A stretch of 64,000 nt of DNA, taken from Actinosynnema sp. ALI-1.44. Lineage in GTDB: Bacteria > Actinomycetota > Actinomycetes > Mycobacteriales > Pseudonocardiaceae. The notes under the pieces were generated by a model. The model made no database searches, was not told where the DNA came from, and saw nothing but the letters and a program-made list of their open reading frames with translations. This document shows, one piece after another, positions 1 to 64,000 of this stretch. The stretch lies in NCBI RefSeq assembly GCF_001984155.1, contig NZ_MTQO01000045.1, forward strand, positions 62,001 through 126,000, in the 5' to 3' direction. Made by a program: the position numbers and the translations under genes. Every line of letters starts with the position of its first letter. Position 1 is the first letter of the stretch.

Positions 1-269
1 GTCGCCCGCTGGCCGCCTTTCACCGCGCCCACGAGTTCCACCGGCAGGGTCGGCGAGTCCAGTTCGCTGCCGAGGGCAGCCTGGCCGGACAGCGCGTACT
101 CGCGGATCACCAGCTGCAGCCGCTGATCCTGCAACTGCCGCGCGTCCGACAGCTGGGTCCGTGCGAACTCGGTGCGGACCAGCAGGCTCAACGCCGTCGC
201 CACCAGCGCGCTGACCACGGCGATCGCCGCGCTCAGCCGCCACCGCATGGATGTCGGCAGGAGCTTCAT
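1..269 (-). CDS. Sensor histidine kinase, N-terminal part only (runs off the window)
   Basis: Membrane sensor kinase partner of the OmpR-type regulator just upstream. Only the first 89 residues are in the window. They begin MKLLPTSMRW, followed by a hydrophobic segment (about residues 12-32, AIAVVSALVATALSLLV) that should be the first membrane helix, then the start of an extracytoplasmic sensor region rich in Gln and Arg. The ATG overlaps the stop codon of the response regulator (ATGA), the usual sign of translational coupling in regulator-kinase operons. HAMP, DHp and ATPase domains lie outside the window, so the kinase call rests on the operon position and the N-terminal topology. A second in-frame ATG lies seven codons downstream. 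Confidence 0.75.
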   Translation of the reverse strand, partial: MKLLPTSMRWRLSAAIAVVSALVATALSLLVRTEFARTQLSDARQLQDQRLQLVIREYALSGQAALGSELDSPTLPVELVGAVKGGQRA

Positions 270-937
270 GGCGCGGTCTTCAGCTTGTAGCCGAAGCCCC
301 GCACCGTCTCGATCCTGTCCTGACCGACCTTGGCCCGCAGGCGCTGGACGTGTACGTCGACCACGCGCGAGTCGCCGCCCCACTGGTAGTCCCACACCTG
401 CTCGAGCAGGACGTCACGGGTCAGCACGCTGCCCGGCGAGTCCACGAAGCACAGCAGCAGCCGCAGCTCGGTCGGGGTCAGCTCGACGGGCCTGCCCGCC
501 ACGCTGACCTCGAGGCCGTCGCGTTGCACCTCCAGGTCGCCGAATCTCAGCGGCTGTTCGCCGTTGACCTCCTCGGCACGGCCAAACCGGCGCACCACCG
601 CCCTGATCCTGGCCACCAGCACGGTGCTGTCGAACGGCTTGGTCACGTAGTCGTCCGCTCCGGCCTCCAGGCCGAGCACGACGTCGATCGGGTCGGCCCG
701 CGCCGACATCATGATCACCGGGGTCGGGCTCTCCTCCCTGATCTGCCTGCACAGGCTGACGCCGTTCATCCCCGGCAGCATCAGGTCGAGCAGTGCCACG
801 TCCGGCGCCAGCGACCGGAACCTCTCCAGCCCGGTGATCCCGTCCTCGGCGACCGTGACCGTGAACCCGTCGCGCTCCAGCGCGAGCTGGGTCGCCTCCC
901 TGATCACCGCGTCGTCCTCGACCAGCAGGATGTGCAT
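266..937 (-). CDS. OmpR/PhoP-family response regulator
   Basis: Two-component DNA-binding regulator of 223 aa. The receiver domain (about 1-115) begins MHILLVEDDA, with the acidic pair at residues 8-9, phospho-acceptor D51 in LLDLMLPG and K100 in DDYVTKPF. A winged-helix DNA-binding domain follows (about 128-220), with the LTPTEL and VRGFGYKL signatures of the OmpR class. I chose the ATG at 935-937 because it starts exactly at the conserved receiver beta strand; the open frame extends much further upstream without homology. It lies 5 nt after the stop of the upstream lipoprotein gene and overlaps the following kinase by 4 nt, so lipoprotein, regulator and kinase look like one operon. Confidence 0.95.
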   Translation of the reverse strand: MHILLVEDDAVIREATQLALERDGFTVTVAEDGITGLERFRSLAPDVALLDLMLPGMNGVSLCRQIREESPTPVIMMSARADPIDVVLGLEAGADDYVTKPFDSTVLVARIRAVVRRFGRAEEVNGEQPLRFGDLEVQRDGLEVSVAGRPVELTPTELRLLLCFVDSPGSVLTRDVLLEQVWDYQWGGDSRVVDVHVQRLRAKVGQDRIETVRGFGYKLKTAP

Positions 938-942
938 CGGGT

Positions 943-1518
943 TCACCGTTTCACCAGTTCGAACGCGGTCCCTGTCCACCGGTAGAACTTCGAGACCTGC
1001 TGCGACGGCCACGTCTTGTCGCTCGCCCGGTACTCCCAGTGGATCATCTGCAGGCCGCCTTTCCTGCCCACGTCGAGCAGCATCGCGGGCTCCTCGAGGG
1101 CGAACACGTCGACCGGCGGTTTGGCCACGACGTCGTACACGTAGTTCGCGATCACGCCGTTGCCGCGCACGTAGTCCGGGTTCACCGCCGGGGTTTCCGC
1201 CGTCTTCTCGTCGCAGCTCATCACCGCGACGAGCAACTCCGGGACGCCGTCGGCGGTCACGTCCGCGTAGCGCGCGTCCACCGGGAAGCGCCCCTGGTTG
1301 CACGGCGTCAGGTAGTTCTTGATCTTGTCACTGACTTTCGGGTCGGCCCTGAGCAGGGCGACCGGGTCGAACGACGGGGTCACGCCGCTGGGCGGGGGCG
1401 GGGTGGACGGCGGCGGGGTGACCTGGCTCGCGGCGCCCTCGACCCGCACCTCTCCCGCCGTCGCGCAGCCGGACAGCACCAGGAGCAGGGCGCACAGGCC
1501 CAGTTCCAGTCGCCGCAT
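943..1518 (-). CDS. Putative lipoprotein, first gene of the two-component operon
   Basis: Predicted exported lipoprotein of 191 aa. The signal peptide runs MRRLELGLCALLLVLSGC, with lipobox LSGC, followed by a Pro-rich linker (VTPPPSTPPPPSG) and a globular domain of about 140 residues. I do not recognise a family. The text contains ADVTADGVPELLVAVMSCD, which resembles an EF-hand-like or FG-GAP-like acidic loop, but this is weak. The start is set by AAGGAGG placed 5 nt upstream of the ATG at 1516-1518; an upstream ATG at 1536 would lie before this RBS. Position at the head of the regulator-kinase operon suggests an accessory sensor or a target of the system, which is inference. Confidence 0.8.
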   Translation of the reverse strand: MRRLELGLCALLLVLSGCATAGEVRVEGAASQVTPPPSTPPPPSGVTPSFDPVALLRADPKVSDKIKNYLTPCNQGRFPVDARYADVTADGVPELLVAVMSCDEKTAETPAVNPDYVRGNGVIANYVYDVVAKPPVDVFALEEPAMLLDVGRKGGLQMIHWEYRASDKTWPSQQVSKFYRWTGTAFELVKR

Positions 1519-1569
1519 TCGGCCCTCCTTCGTCACTCCATTCTGCCGACGCGGGCGCGGCGTGCCATT

Positions 1570-1673
1570 CGGCTGTTACACAGCCGCCGGACACCTGCGT
1601 GCCGGCTGTTACACGACCGTCGGCCGACCGCCGAAAAGCGTGCATAGCTTCGAAGGAGATCACGTTTGTAACA
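1570..1673. promoter_or_regulatory. TGTTACA repeats between divergent operons, candidate response-regulator sites
   Basis: The 12-mer CGGCTGTTACAC occurs at 1570-1581 and again at 1603-1614, exactly 33 bp apart (three helical turns). A third TGTTACA lies on the opposite strand at 1667-1673. OmpR-class regulators commonly bind direct repeats with about 11 bp spacing. The site lies between the lipoprotein-regulator-kinase operon and the deacetylase-LCP operon, so it may serve both. The assignment to the neighbouring regulator is inference. Confidence 0.5.
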
Positions 1674-1693
1674 CGTCAGAGAGCCGGGTGACC

Positions 1694-2470
1694 ATGCTGG
1701 AGCGTCTCAAGCCGTTCAGGTACGTGGCACTGGCGGTGTTCGCACTGCTGGTGGCCGCGCTCTTCCTGGCCACGGAGGAGACACAGGGGCGGCCGGAACC
1801 GAAGGCCGCGCTGGAGCCGCAGCAGGCAGCGAGCCAGCCGACAACACCGCCGACAACCCCGGCGACGGGCAACTTCCGGCCGGAGCCGAAGATCGGACCG
1901 GCGCGGTTGCTCTACAAGGTCGAGACGCCCGATCCGGTGGTGTTCCTCACCATCGACGACGGCGCGCACCGCGACCCGGCGATGGCCGACATCCTCAAGC
2001 GCAACGGGATCAAGGCCACGTTCTTCCTGACCGACCGCTACACCCGCCAGGACCCGGAGTTCTTCCGCAAGCTGCGGGACGACACCGGCTCGGCGATCGA
2101 GAACCACACCGCGACGCACCCGAACCTCAAGGGCAAGTCGCTCGAGCAGCAGACCGCGGAGATCGTGCCGGTCTCGGACACCTACGAGAAGCAGTTCGGC
2201 AAGCGGCCCACATTGTTCCGCGCGCCGTACGGCAACAGTGACGACGCGACGTTGCAGGCGGCCGGTGAGGCGGGCGCCAAGTACGTCGTGAACTGGGGTT
2301 CGGAGGTGCGCGACGGGCAGATCAAGTTCAGCGGCCCGCGCGAGTTCCGGCCCGGCTCGATCGTGCTCATGCACTTCACCGCCAACTTCGAGGCCGACGT
2401 GAACGCCTTCGTCACCCAGGCCCGCGCCAACGGACTGACGCCCGCACTACTGACGGACTACTTGCGATGA
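1694..2470 (+). CDS. Membrane-anchored polysaccharide (peptidoglycan) deacetylase, NodB fold
   Basis: Carbohydrate esterase family 4-type enzyme of 258 aa that removes N-acetyl groups from cell-wall or surface polysaccharide. An N-terminal membrane helix (about 9-27) and a Pro/Gln/Thr-rich linker place the catalytic domain outside the membrane. The NodB motifs are visible: TIDDG (catalytic and metal-binding Asp), HTATH (two metal-binding His), RAPYG (active-site Arg) and a C-terminal LMHF His motif. The ATG at 1694 starts the membrane segment; an in-frame GTG two codons earlier is possible. It overlaps the LCP gene by 4 nt (ATGA) and is the first gene of a three-gene envelope operon. Confidence 0.9.
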   Translation: MLERLKPFRYVALAVFALLVAALFLATEETQGRPEPKAALEPQQAASQPTTPPTTPATGNFRPEPKIGPARLLYKVETPDPVVFLTIDDGAHRDPAMADILKRNGIKATFFLTDRYTRQDPEFFRKLRDDTGSAIENHTATHPNLKGKSLEQQTAEIVPVSDTYEKQFGKRPTLFRAPYGNSDDATLQAAGEAGAKYVVNWGSEVRDGQIKFSGPREFRPGSIVLMHFTANFEADVNAFVTQARANGLTPALLTDYLR

Positions 2471-3669
2471 GAACCATGAAGATCCTGTCGATCATCACCA
2501 AGGGACTGGTCGCCACCGTCTCGTTGGCCGTGCTCGCGGTGACCGCGGGTGGCTGGTGGACCTACCGGACCGCGACGGACAACCTGGCCACCGACGACGT
2601 GATCGTCCCGGACGCGCAACAGCCCAGCGCCAACGGTTCACCGTTGCCGTTGCGCCGTGAACCACGGGACACCACGATCCTGCTGGTCGGCCTGGACAGC
2701 CGGACGGACGACCAGGGCCGCCCGCTGCCGAAGGATCAGCTCGCCCAGCTCCAGGCGGGCAACGCCACCGGCGAGCAGAACACCGACACGATGATCGTGA
2801 TCCACGTCCCGGCGGACCCGACCAAGAAGGCGTGGGGCATGTCGCTGCCCCGCGACTCCTATGTGGACATCGCGGGCGGGTTCGGCAGGCACAAGCTGAA
2901 CTCGGCGTACGCGCGGGCGAAGGTGTCGGCCGCGAACAAGCTGCGCGGCCAGGGCAAGGACGCCGCCACGGTGAACCGCGAGGCCACCACGGAGGGCAGG
3001 CGCAACCTGATCGCCACCGTCAACAACCTGACCGGGCTGCGCGTCGACCACTACGCGGAGATCAACCTGCTCGGGTTCAGCGAGATCACCAACTCGGTCG
3101 GCGGCGTCCCGGTGTGCCTCAACGCGCCGGTGCACGACTTGTACTCAGGGGCGGACTTCCCCGCGGGCCAGCAGACTCTGCAGGGTGTCGACGCGCTGAA
3201 GTTCGTCCGCCAGCGGCACGGCCTGACCAACGGCGACCTCGACCGGGTGCGCCGCCAGCAGGCGTTCCTGGCGGGCCTGGCCAACCGGATGTTCAGCGCG
3301 GGCACGCTCACCGACCCGACCAGGATCACGGGGCTGGTCAACGCGCTGACCAAGACGGTGGTGCTGGACAAGGGCTGGGACCTGTTGTCGTTCGCGCAGC
3401 AGCTCGGTGGTCTGAGCGCGGGCAACATCCAGTTCGAGACCATCCCGACCGGCCGGATCAACCTGTCGACGCCGTCGGACGGCAGCGCGGTCGAGGTCAA
3501 CCCCGACCAGGTCCGCCAGTTCGTGCAGGGCCTGCTCGACCCGCCGGTGCCGCCCGCCCGCGGGTCGCGGGAAACCCCCAACGCCAAGAAGATCGAGACG
3601 CAGGAGAAGGTGCAGAAGATTGCCAGTGTCGAGCCCATCAACGCCGGAGCGATCCCCTGTGTTGACTAG
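2467..3669 (+). CDS. LytR-CpsA-Psr (LCP) family glycopolymer ligase
   Basis: LCP proteins transfer polyprenyl-phosphate-linked glycopolymers (arabinogalactan or teichoic-like) onto peptidoglycan. The 400 aa protein has an N-terminal membrane helix (about 10-32), then an extracytoplasmic LCP domain (about 68-270) with TTILLVGLDSR, NTDTMIVIHV, the MSLPRDSYVDI segment carrying a conserved Arg-Asp, HKLNSAYA and FVRQRHGLTNGDLDRVRRQQ, all family hallmarks for the pyrophosphate- and lipid-binding site. The C-terminal 100 residues are less conserved and end with a single CVD. The start ATG overlaps the deacetylase stop, and the 3' end overlaps the next membrane protein gene. Confidence 0.95.
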   Translation: MRTMKILSIITKGLVATVSLAVLAVTAGGWWTYRTATDNLATDDVIVPDAQQPSANGSPLPLRREPRDTTILLVGLDSRTDDQGRPLPKDQLAQLQAGNATGEQNTDTMIVIHVPADPTKKAWGMSLPRDSYVDIAGGFGRHKLNSAYARAKVSAANKLRGQGKDAATVNREATTEGRRNLIATVNNLTGLRVDHYAEINLLGFSEITNSVGGVPVCLNAPVHDLYSGADFPAGQQTLQGVDALKFVRQRHGLTNGDLDRVRRQQAFLAGLANRMFSAGTLTDPTRITGLVNALTKTVVLDKGWDLLSFAQQLGGLSAGNIQFETIPTGRINLSTPSDGSAVEVNPDQVRQFVQGLLDPPVPPARGSRETPNAKKIETQEKVQKIASVEPINAGAIPCVD

Positions 3670-4090
3670 CCGTCGAGACGGGGACTCCGGCACAGGCACC
3701 GTCGACCAGCGATCGGCCCCGGTCGCGACCACCAGGCTCCCCCTCATCCCCGGGTGGCTGGCTGTGCTCGGGCCGGGCGCCGTCGCCATCGGCGGCCTGA
3801 TGGCCGGGGGCCTGTTCTTCCCGTGGTCCATTGTGGTCGGCTGTGTGCTCGCCGCGGTGTTCGCCGAGCGGGCCGCGTTCTTCGCGGTGGCCGTGCAGCC
3901 GCCGCTGATCACCGCCATCGCGGTGGCGGGCGGGGTGTTCGTCGGCGGGCAGCCGCTGTTGTCCGGCGCCGCCCAGTTGGCCGAGACGTTCCCGTACCTG
4001 GGCGTGACCATCGTCGCCGTCCTCGTGGTCCTCGGCGTGCGCTGGTTCGCCACTGCCCGCCTGGAGAAACGCGCGCTGAGCGCCGTCTGA
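3659..4090 (+). CDS. DUF6542-type small membrane protein
   Basis: Protein of 143 aa with a polar N-terminus of about 35 residues and then four hydrophobic stretches starting at PLIPGWLAVLG, the typical opening of the actinobacterial DUF6542 domain. It has no known biochemical function. The start is taken as GTG at 3659-3661, because GGAG lies about 8 nt upstream and the start then overlaps the LCP gene by 11 nt; an upstream in-frame ATG at 3620 would sit deep inside the LCP gene. As last gene of the deacetylase-LCP operon it is probably an envelope protein. Confidence 0.8.
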   Translation: MLTSRRDGDSGTGTVDQRSAPVATTRLPLIPGWLAVLGPGAVAIGGLMAGGLFFPWSIVVGCVLAAVFAERAAFFAVAVQPPLITAIAVAGGVFVGGQPLLSGAAQLAETFPYLGVTIVAVLVVLGVRWFATARLEKRALSAV

Positions 4091-4189
4091 CGGTCCACCC
4101 CGTTCCCCCAGAGCCAAGCCCGTCGCGTTCCAGCCGCGGCGGGCCTTCCTCATTCACGGGCAGTGATCGAGAGCACCTTGCTGACCCCG

Positions 4190-4209
4190 TACCCCCAAGG
4201 GGTATAAAT
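4190..4209 (+). promoter_or_regulatory. CsoR-like operator over a -10 box upstream of the copper chaperone
   Basis: TACCCC-caa-GGGGTA (4190-4204) is a perfect inverted repeat of the kind bound by Cu(I) repressors of the CsoR family. It runs directly into TATAAAT (4203-4209), a good -10 element, so a bound repressor would block the promoter. The chaperone ATG is 34 nt downstream. No csoR or copA gene is visible in the window. Confidence 0.65.
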
Positions 4210-4243
4210 CAGGGGAACACCCGACGACGGAGGGATCCCGGAC

Positions 4244-4447
4244 ATGTCTCAGTCGACCTACACCGTGCAGGGCATGACCTGCGGCCACTGCGTCAGCTCG
4301 GTCACCGAGGAGGTCGGCCAGATCGCGGGCGTCAGCAGCGTCGAGGTGGACCTGCCCACCGGCAAGGTTACCGTGACCAGCGAGAAGGACCTGGACGTCG
4401 ACGACGTCCGCGCCGCCGTGACCGAGGCGGGTTACCAGCTGGTCTAG
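4244..4447 (+). CDS. copZ: Copper chaperone, heavy-metal-associated (HMA) domain
   Basis: Single HMA domain of 67 aa, full length for CopZ. The metal-binding loop GMTCGHC (residues 10-16) carries the two Cys ligands for Cu(I). The rest follows the ferredoxin-like pattern (VSSVEVDLPTGKVTVTSEKD, then a C-terminal helix and strand). CopZ proteins hand Cu(I) to a CopA ATPase and to the CsoR repressor. A CsoR-type palindrome sits just upstream, but no ATPase is adjacent, so the partner must be encoded elsewhere. The gene converges on and overlaps the MarR gene by 4 nt. Confidence 0.93.
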   Translation: MSQSTYTVQGMTCGHCVSSVTEEVGQIAGVSSVEVDLPTGKVTVTSEKDLDVDDVRAAVTEAGYQLV

Positions 4448-4938
4448 TCAGCCGTTTCGAGGGCCAGCAGCACGTCGCGCAACGCGTCGGCCGCGGCCCT
4501 CGCGGCGTCTTCGGGCACCTTGCCGAGCAACTGCCGTTGCGCCTCCGAGGTGGCCCGGACGGTCTCCTCCGCCATCTCGACGCCTTGGGGCGTCAGGTGA
4601 ACCCACGAACTGCGCGCGTCCCCGTCGTCCGCCGCGCGGGAAATCAGCCCGGCCTCGGTCAGCCTGCGCAGCACGTTGCTCGTCCCGCCGGACGAAAGCC
4701 ACAGCCTGGCCGCGAGTTCCGTCGGCTTGAGCCGGTACGGCTCGCCGCCCGCACGTAGCACCGCGAGCACGTCGAACTCCGCCTTGGTGAGCCTGAACCT
4801 GGTCAGCACGCGGCTCGCGGCCTCGTTGAGCCGCGCGTACAGGATTCCAGCCCGTTTGCCGAGCTCCACCTCGATCCCGACGACGCCGGGCAGTTGCCCC
4901 TGCCATGCCGCGAGCACGTCGTCGACCAGGTCACCCAT
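4444..4938 (-). CDS. MarR-family transcriptional regulator
   Basis: Winged-helix regulator of 164 aa. The HTH is at about 60-110 (LTKAEFDVLAVLRAGG, LKPTELAARLWLSSGGTSNVLRRLTEAGLI), followed by the wing (RAADDGDARSSWVHLTPQG), as in MarR proteins, with dimerisation helices at both ends. It is divergent from the amidohydrolase gene. The 70 bp between them holds two copies of AAAGCTTT, the likely operator, so it probably represses the amidohydrolase and itself until a small ligand binds. The ligand is unknown. Confidence 0.92.
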   Translation of the reverse strand: MGDLVDDVLAAWQGQLPGVVGIEVELGKRAGILYARLNEAASRVLTRFRLTKAEFDVLAVLRAGGEPYRLKPTELAARLWLSSGGTSNVLRRLTEAGLISRAADDGDARSSWVHLTPQGVEMAEETVRATSEAQRQLLGKVPEDAARAAADALRDVLLALETAD

Positions 4939-4961
4939 GACCGAAGATTACCTTGCGCCCA

Positions 4962-4995
4962 GAAAGCTTTCCGGATAGCTTTTAGAAAAGCTTTC
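4962..4995. promoter_or_regulatory. Putative MarR operator, paired AAAGCTTT palindromes
   Basis: GAAAGCTTTC at 4962-4971 is a perfect 10-bp palindrome. A second AAAGCTTT core lies at 4987-4994, with AGCTTTTAG in between. The two cores are 24 bp apart. They occupy the short divergent promoter region between the MarR gene (start 4938) and the amidohydrolase (start 5009). A GGAGG RBS for the amidohydrolase follows at 4999-5003. Confidence 0.6.
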
Positions 4996-5008
4996 TACGG
5001 AGGTAGTT

Positions 5009-6181
5009 GTGAGCGTGGTGTTTAAACGCGGGTACGTCCTCGGGACCGGCATCGCCGACCTGGTCATCGAGAACGGCATCATCGCGGCGATCGGACGCGA
5101 CCTGACCAGCAAACGCGCGATCAACGCGGCGGGCAAGCTGATCGCACCGGGATTCGTCGACACCCACCAGCACATGACACAGGCGCCCCTGCGCGGGTTC
5201 GGCGCCGACATGACCCTCGGCCACTACCTGACCGAGGTCGTGCACCACATCGGCGCGAGCCTGTCCACAGAGGACGTCCGAACCAGCGTGCGCCTGGCCG
5301 CGGCGGAAGCGATGAACGCCGGTGTGACCACGGTGCTGGACTGGAGCGGCGTGTCGGACCAGAAGCAGTCCGAGGTGGCCTTCGAGGCGCTGAACGAAAC
5401 AGGCCTGCGCGTCGTGTTCGGCCACAGCAATCCCGACGCGATGCACCCGCAAGCCGGAGCGGTGGCGTCACTCGGACCGGACTACCTCTCGATCGACGAC
5501 ACCGCACGGCACATCGCAACAGCCCGAAACCTGGGCCTGATCACCTCGATGCACGTCGGAGGCCAGAAAGGCGGCGGGGTGAGACTGCTGCACGAAGCCG
5601 GACTGCTCGGCCCGGACCTGCACTTCGTGCACGGCAACCGCCTGGAGGACGACGAGTTCACAATGCTCGTCGACGCGGGCTCGACGCTGACGGTGACCCC
5701 GGTGACCGAACTGATGATGGGCCACGGCGCACTGGCCTACCGCCGCTTCGCCGAGGCGGGCGGAGAACCGGCGCTCGGCGTGGACGTCCAGATCAACAAC
5801 GGCCCGGACATGTTCAGCGAAATGCTCAACTGCCTGACGCACGAACGCATCCACGGCGAACTCCCAGCACGGGACATGCTGCGGGCGGCGACCGTCAACG
5901 GCGCGAAGGCGATCGGCCTCGGCGACACCATCGGCTCACTGGAGGTCGGCAAGCGCGCCGACATCATCATGCTGACCGGCCTCGAGCACCTGTTCGACGA
6001 AGACCCGGCGGTACTGGAAGGTGCGGTGGCCACCAGCGTTGGTGTGCAGGACGTGCACACCGTGCTCATCGACGGCGTCCTGGTCAAGCACGAAGGCCAC
6101 CTCGTCGACCACGATCTACGCGAACTGCGCGAACTCGTCGTGGAGATCGCCCACCGGACACTCGCTGCCGCCTCCCGCTGA
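5009..6181 (+). CDS. Amidohydrolase-superfamily deaminase/hydrolase (cytosine deaminase-like)
   Basis: TIM-barrel metal hydrolase of 390 aa, in the subgroup of cytosine/guanine deaminases and triazine hydrolases. Metal ligands are visible: HQH in GFVDTHQHMT (about residues 51-54), His in SMHVGG, His in FVHGNRL and Asp in GVDVQINNGPD. The C-terminal KAIGLGDTIGSLEVGKRADIIML is the conserved composite beta-sandwich segment. GTG at 5009 has GGAGG 5 nt upstream. The substrate cannot be told from sequence. Divergent MarR regulation suggests a catabolic or detoxification role induced by its substrate. Confidence 0.88.
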   Translation: MSVVFKRGYVLGTGIADLVIENGIIAAIGRDLTSKRAINAAGKLIAPGFVDTHQHMTQAPLRGFGADMTLGHYLTEVVHHIGASLSTEDVRTSVRLAAAEAMNAGVTTVLDWSGVSDQKQSEVAFEALNETGLRVVFGHSNPDAMHPQAGAVASLGPDYLSIDDTARHIATARNLGLITSMHVGGQKGGGVRLLHEAGLLGPDLHFVHGNRLEDDEFTMLVDAGSTLTVTPVTELMMGHGALAYRRFAEAGGEPALGVDVQINNGPDMFSEMLNCLTHERIHGELPARDMLRAATVNGAKAIGLGDTIGSLEVGKRADIIMLTGLEHLFDEDPAVLEGAVATSVGVQDVHTVLIDGVLVKHEGHLVDHDLRELRELVVEIAHRTLAAASR

Positions 6182-6553
6182 CCAGAACGGCAGCGCGACG
6201 TTCACCGGGTCTCTACGCCCACGCATCAAATCTCCGCGCCCCTGCACTTTCCCGGCGTCTTCCGGAGCACGAATTCGACACCAGGGTGTCGACCGCTGCC
6301 GCCATTGGAGTGAAGTTGTTGGCAAGTAGATGAGAGAACGACGAGGCCACAGCGGTCACCAATGACTGCAGAACCCGTCGGTGACCTGGGCTTATACCGA
6401 CCCATGAAAATTTCGATCATTCGCATAGGCCGACAAACAGAGGCGCCGTCCCACCCGATCCGACCATTGCTTCATTCCGGAGTGTAGGTTTTGGGCTGGG
6501 GACGTGATAATCTGCGAATCCATCATGGGTTCAGTGGGCCTACAGTGTCTACC
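6182..6553. other. Intergenic stretch, no gene seen
   Basis: About 370 bp of lower GC than the surroundings. Short open frames in it have no start-RBS context or recognisable protein. GATAATCT near 6506-6513 could be a -10 element for the small membrane protein at 6554, but no convincing -35 is present. I see nothing else. Confidence 0.4.
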
Positions 6554-6793
6554 ATGGTGCTCGACGTTCCCACTTCACTTGCCGCTCTCTTCGGTGGGTT
6601 GGCGCTGATCTTGATCATCACACTGTGGCGTGCACAGCCAACGGAACGCGCCGAGATCATCCGAGCCTTGGCTGAACTCCTGCGAGGAATCCGCCCTGGA
6701 ACGGGGCAACCGCAGCCGAAGGAGACACAGAACCAAGATCCTCCAGCGCTTGATTCCAAAAGGAACAAGCGCGACTCACCGAAGGGAGGCTGA
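6554..6793 (+). CDS. Small single-pass membrane protein, hypothetical
   Basis: A 79 aa protein, MVLDVPTSLAALFGGLALIL followed by ITLWRAQPTERAEIIRALAELLRG and a polar Gln/Pro/Lys-rich tail. One membrane helix (about 8-28) is followed by an amphipathic helix carrying RAEIIRALAELLR, which could lie on the membrane or mediate partner binding. Similar short proteins occur in actinomycetes, but I cannot name a family. It stands alone. A weak GATAAT-like element is 40 nt upstream, with no good RBS before the ATG. Confidence 0.5.
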   Translation: MVLDVPTSLAALFGGLALILIITLWRAQPTERAEIIRALAELLRGIRPGTGQPQPKETQNQDPPALDSKRNKRDSPKGG

Positions 6794-6929
6794 CGGGTTC
6801 GGTCTCCACAGATCGAGGGCCTTGTCGGACCATATGCCGCGGGCGGGGCCGACCGTCGTTCGCTGTCACGCGATCCAAAAAGGACAGACAGGCGCGACCC
6901 ACGCGGCATATCCATCGGCGCACCTGCGT

Positions 6930-8078
6930 TCAGCGGCCACCTGTGACAGTCAGCAGCGGGATCAGCTGGTCGGCGGGCGTGAGCGACCCGTGCTGGCCGG
7001 TCAACCCGGCCATCTTGGGTTCCGCTTTGGACCGGACGACCGCCGACTCGCCGCGTGCCGCCACCACGAGGTCCCCGATCCGGTGGCGCGCGTGGTCGGC
7101 CACCACGGGCCCGAACCACCCGGCCGCGATCGCCTCGTCCCTGGTCACCAGCCATGCCCGGTCACCGAGCAACTCGGCCCACGCGGCCCGCACATCCGCC
7201 AGCGCACCGGCCTCGGTGTACACGTGCCGGACCCGGGGCTCGCCGCCGAGCATTCGGACACCCGAGCGCAGCCGGGGCTCATCGTCGAAGTCCACCCGGT
7301 CGTCGACGGCCACCATGCCGTGGTCCGCCGTGACGACCAGCAGCCCGTCCGGCGGCAACTCCTCGGCGATCGTCGCGGCCAGTTGGTCGACCTGGCGCAA
7401 CTGGAACCGCCACGCCGTGCTGCCCGGCCCGAACACGTGCCCGAGCAGGTCCAGTTCCGAGTGGTAGGCGTAGCAGAACACGCGGCCGGTGGCGTGCAAC
7501 GCGTCCACGGCCCGCATCGCGAGATCACCGAGGCCGAAGACGCCGGCGAACTCGCCACCGCGGAAGGCCGCCCTGGTCAGGCCGGTTCCGTCGAATCCGC
7601 GTTGCGTCGCCACACGGACCAGCACACCGGCGTCGGTGGCGCGCTGGAACGCCGTGGTCACCGGCTGGAACTCCTCGGGCACGTACTTGTCCCGGAAGTC
7701 GACGCTCTTGCCGCCCGCGTGCAGACCCCAGCTCAACGCGTTGATCAGTTCGTCGTCCGACGCCGCGAACGAGTACCCGACGATGCCGTGCGCGCCCGCG
7801 GGCACGCCCGTGCCGATCGTGGTCAGGCTGGTCGCGGTCGTCGCCGGGAACCCCGCGGTGATCTCGTCGCCCGCCAGGCTGTTGAGGAACGGCGCGTCCT
7901 TCGGGTGCGCCCGCAGCTGTTCCCAGCCGAGGCCGTCGACCAGCAGCAGGCAGACCTTGCGCGCCTCGGGCAACGACAGGGTCGCGGTCATCCCCGGCAC
8001 GCCGAGCCCCGCCATGATCGACGGAACGACGTCGGCCAGCGAGCCTGAACCGTACTTCGGCACCACGGGAGTCCCCAT
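6930..8078 (-). CDS. Alkaline phosphatase superfamily / nucleotide pyrophosphatase-phosphodiesterase
   Basis: Protein of 382 aa with the type I phosphodiesterase/nucleotide pyrophosphatase fold. The N-terminal metal site is VCLLLVDGLGWEQL (Asp), the nucleophile Thr lies in ITAGFPATTATSLTTIGTG, and the second metal cluster is LVVTADHGMVAVDD (Asp-His) followed by a C-terminal His. There is no signal peptide, so the enzyme is predicted cytosolic. The natural substrate (nucleotide sugar, dinucleotide or phospholipid headgroup) cannot be told. It follows the DNA ligase gene by 10 nt on the same strand and is probably co-transcribed with it. Confidence 0.88.
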   Translation of the reverse strand: MGTPVVPKYGSGSLADVVPSIMAGLGVPGMTATLSLPEARKVCLLLVDGLGWEQLRAHPKDAPFLNSLAGDEITAGFPATTATSLTTIGTGVPAGAHGIVGYSFAASDDELINALSWGLHAGGKSVDFRDKYVPEEFQPVTTAFQRATDAGVLVRVATQRGFDGTGLTRAAFRGGEFAGVFGLGDLAMRAVDALHATGRVFCYAYHSELDLLGHVFGPGSTAWRFQLRQVDQLAATIAEELPPDGLLVVTADHGMVAVDDRVDFDDEPRLRSGVRMLGGEPRVRHVYTEAGALADVRAAWAELLGDRAWLVTRDEAIAAGWFGPVVADHARHRIGDLVVAARGESAVVRSKAEPKMAGLTGQHGSLTPADQLIPLLTVTGGR

Positions 8079-8087
8079 GATCCCAAC

Positions 8088-9146
8088 CTAGCCGAACAGC
8101 AGACCCAGTTCAGCCGGGGCGACCTCGTCGAGCTGGGCGTACGTGCACGATTGCGGCGTCCGGTCGTGGCGGAACCGCACCAGTCGGCTGCCGTGCCGGA
8201 ACCGTCTGCCCTGCACGTGCTCGTAACGCACCTCGGCCACCCATTCGGGCCGCAACGGCTCCCACGACAGGTCCTTGCCCACCGCCCATCGGCTGTACGC
8301 GCCGGGGATGCGTTGCTCGGCGTGGGCCTGCGCCCATTCACGCCACGGGTGCTCCGCCAGCGCGTTCTCACGAAGCGGCGCGAGCTCGGTCACCAGCTCA
8401 CGGCGACGCGCCGCCGTGAAACTCGTGGCCACGCCGACGTGGTGCATCGTGCCCTTGTCGTCGAACAGGCCGAGCAACAGCGAGCCGACCGACTCGCCGT
8501 CCTTGTGCCAGCGGAAGCCCGCGACGACGCAGTCCGCCGTGCGCTCGTGCTTGACCTTCCACATCACGCGTTTGTCCGGCTCGTAGGGGTGGTCGACCGG
8601 TTTGGCCATCACCCCGTCGAACCCCGCGCCCTCGAACCGGGTGAACCAGTCCTGCGCGACGTCCGGATCCGTGGTCAACGGGGTCAGGTGCACACGTGCC
8701 AGCTTGTCGTCGAGCACGCTCTCCAGCAGACGGCGGCGCTCGCCGAACGGCTCGTCCATCAGCGAGCGGTCGTCCAGCGCCAGCAGGTCGAAGGCGACGA
8801 AACTCGCCGGTGTCTCGGCGGCCAGCTTGTTCACCCGTGACGCCGCCGGGTGCAGGCGCAGCTGCAACACCTCGAAGTCGAGGCCCGCGTCGGTCACGAT
8901 GACGATCTCACCGTCCACTACGCACCGTCGCGGCAGGGCTTCGCGCAGCAACTCGACCAGTTCCGGGAAGTACCGGGTCAACGGCCGGTCGTTGCGCGAA
9001 CCCAGCTCGATCTCGTCGCCGTCCCGGAACACCACGCACCGGAACCCGTCCCACTTCGGCTCGTAGCTCAGCCCCGGCGTGCGCGGCACTTCGTGCACGG
9101 CCTTGGCCAGCATCGGCTTCACCGGAGGCATCACGGGCAGGTCCAC
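8088..9146 (-). CDS. ligC: ATP-dependent DNA ligase, LigC type
   Basis: Stand-alone ATP-dependent ligase of 352 aa, the size of mycobacterial LigC. Motif I is EPKWDGFR (adenylated Lys, about residue 31), motif III FVAFDLLALD, motif IV EGAGFDGVMAKP and motif V WKVKH, followed by the OB-fold domain (about 215-340). LigC proteins work in NHEJ-type or base-excision repair alongside LigD/Ku; neither is in this window. The gene starts 23 nt after the permease gene stop on the same strand and precedes the phosphodiesterase-like gene. Confidence 0.93.
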   Translation of the reverse strand: MDLPVMPPVKPMLAKAVHEVPRTPGLSYEPKWDGFRCVVFRDGDEIELGSRNDRPLTRYFPELVELLREALPRRCVVDGEIVIVTDAGLDFEVLQLRLHPAASRVNKLAAETPASFVAFDLLALDDRSLMDEPFGERRRLLESVLDDKLARVHLTPLTTDPDVAQDWFTRFEGAGFDGVMAKPVDHPYEPDKRVMWKVKHERTADCVVAGFRWHKDGESVGSLLLGLFDDKGTMHHVGVATSFTAARRRELVTELAPLRENALAEHPWREWAQAHAEQRIPGAYSRWAVGKDLSWEPLRPEWVAEVRYEHVQGRRFRHGSRLVRFRHDRTPQSCTYAQLDEVAPAELGLLFG

Positions 9147-9168
9147 GTCTGCGACCCTAAAGCACTGA

Positions 9169-10338
9169 TCAGGGCGACGCGAGCGCTTCGGTCGGGGTCA
9201 GCGCGGATGCCCGGACCGCCGGGTACATCCCGGCGAGCACCCCGACGACGACCGACGCCGTCAGCCCGCCGAGCACCGCCGCGCCGGGAATGACCAGCGG
9301 CCACCCCTGCAGGTGCGCGTACGCCGCCGTGCCCGCGACGCCCAGCGCCCCGCCCGCGATCCCGCCCAGTCCACACAGGACCACGGACTCGGTGAGGAAC
9401 TGGCCGCGGATCTGCCCCTTGCTCGCGCCGATCGCACGGCGCAGACCGATTTCCCGTTTGCGCTCCAGCACCGAGATGACCATCGTGTTGGCCACGCCGA
9501 TCCCGCCGACCACCAACGCGACCCCGGCGAGGCCCAGCAGCAGCGTGCCGAACGCGTTCTGGGTGATCCGCTTGGCGGCCAACGCGTCCGACGGCCGGTT
9601 GACCTGGACGAGCCCCGGCTGCTCGGGGTTCAGTGTCCTCGGCAGCACCTGGCGGACGTCGTCGATCGCCGCCTCGTCCGCCCGGACGTAGACGACCGTC
9701 GGCCTGCCGTCGAACGCGAGCTGGGCCCTGGCCGCGTCCCAGCCGATCAGCACGGACCGTTCGACCTCGGGGGCCAGCGGCATCGGGCCGAGCACGCCGA
9801 TCACCGTGAACCACTTGTCCCCCAGCCTGATCCGCGGATTCCCGGACGCGCCGGTGATGCCGAGCCACGTGGCCGACTTGCTGCCGAGCACCACGGTCGG
9901 GAACCGTTCGGTCGCCCGGCTCAGGAACTGTCCCGAATGGACGGAACCGCCGAGCACGGACAGCAGGTCCGGGGTGGCGGCCAGGGTCGTGATGCCGGAG
10001 CCCTGGGTGGACACGTCGGTCCGGCGGACCTCGGCGTGCACGTTGGCCACCCCGCTCGCGGTGCGGACCGGGGCGATCCGGCGGGCCATGTCGACCGATC
10101 CCGGCGGCATCCCGGCTTGCTTGCCCGCGACCTGGTCCGGCACGGCCTGGGCGCGCAGCAGGTTCGGGCCCAGCGCGGCGAGTTCGTCCACCACGGCCCG
10201 CTGGCTGGACGCCGGGATGCCGATGACCACGAGCATGGTCGCGATGCCGATCGAGATCCCCAGCGCGGCGAGGACCGCGCGCGACGGCCTGGTCCGCAGT
10301 CGTGCGAACCCCAGCGACAGCAGGTCAAGCGGCGACAT
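9169..10338 (-). CDS. MacB/FtsX-type ABC transporter permease
   Basis: Permease of 389 aa with the MacB topology. One N-terminal membrane helix (about 18-38, [21 protein letters not shown]) is followed by a large extracytoplasmic MacB_PCD domain (about 40-265) and three C-terminal helices, with [20 protein letters not shown] before the second, as in FtsX proteins. The ATG at 10338 has GGAG 6 nt upstream and overlaps the ATPase gene by 14 nt. It is the last gene of the lipoprotein-adaptor-ATPase-permease set. In MacAB systems such permeases work by mechanotransmission to export peptides or drugs; the substrate here is unknown. Confidence 0.93.
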
Positions 10339-11014
10339 GGGCAGCTCCGCTGTCAGCTTGGATCCGGCCGTCACGGATCCGCACCACCCGTGGCATGCGC
10401 ACGGCGATCTCCCGGTCGTGTGTGATCACGGCGATCGTGGTTCCGGCTAAGTGCAACTCGGTCAGCAGGTCCAGCACCGCGTGCCCGTTCGCGGTGTCCA
10501 GCGCACCTGTCGGTTCGTCCGCCAGCACCAGCGCGGGCCGGTTCACCAGGGCTCTCGCGATCGCGACGCGTTGCCGTTCGCCGCCGGAAAGCTGGTGCGG
10601 CAGATGCTTCGCCCGGTTCACCAAACCCACTCGTGCCAACGCATCCATAGCCGCCGGTCGCCTGTTGCGCCGGGGCACACCGGCGTACAGCAGGCCAGTC
10701 GCCACGTTGTCGGCCGCGGTCTGGCTGTCGTCGAGGTGGAACTGCTGGAAGACGAACCCGATCTGCTTGCCCCGCAACGCCGAAAGCCGACGATCGGACA
10801 GCGTGGTCACGTCCTGCCCCTCCAGTTCCACGGTTCCGGACGTCGGCGTGTCCAGCGTGCCCATCAGGTGCAGCAAGGTGGACTTGCCCGAGCCGGACGG
10901 GCCGACGATGGCCAGGAGCTCGCCGTGGCTGATCGTCAGGTCCACGTGATCGAGCGCGCGGACCCCGCCCGCGTAGTGCTTGCTCACGTCGTCCAGGCGC
11001 AGCACAGGCGTCAC
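10325..11014 (-). CDS. ABC transporter ATPase, MacB/LolD type
   Basis: ATPase of 229 aa with all nucleotide-binding motifs: Walker [11 protein letters not shown]-loop FVFQQFHL, signature [15 protein letters not shown], Walker [13 protein letters not shown] and switch His in VITHDREIA. The DEPTGALD wording is characteristic of the MacB/LolD/FtsE branch. It overlaps the upstream adaptor gene by 4 nt and the downstream permease by 14 nt, so the three are one translationally coupled unit. Confidence 0.96.
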
Positions 11015-12048
11015 GACGCCGTCACCACCTTCGTGCCCTCGGCGATCCCGGCGCCGCTGACCTCGACCATCCCGTTGGCGAACATGCCGGTCTGCACGGC
11101 CACCAGCTTGCCGTCGGACACCGTCTGCAGCGCGTAACCGCCTTCCTTCAGCGCCAACAGAGCCGTGACGGGCACGGCCAGCACACCCGTCCTGGTCGCG
11201 CCCGCGAGTTTGATCGTGACCGAGCCATCCGCCTTGGCGACCGCGGTGGGGTCGTCCACTGTGATCGTGACCGCCACCTTGTCGCCACCGGGCGCCGAGT
11301 CCTTCGCGGTGGCCTTGGTGATGCCCGCGACCACACCGGTGGTCCTGCCGTCAGGCCACGAGATGTCCACTTTGGTACCGCTGGTGACGCCGGATGTGTC
11401 GTTCGGGCCCAGTGACAACGTCACGACCTTGGCATCCGAGGTGACACCGAGCAGCGGACCGTCGGCGGCCGTGCCCAGTTGGGCCGTGACCGTGCCGACA
11501 CGGACCGGTGCGGGCAGGACGACGACGTCAGGCAGGTCCAGGATCCCGGTCTCGTCCACCTTCAGCGCCTTCTGCCACTTCCTGATCGCGGCCTGCGACG
11601 CGGCGGTGAACGTGTCCATCCTGCCTGCCGCCTGACCCAGGTATCCCATGGCGGCCAGGTTCTGGTTGACCACCTTGACGTCAGGCCCTTTGATCCCCGG
11701 CGCGTCGAGCTTGCGGTAGGTCGGCGTGTCCCCGACGAACAGCACCGCCGGCCGGTTATCCACTTTGTACAGGACGCCGCCGCGGCCGATCTTCGTCCCG
11801 GCGGCGGGCAGCCAGGTGACCGTACCGGGGACGCGCGACTTCACCGGCATCTCGTCACCGAAGCCCAGCGACCCGGTGAAGTCCTGGGACGACGACAGAT
11901 CCGTGCGCACCACAGACGTGGTCTTGGCTTGCTCCGGCCCATCAGCCGTAGCTGTGGGTTGCTTGCCGCCCATCAGGGTCACGGTTACCACTCCGGCGGT
12001 CACGACGACCAGTGCGCCAACCGTGCCGACAACGGCCCTGCGCCTCAC
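11011..12048 (-). CDS. MacA/HlyD-like adaptor with an inserted peptidoglycan-binding domain
   Basis: Membrane-anchored extracytoplasmic adaptor of 345 aa. An N-terminal helix (about 6-26) is followed by a barrel/lipoyl-like region ([21 protein letters not shown]). A peptidoglycan-binding-domain-1-like stretch ([15 protein letters not shown] ... [18 protein letters not shown]) takes the place of the coiled-coil hairpin of Gram-negative MacA, and beta-barrel modules follow. In Gram-positive bacteria such adaptors are thought to link the permease to the wall. It overlaps the lipoprotein gene by 4 nt and the ATPase gene by 4 nt. Confidence 0.88.
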
Positions 12049-12596
12049 TTGTACCCGCCCGCAGCGACTTCCTGCTCACACTTCGACGTGAACTTGAGGC
12101 CCTTGTCGATCGAGTCCTGGTCGTTCTGCGGTCCGCCGAACGACGGGCCGACCATGCCGCTCTCCTCGTTCTTGTCGACCTCGACGAACTTGACGCCCTT
12201 GGCACGCAGGCACGACACCACACGCCGGTTGAAGTCGAACGCCTCCGGGTTGTTGATGTCGTTCTCCCAGGCGGGCAGGGGCAGCAGCGGATCGCAGGCC
12301 TTGGCCGCCGCGTCGAGCTTGTCCTTGGGCGGCTTGGGCACGGTGGGGTCACGCACCGCGATGCCGTGCTCGGACATGCATTTGCGATACGGGTCGTAGA
12401 GCGCTTTCTGTTCGTCGTCGGTCATGTCGATCCGGAACCGGGGCCGTTCCTGCGCCTGCCTGCCGGACACGGGCGGGCTCGTGTCGCTGGTCCGGACGGA
12501 CGCGACTTGCGGCGGCACGGCCTCGGGCTGGGCGGAGCAGGCACCGACCGCGGCCGCGCCCAGCAGGACGGCGGTGATCGCGAGACGATGGTTCAT
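12045..12596 (-). CDS. Small lipoprotein of the MacAB-like operon
   Basis: Lipoprotein of 183 aa, MNHRLAITAVLLGAAAVGAC with lipobox VGAC. The mature part contains two Cys-bearing segments (LYDPYRKCMSEHGIAV and AAAKACDPLLPLP), with further Cys in VVSCLRAKGVKFV and KFTSKCEQEVAAG, so disulfides are likely. Actinobacterial ABC-export operons often carry a lipoprotein of this style, but I do not know a function. It sits 24 nt downstream of the kinase gene and overlaps the adaptor gene by 4 nt. Confidence 0.85.
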   Translation of the reverse strand: MNHRLAITAVLLGAAAVGACSAQPEAVPPQVASVRTSDTSPPVSGRQAQERPRFRIDMTDDEQKALYDPYRKCMSEHGIAVRDPTVPKPPKDKLDAAAKACDPLLPLPAWENDINNPEAFDFNRRVVSCLRAKGVKFVEVDKNEESGMVGPSFGGPQNDQDSIDKGLKFTSKCEQEVAAGGYK

Positions 12597-12620
12597 GCCG
12601 ACGAATCTGCCGGACGATCA

Positions 12621-14411
12621 TCAGGAACCTGTCAGGAACTTGTCGTCCGCCGGTATTCGCAGGGTGAAAGTCGAGCCGTGGCCGAGTTCGCTGGCCGCGG
12701 TGGCCGTACCGCCGTGGGCCTCGGCCAGTTGCCGGACGATGGCCAGGCCGAGGCCGGAGCCGCCGGACTGCCGGGTTCGGGACTTCTCGGCACGCCAGAA
12801 CCGGTCGAACACCTTCGACAGGTCCGCGGCGCCGATCCCGGTGCCCGTGTCGGTGACGTCGATGGTCACCCAGCCGTCGTCCTGGCGGCCCGTGATCGTG
12901 ACGCAGCCGCCGGGCTCCGTGTGCCGCAACGCGTTCGTCACGAGATTGCCCACCGCTTGGCGCAGGCGTACCGGATCCGCGTCCAGTTCGGGATCACCGC
13001 GCACCTCGACAGTGAGCCGCACTCCCCCGCCGTGCTGCCGGTGCGCCGCGGCGACCTGGCCGAGCAGTTCGGCCAGGTGCACGCGTTCCTTGTGCAGCCG
13101 CAGCCTGCCCGCGTCGGCCATCGCCAGGTCCTGCAAGTCGTCCACGATGTGCTGCAGCATCAGCGCTTCCTCCATGAGCGACGACACGAGCGCCTGGTCG
13201 GGCCGGGTCACGCCGTCCTGTGCCGCTTCCAGCCAGCCGCGGATGTTGCTCAACGGCGTGCGTAGTTCGTGCGCGATGTCGCTGACCATCGCCTTGCGCT
13301 GGCCCTCAAGCCGTTCCCGGTTGTCGGCCATGTCGTTGAACGCCACCGCGAGTTCGGTGATCTCGTCGGATCCGGTCACCCGTACCCGTGCGGAGTCGTC
13401 GCCGTCCCGCATCCGCCGGGCCGCACCGGTCAACGCGCGCAAAGGCCGTACCAGGCGGGCACCGGCGAACACGGAGGCTGCCACCGTAACCAACAGCACG
13501 AGCGAGGCCACCCCGATGATCCGCCACCGGCTGGTCGCGGACAGGTCGAAACCAGCGGACGCCTGGCTCGGCGTGTTGACGAACAACAACGCGGCAGGCG
13601 CGACAAAGGGACGCAGTTGCTCACGCCGCGCGGTCGAGAAACAGTCCGTGACCACCCCGAGACGGTCATCTGTGATGCGCTCGGCACCCTCAGCGGGGGC
13701 GGTCGCGACCGGTCGCCCGTTCTGGTCGAGCACGGCGGTCACGGACGGCTGGCCTTTGCCCGCCAAGCAGGCATTGGTCAACTGCGTGAGGCCTGCCAGC
13801 GCTACCGTTTCCGTGGGCGTCGGGGCCGTCAGGTCGACACCGCTCGCACACGAACGCGCCCCAGCGATCGCACCGTCCGGCAGGCGGAGCACAGTCCGGC
13901 CACTGGGCAGTTCCTCGCTGGATCCGTAGCCGAACCGGACGCGCACACAGGAAAGCACTGTCCCGGTGGCGGATCTGAGCCTGCCCTGCTCGTCCGGAGT
14001 GAGCTTGAACGGCCCCACCGCGCGCGCATCGACGCGGTCACCGGGCTGTCCGGCGGACAGCACAGGGTCGACGGCGAGCGGATCGACCACAGCGTTCGGC
14101 TTGTCCGGCAACGGCTGCCCGCCGACGAGCACCGCACGGTCCGAAGTGGCCAGTGCGATCAGCCTGCCGGTCTGGTCGCCGAGCGCCCGGACCACCGGTT
14201 CGACACCCGACCAGTCCTTGTGGGTCGCGGCGTAGCCGACCAAGGTGTCGTAGATCCTGGCGTCGTCGGCCAGCGCTTGCCCCTGTGCTTGTTTGATCGC
14301 CACCGTGGTGGTCTGCGCCGCGAGCCACGCCGTTGCCGCGATGGCGCACAAGGCCACCACGATCGACACCACCAGCAGCCGGACAAGCAGGCTGCGTCGC
14401 TTAGCTGCCAT
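12621..14411 (-). CDS. Sensor histidine kinase (HAMP-HisKA-HATPase)
   Basis: Kinase of 596 aa. TM1 lies at about 10-32, an extracytoplasmic sensor domain of about 260 residues with several Cys follows, then TM2 (about 297-317), HAMP (about 320-372), HisKA with phospho-acceptor H381 in VSDIAHELRTPLSN, and HATPase with the N-box (AVGNLVTNALRHTEPGG), G1 DTGTGIG, F-box FDRFWRAEKSRTRQSGGSG and G2 GLGLAIVRQL. All catalytic motifs are intact. It overlaps its regulator gene by 11 nt and precedes the lipoprotein-adaptor-ATPase-permease genes, so it probably senses a substrate or damage relevant to that transporter. Confidence 0.95.
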   Translation of the reverse strand: MAAKRRSLLVRLLVVSIVVALCAIAATAWLAAQTTTVAIKQAQGQALADDARIYDTLVGYAATHKDWSGVEPVVRALGDQTGRLIALATSDRAVLVGGQPLPDKPNAVVDPLAVDPVLSAGQPGDRVDARAVGPFKLTPDEQGRLRSATGTVLSCVRVRFGYGSSEELPSGRTVLRLPDGAIAGARSCASGVDLTAPTPTETVALAGLTQLTNACLAGKGQPSVTAVLDQNGRPVATAPAEGAERITDDRLGVVTDCFSTARREQLRPFVAPAALLFVNTPSQASAGFDLSATSRWRIIGVASLVLLVTVAASVFAGARLVRPLRALTGAARRMRDGDDSARVRVTGSDEITELAVAFNDMADNRERLEGQRKAMVSDIAHELRTPLSNIRGWLEAAQDGVTRPDQALVSSLMEEALMLQHIVDDLQDLAMADAGRLRLHKERVHLAELLGQVAAAHRQHGGGVRLTVEVRGDPELDADPVRLRQAVGNLVTNALRHTEPGGCVTITGRQDDGWVTIDVTDTGTGIGAADLSKVFDRFWRAEKSRTRQSGGSGLGLAIVRQLAEAHGGTATAASELGHGSTFTLRIPADDKFLTGS

Positions 14412-15090
14412 CGGTCAGCTTGTAGCCGACGCCGTAGACCGTCATCAGACGAGTCGGCCTGCGCGGGTTGGGCTCGATCTTCTTGCGCAGGTTCATCACG
14501 TGCACATCGATGGTCCGCGTGGTGATGAACTTGTCGAAGCCGTGCAGGTGCTCCAGCAGTTGCGCACGGGTGAACACGCGCTCGGGCTGCGCGGCCAGCG
14601 TGGCCATCAGCCGGAACTCCCCCGGTGTGCACGGGATCACCGCGCCGTCGCTGACCAGTTCGTGGCGGTCTGGATCGACCACCAGGGCACCGACCCGCAA
14701 CACGCGGTCCTCCTCGGCGCGTTTCGGTGCGGTCCGGCGCAACAAGGTGCGCACCCGCGCCATCAGCTCCCGTGGGCTGAACGGCTTGGTGACGTAGTCG
14801 TCGGCGCCGAGGTCGAGCCCGAGCAGCAGATCGTCCTCCGTGGAACGCGCGGTCAGCATCAGCACCGGCACGTCGGACTCGCGCCGCAGGATCCGGCAGA
14901 CGTCCAGACCATCCACCCCGGGCAGCATCACGTCGAGGACCAGCAGGTCCGGCCGCTGTTCACGGACCTCGTCGAGCGCGCACCGGCCGTCGTGCACGAC
15001 CGTGACGGTGTGGTGCTCCCGTTCGAGGTACCGGCGCACCAGCTCAGCCTGCTTGTGGTCGTCCTCGGCCAGCACGACGTGAGCACACAT
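14401..15090 (-). CDS. OmpR-family response regulator of the MacAB-like locus
   Basis: Regulator of 229 aa. The receiver starts MCAHVVLAEDD, with acidic residues at 9-11, D53 in LLVLDVMLPG and K102 in DDYVTKPF. The winged helix (about 130-225) has TPGEFRLMATL and MTVYGVGYKL. The ATG at 15088-15090 directly precedes the first receiver strand; the open frame upstream of it shows no homology. It heads a minus-strand run of six genes (regulator, kinase, lipoprotein, adaptor, ATPase, permease) with overlaps or short gaps throughout, suggesting control of the transporter and of itself. Confidence 0.95.
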   Translation of the reverse strand: MCAHVVLAEDDHKQAELVRRYLEREHHTVTVVHDGRCALDEVREQRPDLLVLDVMLPGVDGLDVCRILRRESDVPVLMLTARSTEDDLLLGLDLGADDYVTKPFSPRELMARVRTLLRRTAPKRAEEDRVLRVGALVVDPDRHELVSDGAVIPCTPGEFRLMATLAAQPERVFTRAQLLEHLHGFDKFITTRTIDVHVMNLRKKIEPNPRRPTRLMTVYGVGYKLTDGS

Positions 15091-15172
15091 GAGCCCGATG
15101 ATAAGGCGAAACAGGCGGCAGACCGGTGACCATGACAAGACGCTGACAATCCACTCCGGACCAGAGCCTGTG

Positions 15173-15505
15173 TCAAAGCCCCTTGGCGATCGCCAGCCCG
15201 AGCCCGGCCGCCGCGAGACCGACGACGACGCTGAGCCCGACGTTCAGCGCGGCGGCCCGGTACTCCTTGCGCTCCACGAGCTGAAGTGTTTCGTAGCCGA
15301 ACGTGCTGTACGTCGTGAGCGCACCGCAGAACCCGGTACCGACCAGCGCGTGGACCCCGCCGGCAGCTCCGGCGACCAGGCCGAGCAGGAAACTCCCGGC
15401 GACGTTGACCACGAACGTGCCCCACGGGCTGCGCACCGCGCGGCTGACCAGGTAGCGCACCGGCGCGCCGACCATCGCGCCGAGAACCACGAAGAGCGCT
15501 GTCAC
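15173..15505 (-). CDS. crcB: Fluoride channel subunit, FluC/CrcB family (second copy)
   Basis: Four-helix membrane protein of 110 aa with the FluC signatures GAPVRYLVSR, WGTFVVNVAGSFLLGL and GFCGALTTYSTFGYE. FluC works as an antiparallel dimer that expels cytosolic fluoride. Here two unequal genes overlap by 4 nt (GTGA), the arrangement expected for a heterodimer whose subunits have opposite orientations. The GTG at 15503-15505 is the only start giving a family-length product. Confidence 0.93.
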   Translation of the reverse strand: MTALFVVLGAMVGAPVRYLVSRAVRSPWGTFVVNVAGSFLLGLVAGAAGGVHALVGTGFCGALTTYSTFGYETLQLVERKEYRAAALNVGLSVVVGLAAAGLGLAIAKGL

Positions 15506-15879
15506 GCGCGCCTCGCCAGCCGCCGGACCAGCCACACCCCGGCGGCCACCGCCAAGAGGGCCGCGACGAGCGTCCCGACCAGGTAGGCGCCGGCCAGCCA
15601 CGGTGACACCGGCAGCAACTGGTCCGTCTCGACGGCGTACGTCGAGAACGTGGTGAACCCGCCGAGCACGCCGACGCCGAGGAACGGCCGCACGAGCCGG
15701 TGCGCCCGGATCGTCTCGGTCACCAGCACCATCAGCACACCGATCAGGAAACACCCGAGCACGTTGATCCCGAACGTGCCCCACGGCGTCGGCGCGACGA
15801 GACCGACCAGGTACCGCACGAGCGCGCCGAACCCGCCACCGATCGACACGACCGCGATGATCGGGAGCTCGGAGCGCAC
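15502..15879 (-). CDS. crcB: Fluoride channel subunit, FluC/CrcB family (first copy)
   Basis: FluC subunit of 125 aa with GGGFGALVRYLVG, TPWGTFGINVLGCFLIG and GVLGGFTTFSTYAVE, four predicted membrane helices and a basic C-terminus (VRRLARRA). It overlaps the second crcB gene by 4 nt. Fluoride riboswitches often precede crcB in other bacteria. The 20 bp gap to the VOC gene upstream is too short for one, so any control must come from the promoter of the VOC gene or be constitutive. Confidence 0.93.
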   Translation of the reverse strand: MRSELPIIAVVSIGGGFGALVRYLVGLVAPTPWGTFGINVLGCFLIGVLMVLVTETIRAHRLVRPFLGVGVLGGFTTFSTYAVETDQLLPVSPWLAGAYLVGTLVAALLAVAAGVWLVRRLARRA

Positions 15880-15899
15880 ACGGACACCCTACGCAGGTG

Positions 15900-16274
15900 T
15901 CAGGCGTACGGCGCGGTGATGATCTCCATGTTGTGGCCGTCCGGGTCGTCGAAGTACACGCCACGACCGCCGTACAGGTGGTTGATCTCGTTCGGCTTGT
16001 CGTGGTGCGGATCGGCCCAGTACTGGATGCCCGCTGCCTTGATCCGGTCGAAGGAGGCGTCGAACTCCTCGTCGGTGACGAGGAACGCGCAGTGGTGCGA
16101 CTGGAAGTCGCGTGTGTCGTCGACGTAGTCGAGGGTGACGCCGTTGGAGACGACGACGGGGTAGAACGGACCCCACTGGGCACCGGCTTCGATGCCCAGG
16201 ATGTCGGCGATGAACTGGGCGGAGGCCTTGGCGTCCTTCGCCGGAACGACGATGTGGTTCAGTTCGATGGCCAT
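15900..16274 (-). CDS. VOC-family (glyoxalase/dioxygenase fold) protein
   Basis: Protein of 124 aa with two beta-alpha-beta-beta-beta modules. It opens MAIELNHIVVPAKD and ends GGRGVYFDDPDGHNMEIITAPY, the usual VOC metal-ligand positions being a His near the start, the His pair of FQSHHCAF and a Glu near the end (NMEI). Substrate unknown; members include glyoxalases, fosfomycin-resistance enzymes and extradiol dioxygenases. It lies 20 bp upstream of the crcB pair on the same strand. Confidence 0.85.
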   Translation of the reverse strand: MAIELNHIVVPAKDAKASAQFIADILGIEAGAQWGPFYPVVVSNGVTLDYVDDTRDFQSHHCAFLVTDEEFDASFDRIKAAGIQYWADPHHDKPNEINHLYGGRGVYFDDPDGHNMEIITAPYA

Positions 16275-17170
16275 GTCGCCGACGGTAGTCCCGGTGGCGA
16301 TGGGCCGTCAAAACCCCGGCCGGGCAACCGGCGGAGTTCGTCAGGTCGGCTACATTGTCCACTGTGTACACCAACTCCCGCTGGTGAACCGATATGCTCG
16401 CGGTACAGCCGTTTCGCAGTCACGCAGATCGACCAACCGGAGCGCCTGAAGGCGCTGAACACTGCGCGGCGGAACAGGTTTCACCTGCCCCAACCGCGCG
16501 ACAGTAGGTCGCCGCACCGAAGATCCCATCGTCAAATTTAGTTGTCCACAACTGACCAGTACCCTTTTGACCAGCCCCTACCCCCGATAGACTGGAGCAG
16601 GGACGCCCCCCGGGTTGGGTGGGGGACTGTTTATAGGTGGGACAGGGCTTCGTCGCAGTCGCGTTGCTCGTGCTTGGAAGTCTTTGTTGGTTGTGTTTCC
16701 CGGCCCAGGCCTGTGGTGTGGTCTGCGGGGCACGGTGACGGTCATGCCGCGGTGTCCCCCGGGTGAAAAGAAGGCCCTCGCCGGGAGCAGACCTCGGGGC
16801 AAAAGGTTCCTGGGGGGCGTTTCTCCCGACGCATGCTTTCATGACCCGGGGTTTCAGGGCGCGGGCGCCTCCTGCCCCGTCGACCTGCCCCAGGGAACCA
16901 CGGACTATCAAGAGGATCGGTATGGCTGTCGCCGGGGCTCTTTGGGCAGGCCGACCTCTTGACAGCCCATGGTTGGCTTCGCCCAGGCCGACGGGCAGGA
17001 GACACCCCCGAAGCCCCACTCTGCGCTAGCGCGCGCAGCTTGTATGGCCAAGTTCGCGCTGGCGCGCGGCCTGATGTGGGCTGCGGACGGTCACAAGTCG
17101 GCGCGTCTTTTAAGCCGCGCTTACTTGGGCTGGGATACAGGCTCCGCCCTTACAGCCGCGACCACGAAAG
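16275..17170. other. Long non-coding, hairpin-rich intergenic region
   Basis: About 900 bp without a believable gene. It contains a hairpin AGCGCC-tgaa-GGCGCT (16441-16456); a nested hairpin with outer arms GCGCGG (16464-16469) and CCGCGC (16494-16499) and inner arms CAGGT (16475-16479) and ACCTG (16483-16487); TTGTCCACA, a DnaA-box-like 9-mer (16542-16550); a promoter-like TTGACC (16567-16572) and TAGACT (16588-16593), with a short 15 nt spacer; CCCCGGGT (16757-16764) pairing with ACCCGGGG (16844-16851); and a long-range pair between 16871-16885 and 16986-16999. Open frames here lack RBS and family resemblance. It may hold a structured RNA or the remains of a mobile element. Confidence 0.45.
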
Positions 17171-17179
17171 TGTTCAGCT

Positions 17180-17470
17180 GATATGTGGCTCCGCACCGTC
17201 CAGGGCCGTACCAAGTGGACGGGGTAGCACCCCGCGTCCATCAGTGCCACCGGCGAGTGGAGGTTGTACCGGGTGTCGGTGACTCGGCAGTTGGTATCTC
17301 GTCGCCGCTTGGATGCGTTCGATTGCACCGAGCTCTCCGCTGCGGACGATCGCCGGGCGGAGCATGTCACGGATCACTCCGTGCTCGAATGGAGTAGGTC
17401 TTCCGGCACTACCGGCCAGTAGTCCGCGGTGGCTGAATAGTGCGTCGGCCCATTGACAATAAGGACACAT
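17180..17470 (-). pseudogene. Remnant of a Gfo/Idh/MocA-family oxidoreductase
   Basis: On the minus strand one frame gives IVRSGELGAIERIQAA (about 17290-17355), the segment that follows the active-site region in Gfo/Idh oxidoreductases. A second frame, continuing downstream, gives RYNLHSPVALMDAGCYPVH (about 17215-17275), a close match to the family motif GGALMD-GCY-VH. The two pieces are adjacent and in family order but in different frames, and the N-terminal Rossmann domain and the C-terminus are missing. This is a frameshifted, truncated pseudogene fragment of about 100 codons. The family call is from memory of the motif, not from a search. Confidence 0.65.
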
Positions 17471-17483
17471 CGGAGGAACTCCC

Positions 17484-17996
17484 GTGGCAGCGACCGCACT
17501 GGCCGCACTCAGGACGTCCGAACAAGCTCAGGTACTGACCAACCTGCTGCGGACCCACCCGGAACTGGCGCCTGAAGCCGAGTGGCACGCGACGACTTTG
17601 CTGTCGGCCCCATCCTGCGAACAGGTGAGCACCGCACTGGCCGAAACGCTCACCGCCTACGAATTCACCGACATGGACGAACCCGACGTCGGCATCTGCG
17701 ACCCGGACGACGCCTGCGCCTTCCTGGTGGACAAGGCGGTCGACCCCTACCTCAGCGAGATCCAGCGACGAGCGTCCCTTGGCCTGACCAACGCCGCGCA
17801 CAGCATCGCCACCGGCGTGTTGATGAGCCTGTACGGCCTGCGCGAATACGAACACTGCACCGAGCACGTCCTCGGCAGCGCAGGCGACCTGGTCGACTAC
17901 GCGCGCCGGGTGACCATCCTGCTCGAGCAGCTCGACATCCCCTTGCCGCCCCAGAACCTCGACGCGGCCTGTCCCACCTGGCCACTGTCCAGCTAG
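17484..17996 (+). CDS. Hypothetical acidic cytosolic protein
   Basis: Protein of 170 aa that I do not recognise. The GTG at 17484 has a strong RBS (GGAGGAACTCCC) just upstream, and the reading frame shows normal codon use for this genome, so it is probably real. It is largely alpha-helical by eye, acidic in the middle (MDEPDVGICDPDDACAFLVDK), and has no signal peptide or membrane segment. Four Cys are spread without a clear metal motif. It is followed by a perfect 11-bp hairpin terminator and stands alone beside a decayed region. Confidence 0.7.
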   Translation: MAATALAALRTSEQAQVLTNLLRTHPELAPEAEWHATTLLSAPSCEQVSTALAETLTAYEFTDMDEPDVGICDPDDACAFLVDKAVDPYLSEIQRRASLGLTNAAHSIATGVLMSLYGLREYEHCTEHVLGSAGDLVDYARRVTILLEQLDIPLPPQNLDAACPTWPLSS

Positions 17997-18004
17997 GCCA
18001 TGTG

Positions 18005-18031
18005 GGTGGCCGGGCCAACCGCCCGGCCACC
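18005..18031. terminator. Hairpin between convergent genes
   Basis: GGTGGCCGGGC (18005-18015), loop CAACC, GCCCGGCCACC (18021-18031): a perfect 11-bp stem 8 nt after the stop of the hypothetical gene and 11 nt from the stop of the convergent aminopeptidase gene. It lacks a clear U-run, as is common in actinomycetes, and can serve both directions. Confidence 0.75.
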
Positions 18032-18041
18032 GGCTGGTCGT

Positions 18042-19568
18042 CTAGCGCAGCCACCCCGGCACGCCGGGGCGTGGGCCCACGGGCAGCGGGCGCGTCGGGT
18101 AGGTGGCCTGTGCCGCCGGGTCAGCGGGTTCGACGGCCTCACAACGACGCACGGTCGGGACCTTTGTGGATATCAGGTACTGGTCGACGGGAGCGGTGGT
18201 GCACTCGCTGCGCCCGTAGACGCCGTGCCCCCAGCCTTCGTAGGTCATCAGCTCGGTCGTGTTCTTCGACTGCTTGTGTGCGTTGACCGCCCACGCGTAC
18301 GGCGTCGCCGGGTCGTACAGCGCGTTGAGCATGTAGATCTTCGGCGCGTTGTCGATGTCCAACCGGCGCTGCGGGTTGGTGACCACCTTCTCCAGGCCGA
18401 GGCATCCGGTGACGGCGATGTGCCCGAGCACTCCGCCACGCATGTCCGGTGCGATCTTGTTCTCGGCCGTCTCGAGCGCCTTGTACTCCGTGAAGGAGCG
18501 GATCGGCATGGCGTAGTCGGCGCAGAACGCCGCCTGGAACACGTCGTTGACCTGTTCGTCCTTCGCGGCGGGCGACGACGGGCGGGAGTTCACGCCGCTG
18601 TCGAGCTGGACGAGGTAGTCGGTCAGCTGCTTCCACGCCGGACCGTAGAACGCGCCGAACGCCGCCCCGATCACGTCACGCGCCGTCAGGCCGTCCGGCA
18701 GCTCGCCGCGGTCGGCCTTGGCGAGCAGGTTGTGCCAGAAAGCCCGGACGTCTTTGCCGTGCAACGCGCACGAGGTGCTCCGGCCGCACCACTTCACCCA
18801 TTCGTCGAACGAGCTCTGCGCCGAGCTCGCTTCGGTGAGGGCGAACGGCCATGGCCCGAGGCTGTGGTCCATGTTGCTGTCGATGACCATCGTGCGGATC
18901 TTGTCGCCGTACCGCTCGGCGTACTGCTGGCCCATCAGGGTGCCGTACGAGACACCGTAGTAGTTGATCTTCTTCTCGCCGAGCGCCCGCCGGATCGCGT
19001 CCATGTCCTGGATCGTCGAGTCGTTGCCCGCGTGATCGGCGATGGGGCCACTGCGCTTGCGGCAGTCCTCACGCAGTGTGCGGTTGTACTTGATCAGCGC
19101 GTCGAACTCGGCCTGGTTGGCCGGCCGGTTGGTCGGCGCGTTGCTCAGCAGGTCCACGGAGCACATCACCGGCTGGCTGCGGGACACGCCGCGCGGATCG
19201 AACCCGACGATGTCGAACCGGGCCTTCACGTCCTTGCTGAAGTAGTCGGCCTGCCCCGGGCTCGTCACGAAGTCGACCCCCGAGCCACCGGGGCCGCCGG
19301 GGTCGACCAGCAGGGTGCCCAGTCGTTTCGCCGGGTCACCGGCCTTGCGGCGGGCGAGAGCGAGGTCGAACGTGGCCCCACCGGGTTCGCGGTAGTCGAT
19401 CGGCAGCTTCAGGCTGCCGCAGTCGAGCGCCGCGTCATCCGGGCACGGCTGCCAGTCGATTGTGGACGGCGGGCGGGCGCCCGGGTCCGCCTGGGCACTC
19501 GTCACCCCGGCCCCGAGCAGGGCGGCACTGGCCAGTGTCACCCCGAACGCACGCGTGAGCGGTCGCAA
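18042..19568 (-). CDS. Secreted tripeptidyl aminopeptidase-like alpha/beta hydrolase
   Basis: Secreted serine peptidase of 508 aa in the SlpD/TAP (S33) group. The signal peptide is about 30 residues ending near TSAQA. The oxyanion segment is VDPGGPGGSG, the nucleophile Ser lies in YYGVSYGTLMG, and the C-terminal TAP-like domain carries the catalytic His in GWGHGVYG. Such enzymes cut tripeptides from the N-terminus of extracellular peptides. The start is taken as TTG at 19566-19568, because GGGAGGA lies about 4 nt upstream and the signal peptide begins there; the longer frame to 19652 would add 28 residues that do not look like a leader. Confidence 0.9.
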   Translation of the reverse strand: MRPLTRAFGVTLASAALLGAGVTSAQADPGARPPSTIDWQPCPDDAALDCGSLKLPIDYREPGGATFDLALARRKAGDPAKRLGTLLVDPGGPGGSGVDFVTSPGQADYFSKDVKARFDIVGFDPRGVSRSQPVMCSVDLLSNAPTNRPANQAEFDALIKYNRTLREDCRKRSGPIADHAGNDSTIQDMDAIRRALGEKKINYYGVSYGTLMGQQYAERYGDKIRTMVIDSNMDHSLGPWPFALTEASSAQSSFDEWVKWCGRSTSCALHGKDVRAFWHNLLAKADRGELPDGLTARDVIGAAFGAFYGPAWKQLTDYLVQLDSGVNSRPSSPAAKDEQVNDVFQAAFCADYAMPIRSFTEYKALETAENKIAPDMRGGVLGHIAVTGCLGLEKVVTNPQRRLDIDNAPKIYMLNALYDPATPYAWAVNAHKQSKNTTELMTYEGWGHGVYGRSECTTAPVDQYLISTKVPTVRRCEAVEPADPAAQATYPTRPLPVGPRPGVPGWLR

Positions 19569-19717
19569 AGGTCCTCCCAACCTCGTCGTCAGGAGTCCGA
19601 CCTTGCCACAAACGCGTCCGGCCCGGCGCCAGGAAGATCGCCCCCGGGGCATGCGGCCGGGCCCTCTGACGTGGGTGGCACGTGAGAGGACCCGACCGGC
19701 CCATCAGGGAAACGTGG

Positions 19718-21172
19718 CTAGAAGTTGTCTGGTGTGCGAATGCGGTCACGCACCCACACACCAGCGGGCTTGAGCACGCCGGTACCGGTGAAGCTGGTGC
19801 CGGAGCACGTGCCGGGCTTGAAGACCGCGCCGGACCGCGAGTCGTCGGAGAAGTTCCAGTTCGTCCAGCCGATCTTCTTCTGCGCCATCAGGTCGATGTA
19901 CCGCTGCGACATGGAGAAGTCGTTGCCGCCGTCACCGCTGGACGTCTGCGTGCCGAACTCGGTGACGAAGACCGGGACGCGGTCGGCGATGCGGGACAAC
20001 GCGTTGTAGTAGTTGTCCTTGTGCGACGCCGCGTAGAAGTGGAACGTGTACATGAAGTTGCTGGCGTTGATCGGGTTGTTGAACACCTCGGTCTCGCTCT
20101 TGCCGTCCGAGATGCCGAACGTCGACCAGCCGTGCGTGCCGACGAACACGACACCGTCCGGGTCCTGGGCGCGGATCACCGGGATCAGTTCCTCGGCGTA
20201 GCGCTTGACTCCCGCCCAGCTGACGCCGTTGGGCTCGTTGGCGATGTCGTAGATGATGTTCTTCTTGTTCTTGTGCCGCTGGGCGATCTCGGTGAAGAAC
20301 GTCTTGGCGCGCGCGGTGTTGTAGTTCGGGTCACCCGGGGTCAGCTGGTGCCAGTCCACCAGTGCGTACATGCCGCGCTTGGTGGCTTCCTCGATGTAGC
20401 CGTGCACCATGTCGGTGAACTTGCGCGGGTTGCTCTCGTAGCCGCCTTCCTGGATGTACATCGAGATCCGGAAGATGTCGGCTTTCCAGTCGTTGGCCAG
20501 CGCGTCGAGCGACTGCGACTTGACGCACTGCGAGTACCACTGGATCCCGTGCGTGCTCATGCCCCGCAACTGGATCGGCTGGTTGCGCTCGTTGCAGAGC
20601 TTGGTGCCGCACACGTGCAACTGACCGTTGATGGCGACCGGCGTGTCACCCGGGCCGGGTGGCGGGTCCTCACCGGCGACGTCCACAGTGAGCGAGTCGG
20701 CGTTCGGGCCGCCGTTCGACGTGGTCGCCGTGGTGCGGATCCTGTTCGCACCAGCGGCGAGTGTCACGTTCGTGGTGACCGTCTGCCAGGTGGTCCACGC
20801 GCCGGTGCCGGGGAACGACAGGCCGGACACCACCGGGGTGCCGTTGACCGTGACGTCGACCGGGCGGTTGGCCGTGGTCCCGTTGGCGAACCGGAAGACC
20901 AGGGAGTGGTTGCCCGCCGAGGCGGCGTTGACGGTGTACTCGACGTAGCTGCCGGTGAAGTTGTCGAAGTTGACGAACCCGGATCCGGTGTAGCCGGTGT
21001 GGTTGGACTCGACCACACCCTGCGAGATCGTCGCGTTCTCGGACTGGTACGTCACTGGGGCAGCGGACGCGGACTGCGGAATGGTGAACACGGCTACGGC
21101 GATCGCTGACGAGATCAGCGCGGGACTGAGCGTCACGCCGATCATCCGGGCGACCCATCTCGAACGTGCCAC
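19718..21172 (-). CDS. Secreted GH5 endoglucanase with N-terminal carbohydrate-binding module
   Basis: Secreted cellulase of 484 aa. The signal peptide (about 1-37) ends SASA. A CBM6/CBM35-type beta-sandwich module follows (about 39-165; VEYTVNAASAGNHSLVFRFA, DSLTVDV), then a short PPPGPGD linker and a GH5 catalytic domain (about 180-480). The acid/base Glu is in IIYDIANEPNG and the nucleophile Glu in VFVTEFGTQ, with GMSTHGIQWY and WKADIFRISMYI typical of subfamily 2. It cleaves internal beta-1,4-glucan bonds. A palindrome TAGGAAACTTTCCTA lies about 60 bp upstream, in the promoter region. Confidence 0.93.
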   Translation of the reverse strand: MARSRWVARMIGVTLSPALISSAIAVAVFTIPQSASAAPVTYQSENATISQGVVESNHTGYTGSGFVNFDNFTGSYVEYTVNAASAGNHSLVFRFANGTTANRPVDVTVNGTPVVSGLSFPGTGAWTTWQTVTTNVTLAAGANRIRTTATTSNGGPNADSLTVDVAGEDPPPGPGDTPVAINGQLHVCGTKLCNERNQPIQLRGMSTHGIQWYSQCVKSQSLDALANDWKADIFRISMYIQEGGYESNPRKFTDMVHGYIEEATKRGMYALVDWHQLTPGDPNYNTARAKTFFTEIAQRHKNKKNIIYDIANEPNGVSWAGVKRYAEELIPVIRAQDPDGVVFVGTHGWSTFGISDGKSETEVFNNPINASNFMYTFHFYAASHKDNYYNALSRIADRVPVFVTEFGTQTSSGDGGNDFSMSQRYIDLMAQKKIGWTNWNFSDDSRSGAVFKPGTCSGTSFTGTGVLKPAGVWVRDRIRTPDNF

Positions 21173-21533
21173 TGGTGCCTCCTGCAGGGGTCGGGGGCGG
21201 CGGCTTCTTGAGGGTGTGCTCGTCTATTGGATAGGAAACTTTCCTAACAGATAGGCGAATCACACCACTTGTCCGATACCGATGTCAATTGGCAACCGAG
21301 CAGGCCGGATCTTCCCTATTTGGCAGCGCGCCGCCCGCGACAGCGACACGCTCGGGCGGTTCACATATCTGAACGTGCGCACGTCGGTCGCCGGGAAACG
21401 CACCTATTTCGCTCCTTCCATCATCCGGAATTCTGGGCAATCGGTGACGCTGGAGGTGCGGACGGTCAGCGAAGCGTTCGTGCCGTCCGCCACGACCGCT
21501 CGTATCACGCGGTCACCGGCATAGAGTGTCAGT
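21173..21533. other. Intergenic region between the cellulase and moaA, with divergent promoters
   Basis: About 360 bp. It holds the cellulase RBS side, the TAGGAAACTTTCCTA palindrome and, just before moaA, TAGAGT (21522-21527), 6 nt before the GTG. That would fit a leaderless moaA transcript. Open frames across it have no recognisable product. Confidence 0.45.
21232..21246. promoter_or_regulatory. Palindromic operator-like site upstream of the cellulase gene
   Basis: TAGGAAACTTTCCTA, with 7-bp arms TAGGAAA/TTTCCTA around one base. From memory it resembles palindromes found upstream of glycoside hydrolase genes in Streptomyces, such as the chitosanase operator of the ROK-family repressor CsnR. 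It lies about 60 bp upstream of the cellulase start. No ROK regulator is present in the window. Confidence 0.55.
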
Positions 21534-22565
21534 GTGGAGGGCATTCCAGTCGATGTATTCGGCCGCCCGATGGGCGCTTTGCGGATATCACTCACCGACA
21601 GGTGCAACCTGCGGTGCCGGTACTGCATGCCGGAGGAGGAGTACGCCTGGCTGCCCCGTGAGCACCTGCTGACCTTCGAGGAGATCGAGCGCCTCACGGA
21701 GGCGTTCGTCTCCCTCGGCGTCGACAAGGTCCGGCTGACCGGGGGCGAGCCGCTGCTGCGGCGTGGCCTGCCGGAGCTGGTGCGACGGCTGTCCGGCCTG
21801 CCGGGTGTCAAGGACCTGGCGATGACCACCAACGGCGTGCTGCTGGCCCGGCACGCCGAACAGCTTCGTGAAGCCGGGCTTCACAGGCTCACCATCAGCC
21901 TCGACACGCTGCGGCCCGCGCGGTTCGCCGAACTGACCAGGCGCGGCACCTACCCCGACGTGCTGGCCGGGATCGACGCGGCGACGGCGACCGGGCTGAC
22001 CGACCTGAAGATCGACACCGTCGTCATGCGCGGGTTCAACGACGACGAACTGGCCGACCTGGTCGAGTTCGGCCGGACCAAGTCGGCCGAGGTCAGGTTC
22101 ATCGAGTACATGGACGTCGGCGGCGCGACCGGGTGGACACCGGAGAAGGTCTTCTCCCGCGCGGAGATACTGGAAACCCTGACCCGCGAATACGGCCGGA
22201 TCGAGGAACTGCGCAAAACGGATGTGGCCCCGGCCGACCGTTTCCTGCTCCCGGACGGAACGGTTTTCGGAATCATCTCGTCGACCACCCAGCCCTTCTG
22301 CGCGACCTGCGACCGCAGCAGGCTGACCGCCGACGGGATGTGGCTGCGCTGCCTGTACGCGATGACCGGCACGGACCTGCGGGAACCGTTGCGCGCGGGC
22401 GCGTCGCTGGACGAGTTGCGCGACCTGATCACCGGCGTCTGGCAGCAGCGGCGCGACCGCGGCGCGGTCGAACGGGTCGGCCAGCGCGAGCGCGGGAAGG
22501 TCTTCGTGAGCCTGGAGACCCTGAAACGCGACCCCCATCTGGAAATGCACACCCGCGGAGGATGA
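21534..22565 (+). CDS. moaA: GTP 3',8-cyclase (molybdenum cofactor biosynthesis)
   Basis: Radical SAM enzyme of 343 aa that converts GTP to 3',8-cyclo-dihydro-GTP, the first step of molybdopterin synthesis. The N-terminal cluster motif is CNLRCRYC (CX3CX2C), the SAM motif is [11 protein letters not shown], and the C-terminal second [4Fe-4S] cluster motif is [19 protein letters not shown]. The expected C-terminal GG ends the protein (HTRGG), as MoaA needs for activation. The start is GTG at 21534, with no RBS and a TAGAGT box 6 nt upstream, which suggests a leaderless message. moaC follows 2 nt downstream. Confidence 0.96.
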
Positions 22566-22567
22566 GA

Positions 22568-23050
22568 ATGCCGGAAAGCCTGACCCACCTCGACGCGGCA
22601 GGCCGGGCACGCATGGTCGACGTGGGCGGGAAACCCGTGACGCACCGGGTCGCGGTCGCCTCCGGAACCGTGTCGATGAAACCGGAGACGCTCGACTTGA
22701 TCACGTCGGGCGGGATCGCCAAGGGTGACGTCCTCGCGGCGGCCCGGATCGCCGGGATCATGGCCGCGAAGAAGACCGGCGAACTGATCCCGTTGTGCCA
22801 CCCGCTCGGCCTCGACAGCGTCTCGGTCATGCTCGAACCGGCCGGGCCCGGTGTTCTCGGCATCACCGCGACCGCGTCTGTCACCGGGAAGACAGGCGTG
22901 GAAATGGAAGCACTCACCGCGGTGAGTGTGGCCGCCCTGACGGTCTACGACATGTGCAAGGCGGTCGACCGGGAAATGGTCGTCGGCGACATCCGGCTCG
23001 AGGCGAAATCCGGTGGCCGCAGCGGCGACTACCGGCGTCAACCCTCCTGA
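22568..23050 (+). CDS. moaC: Cyclic pyranopterin monophosphate synthase
   Basis: MoaC, 160 aa, rearranges the MoaA product into cPMP, working as a hexamer. Family signatures are [21 protein letters not shown] at the N-terminus, [19 protein letters not shown] in the active site, [21 protein letters not shown], and [15 protein letters not shown] at the end. The ATG at 22568 has GGAGG 6 nt upstream, inside the 3' end of moaA. Later Moco genes (moaE, moeA, mogA) are not in the window. The 3' end overlaps the convergent MFS gene by 13 nt. Confidence 0.96.
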
Positions 23051-24309
23051 CCGACTCGTTCGGACTTCGTCGGGGACAGCACCTGCGGCAGACGCGGCAA
23101 CGGGATCGTGGGCTCCGGCGGCGGCACGCTCGCGACCATCGTGTCCGGTACGGGCACCGGCTCCGGTTGTGGCGCGATCACGACCGGCCTGGCTGCCCGA
23201 ACACCGCACCAGAGTTGTCCGCAAAGGACGACAAGGGCCATCACCAGCGGCGCCGTCCAGCCGTTGGTGATGCTGTGCACCAGGCCGCACGCCACCGCTC
23301 CGACGCCCGCGATGAAATAGCCGAGCCCTTGCACCATCCCGGACAACGCCGTGGTCACGTCGGCGTTCCCGGCCGCGCGCACGGAAATCGTCGTCAGGGC
23401 CATCGCCAGGCCGCCCATGCCGATGCCGAGGCCGATCGACCACACCCACGGCAGGAACGCGGGCGCGACAAGCAATCCGACCAGCCCAACGGCGTTGACG
23501 GCGACAAGCAGGAAGACAAGCGCCCATTGCCGGCGCCATTTGTGCACACAGAACGGCACCAGCCACATCATCGGCAGACCCATCGCCATGGACACCGCGA
23601 GGCAGAAACCCGCCGTCGACGCGGGCACCCCGGCGTCCCGCAGGATCACCGGCAACCAGCCCATCACGACGAAGGTCAAGGTGGACACCAGTCCGAAGTA
23701 GATCGTCAGATGCCACGCCACCTTCGAGTGAAAGAGCTTGCGCGGGCTCAGTGCGCTGTGCACGAAAACCATGCTCGACCTCGGCGAGCTCTGCCAGACG
23801 TGCACCGTGACCGCCGCGAGCAAAGCCCAGCACGCCAGCGCGAACTGCCACGAGAACGCGGCGACCAATGTGGGCGTGGCCAGCGCGCCGATCGTGCTGC
23901 CGGTTCCCAGCGCGAGCGTGTAACTGGCTCTCGTTGTCGACGACGCCGGCTGCACGAGCACAGGCAGGACCGTGCCGATCACCGCGATCGCCAGACAGGC
24001 GAGCAACGTCCCGGCCAGCAACAGTTCCGGCCCACCCTGGACCCTGATGATCAGCGAGACGCCGAGGATGATGAGCGCACACGTGACCGCGCGGTGAATA
24101 CCGGCGCGCGCCCGCAACCACGGCGTACCCCACCCACCGATTCCACTGGCCCACAAAGGCAATGCCACCAGGACCGCACCGACCGCCACGGTCATTCCCG
24201 GTGCCGCCGACACGTCTTCGAGCGCGGCGCCGAGGCTGGTCACGGCTGGTCGGAGGTTCAACGCGAGCATGAAGACGACCGCGGTGCTGACAGGTGCCGC
24301 CTGCTTCAT
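23038..24309 (-). CDS. MFS transporter, CynX/NimT-like
   Basis: Major facilitator of 423 aa with 12 predicted helices. The N-terminal [20 protein letters not shown] and the GTVLPVLVQ and [14 protein letters not shown] segments are typical of the cyanate/2-nitroimidazole transporter group (CynX, NimT). The last 50 residues are a Pro/Val-rich cytoplasmic tail ([10 protein letters not shown]), unusual for the family. Substrate unknown. It stands alone. A 9-bp leader hairpin lies about 40 nt upstream. Confidence 0.85.
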
Positions 24310-24613
24310 CGCGTCCCCCTTTCGACGTTGGGGTGTGCGCGACCGCGGGCCGTCAATGGAGCAGGGCAGACGGCCCGTGGCCTGCGAATGAGAAAAGGAG
24401 GATCCGCGCTACGCGGGAGACTGACCTATTTCGGGATGGTCATGCAATGACGGGATCGACGCTCCACAACCCAGACTCTTCATACGAGCCTCCCTCTGGG
24501 CGCACACGGCGGGCTCCTCGCGAACCGCACCGGCGACGACCGTCCTACAAAAAGAGTCGCTCTTGTTCGCGAGGCGGTCAATCGCCCTTTTGGGCGTGTG
24601 GCAGACTATCCCG
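24310..24613. other. Divergent intergenic region with a leader hairpin
   Basis: About 300 bp between the MFS and DinB-like genes. CGGGCCGTC (24346-24354) pairs with GACGGCCCG (24369-24377) just upstream of the MFS start. The plus strand also encodes a possible 20-codon peptide starting MRKGGSALRG (24388) with AAGGAGG inside it. No known riboswitch pattern is recognised. Confidence 0.4.
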
Positions 24614-25156
24614 ATGGCGAACACCAGTTCGAAAGAAACCGTTGAAGTGCGAGAACGTTCCTGGCCGGAACAGGACGCCGTGGACGAACTGCGGCTACTC
24701 TCCGAGTTCCTGACTTTCCTGCGGCTCACCGCGGTGAACAAGGTCGCCGGATTGGACCGGTCCAAGGCGGTCGCCACACCGTGGCCGACGTCGCCGAACA
24801 TGAGCGTCCTCGGCGTGATCCAGCACTTGACGGCGGTGGAACGCTGGTGGATCTCGAAAGTGGGCGGCGGTGCGGACCTGCCGACGCTGTGGTGGGACGA
24901 CGCCGAACCGGACACGGATTTCAAGATCCCGGCCGACGCCACTCCGGCAACGGTGATCGCGGCATATGAAGCGGAATGGGCGCGATCCGAAGCAGCGCTC
25001 GCCGGAATGCGACCGTCCGACAAAGCGAAACTGAAGTTCCGCGATCAGGACCGCACGGTTCGCTGGATATTGACGCACGTGATCCAGGAGACCGCGCGGC
25101 ACGTCGGGCACCTGGACGTCCTGCGCGAGTTCGCCGACGGCCAACGCGGCGAATAA
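24614..25156 (+). CDS. DinB/DUF664-family protein (putative mycothiol-dependent transferase)
   Basis: Protein of 180 aa with the four-helix DinB fold. The metal-binding His triad is visible as His in LGVIQHLTAVERWW and the HVIQETARHVGHLDVLRE pair near the C-terminus. DUF664 members in actinomycetes include mycothiol S-transferases and maleylpyruvate isomerases that use mycothiol or bacillithiol. The ATG at 24614 is chosen because homologous sequence starts about 20 residues later; an upstream ATG at 24563 adds a segment without family resemblance. It probably has a detoxification role. Confidence 0.85.
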   Translation: MANTSSKETVEVRERSWPEQDAVDELRLLSEFLTFLRLTAVNKVAGLDRSKAVATPWPTSPNMSVLGVIQHLTAVERWWISKVGGGADLPTLWWDDAEPDTDFKIPADATPATVIAAYEAEWARSEAALAGMRPSDKAKLKFRDQDRTVRWILTHVIQETARHVGHLDVLREFADGQRGE

Positions 25157-25323
25157 TGAAGCCGTGATCATCGCGCCCAGCCCACGAGTGGCGTTCCCGG
25201 TGAGCCCGTCGCGCGCCACGGAGTCATCAACGTCACTCGCTCGCATGCTGGCTGCGTACGAGCAGAGACCACAGCGCACACTTGACGTGGCGGGCGTGTG
25301 CATCCGGACAGGAGTGGTACCCC

Positions 25324-25728
25324 ATGAGCGTGAATCGGCCGAATCCTGCGCAGTGGCTGTGGTACGCGGTAGGCGGCAAACTGCCGGACCGCTACCGCGA
25401 GTGGGTGCTGCACGACGCGACCGTGCCGACCTGGCTGTTCCGGCACGTGCTCCGCCGCCTGGTGGTGATCGTGCCGATCCTGGCGGTGCTGTACCTGGTG
25501 CTGCGGGTGTGGCTGGGCTTCGACCTGATGATCGTGCTGATCGGCCTCGGCCTGGGCGTCTACGCGGGGCTGTACTACTCCCTGATCTTCTGCACGCACA
25601 GCGTGGACAGCCGCGTGACCCGCCACGGGTATCCGGACCAGTACGCCTCACAAGTACGGAAAGCCCTGAAGGAAGCGGAGCGCGAGCGCTACAACGCAAC
25701 CTGGCGCAACGGGGACGCCACCTCCTGA
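25324..25728 (+). CDS. DUF5313-family membrane protein
   Basis: Protein of 134 aa. A polar N-terminus with PNPAQWLWYAVGGKLPDRYREWV, a signature I associate with DUF5313, is followed by two membrane helices (about 40-62 and 68-88) and a basic cytoplasmic tail ending KALKEAERERYNATW. Function unknown; the family is found in Pseudonocardiaceae and mycobacteria. The ATG at 25324 has GGAG about 10 nt upstream. It is monocistronic. Confidence 0.75.
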   Translation: MSVNRPNPAQWLWYAVGGKLPDRYREWVLHDATVPTWLFRHVLRRLVVIVPILAVLYLVLRVWLGFDLMIVLIGLGLGVYAGLYYSLIFCTHSVDSRVTRHGYPDQYASQVRKALKEAERERYNATWRNGDATS

Positions 25729-25886
25729 CCGAGCCACGTGGACACCCGAAAGATCATGTTAACCACACCATCCCCCAGCCACACACGACAAACCCCTGTG
25801 GACAACCCACCAAGACCAAGCCGCCCCTGTCACACCCCCTCGGTACGCTGGTGAACGGGGGCCGTGGCCACGCCCACGGCGAGAAA

Positions 25887-25928
25887 GAAGCCTTGTGAGA
25901 CGCCGAAAGAGCGCACTCACAAGGCTTC
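25887..25928 (-). terminator. Terminator of the secreted protease gene
   Basis: GAAGCCTTGTGAG (25887-25899) and CTCACAAGGCTTC (25916-25928) form a perfect 13-bp stem with a 16-nt loop, starting 11 nt beyond the protease stop codon. Read on the minus strand it is followed by TTTCTCGCC. Confidence 0.8.
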
Positions 25929-25939
25929 AGACCAGTCAG

Positions 25940-27670
25940 CTACAGGGCGATCGACCAGCTGTCGAGCACGCCCTCGTCACGCGGACCGTTGTCGGCGACA
26001 CGCAACGTCCACGTCCCAGCAGCCTTCTCGTTGACGGGAACCTGATAGGTCCGCTCCCCGCCGAACGGCGTGCACTGGAGACCACCGCTGCGCATGAGCG
26101 TGTACCCACGGCCGCTCGGTGCGACCAGGGTGATGGCCAGGTCCTGGTAGCACGTGTGCACCGCGGTGACCTTGACCGTCGCGGGGCTGGCGGCCGCACC
26201 GGTGGCGTTCGAGGTGAGCCTGCTGCTCGCCACGGTGAAGTCCCGGATCTGGTAGTCGGTGCCGTTGCTGAACGTCCGACCGCCGCCGCCACCAGGTTGC
26301 GTCCGTACGGTCACGCTCGCGCTCGCCGCGGACTGATTGCCTGCGGCGTCCCGCGCCCGCACGGTGAACGCGTAGCTCGTGTCAGCGGTCAATCCCGAGA
26401 CAGTCGCTGACAGACTGGCGGACGACACCGCCAGTTCGCTGCCGTTGTACACGTCATAGCCCGCAATGCCCACGTTGTCGGTGGAGGCGTCCCACGCCAA
26501 CGAAACGCTGTCGGAAGTAGCACCCGTCAAACGCGGGTTGCCCGGCACCGTTGGCGCTTGCGTGTCGCCACCCCCGCCGCCAACGAACAACGTCAGGCCC
26601 CACTTCCGCAGCGCCTCGTTCACCGGCTGGAAGATCGATTGGTCGTCCGCGCCGCCGGGCGAGCACGACGACTGCCCGCCCGAGTGCAGGCCGACAGCCT
26701 TGTCACCGGCCAGCCACGCGCCCCCGGAGTCCCCGCCGAGCGAGCAGGCGGTCGTCGTCGTGAGCCCCTCGACGACGACGCTGCCGTAGTTGATGGTCTG
26801 GTTGATCGCGGTGACCCGGCCGCACTGCCATTTCGAGGTGTTCCCGGAATGGCAGACCGACATGCCCTGGACCGGTTCGGTCGATCCGGTGACGGTGACC
26901 GGCGGTTTGCCCCACGTGTTGACAGCGGCGGAAAGGTTCCACCCCGATGCGGACACGGCGACAACGCCCATGTCACCTTCACGGGCATTCACGCTCCGGC
27001 CACCGCCCGAATTCGACGTGCCGATCCTGTTGCGCTGACCGCTCTCGCCGTACGCGGGCTGACTGACGTCATTGGTGCAGTGCCCGGCGGTGACGAAGTG
27101 CTTCCCGCCGGTCGAGTCGGTCGCCGGGAACCCGATCGAACAGTTGCTCTCACCGCCCGGCCACCACGGACTGCCAGGCCGGACGTCACCGGCCTGCTGG
27201 CGCGGTGCGGTGGCCGCCGTGACGATCCGCAGGTTCGGGTCGACCCGCCGGGCCCGGGCGACGAACTCGTCGTTGGCATGGCTCATCCGGATGACCAGGC
27301 CGTTGACCTGCGGATCTATCCCCCACCCGTAGACGCCGGACGCCTCACGCGGCCGGAGGCCCTCGAAGTCGGCCAGCAGCCGGTCGAGCTGAGCCTGGCT
27401 CCTGGCGACGACGACAGCCTCCGCGCCACCGGCCCTGACCCGGGCCGCTGAGGCCTGGTCCACCACAGCGACCACGAGCTTGCCGCGGCCGGAATCGAAC
27501 CAATAACCAGCGTTGGACACCGTCAGGCTCGCGGCCGCGTCACGGGCGGCCGCCTCCTGCTGACCAGGGGATGGCGCGTCCGGCTGGCCTGCCGAGGAGC
27601 TGGGGCTGAACACGGCGGCGGTGGCGGCCGCAACGCATAAAGTAGAAAGGACTCTGCCGCGCATTCTCAT
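25940..27670 (-). CDS. Secreted S1 (streptogrisin-like) protease with FN3 and P domains
   Basis: Secreted serine protease of 576 aa. Order: signal peptide (about 1-27), alpha-lytic-type propeptide (about 40-165; LVVAVVDQASAARV), catalytic domain (about 170-355), fibronectin type III (about 372-460; DTQAPTVPGNPRLTG) and a C-terminal P domain (about 470-576; SNGTDYQIRDFTV, WTLRVADNGPRDEGVLDSWSI). Catalytic residues are His in FVTAGHCT, Asp in AREGDMGVVAV and Ser in SLGGDSGGAW, with Cys pairs around each. The propeptide folds and inhibits the enzyme until export. Glycine-rich linkers separate the modules. Confidence 0.93.
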   Translation of the reverse strand: MRMRGRVLSTLCVAAATAAVFSPSSSAGQPDAPSPGQQEAAARDAAASLTVSNAGYWFDSGRGKLVVAVVDQASAARVRAGGAEAVVVARSQAQLDRLLADFEGLRPREASGVYGWGIDPQVNGLVIRMSHANDEFVARARRVDPNLRIVTAATAPRQQAGDVRPGSPWWPGGESNCSIGFPATDSTGGKHFVTAGHCTNDVSQPAYGESGQRNRIGTSNSGGGRSVNAREGDMGVVAVSASGWNLSAAVNTWGKPPVTVTGSTEPVQGMSVCHSGNTSKWQCGRVTAINQTINYGSVVVEGLTTTTACSLGGDSGGAWLAGDKAVGLHSGGQSSCSPGGADDQSIFQPVNEALRKWGLTLFVGGGGGDTQAPTVPGNPRLTGATSDSVSLAWDASTDNVGIAGYDVYNGSELAVSSASLSATVSGLTADTSYAFTVRARDAAGNQSAASASVTVRTQPGGGGGRTFSNGTDYQIRDFTVASSRLTSNATGAAASPATVKVTAVHTCYQDLAITLVAPSGRGYTLMRSGGLQCTPFGGERTYQVPVNEKAAGTWTLRVADNGPRDEGVLDSWSIAL

Positions 27671-27757
27671 GCGTGCTCTCCTTCATCATTCAACGCAGGG
27701 AATCCCGACGCTAAATGGCACACACCAAGAAAAACCACACCTTGCGAGCGTTAACAA

Positions 27758-28657
27758 TTAAGCCCATTTCCACTGAAACCCGGCACACCCGGGGCCGAAA
27801 TTCAGCACCACGTCGTGCACGCGCCCGGCCGCGTCGATCCTGGCGGGCGCCACGTCCTCGGTGTCGTCCAGACGTCGGCGGCGCACGCATTCGACCGGCA
27901 GGGCGGCCGGATCGAAGTGGATCTCCAGGACGAACTGGCGGACCGGCAGCCGGAACTTGCGCTCGTAGTTGGTGGCCTCCGGGTATGGCCTGCGGTTGAT
28001 CAACTCGTGCTCGGTGATGATCGTCTCGCCGCGGTAGAGCGTCCGGTCGAACAGCAACTCGGCAACCAGCAGCCCGGACCGGGGATCCTCGATCACCCGG
28101 CCGAGCCTGCAGCCGCGGCGCGGGCGGACGACCGGCAACAGGCGGTCGTGCTCGTCGAGATGGAGGATGACCACCCACCGGTCCGGGCCGTCCATTTCGG
28201 CACGCAGCACCTGCTGGGACCGGAACGCGATCTCGCCGCGGTGCGGGCCGACGAAGATCTGGTCGTGTTGGCTGATCCTGGTGAGCCGCTCGTCCCAGCG
28301 GGTGTCGACGTGGTCGAGCGCGGCGACCACCGGATCGGGCTCCGGCCAGAACGCCTGCATCTCGAGCCGGTCGCCGTGCCGCACGGTCCACCGCCCACGC
28401 AGCCTCGGCGGCCCGAGCAGGCCGGTCAACGAACCACTGGGCACCTCCAGGATGTCCTCCAGGTGCACCAGGGCCGCCAGTGACTCACGCCGTTCCGGCC
28501 TGCTGCGGCCGGATTGCCAGTAGCTCAGCGTCGCGGCCGTCAGCGAATGGCCCCGACGCAGCAGACGTTCCCGAATCCGGTCGAGTGGCAACCCCCGGGA
28601 CACGATCGCGGCACGCAACGCGGTCGCGAAGTCCCCGTCCCGCTCGGCATTGAGCAC
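27758..28657 (-). CDS. XRE-like HTH DNA-binding protein
   Basis: Protein of 299 aa. The N-terminal HTH (about 10-60; FATALRAAIVSRGLPLDRIRERLLRRG, LTAATLSYWQSGRSRPER) resembles XRE repressors of actinomycetes. The remaining 230 residues form a beta-rich ligand or effector domain without a name that I know, with several Arg-rich strands and a Trp-Lys-Trp end (FQWKWA). A TTAACTGTTAA palindrome about 40 bp upstream may be its own operator. Possible targets nearby are the secreted protease and the SnoaL remnant. Confidence 0.75.
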   Translation of the reverse strand: MLNAERDGDFATALRAAIVSRGLPLDRIRERLLRRGHSLTAATLSYWQSGRSRPERRESLAALVHLEDILEVPSGSLTGLLGPPRLRGRWTVRHGDRLEMQAFWPEPDPVVAALDHVDTRWDERLTRISQHDQIFVGPHRGEIAFRSQQVLRAEMDGPDRWVVILHLDEHDRLLPVVRPRRGCRLGRVIEDPRSGLLVAELLFDRTLYRGETIITEHELINRRPYPEATNYERKFRLPVRQFVLEIHFDPAALPVECVRRRRLDDTEDVAPARIDAAGRVHDVVLNFGPGCAGFQWKWA

Positions 28658-28693
28658 GCCTTCACGATAGGCGGATTTCGATCGGATCCAAGA

Positions 28694-28704
28694 TTAACTG
28701 TTAA
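28694..28704. promoter_or_regulatory. Small palindrome upstream of the XRE-like gene
   Basis: TTAACTGTTAA, 5-bp arms around one base, 37 bp upstream of the XRE-like gene start at 28657. It is a candidate autoregulatory operator. The evidence is position and symmetry only. Confidence 0.35.
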
Positions 28705-28715
28705 GTGCTACTTCA

Positions 28716-28943
28716 CTAAGCGGCGACAGCCTTGGCCAGCGCGTGGTGGTTGTGGAAGTCGCGCGAGTGCACGGTCAAGCCGTCACGTACACGGACCACC
28801 AGAACGTTGGCCGCGTCCTGTGCGTACAGCTGCGACAGTTCGCTCCAGCTCTCGGTTGAGATGCCGTTGATCAGGCGATCGGCGTCATGGCCCACCACAG
28901 GAACTAATCGGACCTTCACTCCGCTACGACTATACGGACCCAA
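28716..28943 (-). pseudogene. Internally deleted SnoaL/NTF2-like remnant
   Basis: The frame encodes up to 75 aa, ending at a stop at 28716-28718. One part, DRLINGISTESWSELSQLYA followed by QDAAN, looks like the first helix region of SnoaL-like NTF2-fold proteins. The next part, VRVRDGLTVHSRDFHNHHAL, looks like the last two strands and C-terminal helix. The middle of the fold (about 50-60 residues) is missing, so the product cannot form a normal NTF2 barrel. No good RBS precedes any start. A decayed gene is likeliest; a very small functional protein cannot be excluded. Confidence 0.45.
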
Positions 28944-29055
28944 GACTCCGGTTGGCCACGAAACGCCTTTTCATGATCACTTAACGATCCGTCACTGTGC
29001 ACAACTGGTCACACGGGGTGAGAATGTCCCCGCGAACGGACCTATGGAGGCAGCC

Positions 29056-29622
29056 ATGACCAGCCCCGATGTACACGACCGGATCACCGTGATCGACCTG
29101 CCCAAGGCATGGGGGCTGGTGGTCCTGCGCGGCGTGCTGGCCGTGCTGTTCGGACTGCTCGCGTTGGTCTGGCCGGGACTGACCGCACTGGCGCTCGCCC
29201 TCGTCTTCGGCATCTACGCTCTGGTCGACGGCATCGGCCTGCTGGTGGACGCGTTCCGCAACCCGGACAAGTCGAACCGCGGAATGCGGATCCTCGGTGG
29301 GATCCTCGGCGTCGCCGCCGGTGTCGTCGCGATCGTCTGGCCGGGGATCACGGTGGCCGCGCTGGCCATCCTCGTCGGCGCGTGGGCGCTGGTCACCGGC
29401 ATCACCGAGATCGTGGCGGCGTTCCGGCTGCGCAAGCAGATCGAGGGCGAACTGCTGCTCGGGCTGGCCGGTCTGCTGTCGGCGATCTTCGGCATCCTGG
29501 TGCTGCTGTGGCCCGCGCTCGGCGTGGCGGCCATCGCGGCGTTCATCGGCGTGTTCTCGCTGATCTACGGCATCGTCCTGATCGCGCTGGGCCTGCGGCT
29601 GCGCAAGCTGGCGCGCCAGTAG
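29056..29622 (+). CDS. HdeD-family (DUF308) membrane protein
   Basis: Protein of 188 aa with six membrane helices arranged as three repeats of the DUF308 hairpin; each repeat contains a V/LWPG or LLWPA turn (ALVWPGLTALALALVFG, AIVWPGITVAALAILVG, LLWPALGVAAIAAFIG). HdeD in E. coli is tied to acid resistance; the mechanism is unknown. The ATG at 29056 has GGAGG 5 nt upstream. It converges on the kinase gene at 29632. Confidence 0.9.
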   Translation: MTSPDVHDRITVIDLPKAWGLVVLRGVLAVLFGLLALVWPGLTALALALVFGIYALVDGIGLLVDAFRNPDKSNRGMRILGGILGVAAGVVAIVWPGITVAALAILVGAWALVTGITEIVAAFRLRKQIEGELLLGLAGLLSAIFGILVLLWPALGVAAIAAFIGVFSLIYGIVLIALGLRLRKLARQ

Positions 29623-29631
29623 AGCCACCTG

Positions 29632-30273
29632 TTACCTGGGCACCCACAGCGTGACCCGGGTACCTCCGCCGGGCCGCGACACGATGTCGGCGTACCCACC
29701 CACCTGAGTGAGCCGCGCGACGATGGACTCGTTGATGCCGAACCCGCGCGGCCGCTCGGCCATGTCGAACCCGACACCGTGGTCGCGGGTGGTCACCGCG
29801 ATCCCACCGTCCCGCTCCTCCACCCGGACCGTCGCCTGCGTCGTCTGGGCGTGTTTCAAGGTGTTGCGCAGGGCTTCCCTTGTCGCTTCCCGGATCGCCT
29901 TGCGCCGTGCCTCCGAAAGCTGGTCGTCTATTTCGGCCACCACCAATTGGGCCCGCAAACCGTCCCGCGCGAGGTCGGTGGCCACAGCGGCCAGATCCTC
30001 GGACAACCGGCCACCGGCCGGCGACTCTTGGAAACCACGGCGCAGCACGCTCGCCTGAGCGCGGGCGAGATTGCGGAACTCCGCGAGCTTCGCCGGTGCG
30101 TCGATCACGTCGGACGGCGTGCGCATCGCCATCGCTTCCAATGCCTGCAGCACCGTGTCGTGGATCCGCCGGTTGAACTCGGCTCGTTCAGCCGAGCGTC
30201 CACGCCGGAAGCCGACGAGATAAGCAGCGACACCCAAGGCGCCGGCCACCAACGCCGCGATCAGGATCTCCAC
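29632..30273 (-). CDS. Short NarL-type histidine kinase without a sensor domain
   Basis: Kinase of 213 aa. A single N-terminal membrane helix (about 3-22) is followed directly by a HisKA_3-type helix with the phospho-acceptor His in RRIHDTVLQALEAMA (residue about 38). The ATPase domain has the N-box EATREALRNTLKHA, G1 TRDHGVGFD and G2 RGFGINESIV. There is no extracytoplasmic domain, so the signal must come through a partner or the membrane. It lies 3 nt after the NarL regulator gene, its likely partner. Confidence 0.88.
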   Translation of the reverse strand: MEILIAALVAGALGVAAYLVGFRRGRSAERAEFNRRIHDTVLQALEAMAMRTPSDVIDAPAKLAEFRNLARAQASVLRRGFQESPAGGRLSEDLAAVATDLARDGLRAQLVVAEIDDQLSEARRKAIREATREALRNTLKHAQTTQATVRVEERDGGIAVTTRDHGVGFDMAERPRGFGINESIVARLTQVGGYADIVSRPGGGTRVTLWVPR

Positions 30274-30276
30274 AGG

Positions 30277-30939
30277 TCACACCGGAACGGTTGGCGCGAC
30301 CGGCACGTACGCGACGCCTTTCTCAATCGCGTACCGCGTCAGTTCGGGCCGCCGCCGCTGACCCGTCTTGTCCCTGATCCGATCGAGATACGACCGAACG
30401 GTCCGGATGCTGATGTCCAGCACCTCCGCGATGTCCTGGTCGCGTTCCCCAGCCGCCACCAGCGAAAGCACTTGCCGCTCCCGCGCGGACAGCTCGATCA
30501 CCAGCCCGCTGTCCCGGCCGGGCAACGCGTCCAGCACGTGCGCGGCCAGCATCGGGCTGACGTAGCTGTTGCCGCCGGCGATCAGCCGGACGGCGTGCAG
30601 GATCTCGGCGCCGTCGGAGTCCTTGGACAAGTAGCCGCTGGCGCCGGCGGCCATCGCGCCAAGTACCTCGGCGCGCCCCGAGTACGCCGAGAGAACGAGG
30701 ACGCGATGGCCTAATCCGACGACCTCCACCACAGCCGACGATCCCTGCGCACCGGGCAGGCGCAAATCCAGGACCACCACACCGCCCGGGTGCTGGCAGT
30801 GCGCGGCGAACTGGGCGACAGACCCGGCGACCGCGTCCACCTCGATGTCCGGAGCGTCGGCCAGCAACTGGGCGACGGCGGCGCGGTACAGCGGATGGTC
30901 CTCGATCACACCGACCGGGATCCTCGTGGCGGCGGCCAT
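30277..30939 (-). CDS. NarL/FixJ-family response regulator
   Basis: Regulator of 220 aa. The receiver starts VGVIEDHPLYRAAV, with the phospho-acceptor Asp in VVVLDLRLPG and Lys in GYLSKDSDG. The LuxR-type HTH (about 150-215) is LSARERQVLSLVAAGERDQDI, then IRTVRSYLDRIRDKTGQRRR. It is followed by its short kinase. An unrelated-promoter gap of 100 bp separates it from the next signalling operon on the same strand. Confidence 0.93.
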   Translation of the reverse strand: MAAATRIPVGVIEDHPLYRAAVAQLLADAPDIEVDAVAGSVAQFAAHCQHPGGVVVLDLRLPGAQGSSAVVEVVGLGHRVLVLSAYSGRAEVLGAMAAGASGYLSKDSDGAEILHAVRLIAGGNSYVSPMLAAHVLDALPGRDSGLVIELSARERQVLSLVAAGERDQDIAEVLDISIRTVRSYLDRIRDKTGQRRRPELTRYAIEKGVAYVPVAPTVPV

Positions 30940-31039
30940 CGATCTCCTCCCTCGGGTCGCTGGTCAGCAGGGTAAACACCGAGGTGACGCCGCGCTGAGA
31001 GTCAATCGCCCCTCATGGCCAGCTGGATGAGCCAGGCGA

Positions 31040-31681
31040 CTACAGTTCGTCGACCCGGACGATCCCGTCCTGGATGGCGCGGGCAACCAGCGCCGCCTTG
31101 GTCGGCGCCTCGCGTCCCACGTTGGCGTACTTCACGCGGACCCGGTCCAGGTAGCCGTTGACGGTGCTGACCGTGAGGTTCAGTTTCTGCGCCACCATCT
31201 CCTTGGACTCGCAGTGGAACCACTCGAGCAGGACGTCGATCTGGCGCTGTGTGAGGTTCGGCCGGTTGGCACGGGTGTCCGTGCCCAACGCGCCAGACAG
31301 GGCTGGCGGGGTGTACGGGGTGTTGCTGGCGGCGGCGTGGATCGCGGCAACGAGATGGTCCTCCCCCTCGGCCTTGGTCAGATAGGTGAACGCCCCGATG
31401 TCCAGGCAGGTCAGGGCGGTCTCCCTGTCCTCCCGCATGGTGTAGACGACAACCTGGCGCCCCGCGTCGACCAGCCGTTTGAGATCGCCGTACGCCGGAC
31501 CGGTGATGTCGAGTTGCAGATCGAGGACCACCACGTCGGCCCGATCGCCGGGATCCAGCCACGCGACGGACACGCCCGGACCCGAGTCCAGCACGTCGAT
31601 CGGCGGGTCGGCGGCCTGGCACCACGCCTTGACCCCAGCGATCACAGCGGGATGGTCGTCCACCACCACGATGCTCGTCAT
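31040..31681 (-). CDS. NarL/FixJ-family response regulator, end of a three-gene signalling operon
   Basis: Regulator of 213 aa starting MTSIVVVDDHPAVIAG. The receiver has its acceptor Asp in VVVLDLQLDI and Lys in TYLTKAEGED. The HTH (about 145-205) is divergent for the class: LTQRQIDVLLEWFHCESKEM, then LTVSTVNGYLDRVRVKYANV. The ATG at 31679-31681 overlaps the stop of the pseudokinase gene (ATGA). Together with the full kinase further upstream it forms kinase, kinase-like protein and regulator, all overlapping. Confidence 0.92.
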   Translation of the reverse strand: MTSIVVVDDHPAVIAGVKAWCQAADPPIDVLDSGPGVSVAWLDPGDRADVVVLDLQLDITGPAYGDLKRLVDAGRQVVVYTMREDRETALTCLDIGAFTYLTKAEGEDHLVAAIHAAASNTPYTPPALSGALGTDTRANRPNLTQRQIDVLLEWFHCESKEMVAQKLNLTVSTVNGYLDRVRVKYANVGREAPTKAALVARAIQDGIVRVDEL

Positions 31682-32817
31682 CCGCGGCCCCTCCAGGTCG
31701 CCTGCACCCACATCCGGTCCCCGGTGGTCACGGTGGAGGTGGTGATCTCGTCGTTGTCCACGACCGGGACGTCGTAAGGCAAGGAGTCCGCCACCACGCT
31801 GACAGTGACCTCCTCGCCGGCACCGACGACAGTGAGCCGGACGTTGCCACGGGCCGTGGCCAGTACCGCGACTGCGGGCTCGGTGAGCAACCGGCGCATC
31901 ACGACAGGCACCGGCGGCCGCTCGCCCCGCTCGGAGAACCGTACCGAGACCCCATTTCGCTCGGCCAGGCCGACACAGGCCATCAATTCGTCCACCAAGG
32001 GATCCGGGCTTGCGGTGGTCTCGCCGAAGAGCCTGCGCATCCGTGCGGCCTCGATCGCGCAAGTCCGGCGCACGGTCCCGTCCCCCGGGTCGAGCGTCCC
32101 GGACGCCAACCCGGCGAGCACCGGCGCCGTCGTTTCAGCGAGCGCGGCGTACCGGTCCTTGCGGTCGGCGTGCAACTGGGACGCGACGGCATCAGCGGTC
32201 CGCGCGCGTTCCTCCTCACGCGACATCCTGGCCACGGATACCGCGACCCGGCGTAGCGCGTTCGCGAGCAGGATGACCGCGATCTGGAAAGCAGACGTGA
32301 CCACAGTGGTGTTCACCGCTCCGGCGAACGTGACGTCGACCGGGCCGTTGAAGATCGCGAGCACGAACGCCGGGACGTAATGCGCCACCAGCAGTCCGGC
32401 GAACATGGCGACGGGCTTGCCCATCACGAGGAGAACCAGCGGCCATCCGACGATCTCGTCGGACCAGTGCGCAGTGCCCAGCCGGTCGACAGGGGCAACG
32501 GTCAGCGTCGCGGCGATCGACGTGGCGAGCACTACGACGATCAACGGCCACCGGAAGACCCGCACCACCCGGTCGAACGCGCACGCAGCCGAGACGACTG
32601 TCAGGACCACCAAAGCCGCGAGCTGGACCTCGACCGGCCGGTAGGTGTCCCAGTTGGCCAGGAGCTTCGGCAGTTCGAGGCCGTACAGGATGACCAGACT
32701 GATCGCGGCGGAACTCCACCGCATGCCCCGCATGTACCTGGTGGCGACGTCCTCGGCGTGCCCCCGCACGTCCGGCTGGTCATCCCGGTCGGGGTCGCTG
32801 TGCTCAGGCGCGCGCAT
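31678..32817 (-). CDS. Histidine-kinase-like membrane protein lacking catalytic motifs (pseudokinase)
   Basis: Protein of 379 aa with five or six N-terminal membrane helices (about 30-200) and a coiled linker (ARMSREEERARTADAVASQL). It then has a region in the place of the DHp helix (DRYAALAETTAPVLAGLASG) that lacks the phospho-acceptor His and the HD pair. The C-terminal ATPase-like part (about 290-379) has no N-box Asn and no G-boxes (EPAVAVLATARGNVRLTVVG, then VVADSLPYD). It cannot be expected to bind ATP or phosphorylate. It overlaps the upstream true kinase by 14 nt and the regulator by 4 nt, so a role as sensor subunit or inhibitor of that kinase is likely. Confidence 0.82.
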   Translation of the reverse strand: MRAPEHSDPDRDDQPDVRGHAEDVATRYMRGMRWSSAAISLVILYGLELPKLLANWDTYRPVEVQLAALVVLTVVSAACAFDRVVRVFRWPLIVVVLATSIAATLTVAPVDRLGTAHWSDEIVGWPLVLLVMGKPVAMFAGLLVAHYVPAFVLAIFNGPVDVTFAGAVNTTVVTSAFQIAVILLANALRRVAVSVARMSREEERARTADAVASQLHADRKDRYAALAETTAPVLAGLASGTLDPGDGTVRRTCAIEAARMRRLFGETTASPDPLVDELMACVGLAERNGVSVRFSERGERPPVPVVMRRLLTEPAVAVLATARGNVRLTVVGAGEEVTVSVVADSLPYDVPVVDNDEITTSTVTTGDRMWVQATWRGRG

Positions 32818-33934
32818 CGGGCCACTCCAACACGACGTCGGTCCCCACGCCTGGCGCACTAGTGACGATGGCCTGGCCGCCCAGGCGAGCCATACGCTCG
32901 ACCAGGGAACTTGCCAGCCCGTACCCGCGGCTCGTGGTGCGGGCCGGGTCGAATCCCTTCCCTCGGTCACGGATGCGAACCGTCGCCACGCCTTCGTCGC
33001 CACGCACAGAGACCTCAGCGGCGTCCACACCCGCGTGCCGAACAACGTTCGTCAACGCCTCACGCGCGCCACGGCACAGCGCGATGGCCACCACGGCGGG
33101 CAACGTCACCGAATTCCACACCTGCCACTCGATGCGCAGCGGGACGTGGTCGACGACGTGGCGCAGCATCGGGACCAGGTCGACATCACCGTCGACGGGA
33201 TCGGTGTGCCCCTGGATGACCTCGAGATCGCGGGCGGCTTGCTCAGCGAGCCACGTCTCCGTCCGGTTCGCCACGCCCGCACCGACCATGAGCAGCGTGG
33301 CGGAGGCGGTGTCATGCAGTGCAGCCAGGTACTCCCGCTCGTCCGCACGGCGGGCTGCCGAGACCGCTGCCTCACGCCGGACTTGCTCACCACGTTCGAA
33401 CTCCCGGTCAGCGGCCCGTCCACCCCGGCGCACCAGGAGGTACAAGCCACGTCCAAGGAGCGCCTCAACGGCCATCCACGACCCGATCGGGATGACGAAA
33501 GCCCAGTCCTGCAGGTCGGCCAGGACACCACCGGTGAGGTAGGCGGCCAGGATCACGGCGGTGGCGACCGCGCCGAGAAACGGTGACGAGTGGAACTGAT
33601 AGGCGACCACGATGATCGACGTGGCGACCAGCACCCAGTTCACGCGGTCGGCCTGCATCTCCGGCGCGATCGTCCACACCTGCGCAAGGCACACACCGCT
33701 GACGACCAGGAGGTCGACCACCAGCAGCCACTTTCGCCGCCGACGCAGCATGCGAACGGCGAAGCACACGTTCCAGGCGTTGAACATCAGAACGACCAGG
33801 GTGGAGAGCAGCACGTCACGCTGGTCGGTGGTGACCCACGAAACGAGGCTGCTGAGCGCGACCACCACAGCACGGATAACCACGGCGTAGAACAGGCCGA
33901 GGCGATTGAGTTCTCGTTCCGCGGGGCTGGTCAT
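32804..33934 (-). CDS. NarL-type sensor histidine kinase (HisKA_3), first gene of the operon
   Basis: Kinase of 376 aa with about five membrane helices (20-185), a basic linker and HisKA_3 with the acceptor His in LAALHDTASATLLMVG (about residue 207). The ATPase domain has N-box GAREALTNVVRHAG, G1 IRDRGKGFDPA and G2 SRGYGLASSLVERMARLGG. All catalytic motifs are present. Its membrane topology resembles that of the pseudokinase encoded downstream, suggesting an old duplication followed by loss of activity in one copy. Confidence 0.93.
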   Translation of the reverse strand: MTSPAERELNRLGLFYAVVIRAVVVALSSLVSWVTTDQRDVLLSTLVVLMFNAWNVCFAVRMLRRRRKWLLVVDLLVVSGVCLAQVWTIAPEMQADRVNWVLVATSIIVVAYQFHSSPFLGAVATAVILAAYLTGGVLADLQDWAFVIPIGSWMAVEALLGRGLYLLVRRGGRAADREFERGEQVRREAAVSAARRADEREYLAALHDTASATLLMVGAGVANRTETWLAEQAARDLEVIQGHTDPVDGDVDLVPMLRHVVDHVPLRIEWQVWNSVTLPAVVAIALCRGAREALTNVVRHAGVDAAEVSVRGDEGVATVRIRDRGKGFDPARTTSRGYGLASSLVERMARLGGQAIVTSAPGVGTDVVLEWPDARA

Positions 33935-34163
33935 GGGCGGCGGGCCCGTCCGGCCGGCAGACCGTGCGCGGACGGCTGGTCATCCCTCTGCGCCACTCTC
34001 ACCGGCTCATCTTAGTGGTGAGGAAGTCACCGCGACCCCGACAACGACGACAACATCAGGCAACGTCGCGATCCCGGAATTCGCACTCGACCAGGCCAAC
34101 CGCACATCTCGCATGCCCAACACCGATCTACCACTTCTACCACGCTCATGGTAGAAACGAGTC
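33935..34163. other. Divergent intergenic region between the signalling operon and the DeoR gene
   Basis: About 230 bp with divergent promoters. The DeoR-side operator is described separately. Nothing else is recognised, and no further gene fits. Confidence 0.4.
34135..34156. promoter_or_regulatory. Candidate DeoR autoregulatory operator
   Basis: TTCTACCA (34135-34142), spacer CGCTCA, TGGTAGAA (34149-34156): a perfect 8-bp inverted repeat ending 7 bp before the DeoR start codon. A partial copy (ATCTACCA) lies just upstream at about 34127. A repressor bound here would block translation start and transcription of the DeoR operon. Confidence 0.6.
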
Positions 34164-34934
34164 ATGGCTGTCGTCGACCGACTCGACCTGACACTCCGCC
34201 TGGTGCGCGGCGCGGAACGGATCTCGCTGAACGAATTGGCCGACCGACTCGGCGTGTCACTGATGACCGTGCGGCGTGACCTGGACGAACTCCAAGCACA
34301 GGGTTTGGTCCAGCGGGTCCGCGGCGGCGCGGTCTCACTCGCCGCACCCGCGGAGGAAGCCGGATTCGCTGCGCGCGAGCCTTGGCAAGCCGCGACAAAA
34401 CACCGGATTGGCGCTGCCGCGGTGGGCCTGATCGAACCCGGCCAGACCATCCTGTTGGACGCGGGAACAACCACGGCGGCGCTCGCCAAGAGCCTGGCCG
34501 TTCGTGCTCCGCTGACGGTCGCCGCGCTCAGCCTGCAGGCCGCGCAACGGCTGGCAGACAAGCCAGGTATCCGCTTGTTGGTTGTCGGTGGCGAGTCACG
34601 GCCGGGCGAACGCAGCCTCGTCGGCCACCTGACTCTCCGGATGCTGGAAGAACTGTGGTTCGACACGTTCGTGATGTCGATCGGCGCGGTGCACCGCGAT
34701 CTCGGCTGGTCGGAGTTCTCGATGGAGGACGCGACCGTGAAACAACACGCCCGCTGCCGTGCCTCGAAGACGATCGTAGTCGCCGACTCGACCAAGCTCG
34801 GCGTGCGTGCCTTCGCCCGAGTGGCCGGCCTTGGCGACGTCGACACGTTCGTAACCGACGACCCCGGACCGGGCGGCGCCATGGAGACCCTTACCGATAT
34901 CCGCGACGCCGGTGTGGACGTCGTGCTGGCCTGA
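34164..34934 (+). CDS. DeoR-family transcriptional regulator
   Basis: Regulator of 256 aa. The N-terminal HTH (about 5-60) is ISLNELADRLGVSLMTVRRD. The C-terminal sugar-phosphate-sensing DeoRC domain (about 75-235) has IGAAAVGLIEPGQTILLDAG, then TTTAALAK. DeoR proteins usually repress sugar or nucleoside catabolism and respond to a phosphorylated sugar. A palindrome overlaps its promoter and the next gene encodes a deoxyribosyltransferase-like protein, so control of nucleoside or ribose salvage is plausible. Confidence 0.93.
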   Translation: MAVVDRLDLTLRLVRGAERISLNELADRLGVSLMTVRRDLDELQAQGLVQRVRGGAVSLAAPAEEAGFAAREPWQAATKHRIGAAAVGLIEPGQTILLDAGTTTAALAKSLAVRAPLTVAALSLQAAQRLADKPGIRLLVVGGESRPGERSLVGHLTLRMLEELWFDTFVMSIGAVHRDLGWSEFSMEDATVKQHARCRASKTIVVADSTKLGVRAFARVAGLGDVDTFVTDDPGPGGAMETLTDIRDAGVDVVLA

Positions 34935-34944
34935 AGGAGCGGCA

Positions 34945-35301
34945 ATGTCCCTGATGATTCTGGTCGCTGGACCCTACCGGTCGGGAACCGGCGACGACCC
35001 GGCCAAACTCGCGGCCAACGTCGACGCCATGAACAAGGCAGCCTTGAGCCTGTTCCGCGCAGGACACCTCGCGGTCACCGGTGAGGCGCTGGCGCTGCCA
35101 CTGATCCAACTGGCTGGTTCCACCGAGGTCGGCGACGCGACGTTCGACGAGATCTTTCACCCCATCGCGCGACAACTGCTCTCGCGCTGCGACGCCGTCC
35201 TACGGATAGGCGGACCGTCGGCAGGCGCGGACGAGATGGTCGAACAGGCGCGCGCCGAGGGAAAACGGATCTTCACCAGCCTGGATGACGTGACGGCTTG
35301 A
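34945..35301 (+). CDS. Nucleoside 2-deoxyribosyltransferase-like / DUF4406 protein
   Basis: Protein of 118 aa, starting ILVAGPYRSGTGDDPAKLAA. The AGPY loop, the NVDAMNKAALSLFRAGH helix and the C-terminal CDAVLRIGGPSAGADEMVEQ segment, ending in KRIF, match the nucleoside 2-deoxyribosyltransferase/DUF4406 fold, in which the Tyr and a Glu contact the nucleoside. It follows the DeoR gene by 10 nt, with GGAGCGG before the ATG, so the two are one operon. The enzymatic activity is unproven. Confidence 0.7.
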   Translation: MSLMILVAGPYRSGTGDDPAKLAANVDAMNKAALSLFRAGHLAVTGEALALPLIQLAGSTEVGDATFDEIFHPIARQLLSRCDAVLRIGGPSAGADEMVEQARAEGKRIFTSLDDVTA

Positions 35302-35344
35302 TGTGGCGGGCGGACGCGGCACAGTCGACCACCAGAGCCGTCTC

Positions 35345-35373
35345 TACGTAGCAGATTCCGTAGTGCCACGGAT
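35345..35373 (+). promoter_or_regulatory. Promoter-region element upstream of SnoaL-like gene 1
   Basis: TACGTAGCAG (35345-35354) runs into GATTCCGTAGTGCCACGGAT (35354-35373), 35 bp before the ATG at 35409. The 20-mer matches 17 of 20 bases of the element at 35895-35914 upstream of the methyltransferase gene. TACGTAGCAG recurs upstream of SnoaL-like gene 2. No sigma-factor consensus is recognised with confidence. Confidence 0.5.
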
Positions 35374-35408
35374 ACCCCGAATGGCCGACGCGGAGCAGGA
35401 TTCACATC

Positions 35409-35894
35409 ATGAGCGATCGGTCTGCGCCCAACTCGCGGTACAAGAACCTAGTCCTCGCGCTCAACCACGCCTTCAACACCGGCGATCTGTCGTCCGTCGA
35501 CGACCTGCTCACGCCGGACTTCGCTGAGCGAGACATGCCACCAGGCCCGGAGGGGTACAAAACGGCGGTCCGGCAACTGCGCGCGGCCTTGGCCGAGCCC
35601 AGGTCAGAGGTACTCGGGTTGGTCGCCGAAGGGTCGACTGTGGTGCTGCGGGTCCGGCTGACCGGAGTGCACGTCGGCGAGATCGTCGGGGTGGCGCCGA
35701 CACGACGCCAGGTCGACGTGGAGCAAATCCACTTCTACGAAGGCAGGGACGGCCGCCTGGCGACGCACCACTACATCCGGGACGATTTGGCCCTGCTCGG
35801 ACAACTGGGAGTTCGCTCGGACGTGCAGGCAACCATGTACCTCCGGCCTGGTAACCAAACCAAACACGGCCACATGGCGCGCTACGCCGGTTGA
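35409..35894 (+). CDS. SnoaL-like (NTF2-fold, ester cyclase) protein, paralog 1
   Basis: Protein of 161 aa with the single-domain NTF2 fold of SnoaL-like polyketide cyclases/ester cyclases: helix YKNLVLALNHAFNTGDL, DDLLTPDFAE, the strand pair VLGLVAEGSTVVLRVRLTG and the C-terminal VDVEQIHFYEGRDGRLATHH. It is clearly paralogous to the gene at 49170-49637; both share VLGLVAEG, TGVHVG, GVAPTR, VEQ, YEGRDGRLATH and RDDL. No polyketide synthase is nearby, so a cyclase role is doubtful; small-ligand binding or isomerisation is more general for the fold. The last 25 residues are polar and specific to this copy. Confidence 0.8.
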   Translation: MSDRSAPNSRYKNLVLALNHAFNTGDLSSVDDLLTPDFAERDMPPGPEGYKTAVRQLRAALAEPRSEVLGLVAEGSTVVLRVRLTGVHVGEIVGVAPTRRQVDVEQIHFYEGRDGRLATHHYIRDDLALLGQLGVRSDVQATMYLRPGNQTKHGHMARYAG

Positions 35895-35914
35895 GATTAC
35901 GTACTGGCACGGAT
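35895..35914 (+). promoter_or_regulatory. Repeat of the accessory promoter element, upstream of the methyltransferase
   Basis: GATTACGTACTGGCACGGAT, 17/20 identical to the copy at 35354-35373, immediately after the SnoaL-like gene stop and about 230 bp before the methyltransferase GTG. The shared core is CGTA-x-TG-x-CACGGAT. Confidence 0.45.
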
Positions 35915-36145
35915 GGCGCATTCCGGAAGAAATGGCCACGATTCGGCCATGAGGAAGACGTGGGGACTGATCGGCGCACCAAGCGATCAGGCACCGAAGA
36001 CCGCGCTGGATTCGCCGGCATTCTGCCACCAGAACGCCATACACTTGGCGATGCCGATCGCTCTCACGCTCACACCACCGACCAGCCTGCGTACCAACCC
36101 AGTGGTCACAGTCGACTGTGCACATGAAGCCAGGGTGGCCAACTC

Positions 36146-37117
36146 GTGAGCACGCCGTATCTCAACCTCACCGTCGCGGCAGGAAAGGTCGCTGCCTTCT
36201 CCACCGCAGTCCGGCTGGGCCTTCTTGATCGCATCGACCGCGAACCAGCGAGCCCAGCCGAACTAGCCCGTACCTGCGGCGCCACCGAACGCGGGGTGCG
36301 TGTGGTTCTCGCTGCGCTCGCCGAGGGCGGCTTCGTCGAAGAACTTCAAGATGGCCGCTACCAACCGGTGTTGACAGGGCTCGCTGGACTGCACCCATTG
36401 ATTCCGCTGTGGGATCACCTCCCCGACGCTGTACGAACGGGCGCCCCGGTACACGACCTGAACGCATCGCCGCCAGCCAGCACTCTCTATCCACGCCCGA
36501 CGATGATCCTGGGAGGTCCGTGGGCCAGTGCCGTGCACCAGGTCATCGCGGCGCTACCGGCGGATGCGAAACGTGTCCTGGACATTTCCGCCTGCGATGA
36601 GCCATGGACAATTCCGTACTGCCAACGGCATCCATGGAGCCACGTCACCGCGCTTGACCTTCCGGAGGCCCTGCCCACGATTCGGCGCGCAGTGTCACGC
36701 GCCGGAATACTGGACCAATATGACTTCGTCTCCGGTGACCCGTTCACCACCCCACTCGAATCGGGCCCCTACAACTTGATCATTGTCGCTCATGTGTGCA
36801 GCATGGTCGATCGCGCAGACGGAGCCGCTTTGATCAAACGGCTGGCTTCAACCCTGACCACTGGAGGCGTCCTTGCCATCATCGACATCCTCGCTGACGC
36901 GCCCGGTTCGGCGATGCAGGAACTGTCGCTATACCTGCGGACACGTGCAGGCTCAGTCCACCAGCCAGGCACGTACCGGCGCTGGCTCACCGAAGCGGGC
37001 CTCAGCGAACTCCGCAGCGTAGACCTGTCTGCGCCGCTGGCGATTACGGTGATCACCGGCAGTAAAGACGCTGCCGCCGTATCCGCACGAGGCGAAACAT
37101 CGACCGGGGAGGAGTAG
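36146..37117 (+). CDS. Methyltransferase-fold protein with a degenerate SAM motif
   Basis: Protein of 323 aa laid out like small-molecule O-methyltransferases: an N-terminal winged-helix dimerisation domain (about 15-80; AAFSTAVRLGLLDRI, SPAELARTCGATERGVRVVL) and a C-terminal Rossmann domain (about 125-305; VLDISACDEPWTIPYCQRHP, ALDLPEALPTIRRAV, YNLIIVAHVCSMVD, VLAIIDILAD). Motif I is normally D-x-G/A-x-G-x-G; here the glycines are replaced (DISACDEP), which may stop SAM binding. It starts with GTG at 36146. Substrate unknown. The gene looks somewhat less GC-rich than its neighbours. Confidence 0.75.
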   Translation: MSTPYLNLTVAAGKVAAFSTAVRLGLLDRIDREPASPAELARTCGATERGVRVVLAALAEGGFVEELQDGRYQPVLTGLAGLHPLIPLWDHLPDAVRTGAPVHDLNASPPASTLYPRPTMILGGPWASAVHQVIAALPADAKRVLDISACDEPWTIPYCQRHPWSHVTALDLPEALPTIRRAVSRAGILDQYDFVSGDPFTTPLESGPYNLIIVAHVCSMVDRADGAALIKRLASTLTTGGVLAIIDILADAPGSAMQELSLYLRTRAGSVHQPGTYRRWLTEAGLSELRSVDLSAPLAITVITGSKDAAAVSARGETSTGEE

Positions 37118-37167
37118 CAGCGATGTCGGCGACCGCAAGCCACGAACGCAGACGTGCGGATTCCCAG

Positions 37168-37184
37168 CCGGGAAAGTTTCCCGG
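37168..37184. promoter_or_regulatory. Palindrome beside a -10-like box upstream of the NarL regulator
   Basis: CCGGGAAA-g-TTTCCCGG, perfect 8-bp arms around a single base, followed 4 nt later by TATATAGG (37187 onward). It lies about 125 bp upstream of the regulator ATG at 37311. It is a candidate operator of unknown owner. Confidence 0.5.
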
Positions 37185-37310
37185 TCTATATAGGTGCACG
37201 CTCCCTGTTATCTGGGTGTTCGCGTTCGGGACACTTGACGAATGGAGGCTGTGTCAATCCGCTACACACTCGGAGCTGAGCGGGGTCCCGCCGACAGCGA
37301 CAGAGGCGTC

Positions 37311-37967
37311 ATGACATCGCTGCCGCCGGAGAAAGAGCTGACGGTGGTGCTCGCGGACGACCACCCGGTCGTGCGCAGTGGGCTACGCGCATTGCTGTCC
37401 TCCGTTGCAGGGATAGCGGTGGTCGCGGAGGCGACCAATGGCCGTGAAGCCGTTGACGAGACGGTGAAACACCGGCCGGACGTTCTGCTTGTCGACCTCC
37501 AGATGCCTGACCTGAACGGCATCGCAGCCACCCGCGAAGTCCTGCAGGCCGCCCCTGAAGTGGCGGTACTGGTCCTCACCATGTTCCACGACGACGAGTC
37601 GGTGGTATCGGCGATGCGCGCGGGCGCGAGGGGGTACATCCTCAAAGGCGCGGGCCAAGAGGACATCGTCCGCGCTGTGCGTGGTGTGGCAGCAGGCGAG
37701 GCGATCTTCGGCCAGAACGTCGCGCACAGGGTGCTGGACTTGCTCGCGACTCCGCGAACAGCCGAACCCTTCCCAGACCTGACTGCCCGAGAGCGCGAGG
37801 TCCTCGACCTTGTGGCGGCGGGCCTGGGCAACGCGGTGATCGCACGCCAGCTGCACCTGGCGCCCAAGACCGTGAGCAACCACATCTCAGCGATCTTCGC
37901 CAAGCTGCGAGTTGTGGACCGGGCGGCCGCGATCGTGCGAGCACGGGAAGCAGGTTTGGGACGTTAG
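37311..37967 (+). CDS. NarL/FixJ-family response regulator
   Basis: Regulator of 218 aa. The receiver begins VVLADDHPVVRSGLRALLSS, with the acceptor Asp in VLLVDLQMPDLNG and Lys in GYILKGAGQ. The LuxR HTH (about 155-215) is LTAREREVLDLVAAGLGNAV, then LAPKTVSNHISAIFAKLRVV. No kinase is adjacent. The nearest on the same strand is the large kinase at 40285, 2.3 kb downstream, beyond two minus-strand genes, and this class of kinase normally pairs with such a regulator. The ATG at 37311 is chosen because an earlier one at 37242 adds 23 non-homologous residues. Confidence 0.92.
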   Translation: MTSLPPEKELTVVLADDHPVVRSGLRALLSSVAGIAVVAEATNGREAVDETVKHRPDVLLVDLQMPDLNGIAATREVLQAAPEVAVLVLTMFHDDESVVSAMRAGARGYILKGAGQEDIVRAVRGVAAGEAIFGQNVAHRVLDLLATPRTAEPFPDLTAREREVLDLVAAGLGNAVIARQLHLAPKTVSNHISAIFAKLRVVDRAAAIVRAREAGLGR

Positions 37968-39103
37968 GCGGCCGGTTCCTCATATCGTTCCGCCACCACT
38001 TCTCGTACCTGCTCGGTCGGTGTCACGAAGATCAACCGCTCAGGCTCCGGCTGAGCGACTATCCAGCCCTTCGTACGCTGGTACATCAACTGGTGCCGTT
38101 TGCACAGCAACAGGTAATCGCGGTGTTGCTTCCGCCTGCCGCGGGTCGTTCGTTTCGACTTGTGCAACCGGCACCTGCGGCCTGGAACTCGACATCCCGG
38201 CTGCCGACACGTGCGGTCACGCATCCTGATCCTGTTGGCGAGCCCCTCTGACGCGTACAGGTTTGCTCCCACTTCCAACAGGTGCCCGAAGTCATCGGTG
38301 ACGAGTCGGCGGAGTGCGCCGTCGCGAGCGAGTTCACGGCACTGTTCGGCGGTAATCGGCCCGTATTCGGACAGTTCGCCGGGCGTCTCGTTCAAGCCGA
38401 TCAATGTGCTCAGCGGAACGGTGACGTTGATGATCGCCCGCACCCGCTGCTGGTCATTGCCCAACACGAGATCGACCAGCGCGTCACCCCGGCGCTGGGC
38501 AAGAGTTCTGGTGTCGTCAGGGGTCTTCGCCTGGTGGGCAAGGTGGTTCAGGACGTTGTATGCCGACTCGGCCTCGCCGGCGAGCATCGTCGCGACCAGT
38601 TTCGCCGAGCCGTCCTCAGACTTCCGGGTGACAACGTCCCGCTGTTCCAGTTTCTGTTTTCGTTTCCGCTCAGCCGCTTCCGGGTCGACTTTCATCGCCT
38701 GACGCCGCAGTGCGCGACGATACTCCTGGTAGCTGGCATGCGGGCCTTGAGCGAGCACGGCTTTCTCGACCGCCAGTGCGTCCTCATCGGACAGTTCCTT
38801 GGTGATCTGATACGTCGCCCGCGTGCGGGCCATGTCGATGACGCCTTCCTGCAGCGCGTTGAGCGTTTCAGGTAGTCGCCGGACTATGTGCTCGGCTTCG
38901 AGTATTCGGTTGGTGGCAACCCTTATCGACATGTTCGACGAGGCTGCGATCTCTTCGGAGGCACCATCCGCGAGTTTGACGCCTGGCCGTCCCGGCGGGT
39001 GGTGTTCGGCGAACTTGGCGAGATCACGGAGCCCCTTGGCCTGCCAGTAGGCTTCCCGCTTCATGTCCTCACAGATGGACTCGATGATCGTGGTTTCGTT
39101 CAT
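37964..39103 (-). CDS. DUF222 / 13E12-type HNH protein with altered nuclease motif
   Basis: Protein of 379 aa of the actinobacterial 13E12 repeat family. A helical DUF222 domain (about 40-260; ASSNMSIRVATNRILEAEHI, QEGVIDMARTRATYQITKEL) is followed by a C-terminal HNH region (about 293-347; RDRTCRQPGCRVPGRRC, LLLCKRHQ). The Cys positions of the zinc site are kept, but the catalytic Asp-His that normally follows the third Cys (C-D-x-D-H) reads C-R-L-H-K, and a basic stretch (KSKRTTRGRRKQ) replaces the Pro-Trp-Gly loop. Such proteins are often mobile or multi-copy. It sits between a regulator and its probable kinase. Confidence 0.88.
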   Translation of the reverse strand: MNETTIIESICEDMKREAYWQAKGLRDLAKFAEHHPPGRPGVKLADGASEEIAASSNMSIRVATNRILEAEHIVRRLPETLNALQEGVIDMARTRATYQITKELSDEDALAVEKAVLAQGPHASYQEYRRALRRQAMKVDPEAAERKRKQKLEQRDVVTRKSEDGSAKLVATMLAGEAESAYNVLNHLAHQAKTPDDTRTLAQRRGDALVDLVLGNDQQRVRAIINVTVPLSTLIGLNETPGELSEYGPITAEQCRELARDGALRRLVTDDFGHLLEVGANLYASEGLANRIRMRDRTCRQPGCRVPGRRCRLHKSKRTTRGRRKQHRDYLLLCKRHQLMYQRTKGWIVAQPEPERLIFVTPTEQVREVVAERYEEPAA

Positions 39104-39158
39104 GTCGTCAACCGTAGACCGGGGGTCTGACAGTTTGTGGTTGCTCGGCCGTCGAGTT

Positions 39159-39181
39159 CGTACCGATGGTCCATCGGTACG
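39159..39181. promoter_or_regulatory. Inverted repeat upstream of the HNH gene
   Basis: CGTACCGAT (39159-39167), spacer GGTCC, ATCGGTACG (39173-39181): perfect 9-bp arms, about 56 bp upstream of the HNH protein start (39103). It could be an operator or a short hairpin at the 5' end of its message. Confidence 0.5.
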
Positions 39182-39205
39182 ATGATTCCCTTTTCAGGGC
39201 AGAGA

Positions 39206-39239
39206 AATCACCCCGCCCACGAACGCGGACGGGGTGATT
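39206..39239 (-). terminator. Terminator of the lipoprotein gene
   Basis: AATCACCCCG (39206-39215) and CGGGGTGATT (39230-39239) form a perfect 10-bp stem with a 14-nt loop, about 45 nt beyond the lipoprotein stop codon on the minus strand, followed by TCTCTG. Confidence 0.75.
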
Positions 39240-39285
39240 CCCTGACCGATCACCGGCTGGGGGGACGGCGATCGGCGGTCTGGTG

Positions 39286-40110
39286 TCAGTTTCCCTCGAT
39301 CTGCTCCGCCGCTGGAGCGTCGATCTTGACCGGCGTGCCATACTCGAAGAAGTCCCAGTTCATCGATCCGCCCGCGTCATCTCCGGACATCGCTATCTGG
39401 AAACGCGCGAGTCTGCCTTTGCCATCGACGAACAGCTTGATCGCGCCGGACGCGTCCGCCGGGATCTCCGTGCTGTCCTTCTGGTCCGCAGGGAGCTTGG
39501 CCGGGTCGACGGTGACTTTGTACCGGGTTGTCTGGACGCCTCGGATGGTCTCCGAACCGTCCGGTGTGACGTCCGCGATCTCCTTGATCTTGTCGATGAA
39601 CATCATGGGGTCGCTTCCGGCGCTCTGCCCACCCACCGAGCCCAGTTCGCCCAGTGAAGACTGCAGTTGCTTCAGGTCGGTCTTCGACCACTTCGTCGCC
39701 GGTGCACCCTCGATAGAGGTCTTCGTGTAAATGGTGTTGCCATCGTTAAGGATGGTCATGGTGGTCTTCTTGCCACCCATGTCCATCACAGAGTCGACTT
39801 TGGACCGGTTGTTCTTGAAGTCGATCTCCCCCGTGCTGGTCCAGCCGACCGCACCGGGACCACCGTCGTCCTTGATCTCCATCTTCGACTCGAACTTGCA
39901 GCTGAGCTCGCCTCGCGTAGTCTTGGCGGCCGAGGCGATCAGTGATTTCGGGTCGGCCTTGGAAGGGTTGTCCGGCTTGGGGGCTTCCTGTTGTGTGGCC
40001 GTCCCACCGGACTGTGGTTGGGGGCTGCTGGACACAGCGGACTTCTCGCAGCTCGCCATGGCGAGCACAGACAGCGTGACCGCTGCGATCACACCGACTC
40101 GAGTACGCAT
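39286..40110 (-). CDS. LolA/LprG-fold lipoprotein
   Basis: Lipoprotein of 274 aa. The signal peptide is MRTRVGVIAAVTLSVLAMAS, then Cys in lipobox MASC, followed by a Ser/Gln/Pro-rich linker and a beta-rich domain (about 70-270) patterned like the LolA/LppX/LprG half-barrel: TRGELSCKFESKMEIKDDGG, STGEIDFKNNRSKVDSVMDM, TTRYKVTVDPAKL, AIKLFVDGKGRLARFQIAMS. Mycobacterial LprG and LppX carry lipids across the envelope; a lipid or glycolipid ligand is inferred. The ATG at 40110 is chosen at the signal peptide. It is divergent from the kinase at 40285. Confidence 0.82.
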   Translation of the reverse strand: MRTRVGVIAAVTLSVLAMASCEKSAVSSSPQPQSGGTATQQEAPKPDNPSKADPKSLIASAAKTTRGELSCKFESKMEIKDDGGPGAVGWTSTGEIDFKNNRSKVDSVMDMGGKKTTMTILNDGNTIYTKTSIEGAPATKWSKTDLKQLQSSLGELGSVGGQSAGSDPMMFIDKIKEIADVTPDGSETIRGVQTTRYKVTVDPAKLPADQKDSTEIPADASGAIKLFVDGKGRLARFQIAMSGDDAGGSMNWDFFEYGTPVKIDAPAAEQIEGN

Positions 40111-40284
40111 AGTGCTTGGTCCCTCCGTGCCCTCGGTGCCGGTTCGGTTTCGCCGGCACCGACAACTCTGGAGCGTCATGACACCCAAACGGCAGGGCGT
40201 GGGCCCGGGAAAGGGCGGGAAACTGTCCGGACGAGATCGGGACCTCGATCCCAGGACAAATCAGCCCGTACGAAGGACCATTAC

Positions 40285-42132
40285 GTGGTGCCGCACTCTG
40301 CTCACCGTATGACGGCCAGCCTGGCTTGGGGAACGCTCGCGGTCGCCGCTGTGGCGACGACCGTGGCGGTTGTCCTGGCCGTCGCAGACGGAGTGAGCTG
40401 GCAACCAGTCGTCGGCAGCACGGCTATGAGCATCGCCTTCTCGATAAGCGGCGCGCTCCTGGCCGCACAACGGCCGAAGAACCCGATCGGGTGGTTGTTC
40501 CTGGCAGCCGGTGTGGCCAACGCGGTCACGGCCGTCTCGCTGCCGTTGTGCTACGCCGCCGGGCAGCAAGCGTGGATCCTGTCCGCGGCCTTGGCCCTGC
40601 CACTGGCGCTCCTGCTGTTCCCCACCGGGCGACTACCCGGCCCTTGGTGGGCAGTGCTGGGGTGGGCACTTGCCGCGGCCACGCCGTTTGTCCTGCTCGG
40701 CTTGCCCGCAGCGAGGATTGTGTGGACCGGATTGGCAGCTGCGGTGATTGTCCCGGTTGTCCTGCGTTATATGCGTGGCGACGAGGTGGTGCGACGCCAA
40801 CTGCTGTGGTTGGTGTTGGCGGTGACCGGCAACGCCTTGGCGTTCTTGCCGTGGATCCTGCGGCTGGGTCCTGGTCTGCTGCTGGTGACACTCTCGCTGG
40901 TTCCGGCGGGTATGACGATCGCCATACTGCGATACCGCCTGCTGGACGTCCGGTTGTTGGTCTCCCGCAGTTTGCTGTACTTGCTGTTGGCGGTCGGCGT
41001 GATCGCGATCTACGCCGGTCTGGTTGTTCTGCTTGGCCGGACGCTGGACATCGAGGCTCATTTGGGCATCGCCACACTGGTCGCTGTCGGCGTAGCACTG
41101 CTGTTCAACCAGGCCAGGATCAGGCTCCAACCGATCATCGACCGTGCGCTCTATGGCCATCGCCGTGATCCTGTACGAGCGCTGAGCCACCTTAGTGCGC
41201 GGCTCGACACCGAGATGGACTCGCTGGACGATTTGCTCACCGCGGTCCGCGACGCGTTGCAACTGCCGTATGTCGCGTTCCGGCTGCAAGGCAGAGAAGT
41301 GGCCGCGTCCGGTTCAGCCGCCGGTGTCCTTGAGGTCGTGCCCCTGGCAGCGTCCGGCGCCGCGAGCGGCGAGCTGGTGATCGGAGTGCGTCCCGGTCAG
41401 AACCGTCTCGGCAGTCAGGACATGCACGTCCTCGCGGTGTTGGCGATTCCTCTGGGTGTGGCGTTGCGGGCGACGATGCTGTCCGAGGAGCTCCAACTGT
41501 CGCGGGAACGCATCGTCGCGGCCCGCGAGGAAGAACGACGGCGTCTACGCCGTGACCTGCACGACGGCCTAGGCCCGACGTTGAGTGGAGTCGCCTACGC
41601 GACCGATGCGGCCAGGAACCTGGCGCGATCGGACCCTGACACGGCGGTCGACCTCCTGGTGCGCCTGCGTGGTGACATCGGCGATGCGATCGTCGAGATC
41701 CGACGCCTCGTCGAGGGCCTTCGCCCGCCGGCGTTGGACGAACTCGGCCTTATCGGCGCCCTGCACCGCGAGGCCGAGCGTCTGTCCTATCAGGAAGGCG
41801 GGCATCCGTTGACTGTCAGCGTGGACGCACCGTCGGACATGCCTGAACTCCCGGCCGCGATCGAAGTGGCGGCGTACAGGATCAGCGCGGAGGCCCTGAA
41901 CAACGCGGCGAAACACTCGGGCGCCACCCAAGTCTGCGTGCAGATTACCGTTGGCGACGAGTTGCACATCCAGGTCCGCGATGACGGCAGTCCCGGCCTC
42001 GATGGGTGGTCCCCGGGTGTGGGCATGGCGTCGATGTCCGAGCGTGCTGCCGAAGTCGGTGGGCGCTGTGAGGCCCGTCCAGGACCAGACGGGGGCAGTG
42101 TGGAGGCTGTCCTTCCGCTAAAGCCTTGGTGA
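40285..42132 (+). CDS. Large NarL-type sensor histidine kinase with multi-pass membrane domain
   Basis: Kinase of 615 aa. About eight to ten N-terminal membrane helices (1-300) include the PKNPIGWLFLAAGVANAV signature of this actinobacterial group. A GAF-like region follows (about 320-400), then HisKA_3 with acceptor His in RRRLRRDLHDGLGPTLSGVA (residue about 426), and the ATPase with N-box RISAEALNNAAKHSGAT, G1 VRDDGSPGL and G2 PGVGMASMSERAAEVGG. The start is taken as GTG at 40285, with AAGGA 7 nt upstream; ATG at 40309 is an alternative. Likely partner: the response regulator at 37311. The 3' end overlaps the convergent phosphoesterase gene. Confidence 0.92.
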   Translation: MVPHSAHRMTASLAWGTLAVAAVATTVAVVLAVADGVSWQPVVGSTAMSIAFSISGALLAAQRPKNPIGWLFLAAGVANAVTAVSLPLCYAAGQQAWILSAALALPLALLLFPTGRLPGPWWAVLGWALAAATPFVLLGLPAARIVWTGLAAAVIVPVVLRYMRGDEVVRRQLLWLVLAVTGNALAFLPWILRLGPGLLLVTLSLVPAGMTIAILRYRLLDVRLLVSRSLLYLLLAVGVIAIYAGLVVLLGRTLDIEAHLGIATLVAVGVALLFNQARIRLQPIIDRALYGHRRDPVRALSHLSARLDTEMDSLDDLLTAVRDALQLPYVAFRLQGREVAASGSAAGVLEVVPLAASGAASGELVIGVRPGQNRLGSQDMHVLAVLAIPLGVALRATMLSEELQLSRERIVAAREEERRRLRRDLHDGLGPTLSGVAYATDAARNLARSDPDTAVDLLVRLRGDIGDAIVEIRRLVEGLRPPALDELGLIGALHREAERLSYQEGGHPLTVSVDAPSDMPELPAAIEVAAYRISAEALNNAAKHSGATQVCVQITVGDELHIQVRDDGSPGLDGWSPGVGMASMSERAAEVGGRCEARPGPDGGSVEAVLPLKPW

Positions 42133-42864
42133 GACGACGCGATAGTGCGTTGTCAGCCGCCGGTCATCGTCCAGGACGTGGAAAGCGATCGATGGCGGCA
42201 TGTGGAGATCGGCGATTTCGTCGGTCTCCCATGGCATCATTATCGTCGACACGACGCCTGGCGCGACAAGGAGCGGCACTCCCGCGAACGTGGTCGCCGC
42301 GCCGGTGTGCGCGTGCCCGCAAAGGACCCCAACCACATTGGGGTATCGCGTCACCAGTGCGGCCAGCCGCTCCTCGCCGGTTTGCCGGATGCTGTCGACG
42401 AACAGCGCGTGCAGCGCCACCGGTGGGTGGTGGAAGCACACGAACACCGGAGCATCCCCGGCACCTGCGATAACCGACTCCAGCCAGGTGAGGGTTTCGT
42501 CAGCGAGGTACCCGTCCGGACGACCCGGAATGCTCGAGTCACACATGGCGAACACGGCCCCGCTCACTCGATGGACTTGGTTGATCGGCGCTTCGTCGGC
42601 GGCCTCACCTAGCAGGACCTCGCGATACGGCCCACGTGAGTCGTGGTTGCCCGGGCAGTGCAGCAATGTCGGCGAGTTGGAGAACAGCTTTGCGACCTTC
42701 TCATACTCCTCGGCCAATCCGTGGTCGGCGAGGTCACCGGTTACCAGGATCGCGTCGATAGGACCAGGAAGTCCGTTGAGGTAGTCGAACACCCGAGTGG
42801 CTCGCTCGACGCTTCGCGGTTCGCCGTCGATGTGGATGTCGCTCACGTGTGCCAGAACGATCAT
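42118..42864 (-). CDS. Calcineurin-like metallophosphoesterase (CpdA/Rv0805-like)
   Basis: Metallophosphoesterase of 248 aa with the full metal site: D-x-H in AHVSDIHI, Asp in VTGDLADH, GNHD in HCPGNHDSRG, His in VFVCFHHPPV and GHAH in GVLCGHAHTG. The arrangement is that of class III cyclic nucleotide phosphodiesterases such as CpdA and mycobacterial Rv0805. The true substrate could be cAMP, cGMP or another phosphodiester. The ATG at 42862-42864 begins exactly at the first beta strand. The 3' end overlaps the kinase gene on the other strand by 15 nt. Confidence 0.9.
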   Translation of the reverse strand: MIVLAHVSDIHIDGEPRSVERATRVFDYLNGLPGPIDAILVTGDLADHGLAEEYEKVAKLFSNSPTLLHCPGNHDSRGPYREVLLGEAADEAPINQVHRVSGAVFAMCDSSIPGRPDGYLADETLTWLESVIAGAGDAPVFVCFHHPPVALHALFVDSIRQTGEERLAALVTRYPNVVGVLCGHAHTGAATTFAGVPLLVAPGVVSTIMMPWETDEIADLHMPPSIAFHVLDDDRRLTTHYRVVSPRL

Positions 42865-42989
42865 GCCGCCCCACTCGCCATATTGCGCTGCGTCACCGTG
42901 CACAGAGCATTGGACTTACAAACTACCGGATTCTGATCAACCAAAGAAGTCCACTTCTGCTGCTTCTCCGACGGCCAATTTCCGGTCAT

Positions 42990-43507
42990 GCAAGGCCGCA
43001 TGCGGGCAGGGTGGCGCGACGGCGAGATTCCTGGCGCGGGCAGGGATTCCGGTCGTCGGAATCGCCGGCGCGGCCAGGGGTCGTGGCCAATCCGGACGGC
43101 CCGGATGTCGAGCGTCTTCTGTTGACCCGGGACCGTTTCGGCACTATCGACCGTGATCAGCTGCGTCCTGTCGACGAGCGCCTGCTACTGTCCGCGTGGC
43201 TCGACGTGGAGGCCTCCGTACTCGTCCTGGCGGCCGTTTCCTACGCGATCGATGACGCGAGCAAGGTCGGCGCCGATCTGATCGTGGAGGCCGCGAACAT
43301 GCCGGTGACAGCGGCGGCCGAAGCACAGCTAGCTGAAGGCGGTGTCCTTCTCATCCGGACGTGGTGGCGAACTCGCGACCAATTCATGGGCGAAGCATGC
43401 GCTGCCTGGTCAAGCGGGTCCTGGATCGAGCGGGGGAACGCTCAACCGCTCCACGGGTAGCCGCCGCGGAGTTGGCCACAGAGGCGACCGACGTCATCTC
43501 CCAGTGA
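42990..43507 (+). pseudogene. Glu/Leu/Phe/Val dehydrogenase remnant with at least two frameshifts
   Basis: The C-terminal NAD-binding half of an amino-acid dehydrogenase is readable in three successive frames. First comes GATARFLARAGIPVVGIAG (about 43011-43070). After a shift near 43075 the frame reads GVVANPDGPDVERLLLTRD ... DLIVEAANMPVTAAAEAQLA, matching the family ending EGANGPTTPEA. After another shift near 43355 it gives PDVVANS and then RVAAAELATE, ending at TGA 43505-43507. The N-terminal catalytic domain is absent. The gene is a relic. Upstream sequence to the phosphoesterase start (42865-42989) holds nothing else that I recognise. Confidence 0.8.
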
Positions 43508-43611
43508 TTTGGCGCGCAAACGGCATGATTCATGCTCCACCCGTCCGCCAGAAGGCTGTGACCGGCGACGAACACTGTCACCCTTGATCGGGGCCTGTGA
43601 TACTTCGCTTC

Positions 43612-46341
43612 ATGACCTTGATCGGCCGGGCTGACGAGGTGGCCCGGTTCGAGGCCGCCATCGACCGGCTAGGCACCAAACCGTGGGTCATCGAAGTGGC
43701 CGGCGAGCCTGGCATCGGCAAGAGCCACCTGCTCGACGAGTTGCGCACGCGTGCGCGTGATCACGGCATGCTGGTGCTGGGTGCCACATCGACCGAGCTC
43801 AACCAGCAGGTCCCGTTCAGTGTGCTCACCGCGGCCCTTTCCGAACATGTGAGCACAGCCGGTCTCGGGACCGCGCAAAGAAGTACGCTCGCGCCGTTGT
43901 TCCCGCAGCTCGGGCCGCAGCGAGCGAAGGTTGAGCGGTACCGGATCTTCCGCGCCATGCGGGCGCTGCTGGAATCGTTGGCCAAACCCAGTGGCCTCGT
44001 CCTAATGCTCGACGACCTACACTGGGTCGACGACAGCACTGCCGAGCTGCTGGCGCACCTACTGCGCCATCCGCCTGACGGGCCACTGATCCTCGTGCTG
44101 GCCTACCGGCCCGCGCAGTTGTCCCCGCAGGTCTCCGCCGCGATCAACCAGGCTGAACGGGGCGGCGAAGTCGAACGGATCGAGCTCGATGCGCTGTCGA
44201 TCGACCAGTTCGCCGACCTTCTCGGCCCCGACGTGTCACAGGCGCGCTGCGAAGAACTGCATCGCGGGTGCGGCGGCAACCCCTTCTATCTACGGCTGCT
44301 GACCGAACCGTCGGACAGTACCGCCGCCGCGGCCCTGACCGATGAGCTCACGGGGTTGCCCGCCGTCGTCCGGCTGGTCGCGAGATCGGCAGCGGTGGCG
44401 GGCGATCCATTCGAGCCAGGACTGGTCGCGGCGATCGCCGGGCTCGACATCCGCAGCACCCTTGAGGCACTCGATGACCTCCTGGCCCGTGACTTGATCC
44501 GGGTTGACGACGAACGCAGGCTTCGGTTCCGTCATCCCTTGGTGCGCCAAGTCGCCTACCTGGACGCCGACGAAGACTGGGGCACGATCGCTCACGGCCG
44601 TGCCGCGGCCGAACTGGCAAAGCGCGACGCGCCAGTGACCGTACGGGCGCACCACACCGCGCTCGCGGCTCGCGCCGGTGATCTGGACGCGATCAGCACG
44701 CTCGTCCGCGCCGCGAGCGTGGCGATGGGAAAGACCCCGGCCGCCGCCGCGCAGTGGCTGCAGGTGGCGCTCGAACTCCTCCCGGCAGGTCAACCGCAGT
44801 TGCGCCAACGGCTGCTGACCATGACGGGGCGGGCCCTGGCCGTCACCGGGCGCCTGGCCGAAAGCCGCGATGTGCTCCGATCCGCACTGGCCGAGTTGCC
44901 TGACGACGACACAGAGACACGGATGACCGCCGCGGCCCTTTGCGGGATGGTCGAACGGCTGATCGGCGACTACGACTCCGCACGCACTGTGATGATCGCC
45001 GAAATGCCCGCGGGGACGCACACGATCAGCTCAGCCCGACTGAAACTCGAAGTCGTCCTCAACAGCGTCGTGCGCAATGATTTCGGCAGGGACCTCGACC
45101 TGGTCTACGAGGTTCTCGGGTTCGCGCACAGGTCAGCGGACCGGGTCCTGGAAGCTGCCGCGCACGCATTGCTGTCGTGGGCCAGTTATCTAACCGGGGA
45201 TCTGGTCACCGCCACCGAGAGCTGTGAAGCGGCGAAGGCTGTGTTCGACGGGGTACCTGACGGCGAGATCGCCGAATGGATCGAGCTGGCCGTGTGGCTG
45301 AGCCACGTCGAACGGCTCCTAGATCGGTTCGACGACGCACTGCGGCACACCGATCGAGGAATCGCACTGGCCAAGGCGTACGGCCGCAATCACGTGCTGC
45401 CGCAGCTGCTGGTCCGGCGCGCGATCCTGCTGCGCTGGCTCGGCCGTCTTGGGGAGGCGACCCGGTACGCGCAGGAAGGCGGGACGCTCGCGCAGCACCA
45501 GGGCAACTGGTCGATCCGCGGCCACGCGTTGGTGATGGCCAGCCGGATCAGCCTCATCGTGGGAGATGTACCCGCCGCCGCAGAGGCCGCGCGCCAGGCC
45601 GCGGACACAGTCGGCGACGACAGCATCTGGCCGTCGATCGCGGCACGGCTGATGGTGGCACTCACAGCCAGCCACTCAGACCAAATGACCACGTTGATGG
45701 ACATATTGGGCGGACCAGAACTGACCAGGGTCGAAGGACTCACTCGACCACTGCACTACGCGGACCTCGCGTGGGCTGATCTGTCCTCCGGACACATCGA
45801 CCGCGCCAGGGAATGGGCATGGCGCGCCACCCAGACCACCCACTCTGACCTGCCAACACGACTCGGTCTGGCCCATCTCGCAACGGCACAGGTCGAGTTC
45901 GCCGTGGGTGCGTTCGGGGTCGCCAGGGCACGTGCGGCCATGGCCGTGGAGGCGTTCGATCAAGGCGGCGCTCGATTCGACGCGGGACGCGCGCACTTGG
46001 TCTGGGGCCGCGCGGCCGCTGGTCTCGGCCAGTCGGCGGAGGCGATCAGCGAACTCGAAAAAGCCGCCGAGCTGCTGACGAACGCGAGCGCGCCGATCCT
46101 CGCGGCACAAGCGACGCGGGAGCTGCGGCTGTTGGGCCGCCGGGCCGCCGGTTCGGACACCCTGACCGCGCGGGAGCGCGAAATCGCCGAACTCGTCGCG
46201 GGTGGCAGCTCCAACCGGCAGATCGCCGAAGCGCTTGTGATCAGCGAGCGGACCGTCGGAACCCATCTGACGAGGATCTACGCCAAACTGGGAGTTACTT
46301 CACGTGCCGCGCTCGCAGCGCAACACACCCGAGGTGGATAG
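43612..46341 (+). CDS. LAL-type LuxR regulator with AAA/STAND ATPase domain (first of a tandem pair)
   Basis: Large regulator of 909 aa. The N-terminal ATPase (about 1-260) has Walker A VAGEPGIGKSHLL (Lys about 36), Walker B GLVLMLDDLHWVDD and the sensor segment CGGNPFYLRLL. The middle (about 330-800) is a helical TPR-like array. The C-terminal LuxR HTH (about 845-905) is LTAREREIAELVAGGSSNRQ, then ISERTVGTHLTRIYAKLGVT. LAL proteins are ATP-dependent activators, often for carbohydrate or secondary-metabolite genes. The start could be GTG at 43597 or ATG at 43612; neither has a strong RBS. A second LAL gene follows after 4 nt. Confidence 0.92.
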   Translation: MTLIGRADEVARFEAAIDRLGTKPWVIEVAGEPGIGKSHLLDELRTRARDHGMLVLGATSTELNQQVPFSVLTAALSEHVSTAGLGTAQRSTLAPLFPQLGPQRAKVERYRIFRAMRALLESLAKPSGLVLMLDDLHWVDDSTAELLAHLLRHPPDGPLILVLAYRPAQLSPQVSAAINQAERGGEVERIELDALSIDQFADLLGPDVSQARCEELHRGCGGNPFYLRLLTEPSDSTAAAALTDELTGLPAVVRLVARSAAVAGDPFEPGLVAAIAGLDIRSTLEALDDLLARDLIRVDDERRLRFRHPLVRQVAYLDADEDWGTIAHGRAAAELAKRDAPVTVRAHHTALAARAGDLDAISTLVRAASVAMGKTPAAAAQWLQVALELLPAGQPQLRQRLLTMTGRALAVTGRLAESRDVLRSALAELPDDDTETRMTAAALCGMVERLIGDYDSARTVMIAEMPAGTHTISSARLKLEVVLNSVVRNDFGRDLDLVYEVLGFAHRSADRVLEAAAHALLSWASYLTGDLVTATESCEAAKAVFDGVPDGEIAEWIELAVWLSHVERLLDRFDDALRHTDRGIALAKAYGRNHVLPQLLVRRAILLRWLGRLGEATRYAQEGGTLAQHQGNWSIRGHALVMASRISLIVGDVPAAAEAARQAADTVGDDSIWPSIAARLMVALTASHSDQMTTLMDILGGPELTRVEGLTRPLHYADLAWADLSSGHIDRAREWAWRATQTTHSDLPTRLGLAHLATAQVEFAVGAFGVARARAAMAVEAFDQGGARFDAGRAHLVWGRAAAGLGQSAEAISELEKAAELLTNASAPILAAQATRELRLLGRRAAGSDTLTAREREIAELVAGGSSNRQIAEALVISERTVGTHLTRIYAKLGVTSRAALAAQHTRGG

Positions 46342-46345
46342 GGAT

Positions 46346-49153
46346 ATGGGGTCCATGGCGCACTTCGTGGGGCGGGCCGAGGAACTCGCCGTGCTGACGG
46401 CGCTGCTGGCACGTCCCGGGTTGTGTATCGCCGAGGTCGTCGGCGAGCCCGGAATTGGGAAAACCCGGTTGCTGGCCGAATTCCGCGCGGTGGCCGCCGC
46501 GAACGGCCATCGGGTGCTGGCCGGGCAAGCTGGGGAACTGTCCGGGACGGCGCCATTCTCCGTACTGGTCGACGCTGTCGACGACGTCCTCGTGGGCAGC
46601 CGCCCCGCGTTGGACGACCAGACCCTGGCATTGCTGGCCGACGTGCTGCCGTCGATCGAGGACCTCGCGCCCGCTCACCGACCGGCAGGTGGAGGTCGCT
46701 ACCGGGTACACGGCGCGTTGAGCGAGCTGCTGGAATGGCTGGCCGCGCCAGCTGGCCTGGTGCTGACGCTCGACGACGTGCATTGGGCAGACGAAGCAAC
46801 ATCGGAGTTGTTGAGCCGGCTCGTCCGCAGGCCGCCGCGTGTGCCCATGATGATCGTGCTGGCGTACCGGCCGCTCCAGCAGCCGCCCCACTTGTCGGCG
46901 TCTCTCGCGACCGGCAACAGTGAGTTCGTCGAGCTGGCCCCGCTGTCCCGAGACCAGGTCGCCGAGTTGGTCGGCCCGGATGTATCGCAGCATCGTCTCA
47001 GCCAGCTGCACGACCTCAGCGGGGGCAATCCGCTGTATCTGGACGCGCTGTCCAAAGCGGGCACCGTCGCTTCCTTCGATGCGGTGCTGCACGCCGAGCT
47101 GGCCATGCTCGCCGAGCCGGAACGTCTGATCGCGCACGCGGCGGCAGTTCTGGACGACCCGTTCGAACTGGCCACGGTCGCTCGTGTGGCGGAACTGCCG
47201 GAACGCGCAGCGAAGGGCGCACTGGACGAGCTCGTCGTCCGAGATCTGGTCCGTACGGACGGCGGGAAGTGGCGCTACCGGCATCCGTTGGTGCGACGTG
47301 CCGCGTATGGGTCCGCGAGCCGTGGTTGGCTGCATGGCGCCCATTCGCGCGCCGCACGGGCGTTGGTGGACGCGCCTGTGGTCCAGCAGGCTCCGCATGT
47401 GATGCGGGTGGCGCGCGTGGGTGACCAGGACGCGATCGCCCTTCTCACGAGCGCAGCACGCGAGACTTTCGTGCACGGCCCTGCCACGGCAGCGCAGTGG
47501 CTGCGCGCGGCGATCGACCTGCTGCCCGAGACTGTTGCCGACCAACGTCTGGGCCTGCTGGCTGAACTTGGTCACGCGCTGGTGCTGAGCGGCTCGTTGC
47601 ATGAGAGTCGCCAAGTCCTGCAAACCGTCCTGCACCAACTGCCGCCCGACGAACCCGCACGCCGAGCCGCGGCAGTAGTGGCGTGCGCGCGCGTCGAGCA
47701 GCTGCTCGGCCATCATCAGGAGGCCCGTGGCCTGCTGTTGGCTGAACTGCGGCGCCTGCCCATGACGCACCGGAGGGAGAAAGTCCTTCTCGAGCTGGAA
47801 CTGGGCTCGGTCGGGTTGATCAGCTGCGACTTCCAGATCGACATCCGGTGGATCGACGACGCCCTGGCCACCGCTCGTGAACTGGGCGACCGGGCCATGG
47901 AGGCGGAAGCGTGCGCGGTCCAGGCCCTGGCCGCGTACGGTGCCGCCGACGCGACCGCGGCACTGGAGTGGCAGCGCGAAAGCGCCATGCTCATCGACCA
48001 GCTGTCCGACGACGATCTGGCGGCCAATCTGAACGGACCTGCGACACTCAGCTGGGCGGAGTTGTATCTGGCACGGCCGCGTGTCGCGCTGCGGCATCTC
48101 GATCGCGGTCTGGCGCTGTCCGTGCGGACCGGGCAGAGCCACCAGCTCGTGTACTTGCTCACCGGGAAGGCCATGGCCCAGTTGCTGTTGGGTGACCTGG
48201 TCGACGCGAGTGCGAGTGCCGCCGAGGCCGTGGAGGTCGCGGAGTTGTCCGCGAGCGACAAACTGCGGGCTTCTTCGTACACGATCCAGGCGATGGTCGA
48301 GACAAGTCGCCGCAACCGCGGTCTCGCATTGCGGGCGGGCAAACGGGCCGTGCGGGCGTGTGTTGGCACTTTGGACTGGTGGTCGGCGGTCGCGGGGTGC
48401 GCGCTCGGCGGCGCGCGGCTGATCAACGGCGAGGCGGACGCGGCGGTGGCCGATCTGGTGCGCCTGTCCGGTGGGCCCGAGTTGCCGTTGCTGGATCCCC
48501 TGCACCGCCCGGTTTTCGCGCGCAGTCTCGTGGCCGCCGAGGTGTCCCGGGGACGTCCGGCCGACGCGAGACGATGGACCGTCATGATGGAACAGGCCGT
48601 GGCGGAAAGCTCTGGTGGCGATCTGCTGGCCAACCGGGCAGGCCACATCGCCTACTGCCATGCGACGGTGCACATGTCCGTTGGGCAGACGCGCGATGCG
48701 ATCGAGTGCGCGACCCGGGCGATGTCGGCGTTTCACGTGACTGACCACGTGGTGCAGGAGATGGAAAGCCGCGAACTGCTGGGGTTGGCCCTGGCCGCGT
48801 CGGGCGACACCGACGCGGCTATCAACGAACTGGCCGAGGTGGCCAAGCAGTACGAGCTCTGCGACATGCCCGGACGCCGAGACGGCGTTTACCAGCAGCT
48901 GAGGGCGCTGGGCTATAACGCGGTCGCGCCGCGTAGGTCCACCCAGCGCGCCGCCCTTCCGCAGCTGACGGCGCGAGAGACGGAAGTCGCGGCGCTTGTC
49001 GCCGATGGCCTGACCAACCGGGAAATCATGCAGCGGCTGCGCCTGAGCCGGCGAACCGTCGAGACCCACATCTCCAACATCCGAGGCAAGCTCGAGGTGG
49101 AGTCACGGGCCGCGCTCGCCGCGACCGTCATCCGGGCAGGCCAGGCCTCCTAG
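46346..49153 (+). CDS. LAL-type LuxR regulator with AAA/STAND ATPase domain (second of a tandem pair)
   Basis: Paralog of the preceding gene, 935 aa, same architecture: Walker A VVGEPGIGKTRLL (Lys about 39), Walker B GLVLTLDDVHWADE, SGGNPLYLDAL, a helical middle and a C-terminal HTH (about 870-930; LTARETEVAALVADGLTNRE, then LSRRTVETHISNIRGKLEVE). Shared features (PPR-P-I-LAYRP, LVGPDVSQ, FRHPLVR/YRHPLVR) show tandem duplication, but overall divergence is high. The ATG at 46346 is 5 nt after the first gene's stop; an internal ATG at 46355 is also possible. Confidence 0.92.
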   Translation: MGSMAHFVGRAEELAVLTALLARPGLCIAEVVGEPGIGKTRLLAEFRAVAAANGHRVLAGQAGELSGTAPFSVLVDAVDDVLVGSRPALDDQTLALLADVLPSIEDLAPAHRPAGGGRYRVHGALSELLEWLAAPAGLVLTLDDVHWADEATSELLSRLVRRPPRVPMMIVLAYRPLQQPPHLSASLATGNSEFVELAPLSRDQVAELVGPDVSQHRLSQLHDLSGGNPLYLDALSKAGTVASFDAVLHAELAMLAEPERLIAHAAAVLDDPFELATVARVAELPERAAKGALDELVVRDLVRTDGGKWRYRHPLVRRAAYGSASRGWLHGAHSRAARALVDAPVVQQAPHVMRVARVGDQDAIALLTSAARETFVHGPATAAQWLRAAIDLLPETVADQRLGLLAELGHALVLSGSLHESRQVLQTVLHQLPPDEPARRAAAVVACARVEQLLGHHQEARGLLLAELRRLPMTHRREKVLLELELGSVGLISCDFQIDIRWIDDALATARELGDRAMEAEACAVQALAAYGAADATAALEWQRESAMLIDQLSDDDLAANLNGPATLSWAELYLARPRVALRHLDRGLALSVRTGQSHQLVYLLTGKAMAQLLLGDLVDASASAAEAVEVAELSASDKLRASSYTIQAMVETSRRNRGLALRAGKRAVRACVGTLDWWSAVAGCALGGARLINGEADAAVADLVRLSGGPELPLLDPLHRPVFARSLVAAEVSRGRPADARRWTVMMEQAVAESSGGDLLANRAGHIAYCHATVHMSVGQTRDAIECATRAMSAFHVTDHVVQEMESRELLGLALAASGDTDAAINELAEVAKQYELCDMPGRRDGVYQQLRALGYNAVAPRRSTQRAALPQLTARETEVAALVADGLTNREIMQRLRLSRRTVETHISNIRGKLEVESRAALAATVIRAGQAS

Positions 49154-49169
49154 TCCAGGCGTCGAGTTG

Positions 49170-49637
49170 CTACGACAACGCGGCGACGGCAACCTTCTTC
49201 TTACGCATCGGCTTGGTCTCCCCCACCATCGTGGTGTCCGGGCGTACGCCCAGTTGGTCGAGCAACTCCAGGTCGTCCCGCACGCAGTAGTGCGTGGCGA
49301 GCCGTCCGTCACGGCCTTCGTAGATGTGCACCTGCTCCACACTGACCGCGCAGCGCGTCGGCGCGACGCCGAGGTAGTCGCCCACATGCACCCCGGTGAA
49401 CCTCAGCCGGACGACCGTCGTCGTGCCTTCGGCGACCAGGCCGAGGACGTCCCAGCGGGCGTCCTTGAACGATCGCCGTAGCGTCTGGATGGAACTCTTG
49501 AACCAATCCGGACCTGCGGACACCCCGAGATCCGCGAAGTCCGGCGTCAGGTAATCGTCGATCCTGGATATCTTCCCGTCGTTGAACGCCCGGCACAGCT
49601 CCAGCACGAGTCGTTTGTAGTGAGCGGTCCCCGTCAT
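49170..49637 (-). CDS. SnoaL-like (NTF2-fold, ester cyclase) protein, paralog 2
   Basis: Protein of 155 aa with the same fold and many shared motifs as the gene at 35409: YKRLVLELCRAFNDGKIS, VLGLVAEGTTTVVRLRFTGV, VSVEQVHIYEGRDGRLATHY, RDDLELLDQLGVRPD. A basic tail (KPMRKKKVAVAALS) is specific to this copy. The ATG at 49635-49637 with AGGAAG before it is chosen. It converges on the tandem LAL genes, 16 nt from the stop of the second. Its ligand is unknown. No biosynthetic cluster is adjacent. Confidence 0.8.
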   Translation of the reverse strand: MTGTAHYKRLVLELCRAFNDGKISRIDDYLTPDFADLGVSAGPDWFKSSIQTLRRSFKDARWDVLGLVAEGTTTVVRLRFTGVHVGDYLGVAPTRCAVSVEQVHIYEGRDGRLATHYCVRDDLELLDQLGVRPDTTMVGETKPMRKKKVAVAALS

Positions 49638-49737
49638 TGCTTCCTCGACCCTCTCCCCAGGAGGTCCCCTTGCCCCGGACAATAGTGGCGGAAAGCAGGC
49701 GGCAGCGCTTCGTGGTAATTACGCACATCCAGTCCAA

Positions 49738-49747
49738 CTGCTACGTA
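49738..49747 (-). promoter_or_regulatory. TACGTAGCAG motif upstream of SnoaL-like gene 2
   Basis: On the minus strand TACGTAGCAG occurs about 100 bp upstream of the SnoaL-like gene start. The identical 10-mer lies about 55 bp upstream of its paralog (35345-35354). This suggests a shared regulatory site kept after duplication. The 239 bp intergenic region otherwise shows nothing that I recognise. Confidence 0.4.
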
Positions 49748-49876
49748 AGTTGCTGCCGAACGTAGCCGAGCCGCACCTATGGGTAGTTGAACAGGCATCA
49801 CTTCGAGGTCCGTCGTGTTTCTCCCGTTACCCGTGATCGTGTTAGAAAGACGCGCATCCACCCCTTCGGTTGCCGC

Positions 49877-51460
49877 TCACGCCACGTGGCCACCCTGAAG
49901 GACCAGTTCCGCTCCTTCCCAGGTCCGCCGTAGCCACCGGTCGTGCGACGCGATCACGACGGCGCCGGGCGCGGAGCGCAACGCGTCTTCCAGTTCCTCG
50001 ACAAGGCTCAGCGACAGGTGGTTCGTCGGCTCGTCCAGCAGCAGCACGTCCGGCGGTTGGCCGATCAGGACGGCCAGTGCCAGTCTGCGTCGCTGACCGA
50101 CGGACAGGTGGCCTACTGGGCGGTCCAGGTCCCTCGGCGCGACCAGGCCGAGTTCGGCCAGCGGCGCCGAGCCCGTGTACAGCTGCCGCGGTGTCTTATC
50201 GGGATCCGGGAAGTCCACGTCCTGTTCGAGCAGGCCGACCCGGACGCCACGAGCACGGCGGACCTCCCCGTCGTCGGGACGCAACCGACCGGCCAGAACG
50301 TGAAGCAACGTCGATTTGCCCGCGCCATTCGAGCCTCGGACCATCAGCCTGTCCCCTGTCACGACATCGAGCTGACCGATGTCCAGCCGACCGCCGACCT
50401 TGACGTGGCGCACCGAGAGAGCCAGCTTGTCGTCGGGCGGCGTCGCAGTGAGTTTCGCTGCGAACCTCAGCGGCGCCGGAGGCTTGCGCACCTGGGTACG
50501 AGTCAGCTCGTCCAGCCGGTGTTGCGCGTTGCGCACACGCCGCGAAATCTGCTTCTGCACCCGGCCGCCGAAGAAGTCGTAACCCATTTTGTCGTTGTCA
50601 CGTGGTGGACGGTTGTACGCGACGTTGCGGGCCGTGACGTCAACGGACAGCTTGAGGCGCTTCAGCTCGTCCTGTTCGGACTCGTACTGCTGCTCCCAAC
50701 GTGCGCGCTCGGCGCGCTTGGAATCCAAGTAGTCCGTGTACGCGCCGCCGTACAGCGTGACCCCGCCACGAGCCGGGTCGAGGTCCACGATCGTCGTGCA
50801 CACGGCGTCCAGGAACACGCGGTCGTGCGACGCCACCACGACCACGCCCGGCAGTCGCGTCAGCTGGCTCTCCAGGAACGCCATCGCCTCGTCGTCGAGG
50901 TGGTTGGTCGGTTCGTCCAGCAGCAACGCCCGCGGCTGGCTGATCAACAGGGCCGCGAGCCCCAGCCGGGAACGTTGCCCGCCCGACAACGAACCGATGA
51001 CCCGGTCGTGCCGGACGCCGGACAACCCGAGTCCGTCCATGACGAGCGTGGCGCGTCGGTCGGCGTCCCAGATGTCATGTGCTTGGGCCCATTCGAGGAC
51101 GTCGCCGTATTCGGCCAGTGCCGCCGGGTCGGTCAGCCTGGTGCTGAGCTCCATCAGCCGTTGTTCGGCGTCACGGATTTCGGCCAGCGCCCTGTCTACG
51201 ACCTCAGCGACGGTCATGTCCAGGCCGTACGGCAGTTCCTGTGTAAGGAAGCCGCAGTCCGGCGGCCGGTGGATCTCGCCCGCGTCCGGCTCCTCGGCAC
51301 CTGCCAGCAACCGCAGCAGCGTGGACTTGCCGACGCCGTTCTCGCCGACCAAACCCAGGCGTTGTCCTGGGGAAACGGTCAGCGAGACGCTGTCGAGAAC
51401 GCGACGATCGCCGTAGACCTTGTCCAGATCACGCGCGACCAAGTAGGGGGTTGATGACAT
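49877..51460 (-). CDS. ABC-F family ATPase (antibiotic-resistance/ribosome-protection type)
   Basis: Soluble protein of 527 aa with two ABC domains and no membrane segment. NBD1: Walker A GLVGENGVGKST, signature LSGGQRSRLGLAALL, Walker B ALLLDEPTNHLDD. The interdomain linker (about 225-310; DSKRAERARWEQQYESEQDE and a long basic helix pair) is the arm that reaches the ribosomal P site. NBD2: MVRGSNGAGKST, LSVGQRRRLALAVLI, DVLLLDEPTNHLS. ABC-F proteins eject macrolides, lincosamides, streptogramins or pleuromutilins from the ribosome; which drug is not predictable here. The leader has an attenuator-like structure described separately. Confidence 0.92.
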   Translation of the reverse strand: MSSTPYLVARDLDKVYGDRRVLDSVSLTVSPGQRLGLVGENGVGKSTLLRLLAGAEEPDAGEIHRPPDCGFLTQELPYGLDMTVAEVVDRALAEIRDAEQRLMELSTRLTDPAALAEYGDVLEWAQAHDIWDADRRATLVMDGLGLSGVRHDRVIGSLSGGQRSRLGLAALLISQPRALLLDEPTNHLDDEAMAFLESQLTRLPGVVVVASHDRVFLDAVCTTIVDLDPARGGVTLYGGAYTDYLDSKRAERARWEQQYESEQDELKRLKLSVDVTARNVAYNRPPRDNDKMGYDFFGGRVQKQISRRVRNAQHRLDELTRTQVRKPPAPLRFAAKLTATPPDDKLALSVRHVKVGGRLDIGQLDVVTGDRLMVRGSNGAGKSTLLHVLAGRLRPDDGEVRRARGVRVGLLEQDVDFPDPDKTPRQLYTGSAPLAELGLVAPRDLDRPVGHLSVGQRRRLALAVLIGQPPDVLLLDEPTNHLSLSLVEELEDALRSAPGAVVIASHDRWLRRTWEGAELVLQGGHVA

Positions 51461-51546
51461 CGCACACCACCGGAATGGCTCGGTTGGGGACGTCCGCCGG
51501 GCGCTGGGCCTCGGGCGCGGACGAGGTGGCGATGTCAGTTCTCCAT
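51455..51546 (-). promoter_or_regulatory. Attenuator-like leader of the ABC-F gene with a three-codon ORF
   Basis: Read on the minus strand: a short ORF ATG GAG AAC TGA (51546-51535, peptide MEN). Its stop codon is the first three bases of TGACATCGCCACC (51537-51525), which pairs with GGTG...GCGATGTCA (51468-51455, one bulged base). The 3' arm contains the ABC-F start codon (51460-51458) and part of the GGTGG RBS (51471-51467). A second stem, CGTCCGC (51523-51517) with GCGGACG (51497-51491), is nested inside. TATAAC near 51577-51582 is a possible -10. The layout fits ribosome-dependent translational attenuation. Confidence 0.6.
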
Positions 51547-51602
51547 GATGGTTCCAAGGCTAACAAAGTCGGCAACCAGTTATAAGTTCTCCGCAAACGC
51601 TG

Positions 51603-51633
51603 CCGTATATTGCAGATGGTTCCGCAGATACGG
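51603..51633. promoter_or_regulatory. Inverted repeat overlapping the modA RBS, candidate molybdate-responsive operator
   Basis: CCGTAT (51603-51608) and ATACGG (51628-51633) are perfect 6-bp arms 19 nt apart, with the inner segments TTGCAGA and CCGCAGA also related. The right arm overlaps the GGAGG RBS (51632-51636). The half-site pattern is reminiscent of ModE operators (CG-TATAT ... ATA-CG), but no modE gene is in the window. Confidence 0.45.
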
Positions 51634-51642
51634 AGGATGCTT

Positions 51643-52404
51643 GTGAAGAAGCTGGCGGCCCTGCTCGTGGCCCCGATCCTGCTGGCCGGGTGTGGCAGCT
51701 CAGAACAGCCACCGGCCGCGCCGTCGGGTGCGGGCCAGCCGGTCACCGGCGAGGTCACGGTGTTCGCGGCGGCCTCGCTGACGGAGACGTTCACGCAGCT
51801 CGGCAAGGATTTCGAAGCCGCCAACCCCGGCGCCAAGGTGAAGTTCAACTTCGGCGGCAGCTCGGCGCTGGCGCAACAGATCAACCAGGGTGCGCCCGCT
51901 GACGTGTTCGCCTCGGCGAGCCCCGCCAACATGAAGCAGGTCGCCGAGACCGGCACGGTCACGTTCGTGAAGAACAAGCTGCAGATCGCGGTCGGCAAGG
52001 GCAACCCGCACAAGATGGCCTCACTGGCCGACGTACTGAAGCCGGAGATCAAGCTGGCGCTGTGCGCGGAGCAGGTGCCGTGCGGCGCCGCGGCCAAGAA
52101 GGCGTTCGAGGTCGCGAAGCTCACACCGAAGCCGGTCACGCTGGAGCAGGACGTCAAAGCGACGCTGACCAAGGTGAAGCTCGGCGAGGTGGACGCGGCA
52201 CTGGTGTACGAGACGGACGTGTCCGCAGCAGCCAAGGACGTCGACGGCGTCGACTTCCCCGAGGCCGCGCAGGCGGTCAACGACTACCCCATCGTGACGC
52301 TGCCCAAGGCGCGGAACGCCTCGGGCGGCAAGGCATTCATGGACTTCATCCTGTCCGACAAGGGCCGCCAGGTGTTGACCAAGGCAGGCTTCGATACTCC
52401 GTAA
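51643..52404 (+). CDS. modA: Molybdate ABC transporter substrate-binding lipoprotein
   Basis: Lipoprotein of 253 aa. The signal peptide is VKKLAALLVAPILLAGC with lipobox LAGC, followed by the ModA domain: VTVFAAASLTETFTQLGKDF, FNFGGSSALAQQINQGAPAD, VFASAS, LCAEQVPCGAAA, DAALVYETDV. The Ser residues of AAAS and GGSS and the Tyr of VYETD are the oxyanion ligands. It delivers molybdate or tungstate to ModB. The start is taken as GTG at 51643, because GGAGG is 6 nt upstream; the ATG at 51637 abuts the RBS. First gene of modABC. Confidence 0.95.
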   Translation: MKKLAALLVAPILLAGCGSSEQPPAAPSGAGQPVTGEVTVFAAASLTETFTQLGKDFEAANPGAKVKFNFGGSSALAQQINQGAPADVFASASPANMKQVAETGTVTFVKNKLQIAVGKGNPHKMASLADVLKPEIKLALCAEQVPCGAAAKKAFEVAKLTPKPVTLEQDVKATLTKVKLGEVDAALVYETDVSAAAKDVDGVDFPEAAQAVNDYPIVTLPKARNASGGKAFMDFILSDKGRQVLTKAGFDTP

Positions 52405-52420
52405 CGGTCACACTGACAGC

Positions 52421-53211
52421 ATGAGAGCGGTTCGTGCCCGGGTTCCGGTTGTCCTGCTCATCCCCGCGTTCATCGGCCTGGCGTTCCTGGTGCTCCCGAT
52501 GGTCGGGTTGGTCATCAGGGCGCCATGGTCCACCTTGGTCGACCAGCTGGCCACCGCCGAGGTCGGTGAGGCGCTGCGGTTGTCGTTGATCTGCGCGACG
52601 TCCGCGACGGCGATCTGTCTCGTGCTGGGTGTGCCGTTGGCGTGGATGCTCGCGCGGACGGAACTGCCGGGTAGGCGCGTCGCGCGAGCCTTCGTCACCG
52701 TGCCGTTGGTGCTACCGCCCGTTGTCGGCGGTGTGGCGCTGCTGCTGGTTTTCGGGCGGCGTGGCGTGCTCGGTCAGTACCTGGACGCGTGGTTCGGGAT
52801 TTCGCTGCCGTTCACGACTGCCGGTGTGGTTGTCGCCGAGGCGTTCGTGGCCATGCCGTTCCTCGTCATCGCGGTGGAGGGCGCGTTGCGCGGGGCAGAT
52901 CCACGGTTCGAGGAGGCCGCCGCGACCTTGGGCGCATCCCGGTGGACGGCGTTTCGCCGGGTCACCTTGCCGACCGTCGCGCCGGGTATCGCGGCCGGAT
53001 CTGTGCTCTGCTGGGCGCGTGCGCTGGGCGAGTTCGGGGCGACGATCACGTTCGCCGGCAACTACCCGGGTACGACCCAGACCATGCCGCTCGCGGTCTA
53101 CCTGGCGCTGGAGCAGGACCCGGACAGCGCCACGGTGCTGAGTCTCGTGCTGCTGGCCGTGTCCATTGTGATCCTGGTCAGTCTGCGCGACCGGTGGATC
53201 GGAACACGCGC

Positions 53212-53215
<4 letters not shown>
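52421..53215 (+). CDS. modB: Molybdate ABC transporter permease
   Basis: Permease of 264 aa with five to six helices. The cytoplasmic coupling loop with the EAA motif is DPRFEEAAATLGASRWTAFR, followed by RVTLPTVAPGIAAG, and ARALGEFGATITFAGN is a strong ModB signature. It passes molybdate across the membrane with ModC. It starts 16 nt after modA and overlaps modC by 4 nt (ATGA). Confidence 0.95.
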
Positions 53216-54264
<1,049 letters not shown>

Positions 54265-54302
54265 AATCCCAGGTCAGCGGCCTTGGTCACGCAAGGGCGC
54301 CA

Positions 54303-55541
54303 TCACAGGTCACCCAACAGCGCGGTGGGTCGTTCGACGCAGTCGGCCAGGAACCGCAGGAAGCCGCCAGCGACCTCGCCGTCACAGACCCGATGGTCGA
54401 AGGCGAGGGTCAGTTCGGTCACCTTGCGGACCGCGAGCTGACCGTCGACCACCCATGGCCGGTCGATGATCCGCCCGATGCCGACGATCGCGGCCTCCGG
54501 GTGGTTGATGATCGCCGCCGAACCGTCCACCCCGAACACGCCGTAGTTGTTCACGGTGAACGTCCCGCCGGTGAGTTTCGCGGGCGGCAGCGAGCCTTCC
54601 CGCGCGGACTCGGTGAGGTGGCCCAACTGCGCGGCCAGCTCACGGGTGGTCAACTGCTGGGCGTCCTTCACCACGGGGACGACCAGGCCACGTGGTGTCT
54701 GGGCGGCGAACCCGAGGTTCACCGCGTCCGACAGCACGATCTCGCCACGTTCGGTGTCGATGGTGGAATTCAGCGCCGGGTACCGCTTCAACCCGAGAAC
54801 GCAGAACCGCGCGATCAGCGCGAGCAGGCTCACCGGGCGGGCCGGGTCGACGCTGTTGATCTCCTGGCGCGCGGCGAGCAGTCCGGTGGCATCGACGTCC
54901 ACCCAGACCGTCGCCTCGGGGATCTCCCGGCGGGAGCGGCTCAACCGCTCGGCCATCATGCCCCGCACACCGCGCAGCGGGATCCTCGTCTGCCCACCGG
55001 CCTGGGTGTTCTCGGCCTGGTCGGACATCGCGGCCACCACGTCCTTGCGCAGGACCAGGCCGTCGGGGCCGCTTCCGGACAACGCCTTCAGGTCGACGTG
55101 GTTTTCCCTCGCGAGCTTGCGGACCACCGGCGACACCACCGCGACCGGGCCCGGTTTCGGGGCGACAGCCACCTGGCTCACGGGAGCAGCCACAGCTTCG
55201 GCGACGGCAAGGGGCCGCCGTCGGCCCTGGCGTCGGGCACGTTTGGTGACGCCGGACCCGACCAGGTTGGGGCTCGTCTCGACGCCCGGTTCCGACAGCC
55301 CGGCCGAGGCCACCGACAGCAGAGGTGCGCCGACCTCGACCGTCGATCCGGCTTCACCGTGCAGCGCGGTCACAACGCCGGCGTACGGGACGGGCACCTC
55401 GATGGCGGCTTTGGCTGTTTCGACCTCGACCACGGGCTGGTCGATCTCGACCGCGTCGCCGACCTCGACCAGCCAGCGCACGATTTCCGCGTCGACAAGG
55501 CCCTCGCCGAGGTCGGGCAGTGCGAACTGGCGGACGTTCAC
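54303..55541 (-). CDS. bkdC: 2-oxo acid dehydrogenase E2, dihydrolipoamide acyltransferase (branched-chain type)
   Basis: E2 subunit of 412 aa. The lipoyl domain (about 3-76) has the lipoyl-Lys in VEVETAKAAIEVP. A peripheral-subunit-binding domain (about 128-165; VVRKLARENHVDLKALSGSG) follows a basic linker. The catalytic domain (about 185-412) has the active-site His in LAFDHRVCDGEVAGGFL. It transfers the acyl group from E1 to CoA. The start is GTG at 55539-55541 with GGAGG upstream, overlapping the E1-beta stop (GTGA). E3 is not encoded here. Branched-chain specificity is inferred from the AsnC-type neighbour and separate E1 alpha/beta genes. Confidence 0.9.
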   Translation of the reverse strand: MNVRQFALPDLGEGLVDAEIVRWLVEVGDAVEIDQPVVEVETAKAAIEVPVPYAGVVTALHGEAGSTVEVGAPLLSVASAGLSEPGVETSPNLVGSGVTKRARRQGRRRPLAVAEAVAAPVSQVAVAPKPGPVAVVSPVVRKLARENHVDLKALSGSGPDGLVLRKDVVAAMSDQAENTQAGGQTRIPLRGVRGMMAERLSRSRREIPEATVWVDVDATGLLAARQEINSVDPARPVSLLALIARFCVLGLKRYPALNSTIDTERGEIVLSDAVNLGFAAQTPRGLVVPVVKDAQQLTTRELAAQLGHLTESAREGSLPPAKLTGGTFTVNNYGVFGVDGSAAIINHPEAAIVGIGRIIDRPWVVDGQLAVRKVTELTLAFDHRVCDGEVAGGFLRFLADCVERPTALLGDL

Positions 55542-56521
55542 TGGTCCTCCCATTGCAGCCGGGCGATCGTGTCGAGGATCCGGTCCGGGTGTGGCAGCTG
55601 GTGCTCCTCGAGATCCTTCGGCGGGTATGGCACGTCAAAACCGCCAACCCGCAGCACCGGCGCCTCCAACCAGTGGAAACACTTCTCGCTCACGGTAGCG
55701 GCGACCTCGGCGCCATAGCCGGAGAACACCGACGACTCGTGTACGACGACAGCACGGCCGGTCTTACGAACCGACGCGCAGACGGTGTCCTCGTCCAGCG
55801 GCGTGAGCGACCGCAGGTCCACGACCTCGACGTCCCAGCCTTCCTCCTTGGCCGCGTCCGCTGTCTCCATACAGGTCTGGACGGTCGAGCCGTACGCGAT
55901 CAGCGTGACGTCCTGGCCCACCCGGCGGACCACCGCGCGGTTCATCGCGTCGGTCCGTGCCGGCAGTTCCAGATCGGCCCTGCTCCAGTACCGGGACTTC
56001 GGCTCCATGAAGATCACCGGGTCCGGGCTTTCGATCGCGGCACGCAGCAACGAGTACGCGTCCGCCGTGGTGCCTGGCGTGACAACCGTGAGCCCGGGTG
56101 TGTGCGTGTAGTACGCCTCGGACGAGTCGCCGTGGTGTTCGACGCCGCCGATGCCGCCGCCGTAGGGGATGCGGATGACCATCGGCAACGCGACCTTGCC
56201 GCGAGTGCGGTTGCGCATTTTGGCCACGTGCGACGTGATCTGCTCGAACGCGGGATACGCGAACGCGTCGAACTGCATCTCCACGACCGGGCGCATGCCG
56301 TACATCGCCATACCGACCGCGGTGCCGACGATCCCGGACTCGGCCAGCGGCGAGTCGAAACAACGGTCCTCGCCGAACTGTGCCGTCAGGCCCTCGGTCA
56401 CCGTGAACACGCCGCCGTACGGGCCGACGTCCTCGCCGAACACCACTACGTTCGGGTCATCGGTCATCGCGTCACGCAGTGCGCGGTTCAATGCTTGCGC
56501 CATGTTGAGCTGAGCCATCAC
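55538..56521 (-). CDS. bkdB: 2-oxo acid dehydrogenase E1 component, beta subunit
   Basis: E1-beta subunit of 327 aa: LNMAQALNRALRDAMTDDPN, VVVFGEDVGPYGGVF, RCFDSPLAESGIVGTAVGMA, EMQFDAFAYPAFEQI and a C-terminal transketolase domain (about 190-320; DVTLIAYGSTVQTCMETADA). It forms the alpha2beta2 E1 that decarboxylates 2-oxo acids with thiamine diphosphate. It overlaps the E1-alpha gene by 4 nt and the E2 gene by 4 nt, so all three are translationally coupled. Confidence 0.93.
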   Translation of the reverse strand: MMAQLNMAQALNRALRDAMTDDPNVVVFGEDVGPYGGVFTVTEGLTAQFGEDRCFDSPLAESGIVGTAVGMAMYGMRPVVEMQFDAFAYPAFEQITSHVAKMRNRTRGKVALPMVIRIPYGGGIGGVEHHGDSSEAYYTHTPGLTVVTPGTTADAYSLLRAAIESPDPVIFMEPKSRYWSRADLELPARTDAMNRAVVRRVGQDVTLIAYGSTVQTCMETADAAKEEGWDVEVVDLRSLTPLDEDTVCASVRKTGRAVVVHESSVFSGYGAEVAATVSEKCFHWLEAPVLRVGGFDVPYPPKDLEEHQLPHPDRILDTIARLQWEDQ

Positions 56522-57588
56522 GCCTCATCCCGGTCCACCGCGAGTTCCGCCCGTAACGCGGCGGCCTGCGCACGCAGCCGCGGCGTCGGCACGGCGTAGA
56601 CGTGTTCGAACAGCTCGTCCGGGTCAACGTGCGCGTCCTTGTTCATCTCGGCGCGCAGTTCGGCCATCATCCGGTCGGCTTCGTCCGCGTAGGCCGACTC
56701 GTCCACCCCTAGCAAGCGGTTGAACCGGAGGATCGGGTCGGTGGCGCGCCACGGTTCGGCGTCGCTCGCGTCCCGGTACCGGTTGGTGTCGTCGGAGTTG
56801 GTGTGCGGGTCGATCCGGTAGGTCAGCCCTTCCACAATGGATGGCCCACCGCCCGAGCGCGCCCGTTCCAGCGCCTCGGACACGACGGTGTACACAGCGG
56901 CGGCGTCATTGCCGTCGACGTGGTAGCCGGGCATGCCGTACCCGATTGCCTTGTGTGCCAGCGTCAGCGCCTTGGACTGCTTGGACAGCGGGACGCTGAT
57001 CGCCCATTGGTTGTTCTGGATGAAGAAGACGACCGGTGCGTTGAACACCGCCGCGAAGTTGAATGCTTCATGAGCGTCGCCCTCGCTCGTCGCGCCGTCG
57101 CCCATGAACACAAGCACCGCCAACGAGTCCCCACGCAGGCGCGCTGCGTGCGCCAGGCCAACCGCGTGCGGCCCGTTCGTCGACAGAGGCGTGCACAACG
57201 GAGCGACTCGATACGCGTACGGGTCGTAACCCGAGTGCCAGTCGCCGCGCAACAAGGTCAGCGTCTCGACCGCGGGGACGCCGCGCGTGACCGCCGCCAG
57301 CGTGTCGCGGTAGGTCGGGAACAGCCAGTCGTCGGCTTGGAGCGCGAGCGTCGCGCCGACCTCGCACGCCTCCTGACCGACCGACGACGGGTAGACCGCG
57401 AGACGTCCCTGCTTGGTCAGCGCGGTGGCTTGCCTGTTGAACCGCCTGCCCAGGACCATCGCGCGGTGCAAGGATCGCAGCACGCGTTCGTCCGGGAGGT
57501 CACCGACGGCCGACCCGTTCTCGTCGACCAGCTGGATGGGTTTCCGGCCCGGCAGTGTGAGCTCGGGGCTCGCCTCGATCGACTTCAT
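56518..57588 (-). CDS. bkdA: 2-oxo acid dehydrogenase E1 component, alpha subunit
   Basis: E1-alpha subunit of 356 aa. The thiamine diphosphate motif is MGDGATSEGDAHEAFNFAAV, ending in NN (FIQNNQWAISVP). The phosphorylation-loop-like region (RIDPHTNSDDTNRYRDASDA) is close to that of branched-chain and actinobacterial E1-alpha proteins. QGRLAVYPSSVGQEACEVGA is typical of the BCKDH/PDH alpha branch. The ATG at 57586-57588 is the start; the open frame further upstream covers the promoter. It is divergent from the AsnC regulator, with a TGACC-GGTCA repeat over its start codon. Confidence 0.92.
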   Translation of the reverse strand: MKSIEASPELTLPGRKPIQLVDENGSAVGDLPDERVLRSLHRAMVLGRRFNRQATALTKQGRLAVYPSSVGQEACEVGATLALQADDWLFPTYRDTLAAVTRGVPAVETLTLLRGDWHSGYDPYAYRVAPLCTPLSTNGPHAVGLAHAARLRGDSLAVLVFMGDGATSEGDAHEAFNFAAVFNAPVVFFIQNNQWAISVPLSKQSKALTLAHKAIGYGMPGYHVDGNDAAAVYTVVSEALERARSGGGPSIVEGLTYRIDPHTNSDDTNRYRDASDAEPWRATDPILRFNRLLGVDESAYADEADRMMAELRAEMNKDAHVDPDELFEHVYAVPTPRLRAQAAALRAELAVDRDEA

Positions 57589-57601
57589 GACCGAATGGTC
57601 A
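57588..57601. promoter_or_regulatory. Inverted repeat at the E1-alpha start, candidate AsnC-type operator
   Basis: TGACC-gaat-GGTCA, perfect 5-bp arms, overlapping the ATG of the E1-alpha gene by one base, in the 91 bp divergent region shared with the AsnC-family gene. Lrp/AsnC proteins bind loosely palindromic sites in such positions. Confidence 0.45.
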
Positions 57602-57679
57602 GTTGGTATCGTGACGCTTGTCCACGCTGGTGACCGAGGCCGAGACGAGTTGCCTGCGGGAGCGCGACGGGAGGCCCGG

Positions 57680-58168
57680 ATGTCCGACCAGATGTCCGGC
57701 CAGGGGGAGCGCGATGGACGGATGGCGCCCGCACTGGACGAGGTCGATCGCAGGATCGTCGAACTGCTGCGGACCGACGGCCGGATCTCGGTGCGCAAGC
57801 TGGCCGAGCAGGTCAACGTCTCCCGCGCCAACGCGTACGCCCGGATCGAGCGGCTGACGTCGTCCGGTGTGATCACCGGCTACCACGCGACGATCGATCC
57901 GCACCGGTACGGCTACACGGTGTCGGCGTACCTGGCCGTGAAACTGCGCCAGCGGTCGTGGCGCGAGTTCACTCAGCGCCTGGCCGACATGCCCGAGATC
58001 GAGCACGCGGCGATGGTGTCCGGCGGATACGACGGCCTGTTGCTCGTACGGACCACTGACAGCGACGCGTTACGTGACGTCGTGCTGGACAGGCTGCAGT
58101 CGATGCCCGAGGTGATGGCGACGCACACGATGTTCATCTTGGACGAGCTCAGGCCGAAGCCCTCGTAG
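57680..58168 (+). CDS. bkdR: Lrp/AsnC-family regulator, probable bkd regulator
   Basis: Regulator of 162 aa. The N-terminal HTH (about 16-65) is VDRRIVELLRTDGRISVRKL, then VNVSRANAYARIERLTSSGV. The C-terminal RAM (AsnC_trans_reg) ligand domain (about 75-155) has HRYGYTVSAYLAVKL and AAMVSGGYDGLLLVRTTDSD. Such proteins sense amino acids, and BkdR in other bacteria controls the branched-chain oxo acid dehydrogenase. ATG at 57680 has GGGAGG 5 nt upstream. The symbol is given by position and family, not by proven function. Confidence 0.85.
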   Translation: MSDQMSGQGERDGRMAPALDEVDRRIVELLRTDGRISVRKLAEQVNVSRANAYARIERLTSSGVITGYHATIDPHRYGYTVSAYLAVKLRQRSWREFTQRLADMPEIEHAAMVSGGYDGLLLVRTTDSDALRDVVLDRLQSMPEVMATHTMFILDELRPKPS

Positions 58169-58199
58169 GTGGCCGTCCCGACGAGCCACCTACGAGGGC
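58159..58199. terminator. Strong bidirectional hairpin overlapping the AsnC-gene stop
   Basis: GCCCTCGTAGGTGGC (58159-58173) and GCCACCTACGAGGGC (58185-58199) form a perfect 15-bp stem with an 11-nt loop. The stop codon TAG (58166-58168) lies inside the left arm. The convergent protease gene ends 28 nt further, so the hairpin can terminate both. Confidence 0.85.
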
Positions 58200-58227
58200 C
58201 TGCGGTTTCATCGCTGAAGCAGCGTGG

Positions 58228-59070
<843 letters not shown>

Positions 59071-59163
59071 TCAAAGTGCAGGGAGGTGAACGCAAAGCGA
59101 CTACACCAGAGCGGATAAAGCCCGGTCAACCCGACTTTCTTCGGATCTTGATCCCAATTGCCG

Positions 59164-60549
59164 TTACCAGGATGTCGCCACGTACGTGGTTTCCAGGTAT
59201 TCCGCGATGCCCTCGAAGCCGCCTTCCCTGCCCAGACCCGACTCCTTGAGGCCGCCGAAGGGCGCGGCCGGGTCGGACACGAGACCCCGGTTGAGCCCCA
59301 CCATCCCGGCGTCGAGCCGTTCCGCCAGCCGGAGTCCTCTGGCCAGGTCAGCGGTATACAGGTAGCTCACCAGCCCCATCTCGGTCGCGTTGGCGAACGC
59401 GACGGCGTCCTCGTCGTCATGGACGGTGAAGATGGGCGCCACCGGACCGAAGATCTCCTCGCGGCCGAGGGCCGAGTCACGGGGAACGTCGGTCACGACC
59501 GTCGGCGGATAGTGAAAACCGGAACCTTTTGTCCGTTTCCCGCCCAGCTGGATGGCGCCGCCGGACAATTCGACCTTGGCTTCCAGGTTCACCAGCGCAC
59601 GTTCGTTGATCACCGGGGCCGACGGCACTGCCCGCATGGCCGAAACGAGCTTCTCGGTGAACTCGCCGACGACGGATTCATGAACAAGAAAACGATTGGC
59701 CGCCGTGCACGCCTGGCCGTGGTTGCGCATTTTGGCCACCATCGCGCCCTGCACCGCCGCGTCCAGGTCCGCGTCGTCGAGCACCAGGAAGGGCGCGTTG
59801 CCGCCCAGTTCCATGGAGCATTTGACAATATGGCCCGCGGCCTGCGCCAGCAACAGTCTGCCGACCTGGGTCGACCCTGTGAAGGAAAGCTTACGAACCC
59901 GGTCGTCCGCCAATGCCTTGGTGACGAGATCGCCCGGCTTGTCCGTGGTCAGAACATTGACAACGCCGTCAGGCACGCCGGCGTCGGCCAGCAGACCGGC
60001 CAGCAGCAGCGCGGTCAACGGGGTGTCCTCGGCGGGTTTCAGCACGACGGTGCATCCAGCCGCGAGCGCCGGGCCGATCTTGCGGGTGGCCATGGCCGCC
60101 GGGAAGTTCCACGGGGTCAGCAGCAGCGAAACGCCGACCGGGCGCTGGAACGTCAGAATCCGGTTCGCCCCACCCGGAGCCGTTCGCAGCTCACCGCCGA
60201 TCCGGACGGCCTCCTCGGAGAACCACCGGAAGAATTCGGCCGCATAGGTCACCTCGGCCCGCGCGTCGTCCAGGGACTTGCCCATCTCCTGCGTGATCAA
60301 CGCCGCGATCTCCTCGCGTCGTTCGATCATCGCGTCGAAGGCGCGGCGCAACACTTCGCCGCGTTGCCGGGGCGCGGTGGCTGCCCACGCGGGCCATGCC
60401 TCGTGAGCTGCGGTGATAGCGGCGTCCAGGTCGTCGAGACCGGCACGGGCCACCGAAGTGATGGTCTCGCCGGACGAGGGGTCCAGGACCGGGAACGTCC
60501 CTTCGGAGCCCGGCGTCCATCGGCCACCAACGAACAGATCGGTTTTCAC
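59164..60549 (-). CDS. gabD: Succinate-semialdehyde dehydrogenase, NAD(P)-dependent
   Basis: Aldehyde dehydrogenase of 461 aa. The general-base Glu is in CSMELGGNAPFLV, the catalytic Cys in NHGQACTAANRFLV, and the cofactor-binding segments are LTPWNFPAAMATRKIGPALA and LSFTGSTQVGR. The sequence and its place after gabT identify it as the enzyme that oxidises succinate semialdehyde to succinate in GABA breakdown. It overlaps gabT by 4 nt. Confidence 0.93.
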   Translation of the reverse strand: MKTDLFVGGRWTPGSEGTFPVLDPSSGETITSVARAGLDDLDAAITAAHEAWPAWAATAPRQRGEVLRRAFDAMIERREEIAALITQEMGKSLDDARAEVTYAAEFFRWFSEEAVRIGGELRTAPGGANRILTFQRPVGVSLLLTPWNFPAAMATRKIGPALAAGCTVVLKPAEDTPLTALLLAGLLADAGVPDGVVNVLTTDKPGDLVTKALADDRVRKLSFTGSTQVGRLLLAQAAGHIVKCSMELGGNAPFLVLDDADLDAAVQGAMVAKMRNHGQACTAANRFLVHESVVGEFTEKLVSAMRAVPSAPVINERALVNLEAKVELSGGAIQLGGKRTKGSGFHYPPTVVTDVPRDSALGREEIFGPVAPIFTVHDDEDAVAFANATEMGLVSYLYTADLARGLRLAERLDAGMVGLNRGLVSDPAAPFGGLKESGLGREGGFEGIAEYLETTYVATSW

Positions 60550-61868
60550 AGCACCTCCTGGAATGCCGCGTCAAGGATGTCCAGGCCCTCGGTGAGCAGG
60601 TCCTCACCGATGACCAACGGGGGCAGGAACCGCAGGACGTTGCCGAAAGTGCCTGCGGTGAGCGTGATCAGCCCGGCCCGGTGACAGGCAGCGGACACCG
60701 CACCGGCCAGTGCGGGTGTGGGCTCGGCGAACTCGACGGCCAGCATGGCGCCGCGTCCCCTGGCTTCGCCAAGCTGGTCATATCTCTCGACCAGCGTGTC
60801 GAGTCGCGGACGCATGATCGCCTCGATGCGGCGGGCCTTGCCGCACAGGTCCTCGGCGTGCATGGTGTCGATGGCGGCGAGGGCCGCGGCGCATGCGATC
60901 GGGTTGCCGCCGTACGTCCCGCCGAGGCCCCCGGTGTGGACGGAATCCATGATCTCGGCCCGGCCGGTCACCGCTGCCAGTGGCAGCCCGCCCGCGATGC
61001 CCTTCGCGGTGGTGATCAAGTCCGGCACGATCCGCTCGTGGGTGGAGGCGAACCAGTCGCCGGTCCGGCAGAAGCCGGTCTGGATCTCGTCGGCGATCAG
61101 CAGGATGCCCTCGTCCCGGCACCACTCGGCGACCCGGTGCAGGAATCCGGGTGCGGGAACGATGAACCCGCCCTCGCCCTGGATCGGCTCGACGATCACG
61201 GCGGCGACGTTGTCCGAGCCGACCTGTACCCGAACCGCGGTCGTGAAGGCCTCAAACGCCTGGTCAGCACAGGTGGCACTGCCGGACGGCCACCGGTAGG
61301 GGTAGGCCATCGGCACCCGGTGGATCTCGCCGGCGAAGGGCCCGAAGCGGTGCTTGTAGGGCATGTTCTTAGCGGTCAGGGCCATGGTCAGGTTGGTACG
61401 CCCGTGATAGGCGTGGTCGAACGCGACGACAGCCGACCGACCGGTGTGGTGCCGCGCGATCTTCACTGCGTTCTCCACGGCTTCGGCGCCGGAGATGAAC
61501 AGCGCCGTGCGCTTCTCGTGGTCTCCTGGCGTCAGGTCGTTGAGCCGCTCGGCCACCGCTACGTAGCTCTCATACGGCGTGATCATGAAGCACGTGTGCG
61601 TGAAGTCCTCGACCTGCGCGCGGACAGCGTCAACGACGCGCGGAGCGGAGTTGCCCACGCTGGTCACCGCGATGCCGGAGCCGAAGTCGATCAGGTGGTT
61701 GTCGTCGACGTCCACCACGATCCCGCCGCCCGCCCGGACGACGTACGCGGGCAGAGTGGTGCCGACGCCTGATGCCACGGCCGCGATCTTGCGGGCGTGC
61801 AACTCGGCCGAGCGCGGGCCGGGGATGTCGGTGCGCAGGACGCGTCGCTGGGGGATTCCGGTCGCCAT
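60546..61868 (-). CDS. gabT: 4-aminobutyrate aminotransferase
   Basis: Class-III PLP aminotransferase of 440 aa. The PLP Lys is in PDLITTAKGIAGGLPLAAVT, the cofactor Asp in LLIADEIQTGFCRTG, and GAEAVENAVKIARHHTGRSA and VIVEPIQGEGGFIVPAPGFL are typical of GABA transaminases. It transfers the amino group of GABA to 2-oxoglutarate. It lies 52 bp after the PucR regulator gene; a long inverted repeat fills that gap, and gabD follows with a 4-nt overlap. Confidence 0.94.
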   Translation of the reverse strand: MATGIPQRRVLRTDIPGPRSAELHARKIAAVASGVGTTLPAYVVRAGGGIVVDVDDNHLIDFGSGIAVTSVGNSAPRVVDAVRAQVEDFTHTCFMITPYESYVAVAERLNDLTPGDHEKRTALFISGAEAVENAVKIARHHTGRSAVVAFDHAYHGRTNLTMALTAKNMPYKHRFGPFAGEIHRVPMAYPYRWPSGSATCADQAFEAFTTAVRVQVGSDNVAAVIVEPIQGEGGFIVPAPGFLHRVAEWCRDEGILLIADEIQTGFCRTGDWFASTHERIVPDLITTAKGIAGGLPLAAVTGRAEIMDSVHTGGLGGTYGGNPIACAAALAAIDTMHAEDLCGKARRIEAIMRPRLDTLVERYDQLGEARGRGAMLAVEFAEPTPALAGAVSAACHRAGLITLTAGTFGNVLRFLPPLVIGEDLLTEGLDILDAAFQEVL

Positions 61869-61901
61869 GGCCAGAAGTACACCGCTGACCTGCGGATCTG
61901 T

Positions 61902-61935
61902 CAGTTGTACAAACTGCGCATTACTTGTACAACTG
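61902..61935. promoter_or_regulatory. Operator-like inverted repeat between the PucR regulator and gabT
   Basis: CAGTTGTACAA (61902-61912), 12-nt spacer, TTGTACAACTG (61925-61935): perfect 11-bp arms, each containing the palindrome TTGTACAA. The right arm overlaps the stop codon and last codons of the regulator gene, and the left arm is 33 bp before the gabT start, so it is placed to control gabT-gabD. Confidence 0.7.
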
Positions 61936-63360
61936 GAGTGCCACCCACAATTCGGCCCGTGTGCTGGTGGCTTCGAGGCTCCGGCCGGTGAGTTCTTCGA
62001 TCTTCCGCAGCCGGTACCGCAACGTGTGCCGGTGGATTTCCAGCCGCGCGCTCGACTCGCCCCAGTTGCCGTCGCACGCCAAAAAGGTCCGCAGCGTGCC
62101 GATCAGATCGACGGTGGACTCGTACGCGCGCAATGGAGCCAGCAGGGCGTCGGCGTAGGCGCGCACTTCCGGGGTGTTCACGTGGGACACCAGGCCCTGG
62201 TCGACGACGTCGGCCTTGGTCACGATCACCGGTCCCGTGCCGAGTAGCGCACCCGAAAGCTTCACCACTTCGGCCGCCGCGTCCGGCACCTTTTCCCACG
62301 CCACGGCCTCACTGACAGCGGCCCGTCCACGTCCGTCCAGCAGGTCGGCCAACTGGCGAACACCATGACGTTCAAACACGCACAACAGGTAGTCGCTGCC
62401 CTGGACGAACAGCGCGTCCGGGATCTCCCTCTCCACAACGGCAGCAACGTCAGCGGACGCCACGTCACTACGAACGACCGCGACGCGGACCGGGGGTTTG
62501 GGCAACACGACCCCGGTGCCCAAGGCGTCCTCGCTCAGACCGTGGATCAGGAATTTGGCGGCAGCCGCTCGCAACGAACGCTCCACCCGCCGGACAGCTG
62601 TCACCTGGTCGCCCTGGAACGCCAACAAACTCAGCGCCATGCCGATCACGCTGTGCCCGTCCGTGGTCAGCTTCGGCGTGCCGACAGCCAGATAGCCGCC
62701 AAGGTGATCAACCGGATGCACGGACACCTGCGCTTTGTCGGCCGACCACGACAGCGAGAACCGCCCAGCGGGCGACACCCGGTCCACCTCGGCCTTGACC
62801 CGTTTGAGCTCGCGCCTGGCCTTGGCCGGGGCCGCCGCCACGGTACGAAAGTCCTGGTCAAGCAGCATGGCCCAGCCGTTGAGCCATCGCGCCAGGTGGC
62901 GGACGATCTCGCCGGGCACGTCGGGCGCGGCCAACGAACGGATGAGCGCGCGTTCGACGTCGGCGGTCGAGCGCGCGGCGCGGACGGCGGTCCGTGCCAT
63001 GTCGTCGGCCACGTATTTGGTGATGTCCGAGAACCTGGTCTCCAGCGGTACTTCGACCAGCGGCATACCCGCGTCCTGGCAAGCTTTGAGCAGCCCGGCC
63101 GGGACGGCCTTGTGCGACAGCCCCACGCCGAACCCGATGCCCACCACACCGGCCTGGCCGAGTCGCGCCACGTATGGGCCGGGCGGCCCCAGTTGCAGGC
63201 CTGTGGTCAGCAGCAGCGTCCCGGCGCGCAGGAACGGCCCCGGGTCGGCGAGCTCGCTGACGTGCACCCAGCCGACCTGGCGGTTGGTCGCCTCGTCACC
63301 CGCCAACACCCGCAGACCGAATTCGCGCTGGCGGACAAGTGCGGCCAGAGTGAGTGTCAC
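61921..63360 (-). CDS. PucR-family regulator, probable GABA catabolism activator
   Basis: Regulator of 479 aa. An N-terminal PucR ligand domain (about 1-125; VTLTLAALVRQREFGLRVLA, GWVHVSELADPGPFLRAGTL, LVEVPLETRFSDITKYVADD) is followed by a GGDEF-like middle region and a C-terminal PucR HTH (about 415-475; FLACDGNWGESSARLEIHRH, then TLRYRLRKIEELTGRSLEAT). Family members activate purine, GABA or amino-acid catabolism. GTG at 63358-63360 is chosen; sequence upstream of it in the same frame is non-homologous. It is directly upstream of gabT-gabD, with which it shares strand and operator. Confidence 0.9.
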   Translation of the reverse strand: MTLTLAALVRQREFGLRVLAGDEATNRQVGWVHVSELADPGPFLRAGTLLLTTGLQLGPPGPYVARLGQAGVVGIGFGVGLSHKAVPAGLLKACQDAGMPLVEVPLETRFSDITKYVADDMARTAVRAARSTADVERALIRSLAAPDVPGEIVRHLARWLNGWAMLLDQDFRTVAAAPAKARRELKRVKAEVDRVSPAGRFSLSWSADKAQVSVHPVDHLGGYLAVGTPKLTTDGHSVIGMALSLLAFQGDQVTAVRRVERSLRAAAAKFLIHGLSEDALGTGVVLPKPPVRVAVVRSDVASADVAAVVEREIPDALFVQGSDYLLCVFERHGVRQLADLLDGRGRAAVSEAVAWEKVPDAAAEVVKLSGALLGTGPVIVTKADVVDQGLVSHVNTPEVRAYADALLAPLRAYESTVDLIGTLRTFLACDGNWGESSARLEIHRHTLRYRLRKIEELTGRSLEATSTRAELWVALQLYK

Positions 63361-63436
63361 GGGCTCACTGTCGCACGCGGTGGCCAGGCCGACCGGGACG
63401 CAACGCTGAAGATCGACACCGAGCAAAGGAGACGTG

Positions 63437-64000
63437 ATGTCCGAATCCGCACACGACGCTGTTGTCGTCGGCTACGACGGCTCGCCTTCGGCGCGCCGGG
63501 CAGCGCACTGGGCCGCGAGGGAGGCGGCCACGCGGCGCAGGCGACTGGTGATCGCGCACGCGTTCCGTTGGCCGTTGACCGAACTGACGCAGCTACGCAC
63601 CGAAATGGTGGTGCTGTCGGAGGACCCGTTCCGTGGCGAATACCAGAGACTCGTCGACGAACTCGTCGCAGAGTGCCAGCCGCTGGCCGGTGGCAACGAA
63701 GTTCAGGGCGCGGTGATCACAGGCGACCCGGTCGACGTGTTGGACCGACTCGGGTCGAGCGCGAACCTGCTCGTGCTCGGTTCGTCCGGCCATGGTGCTG
63801 TGCACCAGGTGCTGTTGGGGTCCACATCCGCGGAGCTTGTCCGGTCTACGAACGCGCCCGTCGTGGTGGTTCGCGAAACCGACCAGCCCGCTCGACGCCG
63901 CCGGGTAGTGGTCGGCGTCGACGGTTCCGCAACGAGCACACGCGCGGTCGATTTCGCGTACGACTTCGCCACGCGGCACAACGCCGACCTGGTCGCCGTG
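63437..64000 (+). CDS. Universal stress protein with tandem UspA domains (3' end outside the window)
   Basis: The 188 residues present begin with a UspA domain: AVVVGYDGSPSARRAAHWAA, then the ATP-binding loop LLVLGSSGHGAVHQVLLGST ... SAELVRSTNAPVVVV. A second domain starts RRRVVVGVDGSATSTRAVDF. The G-x2-G-x9-G-S/T pattern of ATP-binding Usp proteins is present in the first domain. Tandem Usp proteins of actinomycetes respond to hypoxia and stationary phase. The ATG at 63437 has AAAGGAG about 8 nt upstream. Confidence 0.92.
   Translation, partial: MSESAHDAVVVGYDGSPSARRAAHWAAREAATRRRRLVIAHAFRWPLTELTQLRTEMVVLSEDPFRGEYQRLVDELVAECQPLAGGNEVQGAVITGDPVDVLDRLGSSANLLVLGSSGHGAVHQVLLGSTSAELVRSTNAPVVVVRETDQPARRRRVVVGVDGSATSTRAVDFAYDFATRHNADLVAV

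Follow-up and report, generated by a model that had tools for sequence, protein, structure and literature searches.

The window, as we call the whole stretch of 64,000 nucleotides that was analysed, carries on its minus strand a gene for an ABC-F protein, preceded by an open reading frame of only three codons, ATG GAG AAC TGA (MEN). The locus raises the question of whether so small an upstream reading frame (uORF), together with the RNA structure around it, can control the expression of the gene. Read from the predicted -10 box as far as the start of ABC-F, the minus strand is TAGCCT TGGAACCATC ATG GAG AAC TGA CATCGCCACC ... GGTGGTGTGCG ATG (Table 1). The uORF stop overlaps the first bases of the 5' arm of an outer stem, UGACAUCGCCACC, which forms 13 pairs with the 3' arm, GGUGUGCGAUGUCA, and leaves one bulged U (51464). 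Within the 3' arm lie the ABC-F ATG (51460-51458) and the final two bases of a weak Shine-Dalgarno (SD)-like GGUGG (51471-51467). A 7-bp stem, CGUCCGC/GCGGACG, is nested inside (51523-51517 with 51497-51491), and the minimum free energy structure obtained by folding 51440-51600 contains both stems. An earlier, sequence-only reading had described the MEN frame as running into a 13-bp stem with one bulge and a nested 7-bp stem, and the sequence and the fold confirm this anatomy. The folding energy of the window leader taken alone is ordinary (z -1.39; 16 of 200 shuffles equal or better), and the single window sequence is therefore insufficient proof of the stem.

Table 1. Features of the ABC-F leader and its neighbourhood in window coordinates
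Feature	Position	Strand	Basis
Predicted -10 box TAGCCT, extended by TG (51565-51564)	51557-51562	-	Sequence; TANNNT placement across leaders
Predicted transcription start, A at uORF position -3	51549	-	Conserved -3 purine and -4 C, 6-7 nt past the -10 box
uORF MEN, without Shine-Dalgarno sequence	51535-51546	-	Sequence, conservation, anti-SD energies
5' arm of the sequestering stem, UGACAUCGCCACC	51525-51537	-	Sequence, fold, covariation
Nested hairpin, 7-bp stem and apical cap	51491-51523	-	Fold, covariation, conservation
Apical helix CGAGGC/GCCCG	51513-51508 with 51502-51498	-	Nearly invariant across the alignment
3' arm (51468-51455) with ABC-F start and SD-like GGUGG	51455-51471	-	Sequence, fold, covariation
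ABC-F gene, 527 aa, TlrC/CarA/OleB/SrmB-like (ARE5-like)	49877-51460	-	NCBIfam profile match
modA-like gene, divergent	51610-52404	+	

The best NCBIfam model for the ABC-F protein is NF000171, the producer type of TlrC, CarA, OleB and SrmB (3e-143); its score of 478 bits does not reach the cut-off of that model (800 bits), although no family scores better, and from such a below-cut-off match the gene product is to be called ARE5-like only. Between the divergent modA-like gene and the uORF, positions 51586-51630 hold two copies of a TNTGCGGA-like motif, which are largely kept across the genus.

All eight genomes of the genus of the window, Kibdelosporangium, encode the ABC-F protein; the records compared include K. 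aridum, K. persicum, K. banguiense and K. philippinense. The seven other genomes align with the window across the leader, with 72-89% DNA identity, and the uORF is present in all eight with varying codons (MEN in two, MES in four, MDI and MKI in one each). The outer stem of G005 is altered in both arms, and its pairing is mostly kept. In G007 (K. philippinense by L068) the gene is split into G007:C4:1966235-1967122 and 2111868-2112599 (L050, L051); the halves, which share about 15 codons, lie on one strand some 145 kb from each other, as if a large element had been inserted or the assembly were at fault. The leader is intact. A record titled Rhodococcus rhodnii has a protein 87% identical and a leader resembling that of G003 (L016), and to judge from these sequences its title is probably wrong.

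The leader extends beyond the genus. Among 19 homologue loci, 16 were read (the Clostridia loci L073-L075 lie outside these) and 13 carry the leader; of the other three, L066 sits behind another ABC-F gene, and L070 and L072 miss the 5' part of the gene. Five of the 13 belong to Kibdelosporangium and eight to other taxa: a Pseudonocardiaceae MAG (MDS), Amycolatopsis tucumanensis (MKN), Pseudonocardia bannensis (MRI), two Nocardioidaceae MAGs (MWI), and two Nocardiopsis and Glycomyces fuscus (MRM, MRH, MRL). A DNA match of 78% in the source genome (L002) falls inside an unrelated ORF and was dismissed as chance. A covariance model built from the 13 leaders (R1) matched 26 of the 298 genomes of the order that were searched, and once the window's own match is excluded, all 25 lie directly 5' of an ABC-F frame, with NTG-N6-TGA at the uORF position; the ABC-F frame of one of them, L094, is fragmentary. 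The second model (R2), searched in 394 genomes of the class, matched 37, and 34 of the 36 matches other than its own lie upstream of ABC-F genes (27 of 29 and seven of seven). Together the two models found the leader in 61 further genomes, and 59 of the 61 matches directly precede ABC-F frames, in searches whose stricter filters lose weak matches. Since the ATG and TGA columns are part of the models, the presence of the uORF at these matches is partly selected for; the free uORF codons and the identity of the downstream gene are not. Over the two draws the leader marks ABC-F genes in 28 genera of 11 families, the matches of genus g139 that precede another gene being excluded. A weak match before the second gene of a tandem (L142, E 0.0043), in which no three-codon uORF was noticed, was left uncounted.

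The two exceptions, L124 and L129 of genus g139, have a similar leader (GTG ATC CTC TGA, a GACGTC stem and an inner hairpin of the same kind) ahead of a conserved basic protein of 58 aa, MRNVFPY...QYRRH, whose L129 copy has no Pfam match. Their sequences suggest that the leader element may be modular.

Across the leaders the uORF peptide varies freely, and position, short length and UGA are constant; as the codons are free while start and stop are constant, the view of the uORF as a mere decoration of the stem was rejected. The 61 model matches include 48 uORFs of three codons, 11 of two codons (GTG ATC TGA, all in genus g126) and two of five codons (L166, L171), and these whole-codon differences are partly by construction, in-frame starts having been sought. 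Genus g126 reads GATGTGATCTGA (for instance L108 1512-1524, L115 and L116), so that an ATG-TGA start-stop overlaps the GTG ATC TGA, and from this sequence g126 may possess a functional uORF with no sense codon beyond the initiator (AUG-UGA). An ATG-TGA likewise overlaps a GTG start in L091 and L094.

Covariation provides the main evidence for the stems. In a 13-sequence MAFFT alignment with the structure set by hand (A3), 92.8% of the cells are paired, against at most 46.7% with slid partners. Changes on both sides affect eight pairs and 17 cells, where shuffles average 3.5 and 5.4, and 17 was reached by none of 500 shuffles; further pair types, one of five measures, number 16 against 13.4, a value reached by 48 of the 500. 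Larger alignments were fitted to the structure and so lean towards it: A4, of 39 sequences, has 101 double-change cells against 28.3 in shuffles, and A5, of 83 rows from 95 sources (12 without a match), has 282 against a shuffle mean of 99.5 and at most 42 in slid controls. In A5, whose rows include L124 and L129 (not ABC-F leaders) and the doubtful L142, 89.9% of the cells are paired and the covariation score is 0.376, where shuffles give 0.148 and slid controls no more than 0.044, related sequences being counted many times in this as in every covariation figure given here. The apical CGAGGC/GCCCG helix and its flank (51498-51513 in the window) are near-invariant in the 83 rows, beyond the needs of pairing.

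Pairs between the uORF stop and the ABC-F start are among the best kept in the 83 rows (columns 26-31 with 178-184). Start-codon pairing was assessable in 68 rows and not in 15, and 41 of the 68 have a model column on the first base of the ABC-F start; in these, U stands opposite 20 of 22 AUG starts, C opposite all 16 GUG starts and A opposite one of three UUG starts. For the remaining 27 the column does not fall on an in-frame start; those inspected (such as L092 and L095) have a paired GATGTC 7 nt upstream, over the SD. On these alignments, the joint change of start codon and 5' arm is the most telling pair for the stem. In Nocardiopsis and Glycomyces (L062-L064) the start codon of the stem (GATGTCG) lies about 95-100 nt ahead of the ABC-F ATG; it opens an ORF of 32 codons in L062, with a stop overlapping the ABC-F start (ATGA), is in frame with ABC-F in L063 and stands in another frame in L064.

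On the plain MAFFT alignment A1, RNAalifold recovered the inner hairpin and did not find the outer stem. Instead, the 3' arm (columns 134-141) was given a partner immediately ahead of the uORF (columns 25-31), and the uORF start was paired with its stop; two of six double-change pairs fall in the alternative helix of the 3' arm. We set this alternative aside on two grounds: the partner stretch precedes the predicted transcription start, and the arms contain gaps at that place. The outer stem was named by hand on A3 after A1, and the weighing of this order is left to the reader. Taken over the alignments, the outer stem is real and conserved. The sequence-only reading had proposed an attenuator-like leader in which a stem hides the ABC-F RBS and start; the two checks run on it, conservation of the ORF and stem in orthologous leaders (genus genomes and both model searches) and covariation (A3 and A5), came out positive and back the proposal.

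The uORF itself appears to start very near the end of its mRNA. Of 41 leaders, 38 have a TANNNT that begins at uORF position -16 or -15; elsewhere in 60 nt the box occurs once. Position -3 is a purine in all 41 and position -4 a C in 39; the T and A of the box stand outside the covariance model, which begins at -13. In the larger set of 68 leaders, TANNNT occurs within -19 to -13 in 52 and is absent from 16. By eye, genus g126 has CATCAT in its place, and all eight Kibdelosporangium leaders have TGN-TANNNT. No SD was found ahead of the uORF by anti-SD duplex energies, whose median is -1.7 kcal/mol over 68 leaders, compared with -2.8 for random 17-mers (one per locus) and -6.3 at the ABC-F start (61 leaders); the window values are -3.3 at the uORF and -6.4 kcal/mol at the ABC-F start. 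A TANNNT about 10-12 bp before the start codon is described as a sign of leaderless bacterial genes (PMC3160421), and Streptomyces promoters of the WblC type are reported mostly to start 7 or 8 bp past the -10 (PMC7157823). Because the box is shifted by 3-4 nt relative to strictly leaderless spacing, we infer a 5'UTR of about 3 nt, and the uORF is probably near-leaderless at best.

In Kibdelosporangium no -35 was found at 16-19 nt from TANNNT, only the extended -10. A TTGCGG (TTGCCG in the window) stands 7-8 nt before TANNNT, and if it were a real -35, transcription would begin inside or after the uORF, against a near-leaderless uORF. The WblC/WhiB7 promoter consensus is given as GAAAWY, 3 nt, TKGMNN, 16-19 nt, TANNNT (PMC7157823). 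Scored as at least seven of ten matches to GAAAWY-N3-TKGM at 16-19 nt from the -10, a WblC-like box is present in 26 of the 52 TANNNT leaders, against 4.7% of mononucleotide shuffles, and in none of the eight Kibdelosporangium leaders; a WblC/WhiB7 promoter was considered for the window, and its consensus was not matched there.

Folding calculations showed how far a ribosome on the uORF, represented by keeping the 17 nt from the uORF AUG unpaired, changes the energy needed to open the ABC-F start region. The set comprised 60 of the 68 leaders (three were dropped by hand and five for want of an in-frame start at 70-135 nt), with the ABC-F start placed by hand in 19 and by rule otherwise. Masking lowers the opening cost by a median of 4.9 kcal/mol; the gain exceeds 3 kcal/mol in 45 of the 60 leaders and in 31 of 300 middle-shuffled sequences. 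In the window the cost falls from 20.1 to 12.6 kcal/mol. The opening is only partial, with a median of 8.4 kcal/mol remaining; G005, of the window's own genus, gains little (1.3), and L086, L089, L107 and L117 show no gain or a negative one. In silico, the structure is one that a ribosome on the uORF would help to open. Extending the mask to codon 3 gives much the same easing. The sequence-only reading had a ribosome paused at the stop melting the stem: the easing holds in the folding calculations, and a pause at the stop is not required there, since a ribosome at the AUG eases opening of the ABC-F start about equally.

We therefore consider it fairly probable that the leader is a ribosome-mediated translational attenuator with a near-leaderless uORF and a stem predicted to be opened by a drug-stalled ribosome. 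Transcription would begin about 3 nt ahead of the minimal uORF, and ribosomes would load on its near-leaderless AUG without an SD. In uninduced cells they would read two more codons, terminate and depart, upon which the stem would re-form and bury the SD and start of ABC-F. On the short uORFs of are5sc and tiaA, drugs of the LSAP group arrest ribosomes at the start codon, according to the account in PMC12421871. Here we infer a similar induction, in which a drug, expected to be a lincosamide, streptogramin A or pleuromutilin, would arrest the ribosome at or just past the uORF start; covering about 17 nt from the AUG, the arrested ribosome would remove the base of the stem and expose the ABC-F start, so that the protection protein is made. 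The peptide would be irrelevant, and selection would act on the stem beginning within the footprint of the initiating ribosome. A broader proposal, that the leader represents a widespread actinobacterial leaderless 'sensor of initiation', in which loading of the 70S ribosome at the 5' tip of the mRNA is the switch and no peptide is needed, is offered tentatively, at rather less than even odds.

Under transcription attenuation, the nested GC-rich hairpin would be a premature terminator or a pause site of RNA polymerase, and a stalled ribosome would promote the read-through form. The lmrC leader of Streptomyces works in this manner by experiment (PMC8546547), and a transcriptional fusion of are5sc was induced and a terminator predicted for it (PMC12421871); the almost invariant apical helix would fit as well, and so would the partner that RNAalifold chose for the 3' arm, just before the uORF. 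In the window, however, no U-run follows the hairpin, so that no premature intrinsic terminator was recognised there and the leader was not classed as transcriptional, conceivable as terminators without a U-run are. The alternative partner also falls 5' of the position where transcription is predicted to begin, and a terminator would have no need of a covarying outer stem aimed, as this one is, at the ABC-F start codon. We regard this mechanism as unlikely.

That the apical helix and its flank are conserved past the needs of pairing could also indicate an RNA that binds a ligand or protein through this near-invariant element (CGAGG ... CCCGGCG and the conserved flanking loop), with the uORF secondary. 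The uORF start and UGA are, however, conserved equally, the downstream genes encode ribosome protection factors, and no Rfam family matched the leader at gathering score; the only matches at E up to 10, a sub-threshold hammerhead on the opposite strand and a snoRNA, were discarded. Such a binding role is very unlikely. Least probable of all is a basal-level device without a sensor, in which the paired uORF stop (UGA CAU) and ABC-F start (AUG UCA), brought side by side by the pairing in the window and among the best-kept pairs in the 83 rows, would pass ribosomes from stop to start in the absence of drugs: the pairing buries the start instead of presenting it, stop and start lie a variable number of nucleotides apart along the RNA (78-126 nt in most leaders of the opening set), and the gene family is usually induced by drugs.

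Translational attenuation by a near-leaderless uORF can be set beside known switches. In ermC-type attenuators a ribosome stalled on the leader ORF frees a sequestered RBS; ermC employs a sequence-specific peptide of 19 codons and alternative stems, whereas in the ABC-F leader the peptide is free and one stem may suffice. Mycobacterial leaderless short-ORF attenuators (poly-cysteine) sense cysteine through their codons, and share with the present leader a leaderless regulatory ORF, although cysteine rather than drugs is sensed. The 5'-terminal AUGs of E. coli mRNAs have reportedly been studied as well.

Closer relatives are found among resistance genes, where published cases already cover uORFs of three codons, ARE-ABCF genes attenuated through the ribosome, and sequestered SD sequences (PMC8546547, PMC12421871, PMC10201436). 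The sequence-only reading had held a three-codon leader to be among the shortest, with a possibly unusual mode of sensing; this finds no support, as published uORFs of the PLSA type are equally short, including MLV of are5sc (PMC12421871) and, in Firmicutes, where uORFs of three to four codons precede PLSA-type ABC-F genes as here, MR[I/M] of CplR and MIN of VmlR (PMC10201436), MK[L/Q] of VmlR2 and MAGN of LsaA. What is unusual, and went unremarked in that reading, is an SD-free uORF about 3 nt from the predicted mRNA 5' end. The are5sc and tiaA genes of Streptomyces coelicolor (MLV, MVGDDDISG) resemble the window gene in encoding ABC-F proteins of the same kind (ARE5) behind very short uORFs. 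As described in PMC12421871, they differ in having 5'UTRs of 232 and 194 nt, against about 3 nt predicted ahead of the uORF here, in the natural ribosome binding site of the are5sc uORF, and in an attenuation drawn as terminator and anti-terminator, whereas here the stem takes the ABC-F start itself. The terminator hairpin of cplR, like the present stem, also covers the SD, yet it lies in a 212-nt 5' region and has a poly-U terminator, a comparison of architecture and not of sequence (PMC10201436). The lmrC leader of Streptomyces lincolnensis is likewise an actinobacterial ARE5 leader under ribosome-mediated attenuation, but acts through a premature terminator, and loss of its uORF2 start makes expression constitutive (PMC8546547). 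Searches of the main text of open-licence PMC papers turned up neither this RNA element nor a leaderless uORF before an ABC-F gene, a scope beyond which the supplementary uORF table of PMC12421871 might include some of these leaders. Within the known kind of switch, what appears new, on the sequences compared, is the probably near-leaderless SD-free uORF combined with a stem on the ABC-F start.

The leader is one of several kinds found before related genes. In the order, the protein occurs at E <= 1e-120 in 52 of 298 genomes at 55 places, 25 of which, the window included, have an R1 match and 30 do not. All 30 were read, and 14 of them were also tested with R2. Five have a uORF of the same kind and an R2 match (L136, L137, L138, L140, L156). 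Eight, of genus g43, read GTGGCAGGTGACGACGACATCTCCGGGTGA, encoding a tiaA-type peptide, MAGDDDISG against the published MVGDDDISG, and from their sequences the tiaA-type uORF and the near-leaderless leader look like alternatives. Six stand behind another ABC-F gene by tblastn (L139, L141-L143, L150, L152), two have an SD-led ATG CTC CGG TGA (L157, L158), and the other nine were left unassigned, some of them having a short ORF but no R2 match or lying outside the R2-tested set.

Two paralogues in the source genome have leaders of their own. Upstream of an ABC-F gene 46% identical to that of the window (L004/L132, upstream of G000:C37:19313-20851), TAACCT stands 7 nt before a uORF that has eight codons from GTG, VMQTPMYL, or seven from ATG, and reads VIQQLLFL in the relative L053. 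The uORF start pairs with a stretch just before the SD in L004, L052 and L053, as GTGATGCA/TGCATCAC in L052, with one mismatch in L004, and as GTGATACAGCAA/TTGCTGTATCAC in L053; by its sequence, this resembles another leaderless attenuator, one that folds differently. A third ABC-F gene, 39% identical and outside the window (L006, G000:C41:362215), is preceded by ATG CTC GTT GCC GAG GAC GAC GTC TCC GGG TGA, which resembles the published tiaA uORF.

If the proposed mechanism is true, the ABC-F leader would represent a drug-sensing attenuator cut down to pure geometry, in which the mRNA carries a start codon at its very tip and a stem where the initiating ribosome can reach it. This geometry would account for the freedom of the peptide to vary, and would make the drug spectrum predictable as that of drugs which arrest ribosomes at start codons. 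It would also tie leaderless translation to antibiotic induction in actinobacteria, and the covariance model provides a searchable marker of possibly inducible ABC-F genes.
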